A DNA stretch of 37,663 bases from a virus. Positions within the stretch are counted from its first letter, which is position 1. Each line of letters starts with the position of its first letter. The position numbers were made by a program, and so were the translations under genes. This document shows positions 1 to 37,663 of this stretch, one piece after another. Location of the stretch: the IMG/VR virus record IMGVR_UViG_3300047552_001113, positions 1 through 37,663 of that record, one strand, 5' to 3'. The notes below the pieces were generated by a model, which saw only the letters and a list, made by a program, of their open reading frames with translations, had not been told where the DNA came from and searched no databases.

Positions 1-129
1 GGAAAGGAAATTTGGCTGAATATGAGCATGAGAAAACAAGAATTCACAAATGGCGCACTCAATGAAATTCTGCAAGAACATTTCATGTATCTATTGCATA
101 GGTTTTTTAGGGTAAAAGATGAGTATTGA
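1..129 (+). CDS. Open frame at left edge, likely C-terminal half of the membrane-protein gene at the right edge
   Basis: Frame 1 is open from the first base for 42 codons and stops with TGA 11 bp inside the next gene. It has no convincing start of its own. If the two window ends are joined, it continues, in exact register, the membrane-protein frame that runs off the right edge, giving a protein of about 86 residues: one N-terminal membrane segment followed by a charged, helix-prone tail. A competing reading in frame 3 (stop at 63-65) would, after the same join, form a 24-residue peptide starting MAARKGN. I prefer the longer frame because it keeps the usual short overlap with the downstream gene. 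Function unknown. Confidence 0.45.
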   Translation, partial: GKEIWLNMSMRKQEFTNGALNEILQEHFMYLLHRFFRVKDEY

Positions 130-352
130 TTATCAGATGAACAAATACTCTAGAGAGAAGAGCAAATTCAATGGAGAGCCTCTTTTTTCTACAAATGAGT
201 ATTCTGTAAATCATCTTGCTAAAAGACTTGGTGTGCATCCTCAGCATGTTTATTATTTGCTACGAAGAGGTGTTTTAAAGGCTGATAAAAGGGGATCGGC
301 TTGGATTATATCGGACGAAGAAATTGAGCGTATAGCAAAAGAAAAGGGATGA
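119..352 (+). CDS. Small HTH DNA-binding protein, excisionase/MerR-like
   Basis: A 77-residue protein. Residues about 28-72 form a helix-turn-helix of the HTH_17/excisionase type: a helix with AKRLGVHPQHVYYLLRRG, then a short wing and the typical closing ISDEEIERI. Such proteins act as excisionases (directionality factors) or as small phage regulators. The ATG follows an AGGGT SD site by five bases and overlaps the upstream frame by 11 bp, suggesting translational coupling. A serine recombinase is also encoded here, so a role as its directionality factor is conceivable but not shown; a transcriptional regulator is equally possible. Confidence 0.75.
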   Translation: MSIDYQMNKYSREKSKFNGEPLFSTNEYSVNHLAKRLGVHPQHVYYLLRRGVLKADKRGSAWIISDEEIERIAKEKG

Positions 353-417
353 ACAGGCGCTTTCTATTTTTTCCCCTGTATAAATTCATAATATTGCGTC
401 GCGAATTTGTTCAAATT

Positions 418-466
418 TTAATTGAGGGTAAATGCCACATGTGGTATTGTGCACCTCCTCAATTAA
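418..466. promoter_or_regulatory. Nested inverted repeat before the DpnD-like/RHH gene
   Basis: Perfect 10-bp arms TTAATTGAGG and CCTCAATTAA enclose a second palindrome, AATGCCACA/TGTGGTATT (one mismatch, core CCACATGTGG). The right arm abuts the AAGGG SD of the gene starting 12 bases later, so an RNA hairpin could occlude it. Just inside the right arm lies CACCTCCT, the sequence of the 16S rRNA anti-SD. It could be a protein operator, a translational switch or a recombination site. Confidence 0.5.
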
Positions 467-478
467 GGGCGTAATTAT

Positions 479-808
479 ATGAAACATTATTTTGTCTATA
501 TTAGAGATATCCAAATTTACAAGTTTATGGTAGATGCGGAGAATGAAGAAGAAGCCAAAGAATTGGCTGTTGAACTGTTTGAAACAGAAGGTTACCTTTC
601 TAAAGCGTGGCACTCTGACACAGAGGATTACCAGGTTGTTAATGTAGAAGAATGTGTAGATATAGAATATTCTGCGGGTGAAGACTTTATTAAAATAAGG
701 GTGCCTTCTCAAATCAAAAAAGAATTTAAAATTTTCTGTGCAGAAAAAAATAAGAGCATGCAAGATATTTTAAACGCAACGATCAAAAATTTTATTAAGC
801 GTCCCTAG
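479..808 (+). CDS. DpnD/PcfM-like N-terminus joined to a ribbon-helix-helix C-terminus
   Basis: A 109-residue protein with two visible parts. Residues 1-60 (YFVYIRDIQIYKFMVDAENE, helix EEEAKELAVELF, then DYQVVNVEECVDIEY) resemble the small DpnD/PcfM alpha/beta fold. Residues about 68-107 look like a ribbon-helix-helix: strand DFIKIRVPS, helix IKKEFKIFCAEKN, then helix SMQDILNATIKNFIK. RHH proteins are dimeric DNA binders and usually repress their own or neighbouring promoters. The nested inverted repeat just upstream could be its operator. The start is supported by AAGGG nine bases upstream. The domain reading is by eye; the exact role is unknown. Confidence 0.6.
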   Translation: MKHYFVYIRDIQIYKFMVDAENEEEAKELAVELFETEGYLSKAWHSDTEDYQVVNVEECVDIEYSAGEDFIKIRVPSQIKKEFKIFCAEKNKSMQDILNATIKNFIKRP

Positions 809-842
809 ATCTAGAGAAATACAGAAAAGAATTGACTTTGGA

Positions 843-863
843 ACGCTACCACCCCGGTAGCGT
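843..863. terminator. Stem-loop ACGCTACC/GGTAGCGT, possible terminator
   Basis: A perfect 8-bp GC-containing stem with an ACCCC loop, placed after the RHH-type gene. No clean U-tract follows, so intrinsic termination is uncertain. Its GTAGCG core also occurs in the stem-loop between the minus-strand genes near 34.8 kb. A TTGACT box lies just upstream, but no good -10 sits at the right spacing. Confidence 0.4.
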
Positions 864-968
864 AACAACTTTACTTGAGGACGTTTCTTTAAAAGATTTA
901 ATCCCTTCTTAAAACTTTTCTTTCTTTTTATCTTCTGGTAATCTTAACTCAAATAATGTGAGTAATTT

Positions 969-1295
969 ATGCCATTCACAGATAGACATTTAGCACCTTC
1001 GGCCATCACACAAACTAAGCCTGTGCGCGTGACAGTAGAGGGAAGCAACCTCTCTAATGGCCAGTTTGTGCGCGCAACCAACTTCTTCTCACCCTTGCAA
1101 CCTCATTCAACGGGCATGCATCAGCTCAATAACAGGCTATTGATGGTTTGGAATACTACAGCGGACACTTTCGACCTGTTCGATGAGATGGGCTTACCTA
1201 TTGATGGCACAAATTATACCGCTTTTGTGGCTAATGACTACTCGCAATTTACGCTTACAGGGCCGGATTTAGATGTGCAAAACGTAAGTGATTAA
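969..1295 (+). CDS. Small FCCH-like beta protein, probably virion-associated
   Basis: A 108-residue protein in which residues about 12-100 follow the pattern of the small beta module found in phage structural proteins and annotated as 'ubiquitin-activating enzyme E1 FCCH-like': a strand with PVRVTVEG, a turn LSNGQFVRATNF, then HQLNNRLLMVWNTTADTFDL and a closing LPIDGTNYTAF. The same pattern recurs in the decoration-protein candidate and in the gp10-like tail protein of this genome. It directly precedes the large terminase. A minor head or tail component is most likely; the SD is weak. Family assignment is by pattern, not alignment. Confidence 0.55.
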   Translation: MPFTDRHLAPSAITQTKPVRVTVEGSNLSNGQFVRATNFFSPLQPHSTGMHQLNNRLLMVWNTTADTFDLFDEMGLPIDGTNYTAFVANDYSQFTLTGPDLDVQNVSD

Positions 1296-1399
1296 CTTTT
1301 TTATACTTAAACTCTAATTCTCTTTTGTGGAATGCGCCTGATTTGCTATAAAAAAGCCTGAAATTCAAATAATATTTATGCATTTTGGGCTTGTTTTAA

Positions 1400-2911
1400 A
1401 TGACGACTATATCAGAAGACCTTAAAGACCAACTGCCTTCGTTAGAGCTCTTATCAGATCGTAAATGGCGCCTTACTAATCTGTACTATATCAAAGACAA
1501 ATCAGGTCAAAGCGTGCCATTTAAGCCCAACTGGGCACAACTTCAGCTTATGAAGCCCCATTACCTCAACATCATCTTAAAAGCTCGCCAATTGGGAGTT
1601 ACAACGTTCCATGCACTCTTATTCTTGGATACCTGTTTGTTCAACGAAAACGTCCATGCGGCAATTATTGCGGACTCGAAGCAGACTGCGCGGGAGATCT
1701 TCGTCGATAAAGTTAAGTACGCCTACGATCATTTACCTGATTGCATTAGAGCGCTTTGCCCAGCCAACCGCGACAACGCAAATGAGCTTCGTTTTGCAAA
1801 TGGATCTGTTTTTCGGGTCGGAACCAGCTTGCGGGGGGGTACAATTCAACTGCTACACATCACCGAGTTTGCAAAAATATGTCAGGAGAATCCGCGCAAG
1901 GCCGCGGAGATCATGTCTGGTGCGATTAATACAGTCCATGTCGGGCAGTTTATATGTATTGAATCTACTGCTAGAGGCCGAGAAGGCTTCTTTTATGACA
2001 TGTGTAAAACGGCAATCGCGCTAAAAGACCAGGGTGCAGAGCTTGGTCAGCTTGATTGGAAGTTCTGGTTTTTTCCGTGGCAAGATCATCCAGACTACAA
2101 GATACAAGCCAAGAATATCGTCTTCCCAAAGGAGTTAGATGAGTATTTTGAGAAGATTGAGGGACAAGGTGTTAAATTAACACAAGAACAAAAGAACTGG
2201 TACGTAAAGAAGATGCAAACACAAGGCGAGTACATGAAGCGCGAGTATCCATCCACGCCCGATGAGGCATTTGAGTCGGCAAATGAGGGCCTCTACTTTG
2301 GCAAGCAGATAGCCCAAGCGCGTCAAGAGAAGAGAATTTGCTACCTTCCATACGACGATCATGCCAAAACCTACACCGCGTGGGATATTGGTTATAACGA
2401 TGAGACAGCGATTTGGGTATTCCAGCTCGTGGGCAAAGAGATACACCTCATTGACTACTACGAAAACTCGGGTGAAGGACTAGCCCACTATGTCAAATGG
2501 GTGCGCGAAAAACCCTATATCTATGAGAAGCACTATTTCCCATTCGATGCTGACTCAAAGGAAAAGGGAAGTGGCCGCAGCTACGTCGATCTCGCAAGAG
2601 AGATGGGGCTTAAGACTCAAGTCCTTCCGCGCGCAAAGAATGAGCTATTTGGCATTGAGAACCTAAGAGGCATGATCAACCGTATGTTCTTTGATGAGAA
2701 GAAGTGCGCACAAGGGATCAAAGCCATCGAAAACTTCCGCAAAGAATGGAATGATAAGCTTGGATGTTACAGGGAAAGGGCACTTCATGACTGGGCATCT
2801 CACGGCTCTAAAGCGCTTATCTATACGTCAGAGGCAGTTGGCCGCATGAGCAATGGAAGTGGTATGACTGCGGAGCAGTGGCGGCGTCTTCGTGATGAAT
2901 ACATAGGATAG
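1400..2911 (+). CDS. terL: Terminase large subunit (packaging ATPase and nuclease)
   Basis: A 503-residue protein that powers DNA translocation into the prohead and cuts the concatemer. The ATPase has a deviant Walker A at 61-69 (KARQLGVTT), an upstream Q-rich adenine motif around 47-49, and a Walker B ending HITE with catalytic Glu156. The C-terminal RNase H-like nuclease shows its three acidic positions: D329 in AWDIGYND, D383/D385 in FPFDADS, and D464 in ALHDWASHG. Length is typical for a Terminase_6-type subunit. It docks on the portal encoded next, and its partner small subunit is probably the gene near 36.0 kb, adjacent if the map is circular. The SD is weak. Identification is firm. Confidence 0.95.
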   Translation: MTTISEDLKDQLPSLELLSDRKWRLTNLYYIKDKSGQSVPFKPNWAQLQLMKPHYLNIILKARQLGVTTFHALLFLDTCLFNENVHAAIIADSKQTAREIFVDKVKYAYDHLPDCIRALCPANRDNANELRFANGSVFRVGTSLRGGTIQLLHITEFAKICQENPRKAAEIMSGAINTVHVGQFICIESTARGREGFFYDMCKTAIALKDQGAELGQLDWKFWFFPWQDHPDYKIQAKNIVFPKELDEYFEKIEGQGVKLTQEQKNWYVKKMQTQGEYMKREYPSTPDEAFESANEGLYFGKQIAQARQEKRICYLPYDDHAKTYTAWDIGYNDETAIWVFQLVGKEIHLIDYYENSGEGLAHYVKWVREKPYIYEKHYFPFDADSKEKGSGRSYVDLAREMGLKTQVLPRAKNELFGIENLRGMINRMFFDEKKCAQGIKAIENFRKEWNDKLGCYRERALHDWASHGSKALIYTSEAVGRMSNGSGMTAEQWRRLRDEYIG

Positions 2912-2915
2912 TAGA

Positions 2916-3140
2916 ATGGGTGAGTTTACTGATTTGATTTTTAGTCTGCTAGGTAAAGTTGGGCGCTGGTTTAATGTCAAAGGACAAAGGGTGTGCTTTA
3001 TTTTGTGGGCTATTTGCCTTCTTTACTGGATAGCTCGTAATTTTTCGATGGGGCTAATGGTTCAAACAGGTAGTTGCTTAATTTCATTCTTATTTCATTG
3101 TTATGGGTGGTGGAACTGGAAAATCAAAGGGATTGGTTAG
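2916..3140 (+). CDS. Small two-helix membrane protein between terminase and portal
   Basis: A 74-residue protein with two hydrophobic segments, about residues 26-41 (VCFILWAICLLYWIAR) and 45-66 (GLMVQTGSCLISFLFHCYGW), ending WNWKIKG. It starts four bases after the terminase stop with AGGAT as SD, so it is cotranscribed with the packaging genes. The closing 'YGWWNWK' recalls small PnuC-like or holin-like membrane proteins of phages. A holin role is possible because no other lysis gene is obvious, but the sequence gives no direct proof. Confidence 0.65.
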   Translation: MGEFTDLIFSLLGKVGRWFNVKGQRVCFILWAICLLYWIARNFSMGLMVQTGSCLISFLFHCYGWWNWKIKGIG

Positions 3141-3231
3141 TCATAAATCATTAAAATACATCAACTTACGTCATAATTTTAGAGACAAAAATATTTCTTT
3201 GGCTAAAATGTAAAGAAAATATTTGAGTTAT

Positions 3232-5283
3232 ATGGCGTATATCTCTGGCAATACGGAAGTTGTAAACAAGTTCAACCAGTTCTATTACGATGCTTGGCGA
3301 ACTTGGGGCGTTTACTATTCTGCGGCTTATAGAGACCTTCGCGCGTATGCTGGTGACAATTGGCTGACGCAAGAGAAGATGTACCTTGAGCAGCAAAAGC
3401 GTATGGTGCTGGAGTTAAATAAAATACGCCGCGTTATCAATCTTTATAGCGGCTATGAGCGCGAAAATAGAACTTCAACAGTTGTTTCTCCAATTGAAGG
3501 GGCAGACGAGGAAACAGCCGAGCAGCTCACCGATGTTATGCTCTACATCTACGACAAAGCCAATGCTCACTACACCTGTTCGGAAGCGTTCGACCACTCG
3601 CTAAAGACCGGCTTGTCTATCATCGGCATTTATATGGACTACAGTCGCGACAAGGTTAATGGTGACATTAAGTTTTACTGGAAACCATTTAATGCCTTGA
3701 TGATGGATCCTTATTTTACTAAACGGGATTTATCAGATTGCGATCAGGCGGCCACTCGCGATCTGCTTAGCAAATCGCAGGTCAAAGCTCTTTTGCCATT
3801 TATCGACCCATCAGTCATAGAGAATATCCCAACAGGTATTAGAGATAACAAATATCAATATCTTGGCATCTATAGGCAATACAATAGTGCCTACATAGCC
3901 AAGAACCTGCTCACGTACGACCAGTACTGGCGCCGCTACAATAAAGAGCAAAAGTACCTCATCGACACAAAAACAGGTATCAGTCAAGAGTATAACGGCT
4001 CGCGCGAGGAAGAAAAGCAGTTAAAATTGATTCTTGAACAAGCCCCACATCTTCAGCTTATTAATTCCTATAAGAGCACGGTCGAGTTAAATATCATAGT
4101 CGGCGGCGAACTTCTCTATCAAGGGCCAGATCCGACGGGCCTTGATACATTCCCATTCGTGCCCGTGATTTGCTACTTCGAGCCTCTGATTGATACTTAC
4201 GAGCTTAAGATTCAAGGTATTGTCCGCTCTATTCGCGATGCGCAACGACAATACAATAGGCGTCATTCACAGATCATCGACCTTATGGAATCAGTTATTA
4301 ACACAGGGTGGATTCACAAAAATGGCGCGGTTATTGATCCTTCTATGCTTTTTATGTCTGGCGCGGGCAGGAATGTGGTTGTCAATGAGGAATACGATGT
4401 CAATGCAGACATTCGCGAAATTAGCCCACCTCAGATTCCTCCTGGTTATCTTGCATATCAAGATATTATGGACAAAAACATTCTTGAAATTCCTGGAGGC
4501 AATGATGAGATTCTCGGTATTTCTTCAGTTGGTGATTCTCAAGTGTCTGGACGTCTTGCGGAAGTTAGGGCTTCCAATGGGCTAAAGGGTAATCGCGGAC
4601 TTTTCGACAACTTTGAACTAGCAAAAAAACTTCTTGGCGACCTAGTACTTCAGACCGTTCAAAAGCAGTATACGCCGGGAAAGGTGGCTCGTATTATCGG
4701 ACGTAACCCAACCGACCAGTTCTTTTCGCAACAGTTCGAAGAGTATGACTGCACAATTAAGCAATCCGTTCTTACTCAGACGCAAAGAGAGGCCTATTAC
4801 TATCAACTGCTCCAACTTCGCTCTCTTGGCGTGGCAATTCCAGACGACGAAATCATCTCCGCAGCTCCACTTCTTGGCAAATCCCGTATCGTCGAGCGCA
4901 TGCAGCAGATGCAGCAGCAGGCCGAAGAAGCTTCAATGCAGGCTCAAGAGGATGCGGCAATCGAAAGACAACTCAAGCTTTCACAAAAAGAAGAAAACTT
5001 GGCTCTTGCACAAGAAAGACGTGCGCGTGTGCTATCAGATATCGGCCTGGCAAAAGAAAGACTATCCGAAAGCGAGCAAAACTACGCCAAGGCAATGCTT
5101 GATAATGCAAGAACTGTAGCTGAGATTGAAGACCTGGATCGTAGGCGTATTATTGACGTCCTCAAATTGGCAGCCGACATGCATATGCAAGCACAAGAGA
5201 GAGCTAATGAACAGATAGAAGAAGATATGCAGAAGGCTAAAGAGTTAGCTGAACCAATACCTATAGGAGGAGAAAATGGTTAA
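3232..5283 (+). CDS. Portal protein, P22-like
   Basis: About 683 residues from ATG (686 if the in-frame TTG three codons upstream is used; neither has a strong SD). It forms the dodecameric channel at the head vertex, through which DNA is packed and ejected and to which the terminase docks. Recognised from position after the large terminase, length and the P22-portal-type body, e.g. FVPVICYFEPLIDTYELKIQ, SIRDAQRQYNRRHSQIIDL and GISSVGDSQVSGRLAEVRAS. Residues about 555-680 are a long Q/A/E-rich coiled coil (MQQMQQQAEEASMQAQED onward), matching the extended barrel of P22-type portals. Its 3' end contains the AGGAGG SD of the next gene, which it overlaps by 8 bp. Confidence 0.88.
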   Translation: MAYISGNTEVVNKFNQFYYDAWRTWGVYYSAAYRDLRAYAGDNWLTQEKMYLEQQKRMVLELNKIRRVINLYSGYERENRTSTVVSPIEGADEETAEQLTDVMLYIYDKANAHYTCSEAFDHSLKTGLSIIGIYMDYSRDKVNGDIKFYWKPFNALMMDPYFTKRDLSDCDQAATRDLLSKSQVKALLPFIDPSVIENIPTGIRDNKYQYLGIYRQYNSAYIAKNLLTYDQYWRRYNKEQKYLIDTKTGISQEYNGSREEEKQLKLILEQAPHLQLINSYKSTVELNIIVGGELLYQGPDPTGLDTFPFVPVICYFEPLIDTYELKIQGIVRSIRDAQRQYNRRHSQIIDLMESVINTGWIHKNGAVIDPSMLFMSGAGRNVVVNEEYDVNADIREISPPQIPPGYLAYQDIMDKNILEIPGGNDEILGISSVGDSQVSGRLAEVRASNGLKGNRGLFDNFELAKKLLGDLVLQTVQKQYTPGKVARIIGRNPTDQFFSQQFEEYDCTIKQSVLTQTQREAYYYQLLQLRSLGVAIPDDEIISAAPLLGKSRIVERMQQMQQQAEEASMQAQEDAAIERQLKLSQKEENLALAQERRARVLSDIGLAKERLSESEQNYAKAMLDNARTVAEIEDLDRRRIIDVLKLAADMHMQAQERANEQIEEDMQKAKELAEPIPIGGENG

Positions 5284-5521
5284 GCGTGCAGGAATGGAAT
5301 ACATGAAAGGGTATTCCCAAGGCTACAAGCCGCCTACCGGCTCGGCAGGTAGCGAGGCAAGGGGTGAGTATAGCCATAGCAGCAATCCTCGCCCAGTGCC
5401 CAAAAAAGGGTCTTCTATTGGCCCAGGTTCTGAGTATGGATCAAACGCTGATAGATCGAAAGTTATGAGCCTGAAAGGTGAGCAGGCTAAGAAAGAAAGC
5501 TTACGAGGAATGGGATGCTAA
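5276..5521 (+). CDS. Small Gly/Ser/Lys-rich hypothetical protein
   Basis: An 81-residue, basic, low-complexity protein rich in G, S, P and K (e.g. YSQGYKPPTGSAGSEARGEY) with no recognised domain. It has an excellent AGGAGG SD located inside the end of the portal gene and overlaps both neighbours, so it is a genuine member of the head operon. Composition suggests a disordered, perhaps packaged or portal-associated protein. Function unknown. Confidence 0.65.
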   Translation: MVKRAGMEYMKGYSQGYKPPTGSAGSEARGEYSHSSNPRPVPKKGSSIGPGSEYGSNADRSKVMSLKGEQAKKESLRGMGC

Positions 5522-5907
5522 TACTGCCAGCCAAGGATAAAATCGCAAAAGACATGCAAGATCATCAAGAAGCTAAGCAGTCTTTAACGAATCATTACAA
5601 TAAAGAGTTGGAGAGGATTCTTAATGAAAACTCGCATAAGACGATTTATTGGATCTTAGGCAAGGTGCGTTTCCCAGAAGAGTTAGGTGGAAAAGTTGGC
5701 AGGGCCTTTTTAGAGGCGTCAGACGCCAAACCGCCAGTTGTGAAAGATGCTTTCTTGTATGAGGTGGACAACACAAGAGGTGTCAAGACTTTGCTATGGG
5801 TTTGCTATCCCAATGGGGATTTGCGAATGCCAACACTTAATAAAACCATCAGCGTCGCCAGCTCAAAGGGCGCTAAAAAGTCTCGTCGCCGGAGTTCGGG
5901 CGGATAA
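5515..5907 (+). CDS. Hypothetical head-operon protein with basic tail
   Basis: A 130-residue protein. Residues 1-40 are helical and charged; residues about 45-112 form a mixed alpha/beta region (ILGKVRFPEELGGKVGRAF, TLLWVCYPNGDLRMP); the last 15 residues are a Lys/Arg/Ser tail. The ATG lies five bases after GAGGA and overlaps the preceding stop by 7 bp. The position between portal and scaffold is shared by uncharacterised proteins of other P22-like podoviruses. I do not recognise the family. Confidence 0.65.
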   Translation: MLILPAKDKIAKDMQDHQEAKQSLTNHYNKELERILNENSHKTIYWILGKVRFPEELGGKVGRAFLEASDAKPPVVKDAFLYEVDNTRGVKTLLWVCYPNGDLRMPTLNKTISVASSKGAKKSRRRSSGG

Positions 5908-5919
5908 TCGGGAGTAAAA

Positions 5920-6543
5920 ATGACAGAAGAAGAAAAGAAAATCGACAGCGCGGCACCTGCCTCCGAGGAGCAAGTTGTTGACTCTGGAGAGCACCAAGAA
6001 ACCCAAGAAAAGATGGTTCCCTTGGCTGCTTTAGAGGCAGAACGCCGCAAACGTCAAGAATTAGAAGCGCAAAACCGCGCTTACCAGGATTTTTTGCTCA
6101 AGCAGAAAGAAGCGCAAGAGCAAAAGCCACAAGATGACGATGAATGGGTGTCTCGTCGTGAGGTGAAACAAGAAAAGCAACTCACGAAGCAAGAGATCCT
6201 AGAAGAGGTGTTCCGTGACTCCAACCCAGAGAAAATTCAAGAGATTAACACGTATTTAGAACAAATCGTAGAACGCAAACCTTGGTTGGCTGAGACGATC
6301 GCGAAAGCGCCGAATCGTTACGCGAGGGCATATGAGATTGTGCAGGACTACAAGCATCTTTTAGTTCAGCAGAAACAAAATGCCGCAGAAGCAAAGAAAA
6401 TTGTCGAAAACGCTAAGAAGCCCGGATCTCCAATTGCAGTCGGAAAGACCGGGACTCAAAGCCAAAGTGACTTTCTCCTAAGCATCCGCGGAACACCGGA
6501 TTTTAAAAAATATCGTCAGGAGGTCATGCAAGGTAAGCGTTGA
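5920..6543 (+). CDS. Scaffolding protein (candidate)
   Basis: A 207-residue, highly charged, Glu/Lys/Gln-rich protein predicted almost wholly helical, with a disordered acidic N-terminus (1-35), coiled coil (about 36-70) and further helices (85-165). It lies directly before the major capsid gene, the usual place for the internal scaffold that directs prohead assembly and then leaves. The basic C-terminal stretch (FKKYRQEVMQGKR) would suit binding to the coat protein, as in P22. The SD is GGGAG. The call rests on position and composition. Confidence 0.75.
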   Translation: MTEEEKKIDSAAPASEEQVVDSGEHQETQEKMVPLAALEAERRKRQELEAQNRAYQDFLLKQKEAQEQKPQDDDEWVSRREVKQEKQLTKQEILEEVFRDSNPEKIQEINTYLEQIVERKPWLAETIAKAPNRYARAYEIVQDYKHLLVQQKQNAAEAKKIVENAKKPGSPIAVGKTGTQSQSDFLLSIRGTPDFKKYRQEVMQGKR

Positions 6544-6558
6544 AACATGGAGGCTTAA

Positions 6559-7503
6559 ATGGCAAATGGAACAACGACTACCTCGCAAGTTGATCCAGAA
6601 GTAAATATTTACTTCGATAACATCTTGCTAGATAGACATCAGCCGTATTATCCGCACGGCTATTTTGCACAAGAACGTAGAATTCCGCAAAAGAATTCTA
6701 AGAATGCGATCTTCCGTAGATTCGACAACTTGGCTGATGCACTTACTCCTTTAACTGAAGGTGTAACACCAAGCTCTGAGCAGGTGACGAAGTTTGATAT
6801 TACCGCAACCGTTTCCCAGTACGGAAAAGTTGTAGAGTTATCAGATGACGTAATCATCACTGTTCAGGATCAGACAGCTAATGAAGTCGCCGATATTTTA
6901 GCGCAAAACATGTGGCAGACATATGATGCACTCATTCGCAATATGTTAGCTGCTACAGCGAGCCAGATTGATTGTATCAATGGTATTAACGGTAATCCTG
7001 TCACAGAGATTACAACGACAGATCTTGAGCTTGCGGTTGATTACTTAGAAGGTAACAACGGCAAAAAGATGTCTCCAAACATCGAAGGTACAAACGCTTT
7101 CGGTACAGCTCCTGTTTGGGCAGCTTATTGGATGATCATACACACAGATCTTAGAAGCGACGTAAAGAACTTGAGCAACTTTTTAAGTACTGCTCAATAT
7201 CCACGTCAGCAGTCAGTTTTAGAAGCTGAGTTTGGCTCTTGCGATGAAGTGCGCATTGTGAAGACTTCTGTTGCGTACAAAGACACTTCATCCCCAGCTA
7301 TTTACTCTAACTTCTTGTTTGCCGCTAATGCTTATGGACGCATTGCTATCGACGATCAGTCTATGGAGATGATCATAAAGCCGCTTGGCGCTGGTCAAGA
7401 CCCTCTTAACCAGAGGCAGACAATGGGTTGGAAAGGCCGTCTTGGATGCGTGATCCTTGATGACTCTTGGTGTGTAAATTTACGCGCAACAAGATCAGCA
7501 TAA
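6559..7503 (+). CDS. Major capsid protein, N4-gp56 family
   Basis: A 314-residue coat protein. The stretch DALTPLTEGVTPSSEQVT followed by ATVSQYGKVVELSDDVIIT is characteristic of the N4-gp56 major capsid family (HK97 fold), as are the helix DILAQNMWQTYDALIRNML and the C-terminal GRLGCVILDDSW. Length is normal for the family. GGAGG stands six bases before the ATG. It forms the icosahedral shell on the preceding scaffold. Pairing with a P22-type portal makes the head module a mosaic relative to the two textbook phages. No signs of truncation. Confidence 0.92.
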   Translation: MANGTTTTSQVDPEVNIYFDNILLDRHQPYYPHGYFAQERRIPQKNSKNAIFRRFDNLADALTPLTEGVTPSSEQVTKFDITATVSQYGKVVELSDDVIITVQDQTANEVADILAQNMWQTYDALIRNMLAATASQIDCINGINGNPVTEITTTDLELAVDYLEGNNGKKMSPNIEGTNAFGTAPVWAAYWMIIHTDLRSDVKNLSNFLSTAQYPRQQSVLEAEFGSCDEVRIVKTSVAYKDTSSPAIYSNFLFAANAYGRIAIDDQSMEMIIKPLGAGQDPLNQRQTMGWKGRLGCVILDDSWCVNLRATRSA

Positions 7504-7513
7504 GGAGGCACTC

Positions 7514-8209
7514 ATGACAGCTACATTATATTCATCTTCTACCCTGAATAGCGGGTTAAGAGAGTTTGGATCGGTTACAAATACTTTCGCAGGTTATTTG
7601 CAATCGGGCGGAGTTGCGTACGATCTTACTTTACCCTGGCAGGCAGATAAGTTTGAATGGTTTAACTATACCAAATATGCAACGGGCGGAAATAACGCGC
7701 AGGGTGTTTGGTTTAGGGATTTCCCATCCGGCGATGCGCTTATTATTAGCACCACGCCAACAACCGTTAAAGAGACAACCAACGGGGTGACCATTAACAA
7801 CTCATCTGGTGGATTCACTGATGAGCATGTGACAATTACAGGCATCACAGCGGCAACACCTGGCGTTGTAACAGCAGCCGGCCACGGTTTAGCCAACGGT
7901 GATCGTGTGATAATCACAAAGGTTGTGGGAAGTATTGGCGCCACAGTTAACAACAAAAGCTTTGTTGTTCAAGGTGTTACATCTACTACATTCCAACTTT
8001 ATGACGTATTTGGAAACGCATACACAACCTCTGGAACTTATACTTCCGGTGGTCAGCTTAATAAAGAAGGCCCAGAGCTTGGAGTGGTTAATTCTCCAGT
8101 GACTTACCGCCTCACTTTAGGAACTGCCGTAATGGGTGCTGATAACGATGTAATTTATTTCGTTGCATCTAAGTTCAACAGTTACCAAAATTTAGGTGAC
8201 GTGGCGTGA
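7514..8209 (+). CDS. Head decoration/structural protein with FCCH-like module
   Basis: A 231-residue protein immediately after the coat gene, with a perfect AGGAGG-type SD. Residues about 105-182 form an E1-FCCH-like beta module: VTITGITAATPGVVTAAGHG, then LANGDRVIITKVVG, NNKSFVVQGVTSTTFQLYD and a final YTSGG. The N- and C-terminal parts are beta-rich with many T, G and S. Position suggests a capsid decoration or head-stabilising protein. The family is inferred from the pattern; which surface it occupies is unknown. Confidence 0.65.
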   Translation: MTATLYSSSTLNSGLREFGSVTNTFAGYLQSGGVAYDLTLPWQADKFEWFNYTKYATGGNNAQGVWFRDFPSGDALIISTTPTTVKETTNGVTINNSSGGFTDEHVTITGITAATPGVVTAAGHGLANGDRVIITKVVGSIGATVNNKSFVVQGVTSTTFQLYDVFGNAYTTSGTYTSGGQLNKEGPELGVVNSPVTYRLTLGTAVMGADNDVIYFVASKFNSYQNLGDVA

Positions 8210-8230
8210 TGTTGCATAGAATTTAAATAA

Positions 8231-8271
8231 CATCTCCTATATAATTTTAATAAATGGTTATATAGGAGGTG
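8231..8271 (+). promoter_or_regulatory. Hairpin sequestering the SD of the HNH endonuclease gene
   Basis: Arms 8231-8244 and 8258-8271 pair over 14 positions, 13 Watson-Crick and one G-U, around the loop TTTTAATAAATGG. The right arm contains the AGGAGG SD of the HNH gene, whose ATG is five bases further on. TATAAT at 8240-8245 inside the left arm could be a -10 box for a transcript starting in the loop, which would lack the left arm and be translatable. This is the logic of late-transcript silencing known for phage T4 homing endonucleases such as I-TevI. Confidence 0.65.
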
Positions 8272-8274
8272 TTT

Positions 8275-8928
8275 ATGAAAAATTGTACCAAATGCGGTTT
8301 AGGAAAAACGATTGAAGAGTTTAAAACTAAAACGGGAAATATCGGTTCTAGGTGTAAAGGTTGTAAGGCAGAATATCAGAAAAATTGGGCTAGTAGAAAT
8401 CCTGAGCGAGCTAAAAAAAATAGTAGGAATAACTATTACAGGCATAAAAGTGCTAGAGATGAAGCTAACAAAAAGTGGGCAATTGAGAATCGTGACAAAT
8501 CAAATGCTATTAAGAAAGCATATAAAAGAAGACATAGAGAAAAGTACTTAGCTCAACAAAGAGAATATGCCAGAGAAAGATATGCTAGATTATGGACAAG
8601 CATACGAGAAAAAGAAACTATAAAAGAGCGCAAAGAAAAAAGGCGTGTTTGGAGAAGAAATAATAAAGATAGATTAAACGCTTATTTTCTTAAAAGATAT
8701 CACGAAAGTGATGAAGTTAAAAACCAGTATAAAGCAAGAAGTTTAGTGAGATCTGCAATTAAAGCGGAGAAATTAGTGAAACCAGAGAAATGTCAAGCTT
8801 GTGAATTAGACACTAAATTAGAGGCGCATCACGTGGATTATTCCAAGCCTCTAGACGTTATTTGGCTCTGCTCTGGGTGTCATAGTAAAGTTCATAGAAA
8901 GTTCTTTAAAGAGGACTTGAAGATTTAA
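8275..8928 (+). CDS. HNH-type homing endonuclease with N-terminal zinc knuckle
   Basis: A 217-residue, very basic protein. The N-terminus has a CxxC...CxxC zinc site (C4, C7, C27, C30). The middle is a long Lys/Arg-rich helix. The C-terminus is an HNH/ββα-metal nuclease with C173xxC176, AHHVDY (H185, H186) and LCSGCHSKVH (C199, C202, H203). Such free-standing enzymes cut unmodified relatives and spread by repair. It is visibly more AT-rich than its neighbours and splits the head operon between two structural genes, consistent with a late insertion. ATG chosen over an in-frame GTG two codons upstream because of the AGGAGG spacing. Catalysis is predicted only from motif. Confidence 0.85.
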   Translation: MKNCTKCGLGKTIEEFKTKTGNIGSRCKGCKAEYQKNWASRNPERAKKNSRNNYYRHKSARDEANKKWAIENRDKSNAIKKAYKRRHREKYLAQQREYARERYARLWTSIREKETIKERKEKRRVWRRNNKDRLNAYFLKRYHESDEVKNQYKARSLVRSAIKAEKLVKPEKCQACELDTKLEAHHVDYSKPLDVIWLCSGCHSKVHRKFFKEDLKI

Positions 8929-8935
8929 TTAATAT

Positions 8936-8962
8936 GCGGGCTTGAGAATATCTTAAGCCCGC
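8936..8962. terminator. Strong stem-loop after the HNH gene
   Basis: GCGGGCTTGAGA and TCTTAAGCCCGC pair over 12 positions (one G-U) around an ATA loop. No U-run follows, so it may be an attenuator or a processing/stability hairpin rather than a full terminator. It would insulate the HNH transcript from the structural gene that starts 25 bases later. Confidence 0.55.
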
Positions 8963-8986
8963 GCCTTTGCAAACAAGGAGATTCAC

Positions 8987-9415
8987 ATGAAAATAGAAAA
9001 AAATAGATCGCAAGAAGTAAAGCCGGCAGCTGTTGACGTCGATTTAAGCACGATGCCGCTTAAAACTCTAGAAGATTATCGCGAGTACAATAGGGAAGCG
9101 AGAAAACAAGGTCGTCCTGTTAGGATTCCACCATCTGAACTTCACAAACAATTAAAAGTTAAGTTTCAGCGCTTTGATCAACCAGAGAATGTGTTGAAGG
9201 TGAGAAGACGCAGTGCTGAGATTGACTTTACAGGGCAGTTAAAACCAGGCGGCATATACACCCTTCCTAAACCCATTGTTGATTTCCTTAATGGTTTAGC
9301 AGAGCCGATTTACGCCGAAGTGGATGTAAACGATGGCGGCACAACCAGGAAGGAGACTAAGCAAGTTGGCGAAAGAAGTCGTTTCTCCTGCCAAGTTTTA
9401 GAATACGCCGCATAA
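8987..9415 (+). CDS. Hypothetical head-operon protein
   Basis: A 142-residue protein with an AAGGAG SD. Residues 20-60 are charged and helical; residues about 75-140 are beta-rich (AEIDFTGQLKPGGIYTLPKP, YAEVDVNDGG, SRFSCQVLEYA). It lies between the decoration-type protein and the connector candidate, so a minor capsid or neck role fits. I do not recognise the family. Confidence 0.6.
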   Translation: MKIEKNRSQEVKPAAVDVDLSTMPLKTLEDYREYNREARKQGRPVRIPPSELHKQLKVKFQRFDQPENVLKVRRRSAEIDFTGQLKPGGIYTLPKPIVDFLNGLAEPIYAEVDVNDGGTTRKETKQVGERSRFSCQVLEYAA

Positions 9416-9427
9416 TTTTGGAGGGGT

Positions 9428-10075
9428 ATGGCTGTTTTATCTCAGTCAGTTAGCGATATTATTCAGATTGCCAGAAACGTCACTGGGCGTGTGGATGCGA
9501 ATGATCCGATGTTTACAGATCCGATCATGCTTCGCTATTTGAATGATTTTTTGCAAGTCGAACACCCTCAAGAAATACGTATTTTCCAGAATAAGACGTG
9601 GTATGAATTTACGATCGATGAGAACTCGGCCGATCCTTACCCAGTGGATTTGGATGCCTTAAGTTTTAGCACGATAGAGCCACCCGCATACGTTGGCGGC
9701 TTCGAGGTGTTTTGGTATCAAGATCCACTTCAATTCTATCGCATTTGGCCCGAGACTCAAACATATCAAACAAGCCGCCCGACCTACATTTTATATTATA
9801 ATAACACGCTCACTTTCAGGAATCCTCCCGATACTGAATATGACGTAAAGATTGCGGCATACAAGATTGATGTGGCCTTAGAAGATGGAAGCAATATCAA
9901 TTACGCTTATCTTGCCCGCTACTTAGCTTATGGCATGTCGTTAGATATCTTCAGCGACTTTGGCGAGATGGATAAATATAACGAAATATTTCCAGTCTAT
10001 AGGCGCTATAGGGGCCAAGTGCTTGCGCGCACTCACGCCCAATATATGAACCAACGAGCAACCCCACAATTTTGA
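9428..10075 (+). CDS. Head-to-tail connector/adaptor candidate (P22 gp4-like position)
   Basis: A 215-residue protein. Residues 1-55 are helical (SDIIQIARNVTG, DPIMLRYLNDFLQ), the centre is beta-rich with aromatic pairs (IFQNKTWYEFTI, ILYYNNTLTFRN), and residues 155-205 are helical again (YLARYLAYGMSLDIFSDFGE). This helix-beta-helix layout and the location after the coat genes and before the gp10-like gene are those of short-tail adaptor proteins that ring the portal. The SD is GGAGG. The call is by layout and context. Confidence 0.55.
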   Translation: MAVLSQSVSDIIQIARNVTGRVDANDPMFTDPIMLRYLNDFLQVEHPQEIRIFQNKTWYEFTIDENSADPYPVDLDALSFSTIEPPAYVGGFEVFWYQDPLQFYRIWPETQTYQTSRPTYILYYNNTLTFRNPPDTEYDVKIAAYKIDVALEDGSNINYAYLARYLAYGMSLDIFSDFGEMDKYNEIFPVYRRYRGQVLARTHAQYMNQRATPQF

Positions 10076-10081
10076 GGTTCC

Positions 10082-10726
10082 ATGACATATAGTACAAACG
10101 TTCCTAATGCTAGCCAGTCGCCAGCTTCATTTCCCACCCAGAACCAGACTAATTTTACGCGGCTAAAAGCACTTGTTGGTGCAGATCATCAGTTTAACGA
10201 CACGCTAGCTGGCAATGATGGATACCACAAAGTAGCTAGATGGGTTACACAAGGAGGTAGTTTTGGTGATGGAACTCCAGGTGCAATAGCAGGGGTTGGA
10301 CAGCTCTACACCAAATCTGCGTCGGTAAACAGAAGCGGGGCAAGCGAGACTTCCCAGCATTTGTTTTATAAGCAAGGAGATAACGCAAGCGCTGCTAAAG
10401 AAATTCCCATATCTGTCACTCCTATTAGAGCATTCGTGAATTTCGACTCAACAGGAACTATTCGCTCGTCATTTGGTGTTTCCAGTGTCTCAAAAACGGC
10501 GACGGGTAGATATACAATAACATTTTCTCCAGCTTTGCCATCGGATGGATACGCTGCTTCTGTTACAGGCGCCAGATCCGGAAGTGGGCAACAGATTTTT
10601 GGGCAGGTAGCGAGTGGAACATATGGAAGTAATGTCACCACGACAACTTTAAAGGTCGAATTCTATTCAGATAATGGAAACTATCAAGATGTTGTAATGG
10701 GCAACGTTATAGTAGTAGGTGGTTAA
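10082..10726 (+). CDS. Virion fibre-like protein with C-terminal beta domain
   Basis: A 214-residue protein. The N-terminal 60 residues resemble virion-attachment sequence (SFPTQNQTNFTRLKALVGAD). Residues about 115-214 form a beta domain seen at the ends of many phage fibres: IRAFVNFDSTGTIRSSFGVS, then SKTATGRYTITFSPALPSDG and later VKVEF-like strands. It starts six bases after the connector stop and its TAA overlaps the next ATG (TAATG), so the two are translationally coupled. A head fibre or tail accessory protein is likely. Confidence 0.6.
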   Translation: MTYSTNVPNASQSPASFPTQNQTNFTRLKALVGADHQFNDTLAGNDGYHKVARWVTQGGSFGDGTPGAIAGVGQLYTKSASVNRSGASETSQHLFYKQGDNASAAKEIPISVTPIRAFVNFDSTGTIRSSFGVSSVSKTATGRYTITFSPALPSDGYAASVTGARSGSGQQIFGQVASGTYGSNVTTTTLKVEFYSDNGNYQDVVMGNVIVVGG

Positions 10727-12903
10727 TGAGCTATACGCCATTCCTGATTTCCAACTACGCAACAGGCTTTGATAGAGAGCGCCAACCTTGGCTTTTGCCG
10801 ATGGATGCTCTTCAGACGTTTTTTGATGGTTACGTCTATCGAGGTGTGATCAATAAGCGGGATGGTTGTAACGGACTTGCAACCGGGGGAAAGGGTGGTG
10901 CTGCATATTGCGAATCGCGGATGGTTAAGAGAGTTGCAAGTGAAAATAAGGGAAATGGAAATGGTACAGCCGGCCCTTATGTTAGAACAGCAAGCAATGC
11001 ACCTATCCGGCGTGGGACATTTACAATCACAGCCGGCGCTCAAGTAGTCACAGATGATGGGGTAGGCGGATTAACAGGAAATGGAAGCGGCACTATAAAT
11101 TATAGAACAGGAACGGTTACGGTTACTTTTAATGCTGTTGTTGGCGGCGGAACGGCAATTATTTTTACCTACGACTACCATCCTGGAAACCCTGTTATGG
11201 GAGTGATGAACTTCTATACAGCATCAAACACGCGCGAGCTTATTGTTGCTGATACTCAATATGTTAATAGATATAACTCAAGCACTAACCGCTTAGATTA
11301 TATCAGCGCTACCATTACCTACACAGGCGCAAATTCTAACTTCTGGTCATGGGTTAACTATCCGGACGCAAGCGATAATCCAAGGTTGTTATTTGCAAAT
11401 GGCGCCCTGGCTGATAGGATTCAAGTTTATGATGGCTCAACGGTTACTAATTATGCCCCTACGTTAGCAGGGATAGCTACTTTAAACTGCACTCAGCTTT
11501 TCCAAGTTAGAGATCGGCTAGTTTTATTTCAGACAATAGAGGACGGTACTGTTAAACCAAGGCGTATTCGTATTTCGGGATTTGGTGTTAATAGTGATGT
11601 TTTCGACTCTTCTGCGCCAGGAGCCGGGGTTATCGACATCCCGGATGATTCTTGGTACTATGGCGCTGCTTTCAACCGCGACGACATCCTATTCTATATG
11701 GAAAATTCCACTTGGATGCTCAAGTACACTGGCAATGATGTCACACCATTTACCCTAGAGAAGATAGACGAAAGCCGCGGTTCTAAAGCGCCATTCTCTG
11801 TGATCACCTATCTCAACCGCACAATGGCGGCAAGTCCGCGCGGGTTAATTATAAGCGACGGCTACCGTGTAGAAAGAATGGATGATAAGATTCCTGATTA
11901 CTCATTCAACGAGATAGATGATGCAAATTTTAATCTTTGTTTTTCGGGATTTGTTGACGAGGATAGAGATGTTTATTTAATTCATCCATCGCCTAATGAA
12001 ACCCAGTCCGACCGCATCTTAGTTTCTAATTTTGAAGAGGATAATTACGCTGTTTATAGATTACCTCTTAGCTGCATGGGAAACTTCTTAAACTCAAGCG
12101 ATGTGACATGGAACGATCTTTCCATTTATAAGAACTGGAAACAGTTATCCGTAGATTATAGTAACTGGGCAGCATTCTCTTATAATGAAGGAGCTCCGAT
12201 TCCAGTTGGCGGTGGTCATGGGGGTGAAATCTGGCGTTTGACGGTCACAGAGTCAGAGGATAACCCGCAGAAAATTAGAAACATTACAATCATAGATGAA
12301 AATACACTGCGAATTGAGACTGACTATAATAACTATTCTGCTGGCGATGATAACGATGCTTTAGATCCTGCCGACTATATTTACTTCACCGATGTAGAGG
12401 GGATGACGGAATTAAATGGCCAGCAAGCGGCAATTAAGAATATCTCTTTAGCGAACTATAGATTTGATGTCGAGATACAGACTGATGGACTCTCTGCATA
12501 TACAGGCGGTGGCACAGCTTCGCGGGTGATTCCGTTTGAGTATTTGACTAAGAAATTCAATCCGTACTCTGAGATGGACAAAAAAGTGCGCTGCGGATGG
12601 ATGTATTTCTATGTAACAACGAGCGAGACACTTTTAACAAATGCGGATGGGGACACGGTGCCATGCTTCTTAGATATCGATGTGATTACAAATGACACAG
12701 AAGAGAATACAACGCCGACCGCCTCTTACCGCGTAGACTGTACAAACTTGGCAACAGAGGTGGGGGTTAAAAGGTGGACAAAGATTTGGATTAATCAGAC
12801 AGCGCGGTTTGTTCAGTTTAGAGTGAGAAATGTTCAGGCGGGCGCAAAGATTCAGATTCACGCTATGATGCCAGGATTTCAACCAGTGGGGAGATTGATC
12901 TAA
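10726..12903 (+). CDS. Tail hub / DNA-stabilisation protein (P22 gp10-like position)
   Basis: A 725-residue, beta-rich protein with repeated short strands and many WxxW/aspartate turns (FWSWVNYPDASDNPRLLFAN, RILVSNFEEDNYAVYRLPL), suggestive of a beta-propeller tail hub as in P22 gp10, which closes the portal after packaging. Residues about 516-601 contain an FCCH-like insertion (DYIYFTDVEGMTELNGQ, then AYTGGG). It overlaps the upstream gene by 1 bp and the downstream one by 1 bp, a tightly coupled block. The function is inferred from size, fold impression and order; no catalytic motif is seen. Confidence 0.6.
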   Translation: MSYTPFLISNYATGFDRERQPWLLPMDALQTFFDGYVYRGVINKRDGCNGLATGGKGGAAYCESRMVKRVASENKGNGNGTAGPYVRTASNAPIRRGTFTITAGAQVVTDDGVGGLTGNGSGTINYRTGTVTVTFNAVVGGGTAIIFTYDYHPGNPVMGVMNFYTASNTRELIVADTQYVNRYNSSTNRLDYISATITYTGANSNFWSWVNYPDASDNPRLLFANGALADRIQVYDGSTVTNYAPTLAGIATLNCTQLFQVRDRLVLFQTIEDGTVKPRRIRISGFGVNSDVFDSSAPGAGVIDIPDDSWYYGAAFNRDDILFYMENSTWMLKYTGNDVTPFTLEKIDESRGSKAPFSVITYLNRTMAASPRGLIISDGYRVERMDDKIPDYSFNEIDDANFNLCFSGFVDEDRDVYLIHPSPNETQSDRILVSNFEEDNYAVYRLPLSCMGNFLNSSDVTWNDLSIYKNWKQLSVDYSNWAAFSYNEGAPIPVGGGHGGEIWRLTVTESEDNPQKIRNITIIDENTLRIETDYNNYSAGDDNDALDPADYIYFTDVEGMTELNGQQAAIKNISLANYRFDVEIQTDGLSAYTGGGTASRVIPFEYLTKKFNPYSEMDKKVRCGWMYFYVTTSETLLTNADGDTVPCFLDIDVITNDTEENTTPTASYRVDCTNLATEVGVKRWTKIWINQTARFVQFRVRNVQAGAKIQIHAMMPGFQPVGRLI

Positions 12904-13181
12904 TGCCTAAGCTACCTGTAAAGAAGAATTGGGGGAGGGCTGCTGAGAATGAAAATCCGCTATTAACCAGGCAGCTTGATGAAGCATATACAGATATCGT
13001 TAACGTGGTCAATACAACGATTAAGAAGAACGTGACGGATAATACAAGCCCAAGTGTTACGGCCCAGGTGAACTCTCTATTCGAGATTGGAGATATCTGG
13101 GTGCGTAAGGACACAAACCAGGCTTGGATTATGACTAGCCGCACAAATGACCAAACCGTTAACTGGCAAATTATTACTTAA
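12903..13181 (+). CDS. Small tail-associated protein
   Basis: A 92-residue protein coupled to the hub gene through TAATG. Residues 15-47 are helical (LLTRQLDEAYTDIVNVVN), and residues 58-92 form a small beta hairpin domain (FEIGDIWVRKDTNQAWIMTS, ending NWQIIT). It occupies the slot between hub and ejection genes, where podoviruses encode small tail-tip or needle-related factors. No firm homologue is recognised. Confidence 0.6.
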   Translation: MPKLPVKKNWGRAAENENPLLTRQLDEAYTDIVNVVNTTIKKNVTDNTSPSVTAQVNSLFEIGDIWVRKDTNQAWIMTSRTNDQTVNWQIIT

Positions 13182-13191
13182 GAGGTGAGTT

Positions 13192-13788
13192 ATGCCTAAA
13201 TTTGATTGGGAAAAAGCCATAACAGGCTTTGGAGCTATGGGACTTCCTGGGGGGATTTGGGGTGGTCTTTCTGGTGATAAAAAACCTAAAAAGCTAAGTA
13301 CTTTAGATAAGCAGCAAAAGGGACTTTATAATGAATACATGAAAGGTCTTATGGGCCAAGGCGGCCAATTTGGGGATACTTTTGGATGGGATCCTGATCA
13401 ATTACAGGATGTATTCAATCAAAACTTTGCCCAGCCGGCTTATCAGCAGTTTCAAGAAGAGATGGTTCCTGGAATTACAGGGGCTTTTCGTGGACAAAAT
13501 CTACAGAATAGTTCTTACCTTGGGGGTGCACTATCAAAAGCGGGCACAGATGTTCAAAATAATCTCAATGCTCAGCTTGCCAAAATGATGTACGATGCCC
13601 AGCAAAACTCAGTAGATCGTCGTATGGATGCAGTGAATAAAATCCTGAATATGCAGACCTTTGCATACCAAAAACCGCAGCCGCGTGCGTTTGATCAATT
13701 TATGTCCGGCATGGCTAACAGTGGTCAAGATCCAACGCAAGGATTTAATCAACTTGCGCAGATGTTTATGCAGATGATAGGGGGATAA
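13192..13788 (+). CDS. Ejection (internal virion) protein candidate 1
   Basis: A 198-residue, Gly/Gln/Met-rich protein with a short hydrophobic N-terminal region (ITGFGAMGLPGGIWGGLSG), a central conserved-looking block (VPGITGAFRGQNLQNSSYLG) and an alanine/glutamine helix (LNAQLAKMMYDAQQNSVDRR). It is the first of three consecutive genes in the place where P22 encodes gp7, gp20 and gp16, proteins carried in the head and injected with DNA. GAGG is the SD. Function by position and composition. Confidence 0.6.
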   Translation: MPKFDWEKAITGFGAMGLPGGIWGGLSGDKKPKKLSTLDKQQKGLYNEYMKGLMGQGGQFGDTFGWDPDQLQDVFNQNFAQPAYQQFQEEMVPGITGAFRGQNLQNSSYLGGALSKAGTDVQNNLNAQLAKMMYDAQQNSVDRRMDAVNKILNMQTFAYQKPQPRAFDQFMSGMANSGQDPTQGFNQLAQMFMQMIGG

Positions 13789-13789
13789 A

Positions 13790-15007
13790 ATGCCACAAGC
13801 ACAAGTTGTTGATTTTGGGGAAAGCCCATTCACTCAAGCATTTAAGGGGTTTGGTGAAAATTTTGGCAAGCGTATTCAGCAAGAGCAGGAGCGGGATGCG
13901 GTTAAGGGTATTATTGATAAATACAAGCCTGGGATGTCGCGCACGGATTTCTTGAGGGAGAGTCTTACTTCTCATGGCAACCTTCCACTGCAAAAGCGGG
14001 CACAGATATTTGAGGCGCTAGACACTCTTCAAAAGGAAGAGAGTGAAAAAGAGCGTCAAAAGAAGACTGCTTCTGCGATGGATGAGAGGCTTGCGCAAGC
14101 GGGCGCAACTCCCGCCGAAATCCTTCAGTATCAAAAGAACTTGAATCAGCAGTTGAAAACTCAACAAAAGCAACAACAGTTACAAGATGCTTCCGAGGCT
14201 GCTCAAACACTTCTATCTAATCCTAAATTTAACGAGATGTCCGACACCGAGCTTTACCAGGCCGGATTAGATCAGGGCCTTGATCCTGTAAATGCCAAGC
14301 GCATAGTGGACATTCGCCAAAAGCAGAAAGAGAACTCAGAGGCAGGCTTTGATAATAAGTTAAAAGTTCATAACCTGTCAAAGGACTTTAGGCAGAAGAT
14401 TGCCGAAGATGTCGAGACATCTAAGAAGCGTTTGCATGCGTTTGCCAATATGAAGAAGGGGCTTGCCACTAAGAAAGTCGGGCCTGGTAATTGGAGAAAC
14501 GTTGTTGCTAGCGCGCCAGGAATTAGAGGAACGGCCATAGGGAATTGGATTGAGACCCCCGAGAACCAAGAGTTTAGGGCTCAGACATATTACGCCATTA
14601 CAGGTGCTAAAAACGATTTCGGTGTGCGCTTATCTGATGCTGACTTAAGGCTTGTGATGGATAAGGTTCCTTCTGCGGATAAGACTGAGGAAGCCAACCG
14701 CCGCATTATAGACTTCCTTGAGACTTATGATAAAATGAGCATTGAGAAACAGAAGGTGGCCGATCGTATTCTAAAAGAAAATGGCGGATTTGCCCCGATT
14801 GATTTTGAAAGCCGAGTCAGGGAAGAATTATCTAAGAGTCCGTTGGCTCAGGAGTTTGAAAGGGGTGCTCTAGATGTGATGGCGCTCGATGATGATGGAA
14901 AGGTAATGGGCGTATGGATGGAAGACCCTGAAAGTGGCGAGAGACATTTAATCAATAAAGAAGATGCTAAAGAGGCGGAAAAAGAATTTGGCTTTAGGAG
15001 AATATAA
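13790..15007 (+). CDS. Ejection (internal virion) protein candidate 2
   Basis: A 405-residue, charged, mostly helical protein. Residues about 85-145 are Gln/Ala-rich coiled coil (NLNQQLKTQQKQQQLQDASE). Residues 225-300 are a more globular section (GPGNWRNVVASAPGIRGTAI, YYAITGAKNDFGVRLSDADL). The end is acidic. It begins two bases after the previous stop, with GGGG as SD, and shares an A with the next ATG. Long helical proteins of this kind form the transient conduit in P22-like injection. No enzymatic motif is visible. Confidence 0.6.
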   Translation: MPQAQVVDFGESPFTQAFKGFGENFGKRIQQEQERDAVKGIIDKYKPGMSRTDFLRESLTSHGNLPLQKRAQIFEALDTLQKEESEKERQKKTASAMDERLAQAGATPAEILQYQKNLNQQLKTQQKQQQLQDASEAAQTLLSNPKFNEMSDTELYQAGLDQGLDPVNAKRIVDIRQKQKENSEAGFDNKLKVHNLSKDFRQKIAEDVETSKKRLHAFANMKKGLATKKVGPGNWRNVVASAPGIRGTAIGNWIETPENQEFRAQTYYAITGAKNDFGVRLSDADLRLVMDKVPSADKTEEANRRIIDFLETYDKMSIEKQKVADRILKENGGFAPIDFESRVREELSKSPLAQEFERGALDVMALDDDGKVMGVWMEDPESGERHLINKEDAKEAEKEFGFRRI

Positions 15008-17190
15008 TGGCAAAGCTGTCTAAAGAAGAGTTCTTAAAAAGAAGTTCTGTGAAGGTTCAATCTCCAAAGGAAGAGTCAAATGCGGCTGTTCTTAATGAAG
15101 AGCCAGTACCTGTAAAGAAAGAGCCTGAAAAGATAGCGATTGAAGAAAAGCCACAAGAGGCGCCTAAAGCTGATAAGAAACAAGACTTCTTAAGCCGGCA
15201 GCCTAAATTAGAGACAGAGACTCCTAAAACCGAAGCTCCACCCCAACAACAGCCGCAAAAATCTTTCTTGGATGAGTTATACGATTTTGTCTTTTCTCCT
15301 GAGCCTAATGCTTTAGAACAGGGTTTAGAATCTGCATTTAAAGCCGCTGGTTCTGGAACTGCTAGAGGATTAGATTTTATTGGTAATATGTTTCAAGGTG
15401 GCTCAGACTACATGGGAACCGGTGAAGGCCCGCGTTATATTTCTGACACTGGAGAATTAACAAGGGAAAGACCTCCAGAGGCGATATCTCAACTCTACAA
15501 GGAGCAGACGGGATACGAGCCACAATCATTTCCAGAACGAGCATTAGAAAGGGGATCAGAATTCTTCGTTGGTGGTTTTGGACTGCCAGGCGGTCAAGCT
15601 TTAACTTCCGCTCGCTTAGCTGCTGATTTTGGGGCGGGTTTAGGATCTGAGATAGCTAAGGATTATGGTTATGGACAAGGTGGCCAGTTGGCAGGTGGGG
15701 TTGCGGGTGCTTTCTTACCAACGCTTTTGTCTTCTATGCTCAATCCAAGACAAGCCGCCATTAATGCCTCGATGATGTTTAAGAGTGGTAAAAATTCACC
15801 CTTTACTCAAGGCGGCGAACAGGTACTAGAAAACGCTCTTAAGCAAAGGGTGAATGTGCCATTGACTGGTATATTGGAAAGTACGCCTGTAAAGAAGATT
15901 GAATCGCTGGCTATGCGCAATAAAAGTGTTGGAGGAAACTGGCTTGGACAGCTCAATAAGGAGTTTTCGGAAGCTTTCATGGAAAATGTTTCCCAAGATG
16001 TGAGACAAGCCTATCAAAAAGCTATTGAGACTGGTGCGGATACTACAAACTTTCTTAATAGCGTTTATAAAGAAAATACATCCAAATTTAATGACTTGTA
16101 CGACACAGTTAAAGAATCTGCACCTGATTTTAAAACTAAGCCGCAGCCACTAGCAAATGCGATTGATGAGTTAAAAGCTAATGTAAAGCCAGGTTCTACA
16201 GAGACAAATGAAGTTTTAAGTATGGTTAAGCCTATAGAGGATCAACTATACGAAACAACAATTAAGAGTAAGTATGAATTTAATCCCAAAACCATGCTTT
16301 TAGAGCCCAAGCAAGTTACCGAACGTGTTCTAAAAGAGCAGACATTACCAGATCTCATCAATCTTCGATCGGCAGTTAATCAAGTATATAGAAAAGCTAA
16401 GAATCTGGAAGGTACAAGAAGACTTAAGCTTAAACTGCCAAATGCGGTTAATGATAGTATTGAACCACTCCAAAAATCGCATCCGGAAGTGTATAAAGAG
16501 CTAAAGAAGATCGACCATGAATTTAAGCATTTTAGAGAGAATGAATTTGGATTTAAGGTGATATCTAAGATCAGAAACTCTCAAAGTGGTGCAGAAGTTC
16601 TCAAGTTTATGAAAACACCAGAAGATTACATGCGTGTGCGCAACGTCTTAGATAATTATCCTGGTGGCAAAGAAATTCTAAAAGACTTGAATCAGGCTAA
16701 ATTTGAAGAGCTGTTTTCTAAAGTGATTCTAGACTCGCGCAAAGAAGGATTTAAGCCTGAGAAGTTTCTTGATCTACTTAATAATCCAGAAGTGGCAACT
16801 TGGGCAGATATGCTACTAACTCCAACTCAAAAACAATCCATAGAGCAATTACAGTCTTTGTCGAAACATCTCGTTAATGGTGGTGAGTTGCTTAAGGCAC
16901 GAGCTTCTATAATGAAAGAAGGATCGTCTGGTATTAAGTTGGCTAAACTAGTTGGTGGTATTACTGCCGCTCTATCTGGAGATGTTTCTGCAATGCTTTC
17001 GACCGGTGCAGTCTTCGCTACACCAGCCCTACTAGCCAAGACTTATACAAGTCCAAAGTTTAGACAGCGCCTTATCCAGGCGGCACATGCTGCTAAAGAT
17101 AGAAATCTATCCCTATTTGAAAGGAAAATGAGAGATGTTATTGAGGAAATCGCAATAACATCAGGAATGCCTACTCAGGAAAAAGAATAG
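15007..17190 (+). CDS. Ejection (internal virion) protein candidate 3, large
   Basis: A 727-residue protein. The first 85 residues are disordered and rich in K, E, P and Q. Residues about 95-250 are Gly/Ala-rich and weakly hydrophobic (GSEFFVGGFGLPGGQALTSA, GQLAGGVAGAFLPTLLSSML), suited to membrane insertion. The centre (300-620) is helical and charged. A second hydrophobic stretch near residues 640-680 (LVGGITAALSGDVSAMLSTG) precedes a basic helix. This resembles the largest injected protein of P22-type phages (gp16 position). No lytic transglycosylase motif is seen. It ends the rightward late block before the minus-strand islet. Confidence 0.6.
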   Translation: MAKLSKEEFLKRSSVKVQSPKEESNAAVLNEEPVPVKKEPEKIAIEEKPQEAPKADKKQDFLSRQPKLETETPKTEAPPQQQPQKSFLDELYDFVFSPEPNALEQGLESAFKAAGSGTARGLDFIGNMFQGGSDYMGTGEGPRYISDTGELTRERPPEAISQLYKEQTGYEPQSFPERALERGSEFFVGGFGLPGGQALTSARLAADFGAGLGSEIAKDYGYGQGGQLAGGVAGAFLPTLLSSMLNPRQAAINASMMFKSGKNSPFTQGGEQVLENALKQRVNVPLTGILESTPVKKIESLAMRNKSVGGNWLGQLNKEFSEAFMENVSQDVRQAYQKAIETGADTTNFLNSVYKENTSKFNDLYDTVKESAPDFKTKPQPLANAIDELKANVKPGSTETNEVLSMVKPIEDQLYETTIKSKYEFNPKTMLLEPKQVTERVLKEQTLPDLINLRSAVNQVYRKAKNLEGTRRLKLKLPNAVNDSIEPLQKSHPEVYKELKKIDHEFKHFRENEFGFKVISKIRNSQSGAEVLKFMKTPEDYMRVRNVLDNYPGGKEILKDLNQAKFEELFSKVILDSRKEGFKPEKFLDLLNNPEVATWADMLLTPTQKQSIEQLQSLSKHLVNGGELLKARASIMKEGSSGIKLAKLVGGITAALSGDVSAMLSTGAVFATPALLAKTYTSPKFRQRLIQAAHAAKDRNLSLFERKMRDVIEEIAITSGMPTQEKE

Positions 17191-17240
17191 TTAAAATAAG
17201 AACTAATAAAAAGCCAGCAAAACCAATATGCATAAATCAC

Positions 17241-17543
17241 CTACTCAGCTTTTCTAAGATTTTGATCTTGCTTAAGAACGCAGCAGTCTTTCATGTGAAG
17301 TACTGTTTCAATTCCATACATCCTTTTATCTAAATCATTTATAGAATGAATGATAGGTTCTAACTTAGAATCTATCTTAGCAGTTAATTTGGCTTCAGTT
17401 TTATCGATTTTAACTGATAATTCATCAAGCTTTTTATCAATCTTGTCAAACTTTTTATCAAGCCTGTTATAAATCCAAGCGAATCCAGCTCCTATAAAAG
17501 CGGCTAGTGGCAGAATTATTGTAACAAAATCATTCCAATTCAT
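17241..17543 (-). CDS. Membrane-anchored coiled-coil protein in a reverse islet
   Basis: A 100-residue protein with one N-terminal membrane helix (residues about 6-28, FVTIILPLAAFIGAGFAWIY) followed by a heptad-rich Lys/Asp/Leu coiled coil (KFDKIDKKLDELSVKIDKTE and onward) and a C-terminal segment with two adjacent cysteines. AAAGGG lies seven bases before the ATG. It is convergent with the ejection gene and follows an RHH gene on the same strand. Inverse orientation inside a late operon is typical of lysogenic-conversion or superinfection-exclusion genes ('morons'). An i-spanin or holin-accessory role is an alternative. Unproven. Confidence 0.65.
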   Translation of the reverse strand: MNWNDFVTIILPLAAFIGAGFAWIYNRLDKKFDKIDKKLDELSVKIDKTEAKLTAKIDSKLEPIIHSINDLDKRMYGIETVLHMKDCCVLKQDQNLRKAE

Positions 17544-17618
17544 AAATCGGCCCTTTCGGTGACATCGGCTTTTAATCTCATTGTAATTTATCTAGTAGTT
17601 TAAAAACAAGCACGTTGA

Positions 17619-17789
17619 TTACCAACCACTTAACTTTTTATCTTTCCTGTCCGCATCTATCTTAGCCTGAATCGCTTGCTTGATAAAGGCTGTCATAGTC
17701 ATCTCCTTCAAAACGCACTCGATCTTAAGCTGCTTGTAGAATCTTGGGCTTACATTGAGGCTGATTTTTATGTAGGGATCAGAGGCCAT
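17619..17789 (-). CDS. Ribbon-helix-helix regulator
   Basis: A 56-residue protein: strand YIKISLNVSP, helix RFYKQLKIECVLKEM, turn, helix TMTAFIKQAIQAKIDADRK, the layout of CopG/Arc-type RHH dimeric repressors. I chose the ATG preceded by AGGAG at a good distance rather than a GTG nine codons upstream. It is divergent from the first fibre gene across about 90 bp, so it could regulate both itself and the fibre promoter, and it precedes the membrane coiled-coil gene on its own strand. A phage regulator or an antitoxin-like protein are both possible. Confidence 0.75.
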   Translation of the reverse strand: MASDPYIKISLNVSPRFYKQLKIECVLKEMTMTAFIKQAIQAKIDADRKDKKLSGW

Positions 17790-17881
17790 AATATTGTCTC
17801 CTATGGGTATATACACCTATCTGTTTTACCCCACCACTGTTTAACTGTAAATATATAATTTTAAACAAGTTACGGTGGGTT

Positions 17882-20365
17882 ATGGTTAAGTTTCCAAGTA
17901 AATTAGGTTATACAGGAGAGGCCGCGACAGAGACAAAGCCTGGGTTAGCAAGATTCGCGACAGATACAGAGGCGGTGGCGGGGACAAGAGATGATTTGAT
18001 TATGACGCCGCAGGATGTTGCAACATCTGTGGATGATTTAATGCCTGATGCGAGCACAACAGAGGCAGGTAAAGTTAGATTGGCCACTGTTGCTGAGACA
18101 TTAGCCGGAACCTCGCAGACGATAGCTACTACGCCGGCAGGTGTTGCAGCCGTTGCGATTGCGGGCGCTCCTGATGCGACAACAGGTAGTAAGGGTATTG
18201 GATTTTTGGCCACTAACGCCCAGGCTGTGGCGGGTGTTGTCAATACAAATACATTCGTTATTCCATCAAACCTCCCGTCTGTATTTGCTGCTCCGCCAGC
18301 TATTGGGGGCACAACTCCTAGCACAGCGGCTTTTACAACCTTAACAGCCACAGCCTCAGGCGCTGCTATTGCCTTAACATCTGATACGGCATCTAGTTTT
18401 GGCGTAACAGGCGCAGGAATAGATTTAACCCTGTCCAGTGCTGCTGGCCGAGTCGTATTAAATGCCGAAGAGGCTGCTGCCGATGCCGTGACTATCGTTT
18501 CGGCTGCGGGTGGTATTGATATGGACTCTGCCCTACTCGCAAGTATCACATCAAGCAGAAACAATGCCCAGGCTATTCTCGTTGAAGCTACTGCCGGAGG
18601 TATAGATATCTTAGCAAGTGGCGCGGCCGCCGGTGAGGACATCGACATTATAGCAACAGGCTCATCCGTTAACATCACATCCACAGAAAGCGCAGCCGAC
18701 TCTATTAAGTTGACAAGTACAGCCGGAGGGATTGACATTCTCGCCACGGGTGCTGCCGCAGGAGAAGATATTGACATCGTAGCCACTGGATCGTCCGTCA
18801 ATATCACAGCCACCGAAAACGCCGGGGATTCAATTGTTATTACCTCAACTACGGGCGGTATCCAGATTTTAGCCTCTGGAGCTGCTGCCGGAGAGGATAT
18901 TGTAGTAACGGCAACCGGATCATCTGTAGTCATTACCTCAACAGAGAGTGCCGCAGATTCTATAAAGCTTGAATCCACAGCGGGGGGTATTGACATTTTA
19001 GCCTCTGGCGCAGCTGCTGGAGAAGATATTGATATTGTTGCCACGGGATCTAGCGTTAACATTTCCGCTACCGAAAACGACGCGGGTGCTATTACCATTG
19101 GAACCAACGGAGGCACATCTGAAAGAATTACAGTAACTTGCGCGCAGGGTACAAACGCGGCAAGCATTGGTCTTACATCCACAGCCGGGGGTATTACATT
19201 AACCGGTGGTTTAGCCACAGCCGATGCGATTAATATTGTAGCCTCTAACGCGGCCGGAGGAATTGACGTCGATGCCGGTACAAGTGGTATCATAGCCGAT
19301 ACAACTGGAGCGATTAGCCTAGATTCAGCCGCAGCCTCTAATTTTACCGTCACAGGTGCTTTTGATTTGACGGTGAGTACTACAGCCGGAAGTTTAAATT
19401 TAAACGCTGGGGAAGCTGCTGCGGATGCGATTAATGTAGACAGTACAGGTGGATTTGACCTTGATGCTGCTCTTCAAATTAATATCGACTCAGCACAAGC
19501 CGCCGCCACAGCTGTACGAATCAACGCAAGCAACGCGGGTGGGGGTATCGATGTGGATGCCGGAACCGGGGGCATCGCAGTAGACACAACAGGAGCTATT
19601 TCTTTAGATTCCGCCGCCGCTTCCAACTTCACTGTTACAGGAGCTTTTGATCTCACGGTTAGCACGAGCGCGGGAAGCCTCAACTTGACTGCCGGAGAAG
19701 ATGCAGCTGATGCGATTGTTGTAAGCGCCGGAGCGGGGGGGATCGATATTTTGGCCACAGGAGCTGCCGGACAAGACATCGATATCGTCAACACAGGCGG
19801 ATCAGTCAATATCAGCGCAACAGAGAGTGCAGCCGACTCCATCACAATCATATCTACAGCCGGTGGAATAGACATTTCCGCTTCCGGAGCCGCTGCGGGT
19901 GAAGACATTGATATCACCGCAACAGGAAGCTCAATCAATATTACGGCCACCGAGAACGTCACAGATGCGATTGTCATTAATGCCTCAGGCGCCGCTTCTG
20001 CCCTGCAATTAGATGCGGGAACGGGCGGTTTAAGAATTGGAACGGGGGTAGTGATTCCGGTCACCGCGGTTAACAACGCAGCTTCTCCTTACACTGTCCT
20101 TGGAACAGATTATTTCCTCTCCGTCGATACAAGCGGGGGTGCAGTAACCGTAACTCTTCCTGCTGCGACTGCCTTAGCTGGAAGATCTTTCGTGATTAAA
20201 GATATGGGCGGTACGGCTGCGGTCAACAACATTACAATTAACGGTGGCGGAACTAACTTAGTCGGCGGCGGCGCGGCTGCTGCGACAAAAGTTCTGTCTG
20301 CGGCCTATTCGGGAGCAGTTGTTTATTCTAATGGAACCACTTGGGCTTATTACTACACAGCATAA
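17882..20365 (+). CDS. Large repetitive tail-fibre protein 1
   Basis: An 827-residue fibre. Residues 10-90 are classical phage-fibre repeats (KPGLARFATDTEAVAGTRDD, TTEAGKVRLATVAETLAGTS). The shaft (about 235-700) is built from near-identical beta modules: four tandem 43-residue copies around GGIDILASGAAAGEDIDI, two diverged copies later, and a separate duplicated block about 95 residues apart containing TGAISLDSAAASNFTVTG. The C-terminal 90 residues are a phage/virus tip-like beta domain (VTVTLPAATALAGRSFVIKD). The shaft suggests a trimeric beta-helix. Copies that agree in protein differ at most codons. The antisense strand is accidentally open over much of it. Confidence 0.85.
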   Translation: MVKFPSKLGYTGEAATETKPGLARFATDTEAVAGTRDDLIMTPQDVATSVDDLMPDASTTEAGKVRLATVAETLAGTSQTIATTPAGVAAVAIAGAPDATTGSKGIGFLATNAQAVAGVVNTNTFVIPSNLPSVFAAPPAIGGTTPSTAAFTTLTATASGAAIALTSDTASSFGVTGAGIDLTLSSAAGRVVLNAEEAAADAVTIVSAAGGIDMDSALLASITSSRNNAQAILVEATAGGIDILASGAAAGEDIDIIATGSSVNITSTESAADSIKLTSTAGGIDILATGAAAGEDIDIVATGSSVNITATENAGDSIVITSTTGGIQILASGAAAGEDIVVTATGSSVVITSTESAADSIKLESTAGGIDILASGAAAGEDIDIVATGSSVNISATENDAGAITIGTNGGTSERITVTCAQGTNAASIGLTSTAGGITLTGGLATADAINIVASNAAGGIDVDAGTSGIIADTTGAISLDSAAASNFTVTGAFDLTVSTTAGSLNLNAGEAAADAINVDSTGGFDLDAALQINIDSAQAAATAVRINASNAGGGIDVDAGTGGIAVDTTGAISLDSAAASNFTVTGAFDLTVSTSAGSLNLTAGEDAADAIVVSAGAGGIDILATGAAGQDIDIVNTGGSVNISATESAADSITIISTAGGIDISASGAAAGEDIDITATGSSINITATENVTDAIVINASGAASALQLDAGTGGLRIGTGVVIPVTAVNNAASPYTVLGTDYFLSVDTSGGAVTVTLPAATALAGRSFVIKDMGGTAAVNNITINGGGTNLVGGGAAAATKVLSAAYSGAVVYSNGTTWAYYYTA
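18596..19111 (+). repeat. Four tandem 129-bp coding repeats in fibre 1
   Basis: Exact 129-bp period (GG-I codons at 18596, 18725, 18854 and 18983) encoding 43-residue units GGI(D/Q)ILA(S/T)GAAAGED. Protein identity between units is high while synonymous positions are scrambled. Two further units lie at about 19736 and 19862 (126 bp apart, one alanine lost). Confidence 0.9.
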
Positions 20366-20380
20366 TAAAAGAGGGTGCAA

Positions 20381-20641
20381 ATGGTTCAGAAAGTTAAAGA
20401 CTATAGCAACTTAGATGTAAATGCCAGTGTGACCATGTTCTTAGAGCAGAGGATGGAAAACGATGGCGATGGAAACCCAATCTACATCGGATATTCGCGG
20501 CGCCCAGGCGTTGCGACATCTGATCCGGAGTGGTTCATAGTTAAGATTACATATTCTGCGCAATCACCGACTCGTCAGCAATTGCCGAACGATGGCGTAA
20601 ATTTTACCTATGTTTGGGATGATAGAGCAACTTATTTTTAG
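20381..20641 (+). CDS. Small conserved-type phage protein after fibre 1
   Basis: An 86-residue protein (88 from an in-frame GTG; I prefer the ATG five bases after GAGGG). It has a helical start (VTMFLEQRMENDGDGNPIYI), then beta strands with GYSRRPGVATSDPEWFIVKI and an end VNFTYVWDDRATYF that I associate with small uncharacterised proteins next to fibre genes in other phages. Likely a fibre-associated virion protein or assembly factor. Function unknown. Confidence 0.65.
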   Translation: MVQKVKDYSNLDVNASVTMFLEQRMENDGDGNPIYIGYSRRPGVATSDPEWFIVKITYSAQSPTRQQLPNDGVNFTYVWDDRATYF

Positions 20642-20648
20642 GTTCTAA

Positions 20649-22436
20649 ATGGCATATAGATATAATCCTTTGCCTCCAAATTTTGACCGAGTGGACGGGG
20701 GGGGCGGCAGCGGAAATGTTGTCGGCCCCGGTTCCTCCACAGACAACGCCTTAGTTCGATGGGATGGTACAACTGGCGCTTTGGTTCAAGATAGCAATGC
20801 TATTTTATCCGATGGCGGCACGTTATCCTTGGCTGTTGCGCTCCCTATTACAAGTGGGGGCTCTGGCGCTACAACAGCCCCAGGAGCTAGAACGAACCTT
20901 GGCCTTGGTACGATAGCAACTCAGGATGCGAATTCGGTCTCGATTACAGGCGGCTCAATTACAGGTATTACTCCTCTAGCAGTTGCGGACGGGGGAACCG
21001 GCGTGTCTTCTTTTACTGCTAATGGCTTAATTTATGGAAATGGATCATCTGCGCTTCAAGTTTTAGGCGAAGCGACAAATGGACAGCTAGTAATCGGTCG
21101 CAGCGGGAATTCACCTGTTTTGGCAACACTGACCGAAGGAACCGGCATTGCTATCACAAACGGTTCGGGATCTATCACTATTGGCCTGACAGGTGCTGGA
21201 CTTGCCATAGATACTATTTTGACCGACGACGGCGCCCCAGCGGTTACCCCAGATGGTACAGGCCAGATCACTTTTGCTGGTGGAACAGGGATGAATGTCA
21301 CAGGTCAAAGCCCAGGAAATACGGTCACCGTGACTTTAGAGACCCCTGTTGTGGCCACAAACGGCGGAACGGGGATAAGCACTTATACTCAGGGAGACAT
21401 CATTTACTCTTCCGCAGCTAATACTCTAGCAAAATTAGCTAAAGACACAAATGCGACCAGATATATGTCTAATACGGGAACGGACAATAACCCGGCGTGG
21501 GCGCAGGTTGATTTAGCTAATGGCGTCACAGGAAACCTACCGGTAGCTAATCTTAATAGTGGCACTAGCGCCTCTGCAACAACATTCTGGCGAGGAGATG
21601 GCACTTGGGGTACTCCAGCAGGGGCTGGAGATGTAACAGGCCCAGGTTCTTCAACCGATAATGCACTTGTTCGTTTCGATTTAACCACCGGAAAGTTAAT
21701 TCAAGATGGTGTAATCACCGAGGATGACACAGGAAATCTTTCTATTAGCGCCTCTGTTTCTGGGAGTTCTTTATCGGCGACCGTTGCCAATACATCCAAC
21801 ACAGCATCTGCGACGGCTTTTTATCATGCTCAGGTGGCCGGGTCTACCGCCTCCGATGCTTATTATAGAGCTTCGATAAATGCAGGGCAATCTTGGACTT
21901 GGGGTTTAGATAATAGCGATAGCGATGCGTTTGTTATCTCCGCTTCTAGTACACCGGGAACTACAAACATCATGAGAGCCTCAACTGCGGGGGAGATTCG
22001 TTATCCTTTGCAGCCCGCATTTCTAGCCTATAACTCAGCGACAGATTCGAATGTTACGGGAGATGGAACAACAGTAAGCGTTGATTTTAATACTGAGGTA
22101 TTTGATCAGAATGGAGATTTTGCATCTGATACGTTTACAGCTCCAATTACGGGAAGATATTTTCTAACTAGCACTATTAGATTTCAAGAGGTTCCGGCCA
22201 GCAATTTTGGAAATATGGTGATAAGTACATCTAATGCTTCCTATCAAGTAATCATCTGCAATCCTAATAACGTAAAAGAAACTGCATCTGGACTCTCCAT
22301 TAACGGAAGCGCTTTTGCTGATATGGATGCTGCTGACACGGCAATTGTCCAAACAACTCTTAGCGGCAGTACTAAGACAGCGGACATCGTAGGGGGTAGT
22401 GGCGATACATTCTTTGGTGGTTATTTGGCTTGTTAA
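20649..22436 (+). CDS. Tail-fibre protein 2 with C1q-like tip
   Basis: A 595-residue fibre. The N-terminus ([18 protein letters not shown]) probably attaches to the virion. The shaft has G/S/T-rich repeats, including two [12 protein letters not shown](W/F)D modules and several GGTG(V/I)S turns. Residues about 365-450 form a domain shared with fibre 3 (TSNTAS..., [12 protein letters not shown]). The last 140 residues look like a C1q/TNF-like jelly roll ([49 protein letters not shown]), a typical trimeric receptor-binding head. It probably contacts the host surface. Confidence 0.85.
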
Positions 22437-22485
22437 GAAAGGGATAAGATGTCTATTTTGTTTGGGAAAAACGGAGATTGAATTT

Positions 22486-23367
22486 ATGTTAGCAAGATTG
22501 CTTTATTGCCTAATTGTTTTTTTCCCATATTTCATGCATGCGTATCAATATGAAATTGCCATTTGCGCCATTTTTAAAGATGAAGCTCCTTATCTAAAAG
22601 AATGGATCGAATTTCATAAGCTTGTTGGAGTCGAACATTTTTATCTTTATAACCATGATAGCTCAGATAATTATTTAAAGGTTCTTAAGTCATATATTGA
22701 CCGTGGAGATGTAACTATAGGCAATATGGATGCCTACAAAGATTGCGAGCATCTATTTGTTAACAACTTCAATTGGCTCCAATGTCATGTTTATCTAGAC
22801 TGTGCTAAAAATGTGGCCGGTATTGCTAAGTGGGTGGCATTTTTAGATATTGATGAGTTCCTGTTTCCTGTTAAGGCATTTTATCTCAAAGATGTCCTAA
22901 GGGACTATGAAGATTGCCCTGGAATCGGGGTGAATTGGCAAATGTTTGGGACGTCTAATGTAGAAAAAATTCCTAAAAACAAACTCTTGATTGAAACGCT
23001 AATTCGTTGCGCTCCCAAAGATTATGCGGGTAATCTTCATGTAAAAACCATTTCAAAACCTGACCTTATTGTTAATTTTGTAGATCCTCATACCCCCATT
23101 TTCACAGGAATGCATCAGGTTAGCTCAGATAAGATTCCATTCCCTGGTGCTAAAAGTCCCTATGTACAAGTAGATAAGCTGCGTATTAATCACTACTGGA
23201 CTAGAGATGAATACTATTTGAAAAATTACAAAATCCCACGCAGACAAAATTGGGGAGAAAATGCTGATGCTATTTTGAATGCAAATAAGGAAATGAATCA
23301 AAAACGTAGCACGCAAATCATGAAGTATGTGCCATTACTAAAGAAATTAATCAGTTTGAAGAGGTGA
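22486..23367 (+). CDS. Exported glycosyltransferase, GT92-like
   Basis: A 293-residue protein with an N-terminal signal or anchor (residues 1-20, MLARLLYCLIVFFPYFMHAY) and a GT-A/GT92-like domain: ICAIFKDEAPYLKEWIEFHK at about 26-45, then KWVAFLDIDEFLFP with the metal-binding D121-I-D123, NWQMFGTS near 150, and late HYWTRDEYYLKNYK. Such enzymes move a sugar from a nucleotide donor. The start is set by the signal sequence and a GGAG box; the frame is open 29 codons further upstream. A 10-codon leader ORF (22449-22481, MSILFGKNGD) ends four bases before the ATG. It sits between fibre genes, suggesting surface-glycan modification (receptor masking) or fibre glycosylation. A signal on a nucleotide-sugar enzyme is unusual. 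Confidence 0.8.
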   Translation: MLARLLYCLIVFFPYFMHAYQYEIAICAIFKDEAPYLKEWIEFHKLVGVEHFYLYNHDSSDNYLKVLKSYIDRGDVTIGNMDAYKDCEHLFVNNFNWLQCHVYLDCAKNVAGIAKWVAFLDIDEFLFPVKAFYLKDVLRDYEDCPGIGVNWQMFGTSNVEKIPKNKLLIETLIRCAPKDYAGNLHVKTISKPDLIVNFVDPHTPIFTGMHQVSSDKIPFPGAKSPYVQVDKLRINHYWTRDEYYLKNYKIPRRQNWGENADAILNANKEMNQKRSTQIMKYVPLLKKLISLKR

Positions 23368-23369
23368 AA

Positions 23370-23675
23370 ATGAAAGTGTCAGTTGATGGAAAGGAGATAT
23401 TTTCTCTCTCTGAAACACAGAAAAGAGTTATTCAAAATGATATTCATTCGGAAATCTTTGAAGAAGATATGCATAGGCGCTTGGAATATATCCTTATGCA
23501 CAAATATGAAAGGTGTTTTGAGCGCATTAAGAGAGAATGGGAGCCAAAATTGAGGGCAGCAGGAATTAAAATGATTCCTACCGACGACGAAGAACTTGCT
23601 GAGTTAATCTTCTCTCAGCCTGAATACAAAAACAGGTCTCAAAGAGAAAGAGAGGTTAATGATAGGGGTCGTTAG
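23370..23675 (+). CDS. Conserved-type hypothetical phage protein
   Basis: A 101-residue, soluble, charged protein: a short beta start VSVDGKEIFSLSETQKRVIQ, then helices with EDMHRRLEYILMHKYERCFE and IKREWEPKLRAAGIKMIPTD, and a disordered basic end. The pattern recurs beside tail genes in other phages but has no assigned function known to me. The ATG lies after GAGG and overlaps nothing; the gene begins two bases after the glycosyltransferase stop, so it is cotranscribed. Confidence 0.65.
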   Translation: MKVSVDGKEIFSLSETQKRVIQNDIHSEIFEEDMHRRLEYILMHKYERCFERIKREWEPKLRAAGIKMIPTDDEELAELIFSQPEYKNRSQREREVNDRGR

Positions 23676-23907
23676 GCAATCTATATAACCGTATGTGCTC
23701 TTTTATGGAGCCATCGTTTTTTATTATTGCGCCTGTGTATTCATTATCGCATCCACAGTCCGGGTCGTGAATATAGAACTTGCCATCAAAGCAAATATAG
23801 CTGTGATGATCGAAATAGACGCGTGTAATGAGTGGTTGGTTGGCGGGTTCACAATAAGAAACTTGAGTTATTAAACAGAAAATTAGAATTAAAAAGAGTT
23901 TGTACAT
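23656..23907 (-). CDS. Small secreted Cys-rich protein, opposite strand
   Basis: An 83-residue protein with a clear Sec signal (MYKLFLILIFCLITQVSYC), then a short mature region with HSYICFDGKFYIHDPDCGCD containing clustered cysteines and histidines. It runs against the tail operon and overlaps the end of its neighbour by 20 bp. The SD (AGGGG two bases before ATG) is poor, so expression is uncertain. The signal peptide and non-random composition argue that it is real. It could be an exported accessory or exclusion protein; VSYC is a poor lipobox, so lipidation is doubtful. Confidence 0.5.
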   Translation of the reverse strand: MYKLFLILIFCLITQVSYCEPANQPLITRVYFDHHSYICFDGKFYIHDPDCGCDNEYTGAIIKNDGSIKEHIRLYRLPNDPYH

Positions 23908-23924
23908 AGCCCCTAGAGGTAAAC

Positions 23925-24377
23925 ATGGATTTTTTTGAAGCGCAAGACTTTTTCAAGTCAATGCACCCAGGTAAAAATATTTCTTTCGAATTTGATGATA
24001 AATGCCTAAGAGCTATCGAATGCATTTGTTCTGAATCAAATCCGCACATAATAAATCATGTCGTCTTTAATAAAGTCAAGGTTTTAGTTCAGGAGCAAGA
24101 TCCCATCTATGTTCCCATTGCTAATCATCGGTCTAATATGCACTGGGCAGGGGTAAAGCGTTTTGTCAACAGTAGAAAGGACGCCTACATTCCAAACGAA
24201 GAGTTAGATCTAATTTGCCGATTGCAAGATGAAAAGAGTGGACATGGAGATGATGCGCGCAGGGAAGAGTTAATTAATCGCTACGCGCAATATATGGAGA
24301 GTTTAGTTTCTGCTTCCGGCCTTACACAGGCTGAAATAGAAGAAAAGGCCGAAAAACATCGTCAAAAGGTGAAGTAA
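23925..24377 (+). CDS. Hypothetical tail-operon protein
   Basis: A 150-residue, soluble, mixed alpha/beta protein, with an N-terminal FFEAQDFFKSMHPGKNISFE, a strand HIINHVVFNKVKVLV, and a helical acidic end (QAEIEEKAEKHRQKVK). AGAGG is the SD, and its stop shares bases with the next ATG, so it is coupled to fibre 3. This suggests a fibre chaperone or attachment factor, but no family is recognised. Confidence 0.6.
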   Translation: MDFFEAQDFFKSMHPGKNISFEFDDKCLRAIECICSESNPHIINHVVFNKVKVLVQEQDPIYVPIANHRSNMHWAGVKRFVNSRKDAYIPNEELDLICRLQDEKSGHGDDARREELINRYAQYMESLVSASGLTQAEIEEKAEKHRQKVK

Positions 24378-26152
24378 TGGTTAGCCCAGTCAATCCAAGA
24401 GACTATATAGGCATTCAGGACTATTTGGTAAAATCGTTGAAAGTGCCTCGTGCGCCAACGGTCAACGATATTCGAGACCCCCGAGATGGTAAAATACTCC
24501 CACTCTCTACTATTTGGATTGATACGGTTAATAACGACCCTTATGTTCTTGTAGATTTATCTAGCAATCAGGCGACATGGAACCTCTTTAGCTCGCCGGG
24601 TTCATCATTGCTTCAAGCTCTAACAGGCAATAGTGGCGGAACAATTTCCCCCGATGGAGGAGGAAATATTAACATCACCGGCAATAGCTCCCAAGGCGTC
24701 TCCACCGCGGGAACTCCCGGAACTAATACTATTCAGGTCACGGTTGCAGATGCGACAGATAGTACAAAAGGTGTTTCTCAATTTAATTCCAATGACTTTG
24801 TGGTTTCCGGAGGTACGGTTTCAATCAAAGGATCAGCCGCGACAGAGACCTATCAAGCAGATTCCGGAAGCGCCACGCCGTCTAATAATATCACGAATGT
24901 GATTGGCGGCGAGGGGATGGACACTTCTGCAAGCGGAAACACCATCACCATTTCTGGAGAGGACGCAACTGCTGCGGCATCATCTGGCGCAGCTAATAAG
25001 GGGATCTGCTCATTTAATAGCGCAGACTTTACCGTGATGTCTGGATTCGTCTCCCTTACAGCCCCTAGCGGGATTAATACCGTTCAGACAGATTCTGGAA
25101 GCGCTTCTCCTTCTGGCGGAATTCTTCAGTTTATTGGCGGTGAAGGGATAGATACAGCCGGCGCAACAAATATCGTCACTATCAGCGGGGAAGATGCCAC
25201 AGCCGGCGCAAGTGCAGGATTAGCGAATAAGGGTATAGCATCTTTTTCTTCGGCGAATTTCTCTGTCGCAAGCGGATTTGTCACCCTTTCAGGTTCAGCT
25301 ACTACCAATAGCTATGTTACCGATTCTGGGAGCGCTACTCCATCGGGTGGTGTTATTAACGTAATTGGCGGCAATGGCATAGCAACAAGTGGAGCCTCTA
25401 ATAATGTGACAGTAGATATGGAATCTCCTTTTACGGGAGATTTTACATTTCAAAGCACTAGTAGTGGTGATACTGAGATTTTACGCGTCACCAATACATC
25501 GAACACAGCTTCAAGCCAAGCGCAATTGCGTCTAGATGTTGCAGGAACCTCCGCAGGTGACTCTTTTGCCACATTTGAGATCTCTGGAGGCACTAGTTGG
25601 GCATTCGGGGTAGATAATAGCGATTCAGACAGGCTTAAGATTTCGCGCTCAACCACACTTGGAACCAATGATACGGTTTATTGGGATTCAACGGGTCAGG
25701 TGATGCCATCGGGTTTTGGAATTACATTTAACACCTCAGGCGGATCAAGTGGGACGTCAACTTCTAATAAATTGGAGATCTTTGAAGAAGGAACATTTAA
25801 TCCAACCATTACAGGCTCCGTGGTATCTGGAACGGGTACATATGTAGATCGAGTTGGTAGATATCAGCGCATTGGCAATAGATCTTATATAAATGTGAAT
25901 CTAGCCATCACCGCTCATACGGGATCCGGAGAGTGGAGATGCTCTATTCCATTTACCGGCAGCTCTGCGCTTACGTATACAGTAAATAATGGCGACTACA
26001 CCAACAGTTCAACGGCTTTGCTGATTTCAACTAACTATGCACTCCCATCTTCTACTAGCTATGTGACTGGTAAGCACACAGGGGAGACCACTAATATGCA
26101 GGTTGAGAATGCTCCTCGCAATTACAACTTTTGTCTGATTCTATGTTTATAG
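24377..26152 (+). CDS. Tail-fibre protein 3 with 77-residue repeats
   Basis: A 591-residue fibre. Residues 1-75 are an attachment-type domain ([20 protein letters not shown]). The shaft holds three repeats of exactly 77 residues marked by (A/T)DSGSA(T/S)PS, then IGG(E/N)G and ISGEDATA. Residues about 355-440 match the middle domain of fibre 2 ([24 protein letters not shown]). The C-terminal 130 residues form a fibre-tip domain common in phages: [46 protein letters not shown]. It probably works alongside fibre 2 for alternative receptors. Confidence 0.85.
24860..25550 (+). repeat. Three 231-bp coding repeats in fibre 3
   Basis: The GATTC(C/T)GG motif (codons D-S-G) recurs at 24860, 25091 and 25322, an exact 231-bp (77-codon) period. 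Units share ISGEDATA and GIxSFxSAxFxVxSGFV motifs at the protein level, but synonymous positions differ. The third unit leads into the domain shared with fibre 2. Confidence 0.8.
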
Positions 26153-26159
26153 GAGATTT

Positions 26160-26303
26160 ATGCCACTCAAAAAGGGCTCTAGCCAAAAGTCTATTAGCTC
26201 AAATATCCGCACACTTCGCCATGAGGGTTATCCAGAAAAGCAGAGTGTCGCAATCGCAATGAGTAAAGCAGGTAAAACAAAAAAGAAAGGAAAAAAGAAA
26301 TGA
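26160..26303 (+). CDS. 47-residue Lys-rich phage micro-protein
   Basis: Starts [20 protein letters not shown], continues [19 protein letters not shown] and ends in a lysine run. The 'GYP.KQ..AIA.SKAG' core is one I associate with short phage proteins downstream of fibre genes, suggesting a conserved nucleic-acid- or protein-binding role of unknown nature. AGGAG lies close before the ATG, and the stop overlaps the next start (ATGA). Confidence 0.7.
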
Positions 26304-26428
26304 AAAACGGAACAAAAAAAGTTGTCAAGCACCTAAAAGAGGATATTCATGAGGCAAAAGAATCTATTAGGGAAGATAAGAAATTGAAAAAGGCTTTAAC
26401 GAGCAAGGTTAAGAAAAAGAAAAAATAA
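26300..26428 (+). CDS. 42-residue basic micro-protein
   Basis: [20 protein letters not shown], then a helix and a Lys-rich tail. Coupled to the preceding micro-gene through ATGA. Probably one amphipathic helix. No family recognised; retained because of the coupling and the helix-like, low-stop composition. Confidence 0.6.
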
Positions 26429-26439
26429 TCGAGGCATAA

Positions 26440-27093
26440 ATGAAACGGTTTTTCGGTTTGCTTTTGGCATCTATTATCTGCGCATCTAATTTACCAGCAA
26501 AGGATCGTTTAGTTGGTATTAGAAATCGCGGAGAAGAGGTTGTGCATTTTAGTGCAGGAACATTACTCGGAATAGCCTCAGGAATTACAAGTGGCTATTT
26601 AATTGGTTCTTGCAAGCACGACAAGGTAAAGATTGGCCCTCAAGGACTTAAAGGCCCTAGAGGTGACAAGGGCTCGCGAGGAGAAGATGGAGGGGCTAAT
26701 TTTATTGTGGATGAGGGTGCTTCTTTGAACTTTAATTTTTTTATAGAGTTAGAGAAAACACCAACTTCCGGGGTTATGGTAGTGCCTTTTGTTGCAACAC
26801 CTGACGGACGTATATTCAATGGTGGGGTAGTTGATGCCAACGAACAAAAGAGGGTAAATCTCGGGGATATCTCCGTTGAAGACCCAACTTACGGCAGTTA
26901 CCATTTAGGAGTTCAGTTGTTTACGGTTCTCGGTGGCTTCAATGAACAAACGTTAGATCTGATTGTTGAGGCAAGAGCAAGTCGTGAAAATAAAACAATG
27001 ACAACTCTTTTGGAGCGAGCTGATTTTGTGGAATTTAAATCATCAGATCAGACGCAGGTGACATTAGAGTATACTTATAGCGGGGATTTCTAA
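26440..27093 (+). CDS. Exported collagen-like protein
   Basis: A 217-residue protein with a signal peptide (MKRFFGLLLASIICASNLPA), a second Gly-rich hydrophobic stretch (residues about 38-57, SAGTLLGIASGITSGYLIGS), six collagen triplets at 66-84 (GPQGLKGPRGDKGSRGED), and a beta-rich C-terminal domain of about 130 residues (NFNFFIELEKTPTSGVMVVP, LGVQLFTVLGG). Collagen triplets usually trimerise a terminal globular head. Phage tail collagens are common, but one with a Sec signal implies display on, or secretion from, the infected cell. GAGG SD. A fibre-like surface or exclusion protein is a reasonable guess. Confidence 0.75.
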   Translation: MKRFFGLLLASIICASNLPAKDRLVGIRNRGEEVVHFSAGTLLGIASGITSGYLIGSCKHDKVKIGPQGLKGPRGDKGSRGEDGGANFIVDEGASLNFNFFIELEKTPTSGVMVVPFVATPDGRIFNGGVVDANEQKRVNLGDISVEDPTYGSYHLGVQLFTVLGGFNEQTLDLIVEARASRENKTMTTLLERADFVEFKSSDQTQVTLEYTYSGDF

Positions 27094-27099
27094 GTTATT

Positions 27100-27276
27100 A
27101 TGACTAAGTTTTCAAGTTGTGAGATTAGAGATATTCCCAATCCCCCTAATGAGATGCTTTCAACATTAATGATGTGGGCAAATGATTTTGGTTTAAGGGG
27201 ATTGAAAATAGAAAAAGTTGAGAAAAACAACAATTGTTTAAGGCTAATCTTAGACGATGAAAAAGGCGATATATAG
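27100..27276 (+). CDS. Small hypothetical protein at end of tail operon
   Basis: A 58-residue acidic/aliphatic protein (MTKFSSCEIRDIPNPPNEML, then MMWANDFGLRGLKIEKVEKN) seven bases after the collagen-like gene. No proper SD; reinitiation after the upstream stop would be needed. It ends right at the left arm of the bidirectional terminator, supporting its reality. Unknown function. Confidence 0.5.
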   Translation: MTKFSSCEIRDIPNPPNEMLSTLMMWANDFGLRGLKIEKVEKNNNCLRLILDDEKGDI

Positions 27277-27298
27277 AGAGTGACAATGTTCACTCTCT
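27275..27298. terminator. Bidirectional terminator between convergent operons
   Basis: AGAGAGTGA and TCACTCTCT form a perfect 9-bp stem with loop CAATGT. On the plus strand a T-rich stretch (TTTTGTATTT) follows a few bases later. On the minus strand the stem lies just past the lipoprotein stop. It separates the rightward late operon from the leftward recombination operon. Confidence 0.65.
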
Positions 27299-27312
27299 CA
27301 TCCGTTTTGTAT

Positions 27313-27516
27313 TTAGTTTACTGGCAGATCAACAATTGGGGCTTCGATGTTTGGGGACACTTGAGCATCAGTACTCATATTCTCATCTACAAGGTCTGTT
27401 GCAGTGCCGTGAGTGTCAATATTTTGAAAGCTAAGCGTACAAGAGGCGAGTAGCACTATAACAGCTGCAAAACATAATGATATGAATAAAATAGCCTTTA
27501 TAATCATTCCTTTCAT
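27313..27516 (-). CDS. Small lipoprotein
   Basis: A 67-residue protein with a lipoprotein signal MKGMIIKAILFISLCFAAVI and lipobox L-A-S-C (Cys26), followed by a 41-residue polar mature part (SFQNIDTHGTATDLVDEN). AGGAG stands 11 bases before this ATG. The frame is open upstream for another 49 codons, to an ATG coupled to the RecT stop (27663), giving a possible 116-residue form with an internal membrane anchor instead of a cleavable signal. An o-spanin, exclusion lipoprotein or secreted marker are possible. The last gene of the leftward operon. Confidence 0.7.
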   Translation of the reverse strand: MKGMIIKAILFISLCFAAVIVLLASCTLSFQNIDTHGTATDLVDENMSTDAQVSPNIEAPIVDLPVN

Positions 27517-27664
27517 GGTCAATTTATCTCCTATTTGTGTGTAATTTTTGTTTCGTATTTGCTGAGATTCTTTCATTTTAATTCTAATTTTTCTAGCGCG
27601 ACTATAAAGATGAGGAGTGAAATTGTAATGCGCAACACGCGCCTCTGGTATTATTGGATTCATT

Positions 27665-28441
27665 TTACTTCTTCTTGTTTAGCCAACTGATGAATTTCTT
27701 CTCTGTAGCGGGAAAATCTTTAACAAAGTTCTCTACAGTCTGTTCCTTCGTCCATTTAAAATGATCTGAGACCGCTTGAATGTATTCTAACCAGTTTGCG
27801 CGCTCTTCTTTGTCATTGAACTTATCTAGAAAAAAGGCAACCGAATCTACATTCTGCTCAACAACTTCTACCTCTGATACAGACTCTACAACTGGAATAA
27901 ATTCTACGTCACCGCCACGAGGGATTTCGCCTTCTATGTATCCTACGCCAATCACATCTGAGAATAACTGACGGGCCACGCGAGAGACAGCACGGGCAAA
28001 CAGCATATCTTTAGGATTCTTAACCCATCCACCTCCGGATTTGATAAGGCCAGCTTGCCTTGCCTCCTCGATACTATAGCTGGCGGTAATGGTGTCGCCA
28101 TTGTCTGAGCGTTTCCCTATTACCACGCATTCTTTGTCATCGAGCTTTTTCACTTGCAAGCTATGGCCAGCTCTGCGAATAAGAGCGGTCATCATCCGAG
28201 CGGAGATTTCCACTTTTCCGCTGATGATGTTGAGTCCACCATTGAGCGCCTGCATCGGCGGTATTCCAAGCTCGCGAGCAGCAAGCATAATGACCACAAT
28301 ACCAGATTCATCTCCGATTCCTTTGTACATTTTACTATTAGCCGCCTGTTTCGCCATCGTGTGGTAAACCATCATCTCATGGTCGGATGGGACTAGTGCT
28401 TTTGCGGTCTCTTGTTTTACGATTGCTAGTTGCTGATCCAT
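27665..28441 (-). CDS. RecT-family single-strand annealing recombinase
   Basis: A 258-residue protein. The conserved core runs from about residue 22 to 175: MAKQAANSKMYKGIGDESGI, MLAARELGIPPMQALNGGLN, SARMMTALIRRAGHSLQVKK, the turn KSGGGWVKNPKDMLFARAVS and VARQLFSDVIGVGYIEGE. RecT-type proteins coat ssDNA and anneal it to complementary strands at replication forks or resected ends. The exonuclease encoded just upstream on the same strand supplies the ssDNA, a standard phage Red-like pair. AAGGT SD. The variable acidic C-terminus (about 185-258) may bind host factors. Confidence 0.85.
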   Translation of the reverse strand: MDQQLAIVKQETAKALVPSDHEMMVYHTMAKQAANSKMYKGIGDESGIVVIMLAARELGIPPMQALNGGLNIISGKVEISARMMTALIRRAGHSLQVKKLDDKECVVIGKRSDNGDTITASYSIEEARQAGLIKSGGGWVKNPKDMLFARAVSRVARQLFSDVIGVGYIEGEIPRGGDVEFIPVVESVSEVEVVEQNVDSVAFFLDKFNDKEERANWLEYIQAVSDHFKWTKEQTVENFVKDFPATEKKFISWLNKKK

Positions 28442-28455
28442 AATACCTTAATCAT

Positions 28456-28989
28456 TTATTTAAAGAAATATTTATACACATCTACGCATTTTTTGAAAAA
28501 GGGAATGTCGGGAGAATAGTCGTAGACTTTTGCGGCATGACCGTAGCGATTAAGTTTTACAAACTGAATGCCTTGGATATCATAACCTGCCTGCTTTGCT
28601 AGATAATAGTAGGCAGATCCTTGAACTTGCCATGTGCGACTTTGCTTGGATGAAGTTTTAAGATCGCATACTACAAGGCCAGCATCTGTTTTTAGGAGGA
28701 GGTCTATTTGCCCCGTGACCATTAATTCATCGCAAAAGAAGCGCTTTTCCATAAGCACGACTTCCTTGCCATCGCCCCACCACTTTTTAAATGAATCCAC
28801 ATAACCTTTTAAGCTATCTTCTACATCCCATTCACCAACGCCGCATATGATGGACTCGCAGATAGCATGCACCCGAGTTCCTCTGGTTGCTGCTCGCTCC
28901 AGAATTAGCTCGTTAACATTGTCTAAGCCACTAAATGGGTAAAGTATCTCAGTAACGCGCGTGTATTTCTCTGAATCTATATGCGACAT
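28456..28989 (-). CDS. PD-(D/E)XK exonuclease, RecB/Cas4-like
   Basis: A 177-residue nuclease from the ATG before SHIDSEKYTRVTEILYPFSG; a GTG 21 codons earlier is in frame but encodes unlikely sequence, and neither start has a clear SD. Motifs: GTRVHAICES with H41, VTGQIDLLLK with D96, VVCDLKTS with D109-x-K111, and QVQGSAYYYLAKQAG (QxxxY). These define RecB/Cas4-type exonucleases that resect duplex ends. It precedes recT with a 14-bp gap, so both form one leftward early operon expressed from the control region upstream. No FeS-cluster cysteine set as in Cas4 is seen. Confidence 0.85.
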   Translation of the reverse strand: MSHIDSEKYTRVTEILYPFSGLDNVNELILERAATRGTRVHAICESIICGVGEWDVEDSLKGYVDSFKKWWGDGKEVVLMEKRFFCDELMVTGQIDLLLKTDAGLVVCDLKTSSKQSRTWQVQGSAYYYLAKQAGYDIQGIQFVKLNRYGHAAKVYDYSPDIPFFKKCVDVYKYFFK

Positions 28990-29232
28990 ATTACGACTAT
29001 AGCGGCTATGGTTAATAGGATGAATGTGATGACAAACACTACCCCACGCCACCCAAAAACGTCAAAAATCTCCATAAAAACGTTTAGCATTTATGATCCC
29101 AATGGCAAAAAAATGTAAGTTTTTTTTTAAACAAATGATATAGCACAAATGATTTACATTCAATATGTTACGATGAAATGTTTTAGAAAAAAATGTAAAG
29201 ACTTTTTTATAATTCAAAATGGCTGAGGATGG

Positions 29233-29250
29233 CATCTCAAATTTGAGGTG
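29233..29250. promoter_or_regulatory. Operator-like palindrome CTCAAATTTGAG
   Basis: A perfect 12-bp palindrome, CTCAAATTTGAG, extended to CAT...GTG (18 bp, one G-T mismatch). It lies 20 bp after the TATAAT box, i.e. near the predicted +1 of a rightward early transcript, a classic repressor site position. The binding protein is unknown; RHH and HTH candidates exist in this genome. Confidence 0.5.
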
Positions 29251-29304
29251 ACAAAATCAGGAAAAATTAATATTTTGATGGTCTTTAAAGCGAGTTTAAA
29301 AATA

Positions 29305-29331
29305 AAAACCCGAGTTGCGAGCTCGGGTTTT
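29305..29331. terminator. Strong bidirectional intrinsic terminator
   Basis: AAAACCCGAG and CTCGGGTTTT form a perfect 10-bp stem with loop TTGCGAG, with A-run and T-run on opposite sides so it can work either way. No protein gene ends just upstream on the plus strand, so a rightward transcript ending here would be a short RNA started around the TATAAT at 29208. Confidence 0.8.
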
Positions 29332-29344
29332 CACGGGCGATGCG

Positions 29345-29405
29345 CTCAGGAAAGAAAAAAGCGACATCTAAGACGTTACACATCTTAGATAATAGCTTTC
29401 CTGAG
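29345..29405 (+). ncRNA. Nested two-stem RNA element upstream of the replication operon
   Basis: Outer arms CTCAGGAAAG/CTTTCCTGAG (10 bp perfect, extendable with wobble pairs) enclose inner arms ATCTAAGA/TCTTAGAT (8 bp perfect) with loop CGTTACACA. GTGTTTTTG follows, so it could also act as a terminator or antiterminator. It is either a leader element of the gene starting 32 bases later or the 3' part of a small RNA. Perfect pairing in both stems makes chance unlikely; the function is open. Confidence 0.5.
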
Positions 29406-29436
29406 TGTTTTTGTCCATACCTATAACGGAAAAAGT

Positions 29437-29712
29437 ATGGATTTTTTTGCATTCATCAACCAGGAAGTCTTAGGCGCTCTTTCTCGCCACTGCCCGCGTG
29501 CCATATCTACATATTTGCAATGTATAAATAGAGCTGACAAAAATGGTAAAGTCTTTTTTTCAGAAGAGACCATAAGCATTGATATGTCAGAGAGTTGTAC
29601 AAAATTTCGCAATGATCTCAAAGCCTTAGCGCGCGAGAATTTATTAGAATGGCATCCATTTAACGGGGGAGTAGCTGTCACTTTATTTTGGCCAGAGGAT
29701 CAAGATGAGTGA
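29437..29712 (+). CDS. Small winged-helix-like protein, replication operon
   Basis: A 91-residue protein: helix EVLGALSRHCPRAISTYLQC, a turn with KNGKVFFSEETISIDMS, a recognition-like helix CTKFRNDLKALARENLLEWH and a beta wing VAVTLFWPE. This is the winged-HTH pattern of phage/plasmid replication and 'helix-turn-helix domain' proteins. It heads the rightward early operon before the main replication protein and overlaps the next gene by 8 bp. It could help origin binding or regulate the operon. No strong SD is seen. Confidence 0.6.
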   Translation: MDFFAFINQEVLGALSRHCPRAISTYLQCINRADKNGKVFFSEETISIDMSESCTKFRNDLKALARENLLEWHPFNGGVAVTLFWPEDQDE

Positions 29713-29983
29713 GGCCTTTCTTTGTTGCAACCACTGTTTTGAAGAAATAGCAAAAAGAGATACGCGAGCCGCTAGAATGTGGCTGGATCTTTGCTCTGTA
29801 TATCACGCTGTTCAAGGGGTGTTTGCCATCAAGGATATAGAAGATAGGCCCCTTAGATTTTTAGAAAGGGGTGGCTTTGTAACTTCAACAGAAGACGGAA
29901 GTCATATTGCTATTCGAGTGAATGGGTATTTTCTAGACGCTGAGAATAACGAGATCTTTTGCATAAATAAGGATCACGTATGA
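29705..29983 (+). CDS. Second small winged-helix-like protein with N-terminal Cys/His cluster
   Basis: A 92-residue protein starting SEAFLCCNHCFEEIAKRDTR (possible metal site C7/C8/H10/C11), then helix RAARMWLDLCSVYHAVQG, a short helix, LRFLERGGFVTSTEDGSHIA and a wing IRVNGYFL. The overall order of elements parallels the preceding gene, suggesting an old duplication. Overlaps on both sides (8 bp and 4 bp). Probably DNA-binding; unproven. Confidence 0.6.
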   Translation: MSEAFLCCNHCFEEIAKRDTRAARMWLDLCSVYHAVQGVFAIKDIEDRPLRFLERGGFVTSTEDGSHIAIRVNGYFLDAENNEIFCINKDHV

Positions 29984-30255
29984 AGCAATGTTCCAAATGC
30001 CACGAGATAAAGAGCACATTAGAATTTTATTCTGGACGAACTGATTGTAAAGAATGCAAAAGCCGCCAAGTGGTTGAGCATCAAAAAGCCAATAAAACAT
30101 GGCTGATTAGATATGATACCAATCCAGCGGAATATCATGAGAGAAACCGCAGGAATTACGAGAGGCTGAAAAACGAAAAACCAGATAAGCTATTAGAGTA
30201 TCGAGCAAACAAGAATCGAAAATACTATGAAAATAAAAAGCAAAAATGTGCTTAA
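29980..30255 (+). CDS. Zinc-knuckle protein related to the N-terminus of the HNH endonuclease
   Basis: A 91-residue, very basic protein. C4, C7, C23 and C26 and the intervening 'EF' at 15-16 match, in order and nearly in spacing, the N-terminal CxxC...CxxC module of the HNH enzyme at 8.3 kb, and the following helix is similarly rich in N, R, K, E and Y. It stops before any HNH domain; the next gene begins 12 bases later. It is either a decayed homing endonuclease or a domesticated DNA-binding module now cotranscribed with replication genes (ATGA coupling). Confidence 0.7.
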   Translation: MKQCSKCHEIKSTLEFYSGRTDCKECKSRQVVEHQKANKTWLIRYDTNPAEYHERNRRNYERLKNEKPDKLLEYRANKNRKYYENKKQKCA

Positions 30256-30267
30256 GGAGAATACTTT

Positions 30268-31383
30268 ATGGCAATCGTACAATTTAAAGAAGAGATAGAA
30301 AATAAAAATGCCGAGCGGACAACTCGGCAAAAAGACTCAACAAAAGATGAGCCAATGTTAACAGATAATGGGAATTCATACAAAGGTGATTTTTCACCTA
30401 AGGCCGGTTTTATTCAAATTCAGCGCGCAGCCGAAGATTTACTAGAAGCCGATCCCGATGCTTACTTACTTATGTCGCAAATAATGTTTCGCGCGCTTCG
30501 TAAAAAGAACAAATATAACCGCCACGGACTTGAACCAAATCAAGCTTTAGTTGGTGATTTTGAGTCTTGTGGTTTGACACGACAGCGCTATCGATCTGCT
30601 CTTTTGCGTTTAAAAACCAACCATCTGATAACCACCAAAAAAACCAACAAAGGAACGATTGCAACTATCTTAGGAACAGAGTTTTGTGACATAAATCCAG
30701 AAAACAAAACCCAACAAAATAACCATCAAGCAACCATCAAGCAACCACTAAAGAATAATGAAATAAAGAAAGAATATATAAAGAATACTTCTAACGAAGT
30801 ATTCCCATCGAGCACTTCGGCCGAATCCGAAAAACGTAACATAACGTATAATATCAGAAACAAATCTAGTTCTCAGCCGCCTTCGGCGCTTCGAACAGCA
30901 ATTACAGAAATTTCTTTTTCATTCGATTCTAATTCTTTTGAAAACATTTCAGACAAAGATAAGCAAACTTGGAAAGAGCTTTATCCGGCCATTAATCTCG
31001 ACTTAGAAATTAAGCGGGCAAGCGAGTGGTGTCTATCTAATCAATCGAAAGCTAAATCCAAAAAAAAGTGGCGCCAATTCCTGAATAATTGGTTTAAACG
31101 CGCAAACGAAGAGGCGGTTAATCGCGCCGCTTATCAGAGTCGAAAAGGGGGCAGCCCATCTATCGAAGAAAGCAAAGATAGGGCAGAGGCGAACCGCAAA
31201 CGGGTAATGGCAAAGTTTCAGGATGGGCAATATTACAACTCGGCTAAATGCAATATAGCACCGCACAAGGTTTATTTTTGGCGCCAGGGTGTAGGAGAGA
31301 AGGAAGTTTATTTTAAGGACTCAAGCTTTGACGAGCAATTCACTAACATGCTGAGGTTGTATAATATAAATGTCACAATCTGA
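30268..31383 (+). CDS. Phage replication initiator / replisome organizer
   Basis: A 371-residue protein. Residues about 45-140 hold a winged helix (KAGFIQIQRAAEDLLEADPD, YLLMSQIMFRALRKKNKYNR, SCGLTRQRYRSALLRLKTNH, then a wing). Residues 145-225 are a disordered N/K/S/T-rich linker. Residues 229-280 form the helical C-terminal motif (WKELYPAINLDLEIKRASEW, WRQFLNNWFKRAN) typical of phage organizers that recruit the host helicase. This is the O/DnaD-like arrangement. AAGGAG SD. The window encodes no polymerase or helicase, so the phage must depend on the host replisome. The assignment is by architecture. Confidence 0.75.
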   Translation: MAIVQFKEEIENKNAERTTRQKDSTKDEPMLTDNGNSYKGDFSPKAGFIQIQRAAEDLLEADPDAYLLMSQIMFRALRKKNKYNRHGLEPNQALVGDFESCGLTRQRYRSALLRLKTNHLITTKKTNKGTIATILGTEFCDINPENKTQQNNHQATIKQPLKNNEIKKEYIKNTSNEVFPSSTSAESEKRNITYNIRNKSSSQPPSALRTAITEISFSFDSNSFENISDKDKQTWKELYPAINLDLEIKRASEWCLSNQSKAKSKKKWRQFLNNWFKRANEEAVNRAAYQSRKGGSPSIEESKDRAEANRKRVMAKFQDGQYYNSAKCNIAPHKVYFWRQGVGEKEVYFKDSSFDEQFTNMLRLYNINVTI

Positions 31384-31753
31384 TTATGAAAAAAATTTAA
31401 GGTTTGCAGAGATTTGGATTAAAAATTTCCAGCAAAAAGCGTTGAGCAAATGGCCTTATCTAGAGTGGGTTAAAGTTGGATTTAGTTATAGCGAATCCAG
31501 GGAAAAGAGCATGTTATTTTTTACACTCAAGCCACCGAAGAAATTCGCAAAGGGGATTAGCTCTTGCATTGTGTCACTCAATTTGCCATCCCACGACTTT
31601 ATTAACGAAATGAAGATGGCCTTTGCTATGATACGCGATTTTGCCATAGAAATACAAAATGAGATCGAACTTAAAAACAGGAATGGCCTAAATTCGCATT
31701 CTTTGGTACCTAGGAGCTCGCAAAACGCTAAAGACGACAAAATGGTCGCCTAA
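31370..31753 (+). CDS. Hypothetical early protein
   Basis: A 127-residue protein overlapping the organizer gene by 14 bp. Helical start (NLRFAEIWIKNFQQKALSKW), a beta section (EWVKVGFSYSESREKSMLFF) and a helix (FINEMKMAFAMIRDFAIEIQ), then a disordered tail. Unrecognised. Position suggests an accessory to replication or host takeover. Confidence 0.55.
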   Translation: MSQSDYEKNLRFAEIWIKNFQQKALSKWPYLEWVKVGFSYSESREKSMLFFTLKPPKKFAKGISSCIVSLNLPSHDFINEMKMAFAMIRDFAIEIQNEIELKNRNGLNSHSLVPRSSQNAKDDKMVA

Positions 31754-31791
31754 ACAAAAATACGAGCTTGTAGGTCAAATTTGAAGGTTTT

Positions 31792-32106
31792 GTGGTTTTA
31801 ATGCTGAAAAACGGAAAGACTGGTGAAATTATGGTAACAATTTTGGACGATAAAGACGCTGTTGTTCTGCAAAATATAAAGAATATTCACATTCTCATAA
31901 AGGACATTCATAACGTGATGCGAGATATGCCCGAGGTGAATGAGTTGATAGACGAAAAATTCAGGATGGCTAGTGATAGTATTTCTTTATTTAGTAATCT
32001 ATTTGCGACGTATATTGGCAATAAATATTACAGTAAGGAGTTTAAAGATGATCGAGATTCAAAATGTAAATCCAGTTCAAAAAGGAAGCGTGTTAGCGAT
32101 TTGTGA
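31792..32106 (+). CDS. Hypothetical early protein, start uncertain
   Basis: Up to 104 residues. GTG here follows AAGG by four bases; ATG at 31801 or 31831 are alternatives. Helical throughout (NIKNIHILIKDIHNVMRDMP, MASDSISLFSNLFATYI) with a basic tail (KSSSKRKRVSDL) that overlaps the next gene by 59 bp. Family unknown. Confidence 0.5.
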   Translation: MVLMLKNGKTGEIMVTILDDKDAVVLQNIKNIHILIKDIHNVMRDMPEVNELIDEKFRMASDSISLFSNLFATYIGNKYYSKEFKDDRDSKCKSSSKRKRVSDL

Positions 32107-32368
32107 TGTGCACATTAAGCCGTGGCAAATGACGCTTAAAGAAGTGACGATTTTTCAAAAGGGGATGCAACGCTGGATTGGTATGCCGTCGCGCATGTAC
32201 GAAAAAGATGGCGAGCGTAAATACAAGGAACTCATTGAGTTTGACAATGAGCCGGCTAAAAAGCGATTTCGTGATCAAGTGATGAAGTTTGTAGAAGCTT
32301 ATCTTGAGAAAAACCCAAACCTTGAGCCTGAATCATTGGTTAAGATCGATGAAGATATGCCATTTTAG
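32048..32368 (+). CDS. SpoVG-like small protein
   Basis: A 106-residue protein: MIEIQNVNPVQKGSVLAICD, VHIKPWQMTLKEVTIFQKG, RWIGMPSRMYEKDGERKYKE, then a C-terminal helix. The order of strands and the 'W(I/V)..PS..Y.KDGE+KY' segment resemble the SpoVG-type nucleic-acid-binding fold seen in bacteria and phages, where members act as RNA/DNA-binding regulators. I chose the ATG with AAGGAG upstream; the frame is open 25 codons earlier. Cotranscribed with early genes, a ssDNA/RNA-binding role would fit. Confidence 0.65.
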   Translation: MIEIQNVNPVQKGSVLAICDVHIKPWQMTLKEVTIFQKGMQRWIGMPSRMYEKDGERKYKELIEFDNEPAKKRFRDQVMKFVEAYLEKNPNLEPESLVKIDEDMPF

Positions 32369-32374
32369 GGGGCT

Positions 32375-32599
32375 ATGATGAGAGATGATCACCCGCGACA
32401 TTACGCGAATATTGAGAAGACGAAGTTCTCTAATAAATCAGACTGGGAGCTTTACGATATGTGGGCTAAATTCAAACGAGTAAGGGCAAAGGTTCCTGAA
32501 GACTTTGGCCCAGAAGATCAATCTTGGCTAACCATGTTAGAGCGGGAAATATTGATCGATGAATTATTCAATCGGTTCTTTCTAAAAAACTATTGCTGA
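32375..32599 (+). CDS. Small helical hypothetical protein
   Basis: A 74-residue protein with GGGGG shortly before two adjacent ATGs. Mostly helical (NKSDWELYDMWAKFKRVRAK, WLTMLEREILIDELFNRFFL). It lies six bases after the SpoVG-like gene and is probably translated with it. No known domain. Confidence 0.55.
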   Translation: MMRDDHPRHYANIEKTKFSNKSDWELYDMWAKFKRVRAKVPEDFGPEDQSWLTMLEREILIDELFNRFFLKNYC

Positions 32600-32606
32600 G
32601 GCGCTT

Positions 32607-32813
32607 ATGTTAGATGAGCACGCAATTACATACCAAGGTCGGATTAAAGCGTCCGACCTCGATTATATTATAAAAAAAGCAAATAGACTGGGGATGTCTC
32701 AGCGCCAAGTTGTTGGGGTGTATGAAGAAACAGACAAAGAAGGCACGCATGTCTATTTTAACGTCACGGAGCAGTATGGAAATCAATTCAGAAACGGCCG
32801 AACATTATCTTGA
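32607..32813 (+). CDS. Small hypothetical protein
   Basis: A 68-residue protein with GAGG six bases before the ATG. A helix with a possible HTH-like turn (ASDLDYIIKKANRLGMSQRQ) is followed by a strand pair (VVGVYEETDKEGTHVYFNVT). Overlaps the next gene by 38 bp. Unrecognised. Confidence 0.55.
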   Translation: MLDEHAITYQGRIKASDLDYIIKKANRLGMSQRQVVGVYEETDKEGTHVYFNVTEQYGNQFRNGRTLS

Positions 32814-33057
32814 GGGGCTAAAAAAGAAATATCAATACTTGCAAGAAGTTGTAGATTTTGACGACATGCCTATGTTTGCGTTTACCTGTCTAATAATGTG
32901 CGAGATTTTAATTGCTTTACTCTCTGATTACGTGAGTTTAGAGGATTTGGCTGAGAAGGATAAGACCCTAGAGAGGATAATTACAAATCTTGGACAGTTT
33001 GAACACAACTTTAGCAATGGTATAAAAGAACAAATTAAAATGACGCATATTTTTTAA
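32776..33057 (+). CDS. Small helical hypothetical protein before the resolvase
   Basis: A 93-residue protein starting at the ATG after GGAG. All-helical, with a hydrophobic central helix (MPMFAFTCLIMCEILIALLS) that is weakly membrane-like. TAATG couples it to the RusA gene. Function unknown. Confidence 0.55.
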   Translation: MEINSETAEHYLEGLKKKYQYLQEVVDFDDMPMFAFTCLIMCEILIALLSDYVSLEDLAEKDKTLERIITNLGQFEHNFSNGIKEQIKMTHIF

Positions 33058-33776
33058 TGTATATTATTATTCCTGATGTTCCTGTTCCTCAAAAGCGCCA
33101 TCGCACGGCCGATCGTGGAAGGCGCACAATCTACTACGACCCCAATGCGCGTGAAAAAGCTTGGACGCGTATGGTTTTGCAGAATTATTTGCGCGAGCAC
33201 TATCCGGACTTTGAAATGTTCAAGCATCCGCGCGTCTCTTTTATCTTTCATATGCCAATTCCATCTTATTTTAGCCGGAAATTGAAGCAATTGGCAAAAG
33301 TTGGGCTTCTTAAGCATGAGAAGAAACCTGATTATGATAACCTCTCCAAGTTCATTTTAGATTGCATGACTGGCGTTCTTTTTGAAGATGACTGTCTTGT
33401 TAGTTGCGGGCCGTCGATCAAGCTTTATCATGAGTTTCCTAAGACCATTATACACGTTGAAGAGACAAGCCAGACTCTTCAGCCGTGGGAGCTTGCACAG
33501 TACATTTATAATCCAGAACGCGATTATGCAGCACTCCATAAATGTTGCGATGGAGCCACTTCTTTCCCTCGCGATTTAAAAGACCATTTTCCTCGGCCAT
33601 CTTCTCTATGTCGCGATACGATAGACCCGCCTGTTGCCACTCATGCAGCATTGCTAGAGTTGCTTGCTCTTTGGGACAAGGTGCAATGTGAATACCATCG
33701 GGAAGGAGTCGGTAGCCATATGGAACCCGACCCACCCGCTGGCCAACCTTCTTCTTTTCCTGAAGGCGCGCCTTAG
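33057..33776 (+). CDS. RusA-type Holliday junction resolvase with an extended antisense-overlapping tail
   Basis: Residues 1-136 are a complete RusA domain: PVPQKRHR near the start, PRVSFIFHMPIPS, then the catalytic block KKPDYDNLSKFILDCMTG with D92 and D94 and VLFEDDCLVS with D111/D112. RusA dimers cut four-way junctions, here probably to clear recombination intermediates before packaging. RusA proteins are normally about 120-150 residues, but this frame runs to 239; its last 329 bp are antisense to the serine recombinase gene and read as low-quality sequence. Either the tail is translated read-through or a stop has been lost. Coupled to its upstream neighbour by TAATG. Confidence 0.85.
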   Translation: MYIIIPDVPVPQKRHRTADRGRRTIYYDPNAREKAWTRMVLQNYLREHYPDFEMFKHPRVSFIFHMPIPSYFSRKLKQLAKVGLLKHEKKPDYDNLSKFILDCMTGVLFEDDCLVSCGPSIKLYHEFPKTIIHVEETSQTLQPWELAQYIYNPERDYAALHKCCDGATSFPRDLKDHFPRPSSLCRDTIDPPVATHAALLELLALWDKVQCEYHREGVGSHMEPDPPAGQPSSFPEGAP

Positions 33777-34176
33777 TTCTTTGGCTGATGAGGTAGCGTT
33801 CATACTGTGCAAATGCGTCAACTAAAGTACGCATCATTTGAGCCATGCCAGCATCCATGTTTGAATCGTCTTGCGTAACTGTGACTAGCTTGCACTTCTT
33901 CTTCTTTATTTCCGCTTCAATGATGGCATTGTGTATGACGTCGCGGCCAAGTCTGTCACGCCTTGCAACTAGAAAGATGTCGCCTTTTGTGAGAGCGTTT
34001 ATAGCATTCATCATTTGCTCGCGCTCTTCCATCCTAAGCGTGCCACTAACTGCCTGATCACAGAATTCAAGGTGTTCTCCACCTCCGTTGCGTTTGATAT
34101 ACTCTAAGCAAGCCGCTCTTTGTGCTTGCACGTCTTGGTCGTCTGTTGAAACTCTCAAATAGATTATGTATTTCAT
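33448..34176 (-). CDS. Serine recombinase (resolvase/invertase type)
   Basis: A 242-residue protein. The N-terminal catalytic domain has YLRVSTDDQ with nucleophile Ser10 and Arg8, FLVARRDRLGRDV with catalytic arginines, and the long E-helix AFAQYERYLISQRTKARLQ. The C-terminal 90 residues are a short recombinase/HTH region (YGYRLLPDGI, AGLSYRDIEKMAEENGLLNR). It is too small for a large serine integrase, so resolvase, invertase or small integrase are the options. ATG chosen with GAGGA eight bases upstream. No att or inversion sites could be picked out by eye. Its 3' end overlaps the resolvase frame tail to tail. Confidence 0.85.
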   Translation of the reverse strand: MKYIIYLRVSTDDQDVQAQRAACLEYIKRNGGGEHLEFCDQAVSGTLRMEEREQMMNAINALTKGDIFLVARRDRLGRDVIHNAIIEAEIKKKKCKLVTVTQDDSNMDAGMAQMMRTLVDAFAQYERYLISQRTKARLQEKKKVGQRVGRVPYGYRLLPDGIHIAPCPKEQATLAMLHEWQQAGLSYRDIEKMAEENGLLNREGKKWLHRNIYGVLHNRVLDYKCTVQAPTAEESGLSLQRV

Positions 34177-34177
34177 A

Positions 34178-34414
34178 TTAATCATCCTCGACTGATTCTA
34201 ACCTTTCCCCCTCAGCAGCCACTACACGTACTTTTACGCCAAGCGACTTGAGGAACTTGACTTGATCGCGCGTGAAGCTATTGAGTTTTCTTCCCGCGCC
34301 TAAGATCTTGAGAGCATCCTTAGCTATTTTATTAACGGGATAGTATAAATACCTCCCGAATGAGAACTTGACTGAAAAGTGAAGTTCCGGCCCTTTTGTT
34401 TCTTTTTCTTGCAT
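34178..34414 (-). CDS. Small hypothetical protein upstream of the recombinase
   Basis: A 78-residue basic protein with AAGG five bases before ATG. Core FSVKFSFGRYLYYPVNKIAK followed by a helical LNSFTRDQVKFLKSLGVKVR. One base separates its stop from the recombinase ATG, so they are coupled. A recombinase accessory factor is possible; no family recognised. Confidence 0.55.
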   Translation of the reverse strand: MQEKETKGPELHFSVKFSFGRYLYYPVNKIAKDALKILGAGRKLNSFTRDQVKFLKSLGVKVRVVAAEGERLESVEDD

Positions 34415-34415
34415 A

Positions 34416-34760
34416 TTACCTTTTTAGTGATGTTATTAGATTATCTTTTACTTCGCGCTCTATTCTGTTGTAGCAGGCGCGTTCGCTATTCGAATTATCC
34501 GCAAAAGATACAACTTCATAGTGATGGCTCATGTTATTCCAATCTGCGTCGACAACTACCCTCAATTCGCCGTCTGCTATGACAACATATTCCCATTCCT
34601 TAAAATTTGTGGGGTTGTCGTTTACCCCTCTTTTGACGTGTACGCTATGATTTTCTCTCATGGCTATTATATGAATGTTCTCATGTGGACAATAAGGACA
34701 TTCTGAATTTCCTTCAAAAACCTGTCTCTTGAGTTTAATATCTAATCTAATAGCGCTCAT
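34416..34760 (-). CDS. Hypothetical protein with CPYC motif
   Basis: A 114-residue protein with AAGGA eight bases upstream of its ATG. CPYCPHENIH at residues about 21-30 could form half a zinc site; the rest is beta-rich (EWEYVVIADGELRVVVDADW) with a helical end. One base before the next gene. Unrecognised. Confidence 0.55.
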   Translation of the reverse strand: MSAIRLDIKLKRQVFEGNSECPYCPHENIHIIAMRENHSVHVKRGVNDNPTNFKEWEYVVIADGELRVVVDADWNNMSHHYEVVSFADNSNSERACYNRIEREVKDNLITSLKR

Positions 34761-34805
34761 GTAATATTCCTTTGTAGGGTATTAGTTTGCGAGTAAAGGT
34801 TATAG

Positions 34806-34828
34806 CAGTAGCGCTTTTGACGCTACTG
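34806..34828. terminator. Stem-loop CAGTAGCG/CGCTACTG between minus-strand genes
   Basis: A perfect 8-bp stem with loop CTTTTGA in the gap after the LPD29 gene (leftward reading). No proper U-run, so termination strength is uncertain. TTGACGCTA occurs both at its right arm and again about 30 bp further right. It shares a GTAGCG core with the stem near 0.85 kb. Confidence 0.45.
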
Positions 34829-34867
34829 TTAATCGTATTGTTTAGTTGACGCTAGCTAGTCTACTTT

Positions 34868-35347
34868 TTAATTTGATAGTAGCATTTCTTTATTGTATCC
34901 CTGGCTAAGATCTTGTTTTGATAGTGCGCGCCAAATATCCTCAGCGGGTGTTCTGTATCTTCCCATACGATCGCTGAATGATTGGTTTCTATCTGATAGT
35001 GTTTCCCAATCTCCAAATATACTCTTGCCGTCTTGAAAAGCCATATCCATGATATCATCTGTAATCTCTCTCTGAGTTTGTACATACTTAACTTGGGGAA
35101 TATCTTTTCTCGAATTGCTATGTTCGTAAATATCAAACATGCCATCAAATTTTCCGTATTGATATTTGCTTACAACCGAGCTTACCATATCGTAGGTGGG
35201 CCCGTTATACCATTCAACGTAGACAGAATCCCCACCGGCAAATGAATCTGATTTCACAGAGAACTTGATAGAAGGAAAGTGCTGCTTGAGCTCTTTTCTA
35301 ATTGCTTGAGCTGTTAACGCATGTGATGATTTGGTCTTTGTTGTCAT
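34868..35347 (-). CDS. LPD29-domain protein
   Basis: A 159-residue protein. Residues about 8-75 match the LPD29 pattern (large polyvalent protein-associated domain 29): ALTAQAIRKELKQHFPSIKF, SVKSDSFAGGDSVYVEWYNG, PTYDMVSSVVSKYQYGKFDG, MFDIYE. These domains occur alone or inside giant polyvalent proteins of phages and conjugative elements and are thought to act early against host functions. The rest is charged and helical. GAGG lies nine bases before ATG. It is the second gene of a leftward operon from the 35.6-kb control region. Confidence 0.75.
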   Translation of the reverse strand: MTTKTKSSHALTAQAIRKELKQHFPSIKFSVKSDSFAGGDSVYVEWYNGPTYDMVSSVVSKYQYGKFDGMFDIYEHSNSRKDIPQVKYVQTQREITDDIMDMAFQDGKSIFGDWETLSDRNQSFSDRMGRYRTPAEDIWRALSKQDLSQGYNKEMLLSN

Positions 35348-35348
35348 G

Positions 35349-35591
35349 TTAGTTTCCTCTGTTTGCTATGTTTTTTAATGCAAATTCAGCTAATTTAATA
35401 AACCCCTGTTTTGTCTTGATCATTTCATTGAACTTGAGCTTATTTTCATCTTTAAGAGAATTGTAAACTGCTAAAATGGCGCTTGCAGTGAATAAATCAA
35501 CAGTCATTGAGCCATTTTCAAACTTAACTAGTTTACGAGCTTTATTCGTCACGATATCTATTAAGGCCTTGATTGGGGATTGCATATTCAT
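35349..35591 (-). CDS. Small hypothetical protein, partner of the LPD29 gene
   Basis: An 80-residue helical protein (SPIKALIDIVTNKARKLVKF, VDLFTASAILAVYNSLKDEN, GFIKLAEFALKNI). AAGGG SD. One base before the LPD29 gene, so translationally coupled. First gene of the leftward operon. No function known. Confidence 0.6.
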   Translation of the reverse strand: MNMQSPIKALIDIVTNKARKLVKFENGSMTVDLFTASAILAVYNSLKDENKLKFNEMIKTKQGFIKLAEFALKNIANRGN

Positions 35592-36035
35592 TACACCCTT
35601 ACGTTATTGGTTGTTATTCGCTAGCCAGTACTTGCCGTTAGCTATTAGCGTATGATTCGCTAATGTTACTTGGTGTTCCACTTGCTATGCCATACAATAT
35701 ATCATATGTATGACATTAAATGCAATACATTACATACAATACATTGCGTAATCGTGTCATAAAGCGCGGATTATTAGTAATTTGCGCGCATAAAATAAAA
35801 GAATGATTTGACATAAAAATAGGTAAACTTTTACGATTCGGTATAATCAGTCTTGAACGCGAGGGGTGGAGCTTGTCTCCACAGTGCCGTACTAGTATAG
35901 GTTCTAGTATAGCGTATGTCGTATGCGCATGTGTTCGGGACTGAGTTTAGCGTATAAATTGCGCGCGTGTGTATGGGTAATTCTGCAAACTGTGCCCGTA
36001 TGTTTAGTGCGCGTATAGTGCAAGGATTTCGGCGT
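35592..36035. promoter_or_regulatory. Repeat-rich divergent control region, candidate packaging site
   Basis: Gene-free between leftward and rightward genes. Left part: inverted repeat ATTAGCG/CGCTAAT (35644-35664) and a tandem pair of CAATACATT 14 bp apart (35723, 35737). Middle: TTGACA (35808) with TACGAT 18 bp later, and TATAAT (35842), with GTAAA/TTTAC arms between, suggesting a controlled rightward promoter. Right part: tandem CTAGTATAG with 12-bp period (35892, 35904) and five GCGTAT hexamers between 35912 and 36044, the last two at the terS start. An upstream frame in register with terS (from 35967) is probably not translated. Confidence 0.55.
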
Positions 36036-36446
36036 ATGGCGTATGGCAAGAACAAGAAGCATATAACCGCGGAACGAGCGCGAAGACCACTAGCCGGCGT
36101 TCCGATCGATTTGGAGCTGGCGAAAGAGGCCATTATACGTAATCGTGGGGTCATTTCTTACGCTGCTGAGGAGATCGGTTGCAATCGTCATAGCCTGCAC
36201 CAGCTTATCAATAGGCACGAGTGTTTGCAGGTTGCGCTAGAAGACGCGAGGGAGCGTTTAATCGATCTAGTCGAAGAGAAGTTCATCGACAAAGCTATCA
36301 AGGGCGATTCATACAACGCTGCGTTCGTACTCAAGACACGCGGAAGACATCGTGGATATGATGTAGACATGAAAGAGACTAACGACGTACTCAAGCAAGC
36401 CCTATCATTCGTGATGAACAAGTCCAAGAATCCCGCCGACATGTAG
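36036..36446 (+). CDS. terS: Terminase small subunit (candidate)
   Basis: 137 residues from the ATG with AAGGA nine bases upstream; the open frame extends 23 codons further 5' without an SD. A helix-turn-helix lies at about 45-75 (GVISYAAEEIGCNRHSLHQL, then NRHECLQVALEDARE), followed by helices IDLVEEKFIDKAIKGDSYNA and the ending VLKTRGRHRGYDVD. This is the usual architecture of small terminases: HTH for pac/cos recognition, then an oligomerisation helix pair and a 'lK.kgk.RGY' tail. If the ends join it stands about 2.6 kb before terL, the normal gene order. Not proven, but the tail motif is telling. Confidence 0.75.
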   Translation: MAYGKNKKHITAERARRPLAGVPIDLELAKEAIIRNRGVISYAAEEIGCNRHSLHQLINRHECLQVALEDARERLIDLVEEKFIDKAIKGDSYNAAFVLKTRGRHRGYDVDMKETNDVLKQALSFVMNKSKNPADM

Positions 36447-36855
36447 CCTACACGCATACAACATAGCCCACACACATACCTAGATCATATCGTTAACACT
36501 AACAACATGTTCAGTCATAGTAAATAGCTGTGTCACTACCGAACGGTGCTAACACAGGCGTCCAGTCAATCCCCCAGTAAATGACAACTAATAACTTGAA
36601 AGAGGGTCCAGTCCAAACCGAATCGGAAAGAGGTGAGGGGGCGGCATCCTTAATTAGAACCGGTACTTAGTGAAATTGAGATTGATCCCCCCTGTAAAAT
36701 ATTTGCCACTCAAAGATTTCATCCCTGTTCCTTCTTCTCGGTCTGGAAAAATTTCTCTGGTACTTTTTGGGGGATCTGCGCCAGAATAGGCGCTTTGTGT
36801 ATACGCCCATAGTACCACACGGGCAAAAAAAATTCTACTACTTTAGGAGGAAAAT
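36447..36855. other. Long non-coding stretch after terS
   Basis: No supportable gene. Holds three ATCCCCC elements: two direct ones in similar contexts (36569, followed by AGTAAA; 36685, followed by CTGTAAA) and one inverted (GGGGGAT, 36769). It also has a small stem GCGCC/GGCGC (36778-36793) and GCCC/GGGC arms before an A-run just upstream of the AGGAGG SD of the next gene. Could be part of the packaging or a regulatory region. A 29-codon ORF at 36581 has no SD and is not called. Confidence 0.45.
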
Positions 36856-37092
36856 ATGGCTTGTGAATTGGATACGCAGCTATGTATTGCGCATGGGTTT
36901 GTGCGCACTCACAAAGGTGAATGGTACCATTTAGACAGTTTTGATAATATCTGTGTGGATAATTATCAGGGAAAGTGGGCTGCGGTCGGTGGAAGATTAA
37001 ATCGATATAATGTTCAGGTAAGCGAGTTATATGGCACGCGCGAAGAAGCTCAACAGGTTCTCGATACTCTAATGCTAAATGGCGTGGTATAA
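36856..37092 (+). CDS. Small hypothetical protein
   Basis: A 78-residue protein with a strong AGGAGG SD. Beta-rich start (CIAHGFVRTHKGEWYHLDSF), WAAVGGRLNRYNVQVSELYG, then a C-terminal helix (EEAQQVLDTLML). Appears to be a compact alpha/beta fold. No family recognised. Likely an early or regulatory gene between the terminase subunits on a circular map. Confidence 0.65.
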   Translation: MACELDTQLCIAHGFVRTHKGEWYHLDSFDNICVDNYQGKWAAVGGRLNRYNVQVSELYGTREEAQQVLDTLMLNGVV

Positions 37093-37278
37093 AAGAAAGG
37101 GCCGCTTTTTACACGACCCTAACCCAAACTAACAAGACTAAGGAAATCAAAAACAAGGATAAGGAAAATATGCCTTTACGACTATATTTTAGCACTTTAC
37201 GCGTTTATTGTCTTGCTGTTTTTTAAAAAAAATCTTACATTCTTGGCTGAGATTTCAAACCAATTTAAGAGGTAAGCA

Positions 37279-37539
37279 ATGTTTGGTACTTGTGCAATAG
37301 ATTTAGGGTGTAAAGGTGTAGATTCCGCGCAAAGCCTGACAAAACAAGACTATGAAGCGTTGATTGAGCAGTATGAAGAAGTTCTTGAGCGTTGTAAAGG
37401 AGCCGTCTACCACTACACAAGAAAAGCGGCGGAGGCTGGAGCAGAATTAAAAGATGCACTTGAGAAAGAAAGTGAGTATGTGGAACGCCTGGATAAATTT
37501 AAGGCTGCACTTGCGCGCTTGGAGGGAAAGAATGACTGA
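37279..37539 (+). CDS. Small coiled-coil protein
   Basis: An 86-residue protein. Residues 1-20 carry two cysteines (FGTCAIDLGCKG). Residues 22-84 are a continuous charged helix (QDYEALIEQYEEVLERCKGA, then ELKDALEKESEYVERLDKFK), very likely a coiled coil. GAGG six bases before ATG. Its stop overlaps the following gene by 8 bp. A role as a terminase or lysis accessory cannot be told apart. Confidence 0.65.
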   Translation: MFGTCAIDLGCKGVDSAQSLTKQDYEALIEQYEEVLERCKGAVYHYTRKAAEAGAELKDALEKESEYVERLDKFKAALARLEGKND

Positions 37540-37663
37540 TGCAGAAGAAGTCGTTGTATTTAAATTTTGGTTTTATTTGTTTTTATGTGTTTTGTTTTTT
37601 ATTGTCTTGCCTTGGTTTGTATATGCTAATTTCATCTCACCCAACATTCACGTATGGCAGCAA
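37532..37663 (+). CDS. Small membrane protein, runs off the window end
   Basis: 44 codons to the window edge with no stop. GGAGGG lies six bases before the ATG, which is embedded in the previous gene's stop (8-bp overlap). Residues 10-33 are one strongly hydrophobic helix (FKFWFYLFLCVLFFIVLPWF). The window ends exactly on a codon boundary, and continuing into base 1 keeps the frame open for another 42 codons. A holin-like or regulatory membrane protein is possible; no family recognised. Confidence 0.6.
   Translation, partial: MTDAEEVVVFKFWFYLFLCVLFFIVLPWFVYANFISPNIHVWQQ

Follow-up and report, generated by a model that had tools for sequence, protein, structure and literature searches.

Among the closest described systems is polyubiquitin, where concerted evolution has been weighed against purifying selection with birth-and-death evolution (Nei et al. 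2000, as discussed in PMC10457151). In its discussion of polyubiquitin, PMC10457151 itself favours concerted evolution and describes ubiquitin repeats of the same species as tending to resemble each other more in DNA than repeats of different species do. The phage fibre repeats described here resemble polyubiquitin, as portrayed there, in being tandem protein repeats held alike by purifying selection with synonymous differences accumulating between the copies. They differ from it in two respects: the protein repeats of polyubiquitin are essentially identical, whereas the fibre units are 62-84% identical, and the similarity within a fibre gene is hardly above the similarity between genomes. A second system was described by Persi et al. 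2016 (PMC5120217), who reported relaxed selection among repeats inside proteins and distinguished 'horizontal' from 'vertical' evolution. As in that study, we used dN/dS to compare the repeats inside a protein with their counterparts in relatives. Unlike there, the divergence within the fibre protein looks about as constrained as that between phages, an estimate which is limited by saturation. The T4-type long and short tail fibres (gp34 and gp12) match the N-terminal part of the fibre family when its alignment is compared with structures by profile (9x3r, E 3e-25; 5iv5, E 8e-10), but they have no counterpart of the 43-residue shaft repeats or of the cap. Our literature searches on codon-scrambled phage fibre repeats returned no paper.

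The window, by which we mean the whole analysed stretch of 37,663 nucleotides of viral DNA, carries a fibre gene with a T4-type-fibre-like N-terminal part, a repeat shaft (approximately aa 178-700) and a C-terminal cap (approximately aa 720-827). The N-terminal part matches PHROG 972, 910 and 35342, which places the gene among the tail fibres by similarity. No model of Pfam, NCBIfam or PHROG covers the 43-residue repeat at a meaningful score. Phage records queried with the fibre yielded nothing even at E 10, an outcome without information, as the query had probably been masked by the low-complexity filter. The gene contains six A-type units, four of them in tandem and two further on, and a block B in two copies (Table 1). 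An earlier note on this DNA had recognised the tandem four, which stand, and the two units at 19730-19984 are to be added. A 481-aa antisense ORF (17908-19353, minus strand) was considered as a second gene and rejected, as its stop-free run is matched by 12.6% of synonymous shuffles.

Table 1. Positions of the fibre gene, its repeats and the recombination genes in the window.
Feature	Position	Strand	Remarks
Fibre gene	17882..20365	+	827 aa
43-aa unit A1	18590..18718	+	
43-aa unit A2	18719..18847	+	
43-aa unit A3	18848..18976	+	Subtype with Q at column 6, common to other phages
43-aa unit A4	18977..19105	+	Protein identical to one unit of L025
Block B copy 1	19247..19438	+	64 residues; 28-residue identical run at 19298-19381
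Block B copy 2	19532..19723	+	64 residues; 28-residue identical run at 19583-19666
Unit A5	19730..19855	+	42 aa, one residue less
43-aa unit A6	19856..19984	+	
RecT-like annealing protein	27665..28441	-	PHROG 4171, E 1.5e-16; Pfam RecT under cut-off
Exonuclease adjoining the annealing protein	28456..29052	-	PHROG 298, E 2.4e-19

That the copies are alike in protein and divergent at synonymous sites, as the earlier note had stated, is borne out by the measurements. Pairs of units share only 60-71% of their nucleotides, with a pS of 0.60-0.94 (most pairs are saturated) and a dN of 0.16-0.32. Between the two copies of block B, 88% of the residues and 72% of the nucleotides agree, pS is 0.77 and dN is 0.11. 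The description of the repeats as near-identical in protein therefore holds for the block and is too strong for the units. The identical run in block B had been given as 27 residues with 17 different codons; we measured 28 residues with 18 different codons, one of which is a serine switch between TCN and AGY, so the earlier count was correct to within one. No exact direct repeat of the fibre ORF is longer than 14 nt, compared to a median of approximately 16 nt for the longest one in synonymous shuffles, and the exact k-mers common to copies within the gene lie inside the shuffle range.

Where two copies have the same residue, we compared the number of matching codons with a random draw from the codons of the gene itself. 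The units match in 152 of 467 such codons (166 expected, P 0.12), adjacent units in 38 of 119 (42 expected, P 0.24) and block B in 21 of 56 (19 expected, P 0.75). The fibre copies of the window are fully randomised in their codons and show no over-dispersion, with a mild deficit possible in this single gene. A random choice among synonymous codons would not give significantly more shared codons or exact repeats than the window has (P 0.12-0.75). Synonymous sites at or near saturation between the copies and a dN well below dS are what Nei's purifying-selection account of polyubiquitin expects, and the process matches the one of that account as PMC10457151 presents it. Concerted evolution would make the units more alike in DNA within the gene than between genomes; this was not found, and the units of the window are at the random codon level.

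The control which separates age from selection against recombination is the comparison of the same modules across genomes. In three protein-identical stretches of 30 residues, the window and other phages share a fraction of 0.333 of their codons, with 0.336 expected. Unit A4 and its counterpart in L025 agree in 43 of 43 residues and in 14 of 43 codons. Six genes contain the peptide DTTGAISLDSAAASNFTVTGA, in 11 copies altogether, and these are encoded by 11 distinct DNA sequences. In the family as a whole, pairs of 30-residue stretches with 24-25 matching residues share 0.451 of their codons within genes (0.394 expected) and 0.380 between genes (0.361 expected). The slightly higher sharing within genes is the reverse of avoidance. 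Moreover, the equal scrambling between phages counts against a role in preventing deletion, since repeat deletion cannot act between genomes.

The units themselves are also distributed across genomes. Across 146 units from phages, protein similarity averages 0.62 for pairs in one gene and 0.60 for pairs in different genes, and the nucleotide identity is 0.616 and 0.589, respectively. For 139 of the 146 units (95%), the closest relative in protein belongs to another genome. For 4.8% it belongs to the same genome, compared to approximately 1.7% expected by chance from the unit numbers, which indicates that a small amount of recent copying exists. Apart from this small excess in the relatives, copies are no more alike within a genome than between genomes. 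The subtype with Q at column 6, to which A3 belongs, is found in 13 genes, and columns 19 and 28 change along with column 6. D19 is present in 1 of 19 units of this subtype vs 114 of 115 others, and N28 in 1 of 19 vs 109 of 115, with R28 in most Q6 units. Such linkage suggests that these three columns hold residues which stack on adjacent strands. As subtypes are shared by different phages, the units probably diverged from one another before the phages did, but subtypes would be shared in a similar way if phages had exchanged modules long ago.

We consider it likely, with a probability of roughly 0.86, that the repeats are ancient, protein-constrained modules which were duplicated and diversified before the phages diverged and have since been under purifying selection. 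Under this reading, an ancient module that probably belongs to a beta-rich fibre shaft would have been duplicated and diversified first, and the phages would have diverged later. Purifying selection on the protein would hold the modules near their consensus while the synonymous sites randomise, the likely constraint being the fold of the shaft. Some modules may have passed between phages long ago, and such ancient exchange could imitate old duplication. As we found nothing closely related to the window, the window's own duplications are not directly datable. Age together with protein constraint would explain the codon-scrambled repeats without selection against recombination. Of the two causes put forward in the earlier note, it is thus old duplication under purifying selection that is retained, while selection against recombination failed every test made. 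Copying does occur to some extent, as shown by the exact repeats in relatives described below, and this counts against the ancient-module reading.

The substitution rates call for no special process, because at a dN/dS of approximately 0.1-0.2, as seen in the less diverged pairs, a dN of 0.15-0.25 already means a nearly saturated dS. In 7 of 8 related gene pairs, dS in the repeats is lower than or about equal to dS in the rest of the gene (for example 0.15 vs 0.27, 0.48 vs 0.87, 0.95 vs 1.54, 0.96 vs 1.23 and 1.82 vs 1.77). The single pair with a higher dS in the repeats, 2.69 vs 1.97, is near saturation. At the protein level, the shaft is 56-72% identical to that of 20 relatives, values which are somewhat flattered as the alignment of repeats can choose the best register, and the N-terminal part is 21-58% identical. 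The portal, where present, is 28-40% identical.

Selection against recombination, by which DNA-similar repeats would be lost through annealase-mediated deletion and codon-scrambled ones would survive, is very unlikely in our view. The window gene, at or slightly under the random level (see the units above), is in line with it. The unraised dS of the repeats and the equally strong scrambling between genomes speak against it, and so does a scan of viral contigs for relatives, which yielded 79 loci or, once near-duplicates were dropped and with the window counted in, 73 fibre genes. These genes exceed their synonymous null in exact repeats, with a median percentile of 0.945 (Wilcoxon P 2e-12), and 0 of the 73 lie below percentile 0.05. 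At k=20 there are 462 exact pairs vs approximately 20 expected, with overlapping k-mers counted, and the longest exact repeats of the family measure 86, 68, 57, 48 and 41 nt. The contigs come mostly from metagenomes and presumably rest on short reads. Exact repeats of great length would be concealed by such reads, and the excess is therefore probably conservative. Recent duplication or conversion occurs in the relatives, and the fibre gene of the window is without a trace of it.

Furthermore, the argument that the genome carries its own annealase, which would delete exact repeats, does not discriminate between the two causes. Of the 50 records of relatives that were searched, 30 carry a detected annealase (6 a RecT-like one, 5 a RecT that scores above the Pfam cut-off and 19 an ERF); its absence from a fragmentary record may reflect incompleteness alone. 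Carriers of RecT or ERF such as L006, L018, L019 and L030 hold exact repeats of 30-57 nt. The excess is present in every annealase group and the groups are alike (P 0.36-0.39), a comparison of carriers with non-carriers that is weak because the latter are represented by just four long records in which no annealase was detected. One observation on the side of selection against recombination is that in all seven genes from phages with the RecT-like annealase of the window the longest exact repeat is at most 28 nt, whereas some relatives that carry RecT or ERF or are untyped hold exact repeats of 30-86 nt. It is conceivable, if improbable, that phages with this annealase cap the length of exact repeats, in which case annealase-mediated deletion would trim the longest exact repeats only.

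Less likely still is convergence, in which similar repeats would have arisen independently from a simple, low-complexity beta pattern. The units are composed predominantly of Ala, Gly, Thr, Ser, Ile and Asp and have one mean level of similarity within and between genomes, which speaks for convergence, but the identical runs of 28-43 residues and the linked subtype residues (Q6, non-D19, mostly R28) are too specific for it. Least probable of all is recent duplication followed by very fast, targeted synonymous change through a mutator or retroelement-like process. Only the contrast between conserved protein and changed codons speaks for it. Against it, randomisation is equal between genomes, subtypes are shared by different phages, the repeats have a slower or equal dS and a targeted mutator would strike first and second codon positions too.

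The codon pattern has an ordinary cause in the ancient-module reading, and any novelty is to be sought in the unnamed repeat family and in how this is distributed. AlphaFold monomer models of the shaft have middling confidence and no assigned strands, and a fold search found no solved fold matching it. When the fibre was compared by Foldseek with predicted viral structures, matches of 38-45% sequence identity were obtained in an uncultured phage and in marseillevirus LCMAC103; because of the weak fold model, the sequence identity of these matches tells more than the fold. The C-terminal cap (approximately 20039-20362) is either 42-80% or 15-26% identical among phages with a similar shaft and, judging from these identities, looks as if it had been exchanged as a module.

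The 43-residue module is also found outside phages, in large proteins of L081-L089 and L092-L094 (genome_contigs), several of which start with a signal-peptide-like sequence. These genomes are assigned to candidate-phylum bacteria, namely Uhrbacteria, Nomurabacteria, Chisholmbacteria, Staskawiczbacteria and others. One unit of L088 (at aa 785 of the ORF 2-3991) agrees with phage units in 38 of 43 residues, and its codons match theirs at or close to the rate of a random draw. We considered and rejected the idea that the phage has a candidate-phylum host: the portal was found in 0 of 13 repeat-carrying genomes and gave two marginal matches among 380 genomes of one phylum, in a weak search that had no positive control. 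An unnamed module common to the fibres of diverse uncultured phages and to large, apparently secreted candidate-phylum proteins may merit a family model and a structure.

Besides the fibre gene, several other genes of the window were annotated. A P22-type portal (3223-5283), a serine recombinase (33448-34185, minus strand) and the pair of RecT-like protein and exonuclease (27665-29052, minus strand) suggest that the phage is temperate and has a P22-like head. At 30721-30747, a tandem repeat of 11 bases, AACCATCAAGC, is present in 2.5 copies inside a gene (30268-31383) with a weak DnaD-like helicase-loader match, and possibly represents origin iterons. In the second fibre gene (20649-22436), a 12-residue peptide is repeated at 20724-20759 and 21639-21674 with 9 of its 12 codons different; these repeats show the same pattern of kept protein and changed codons.
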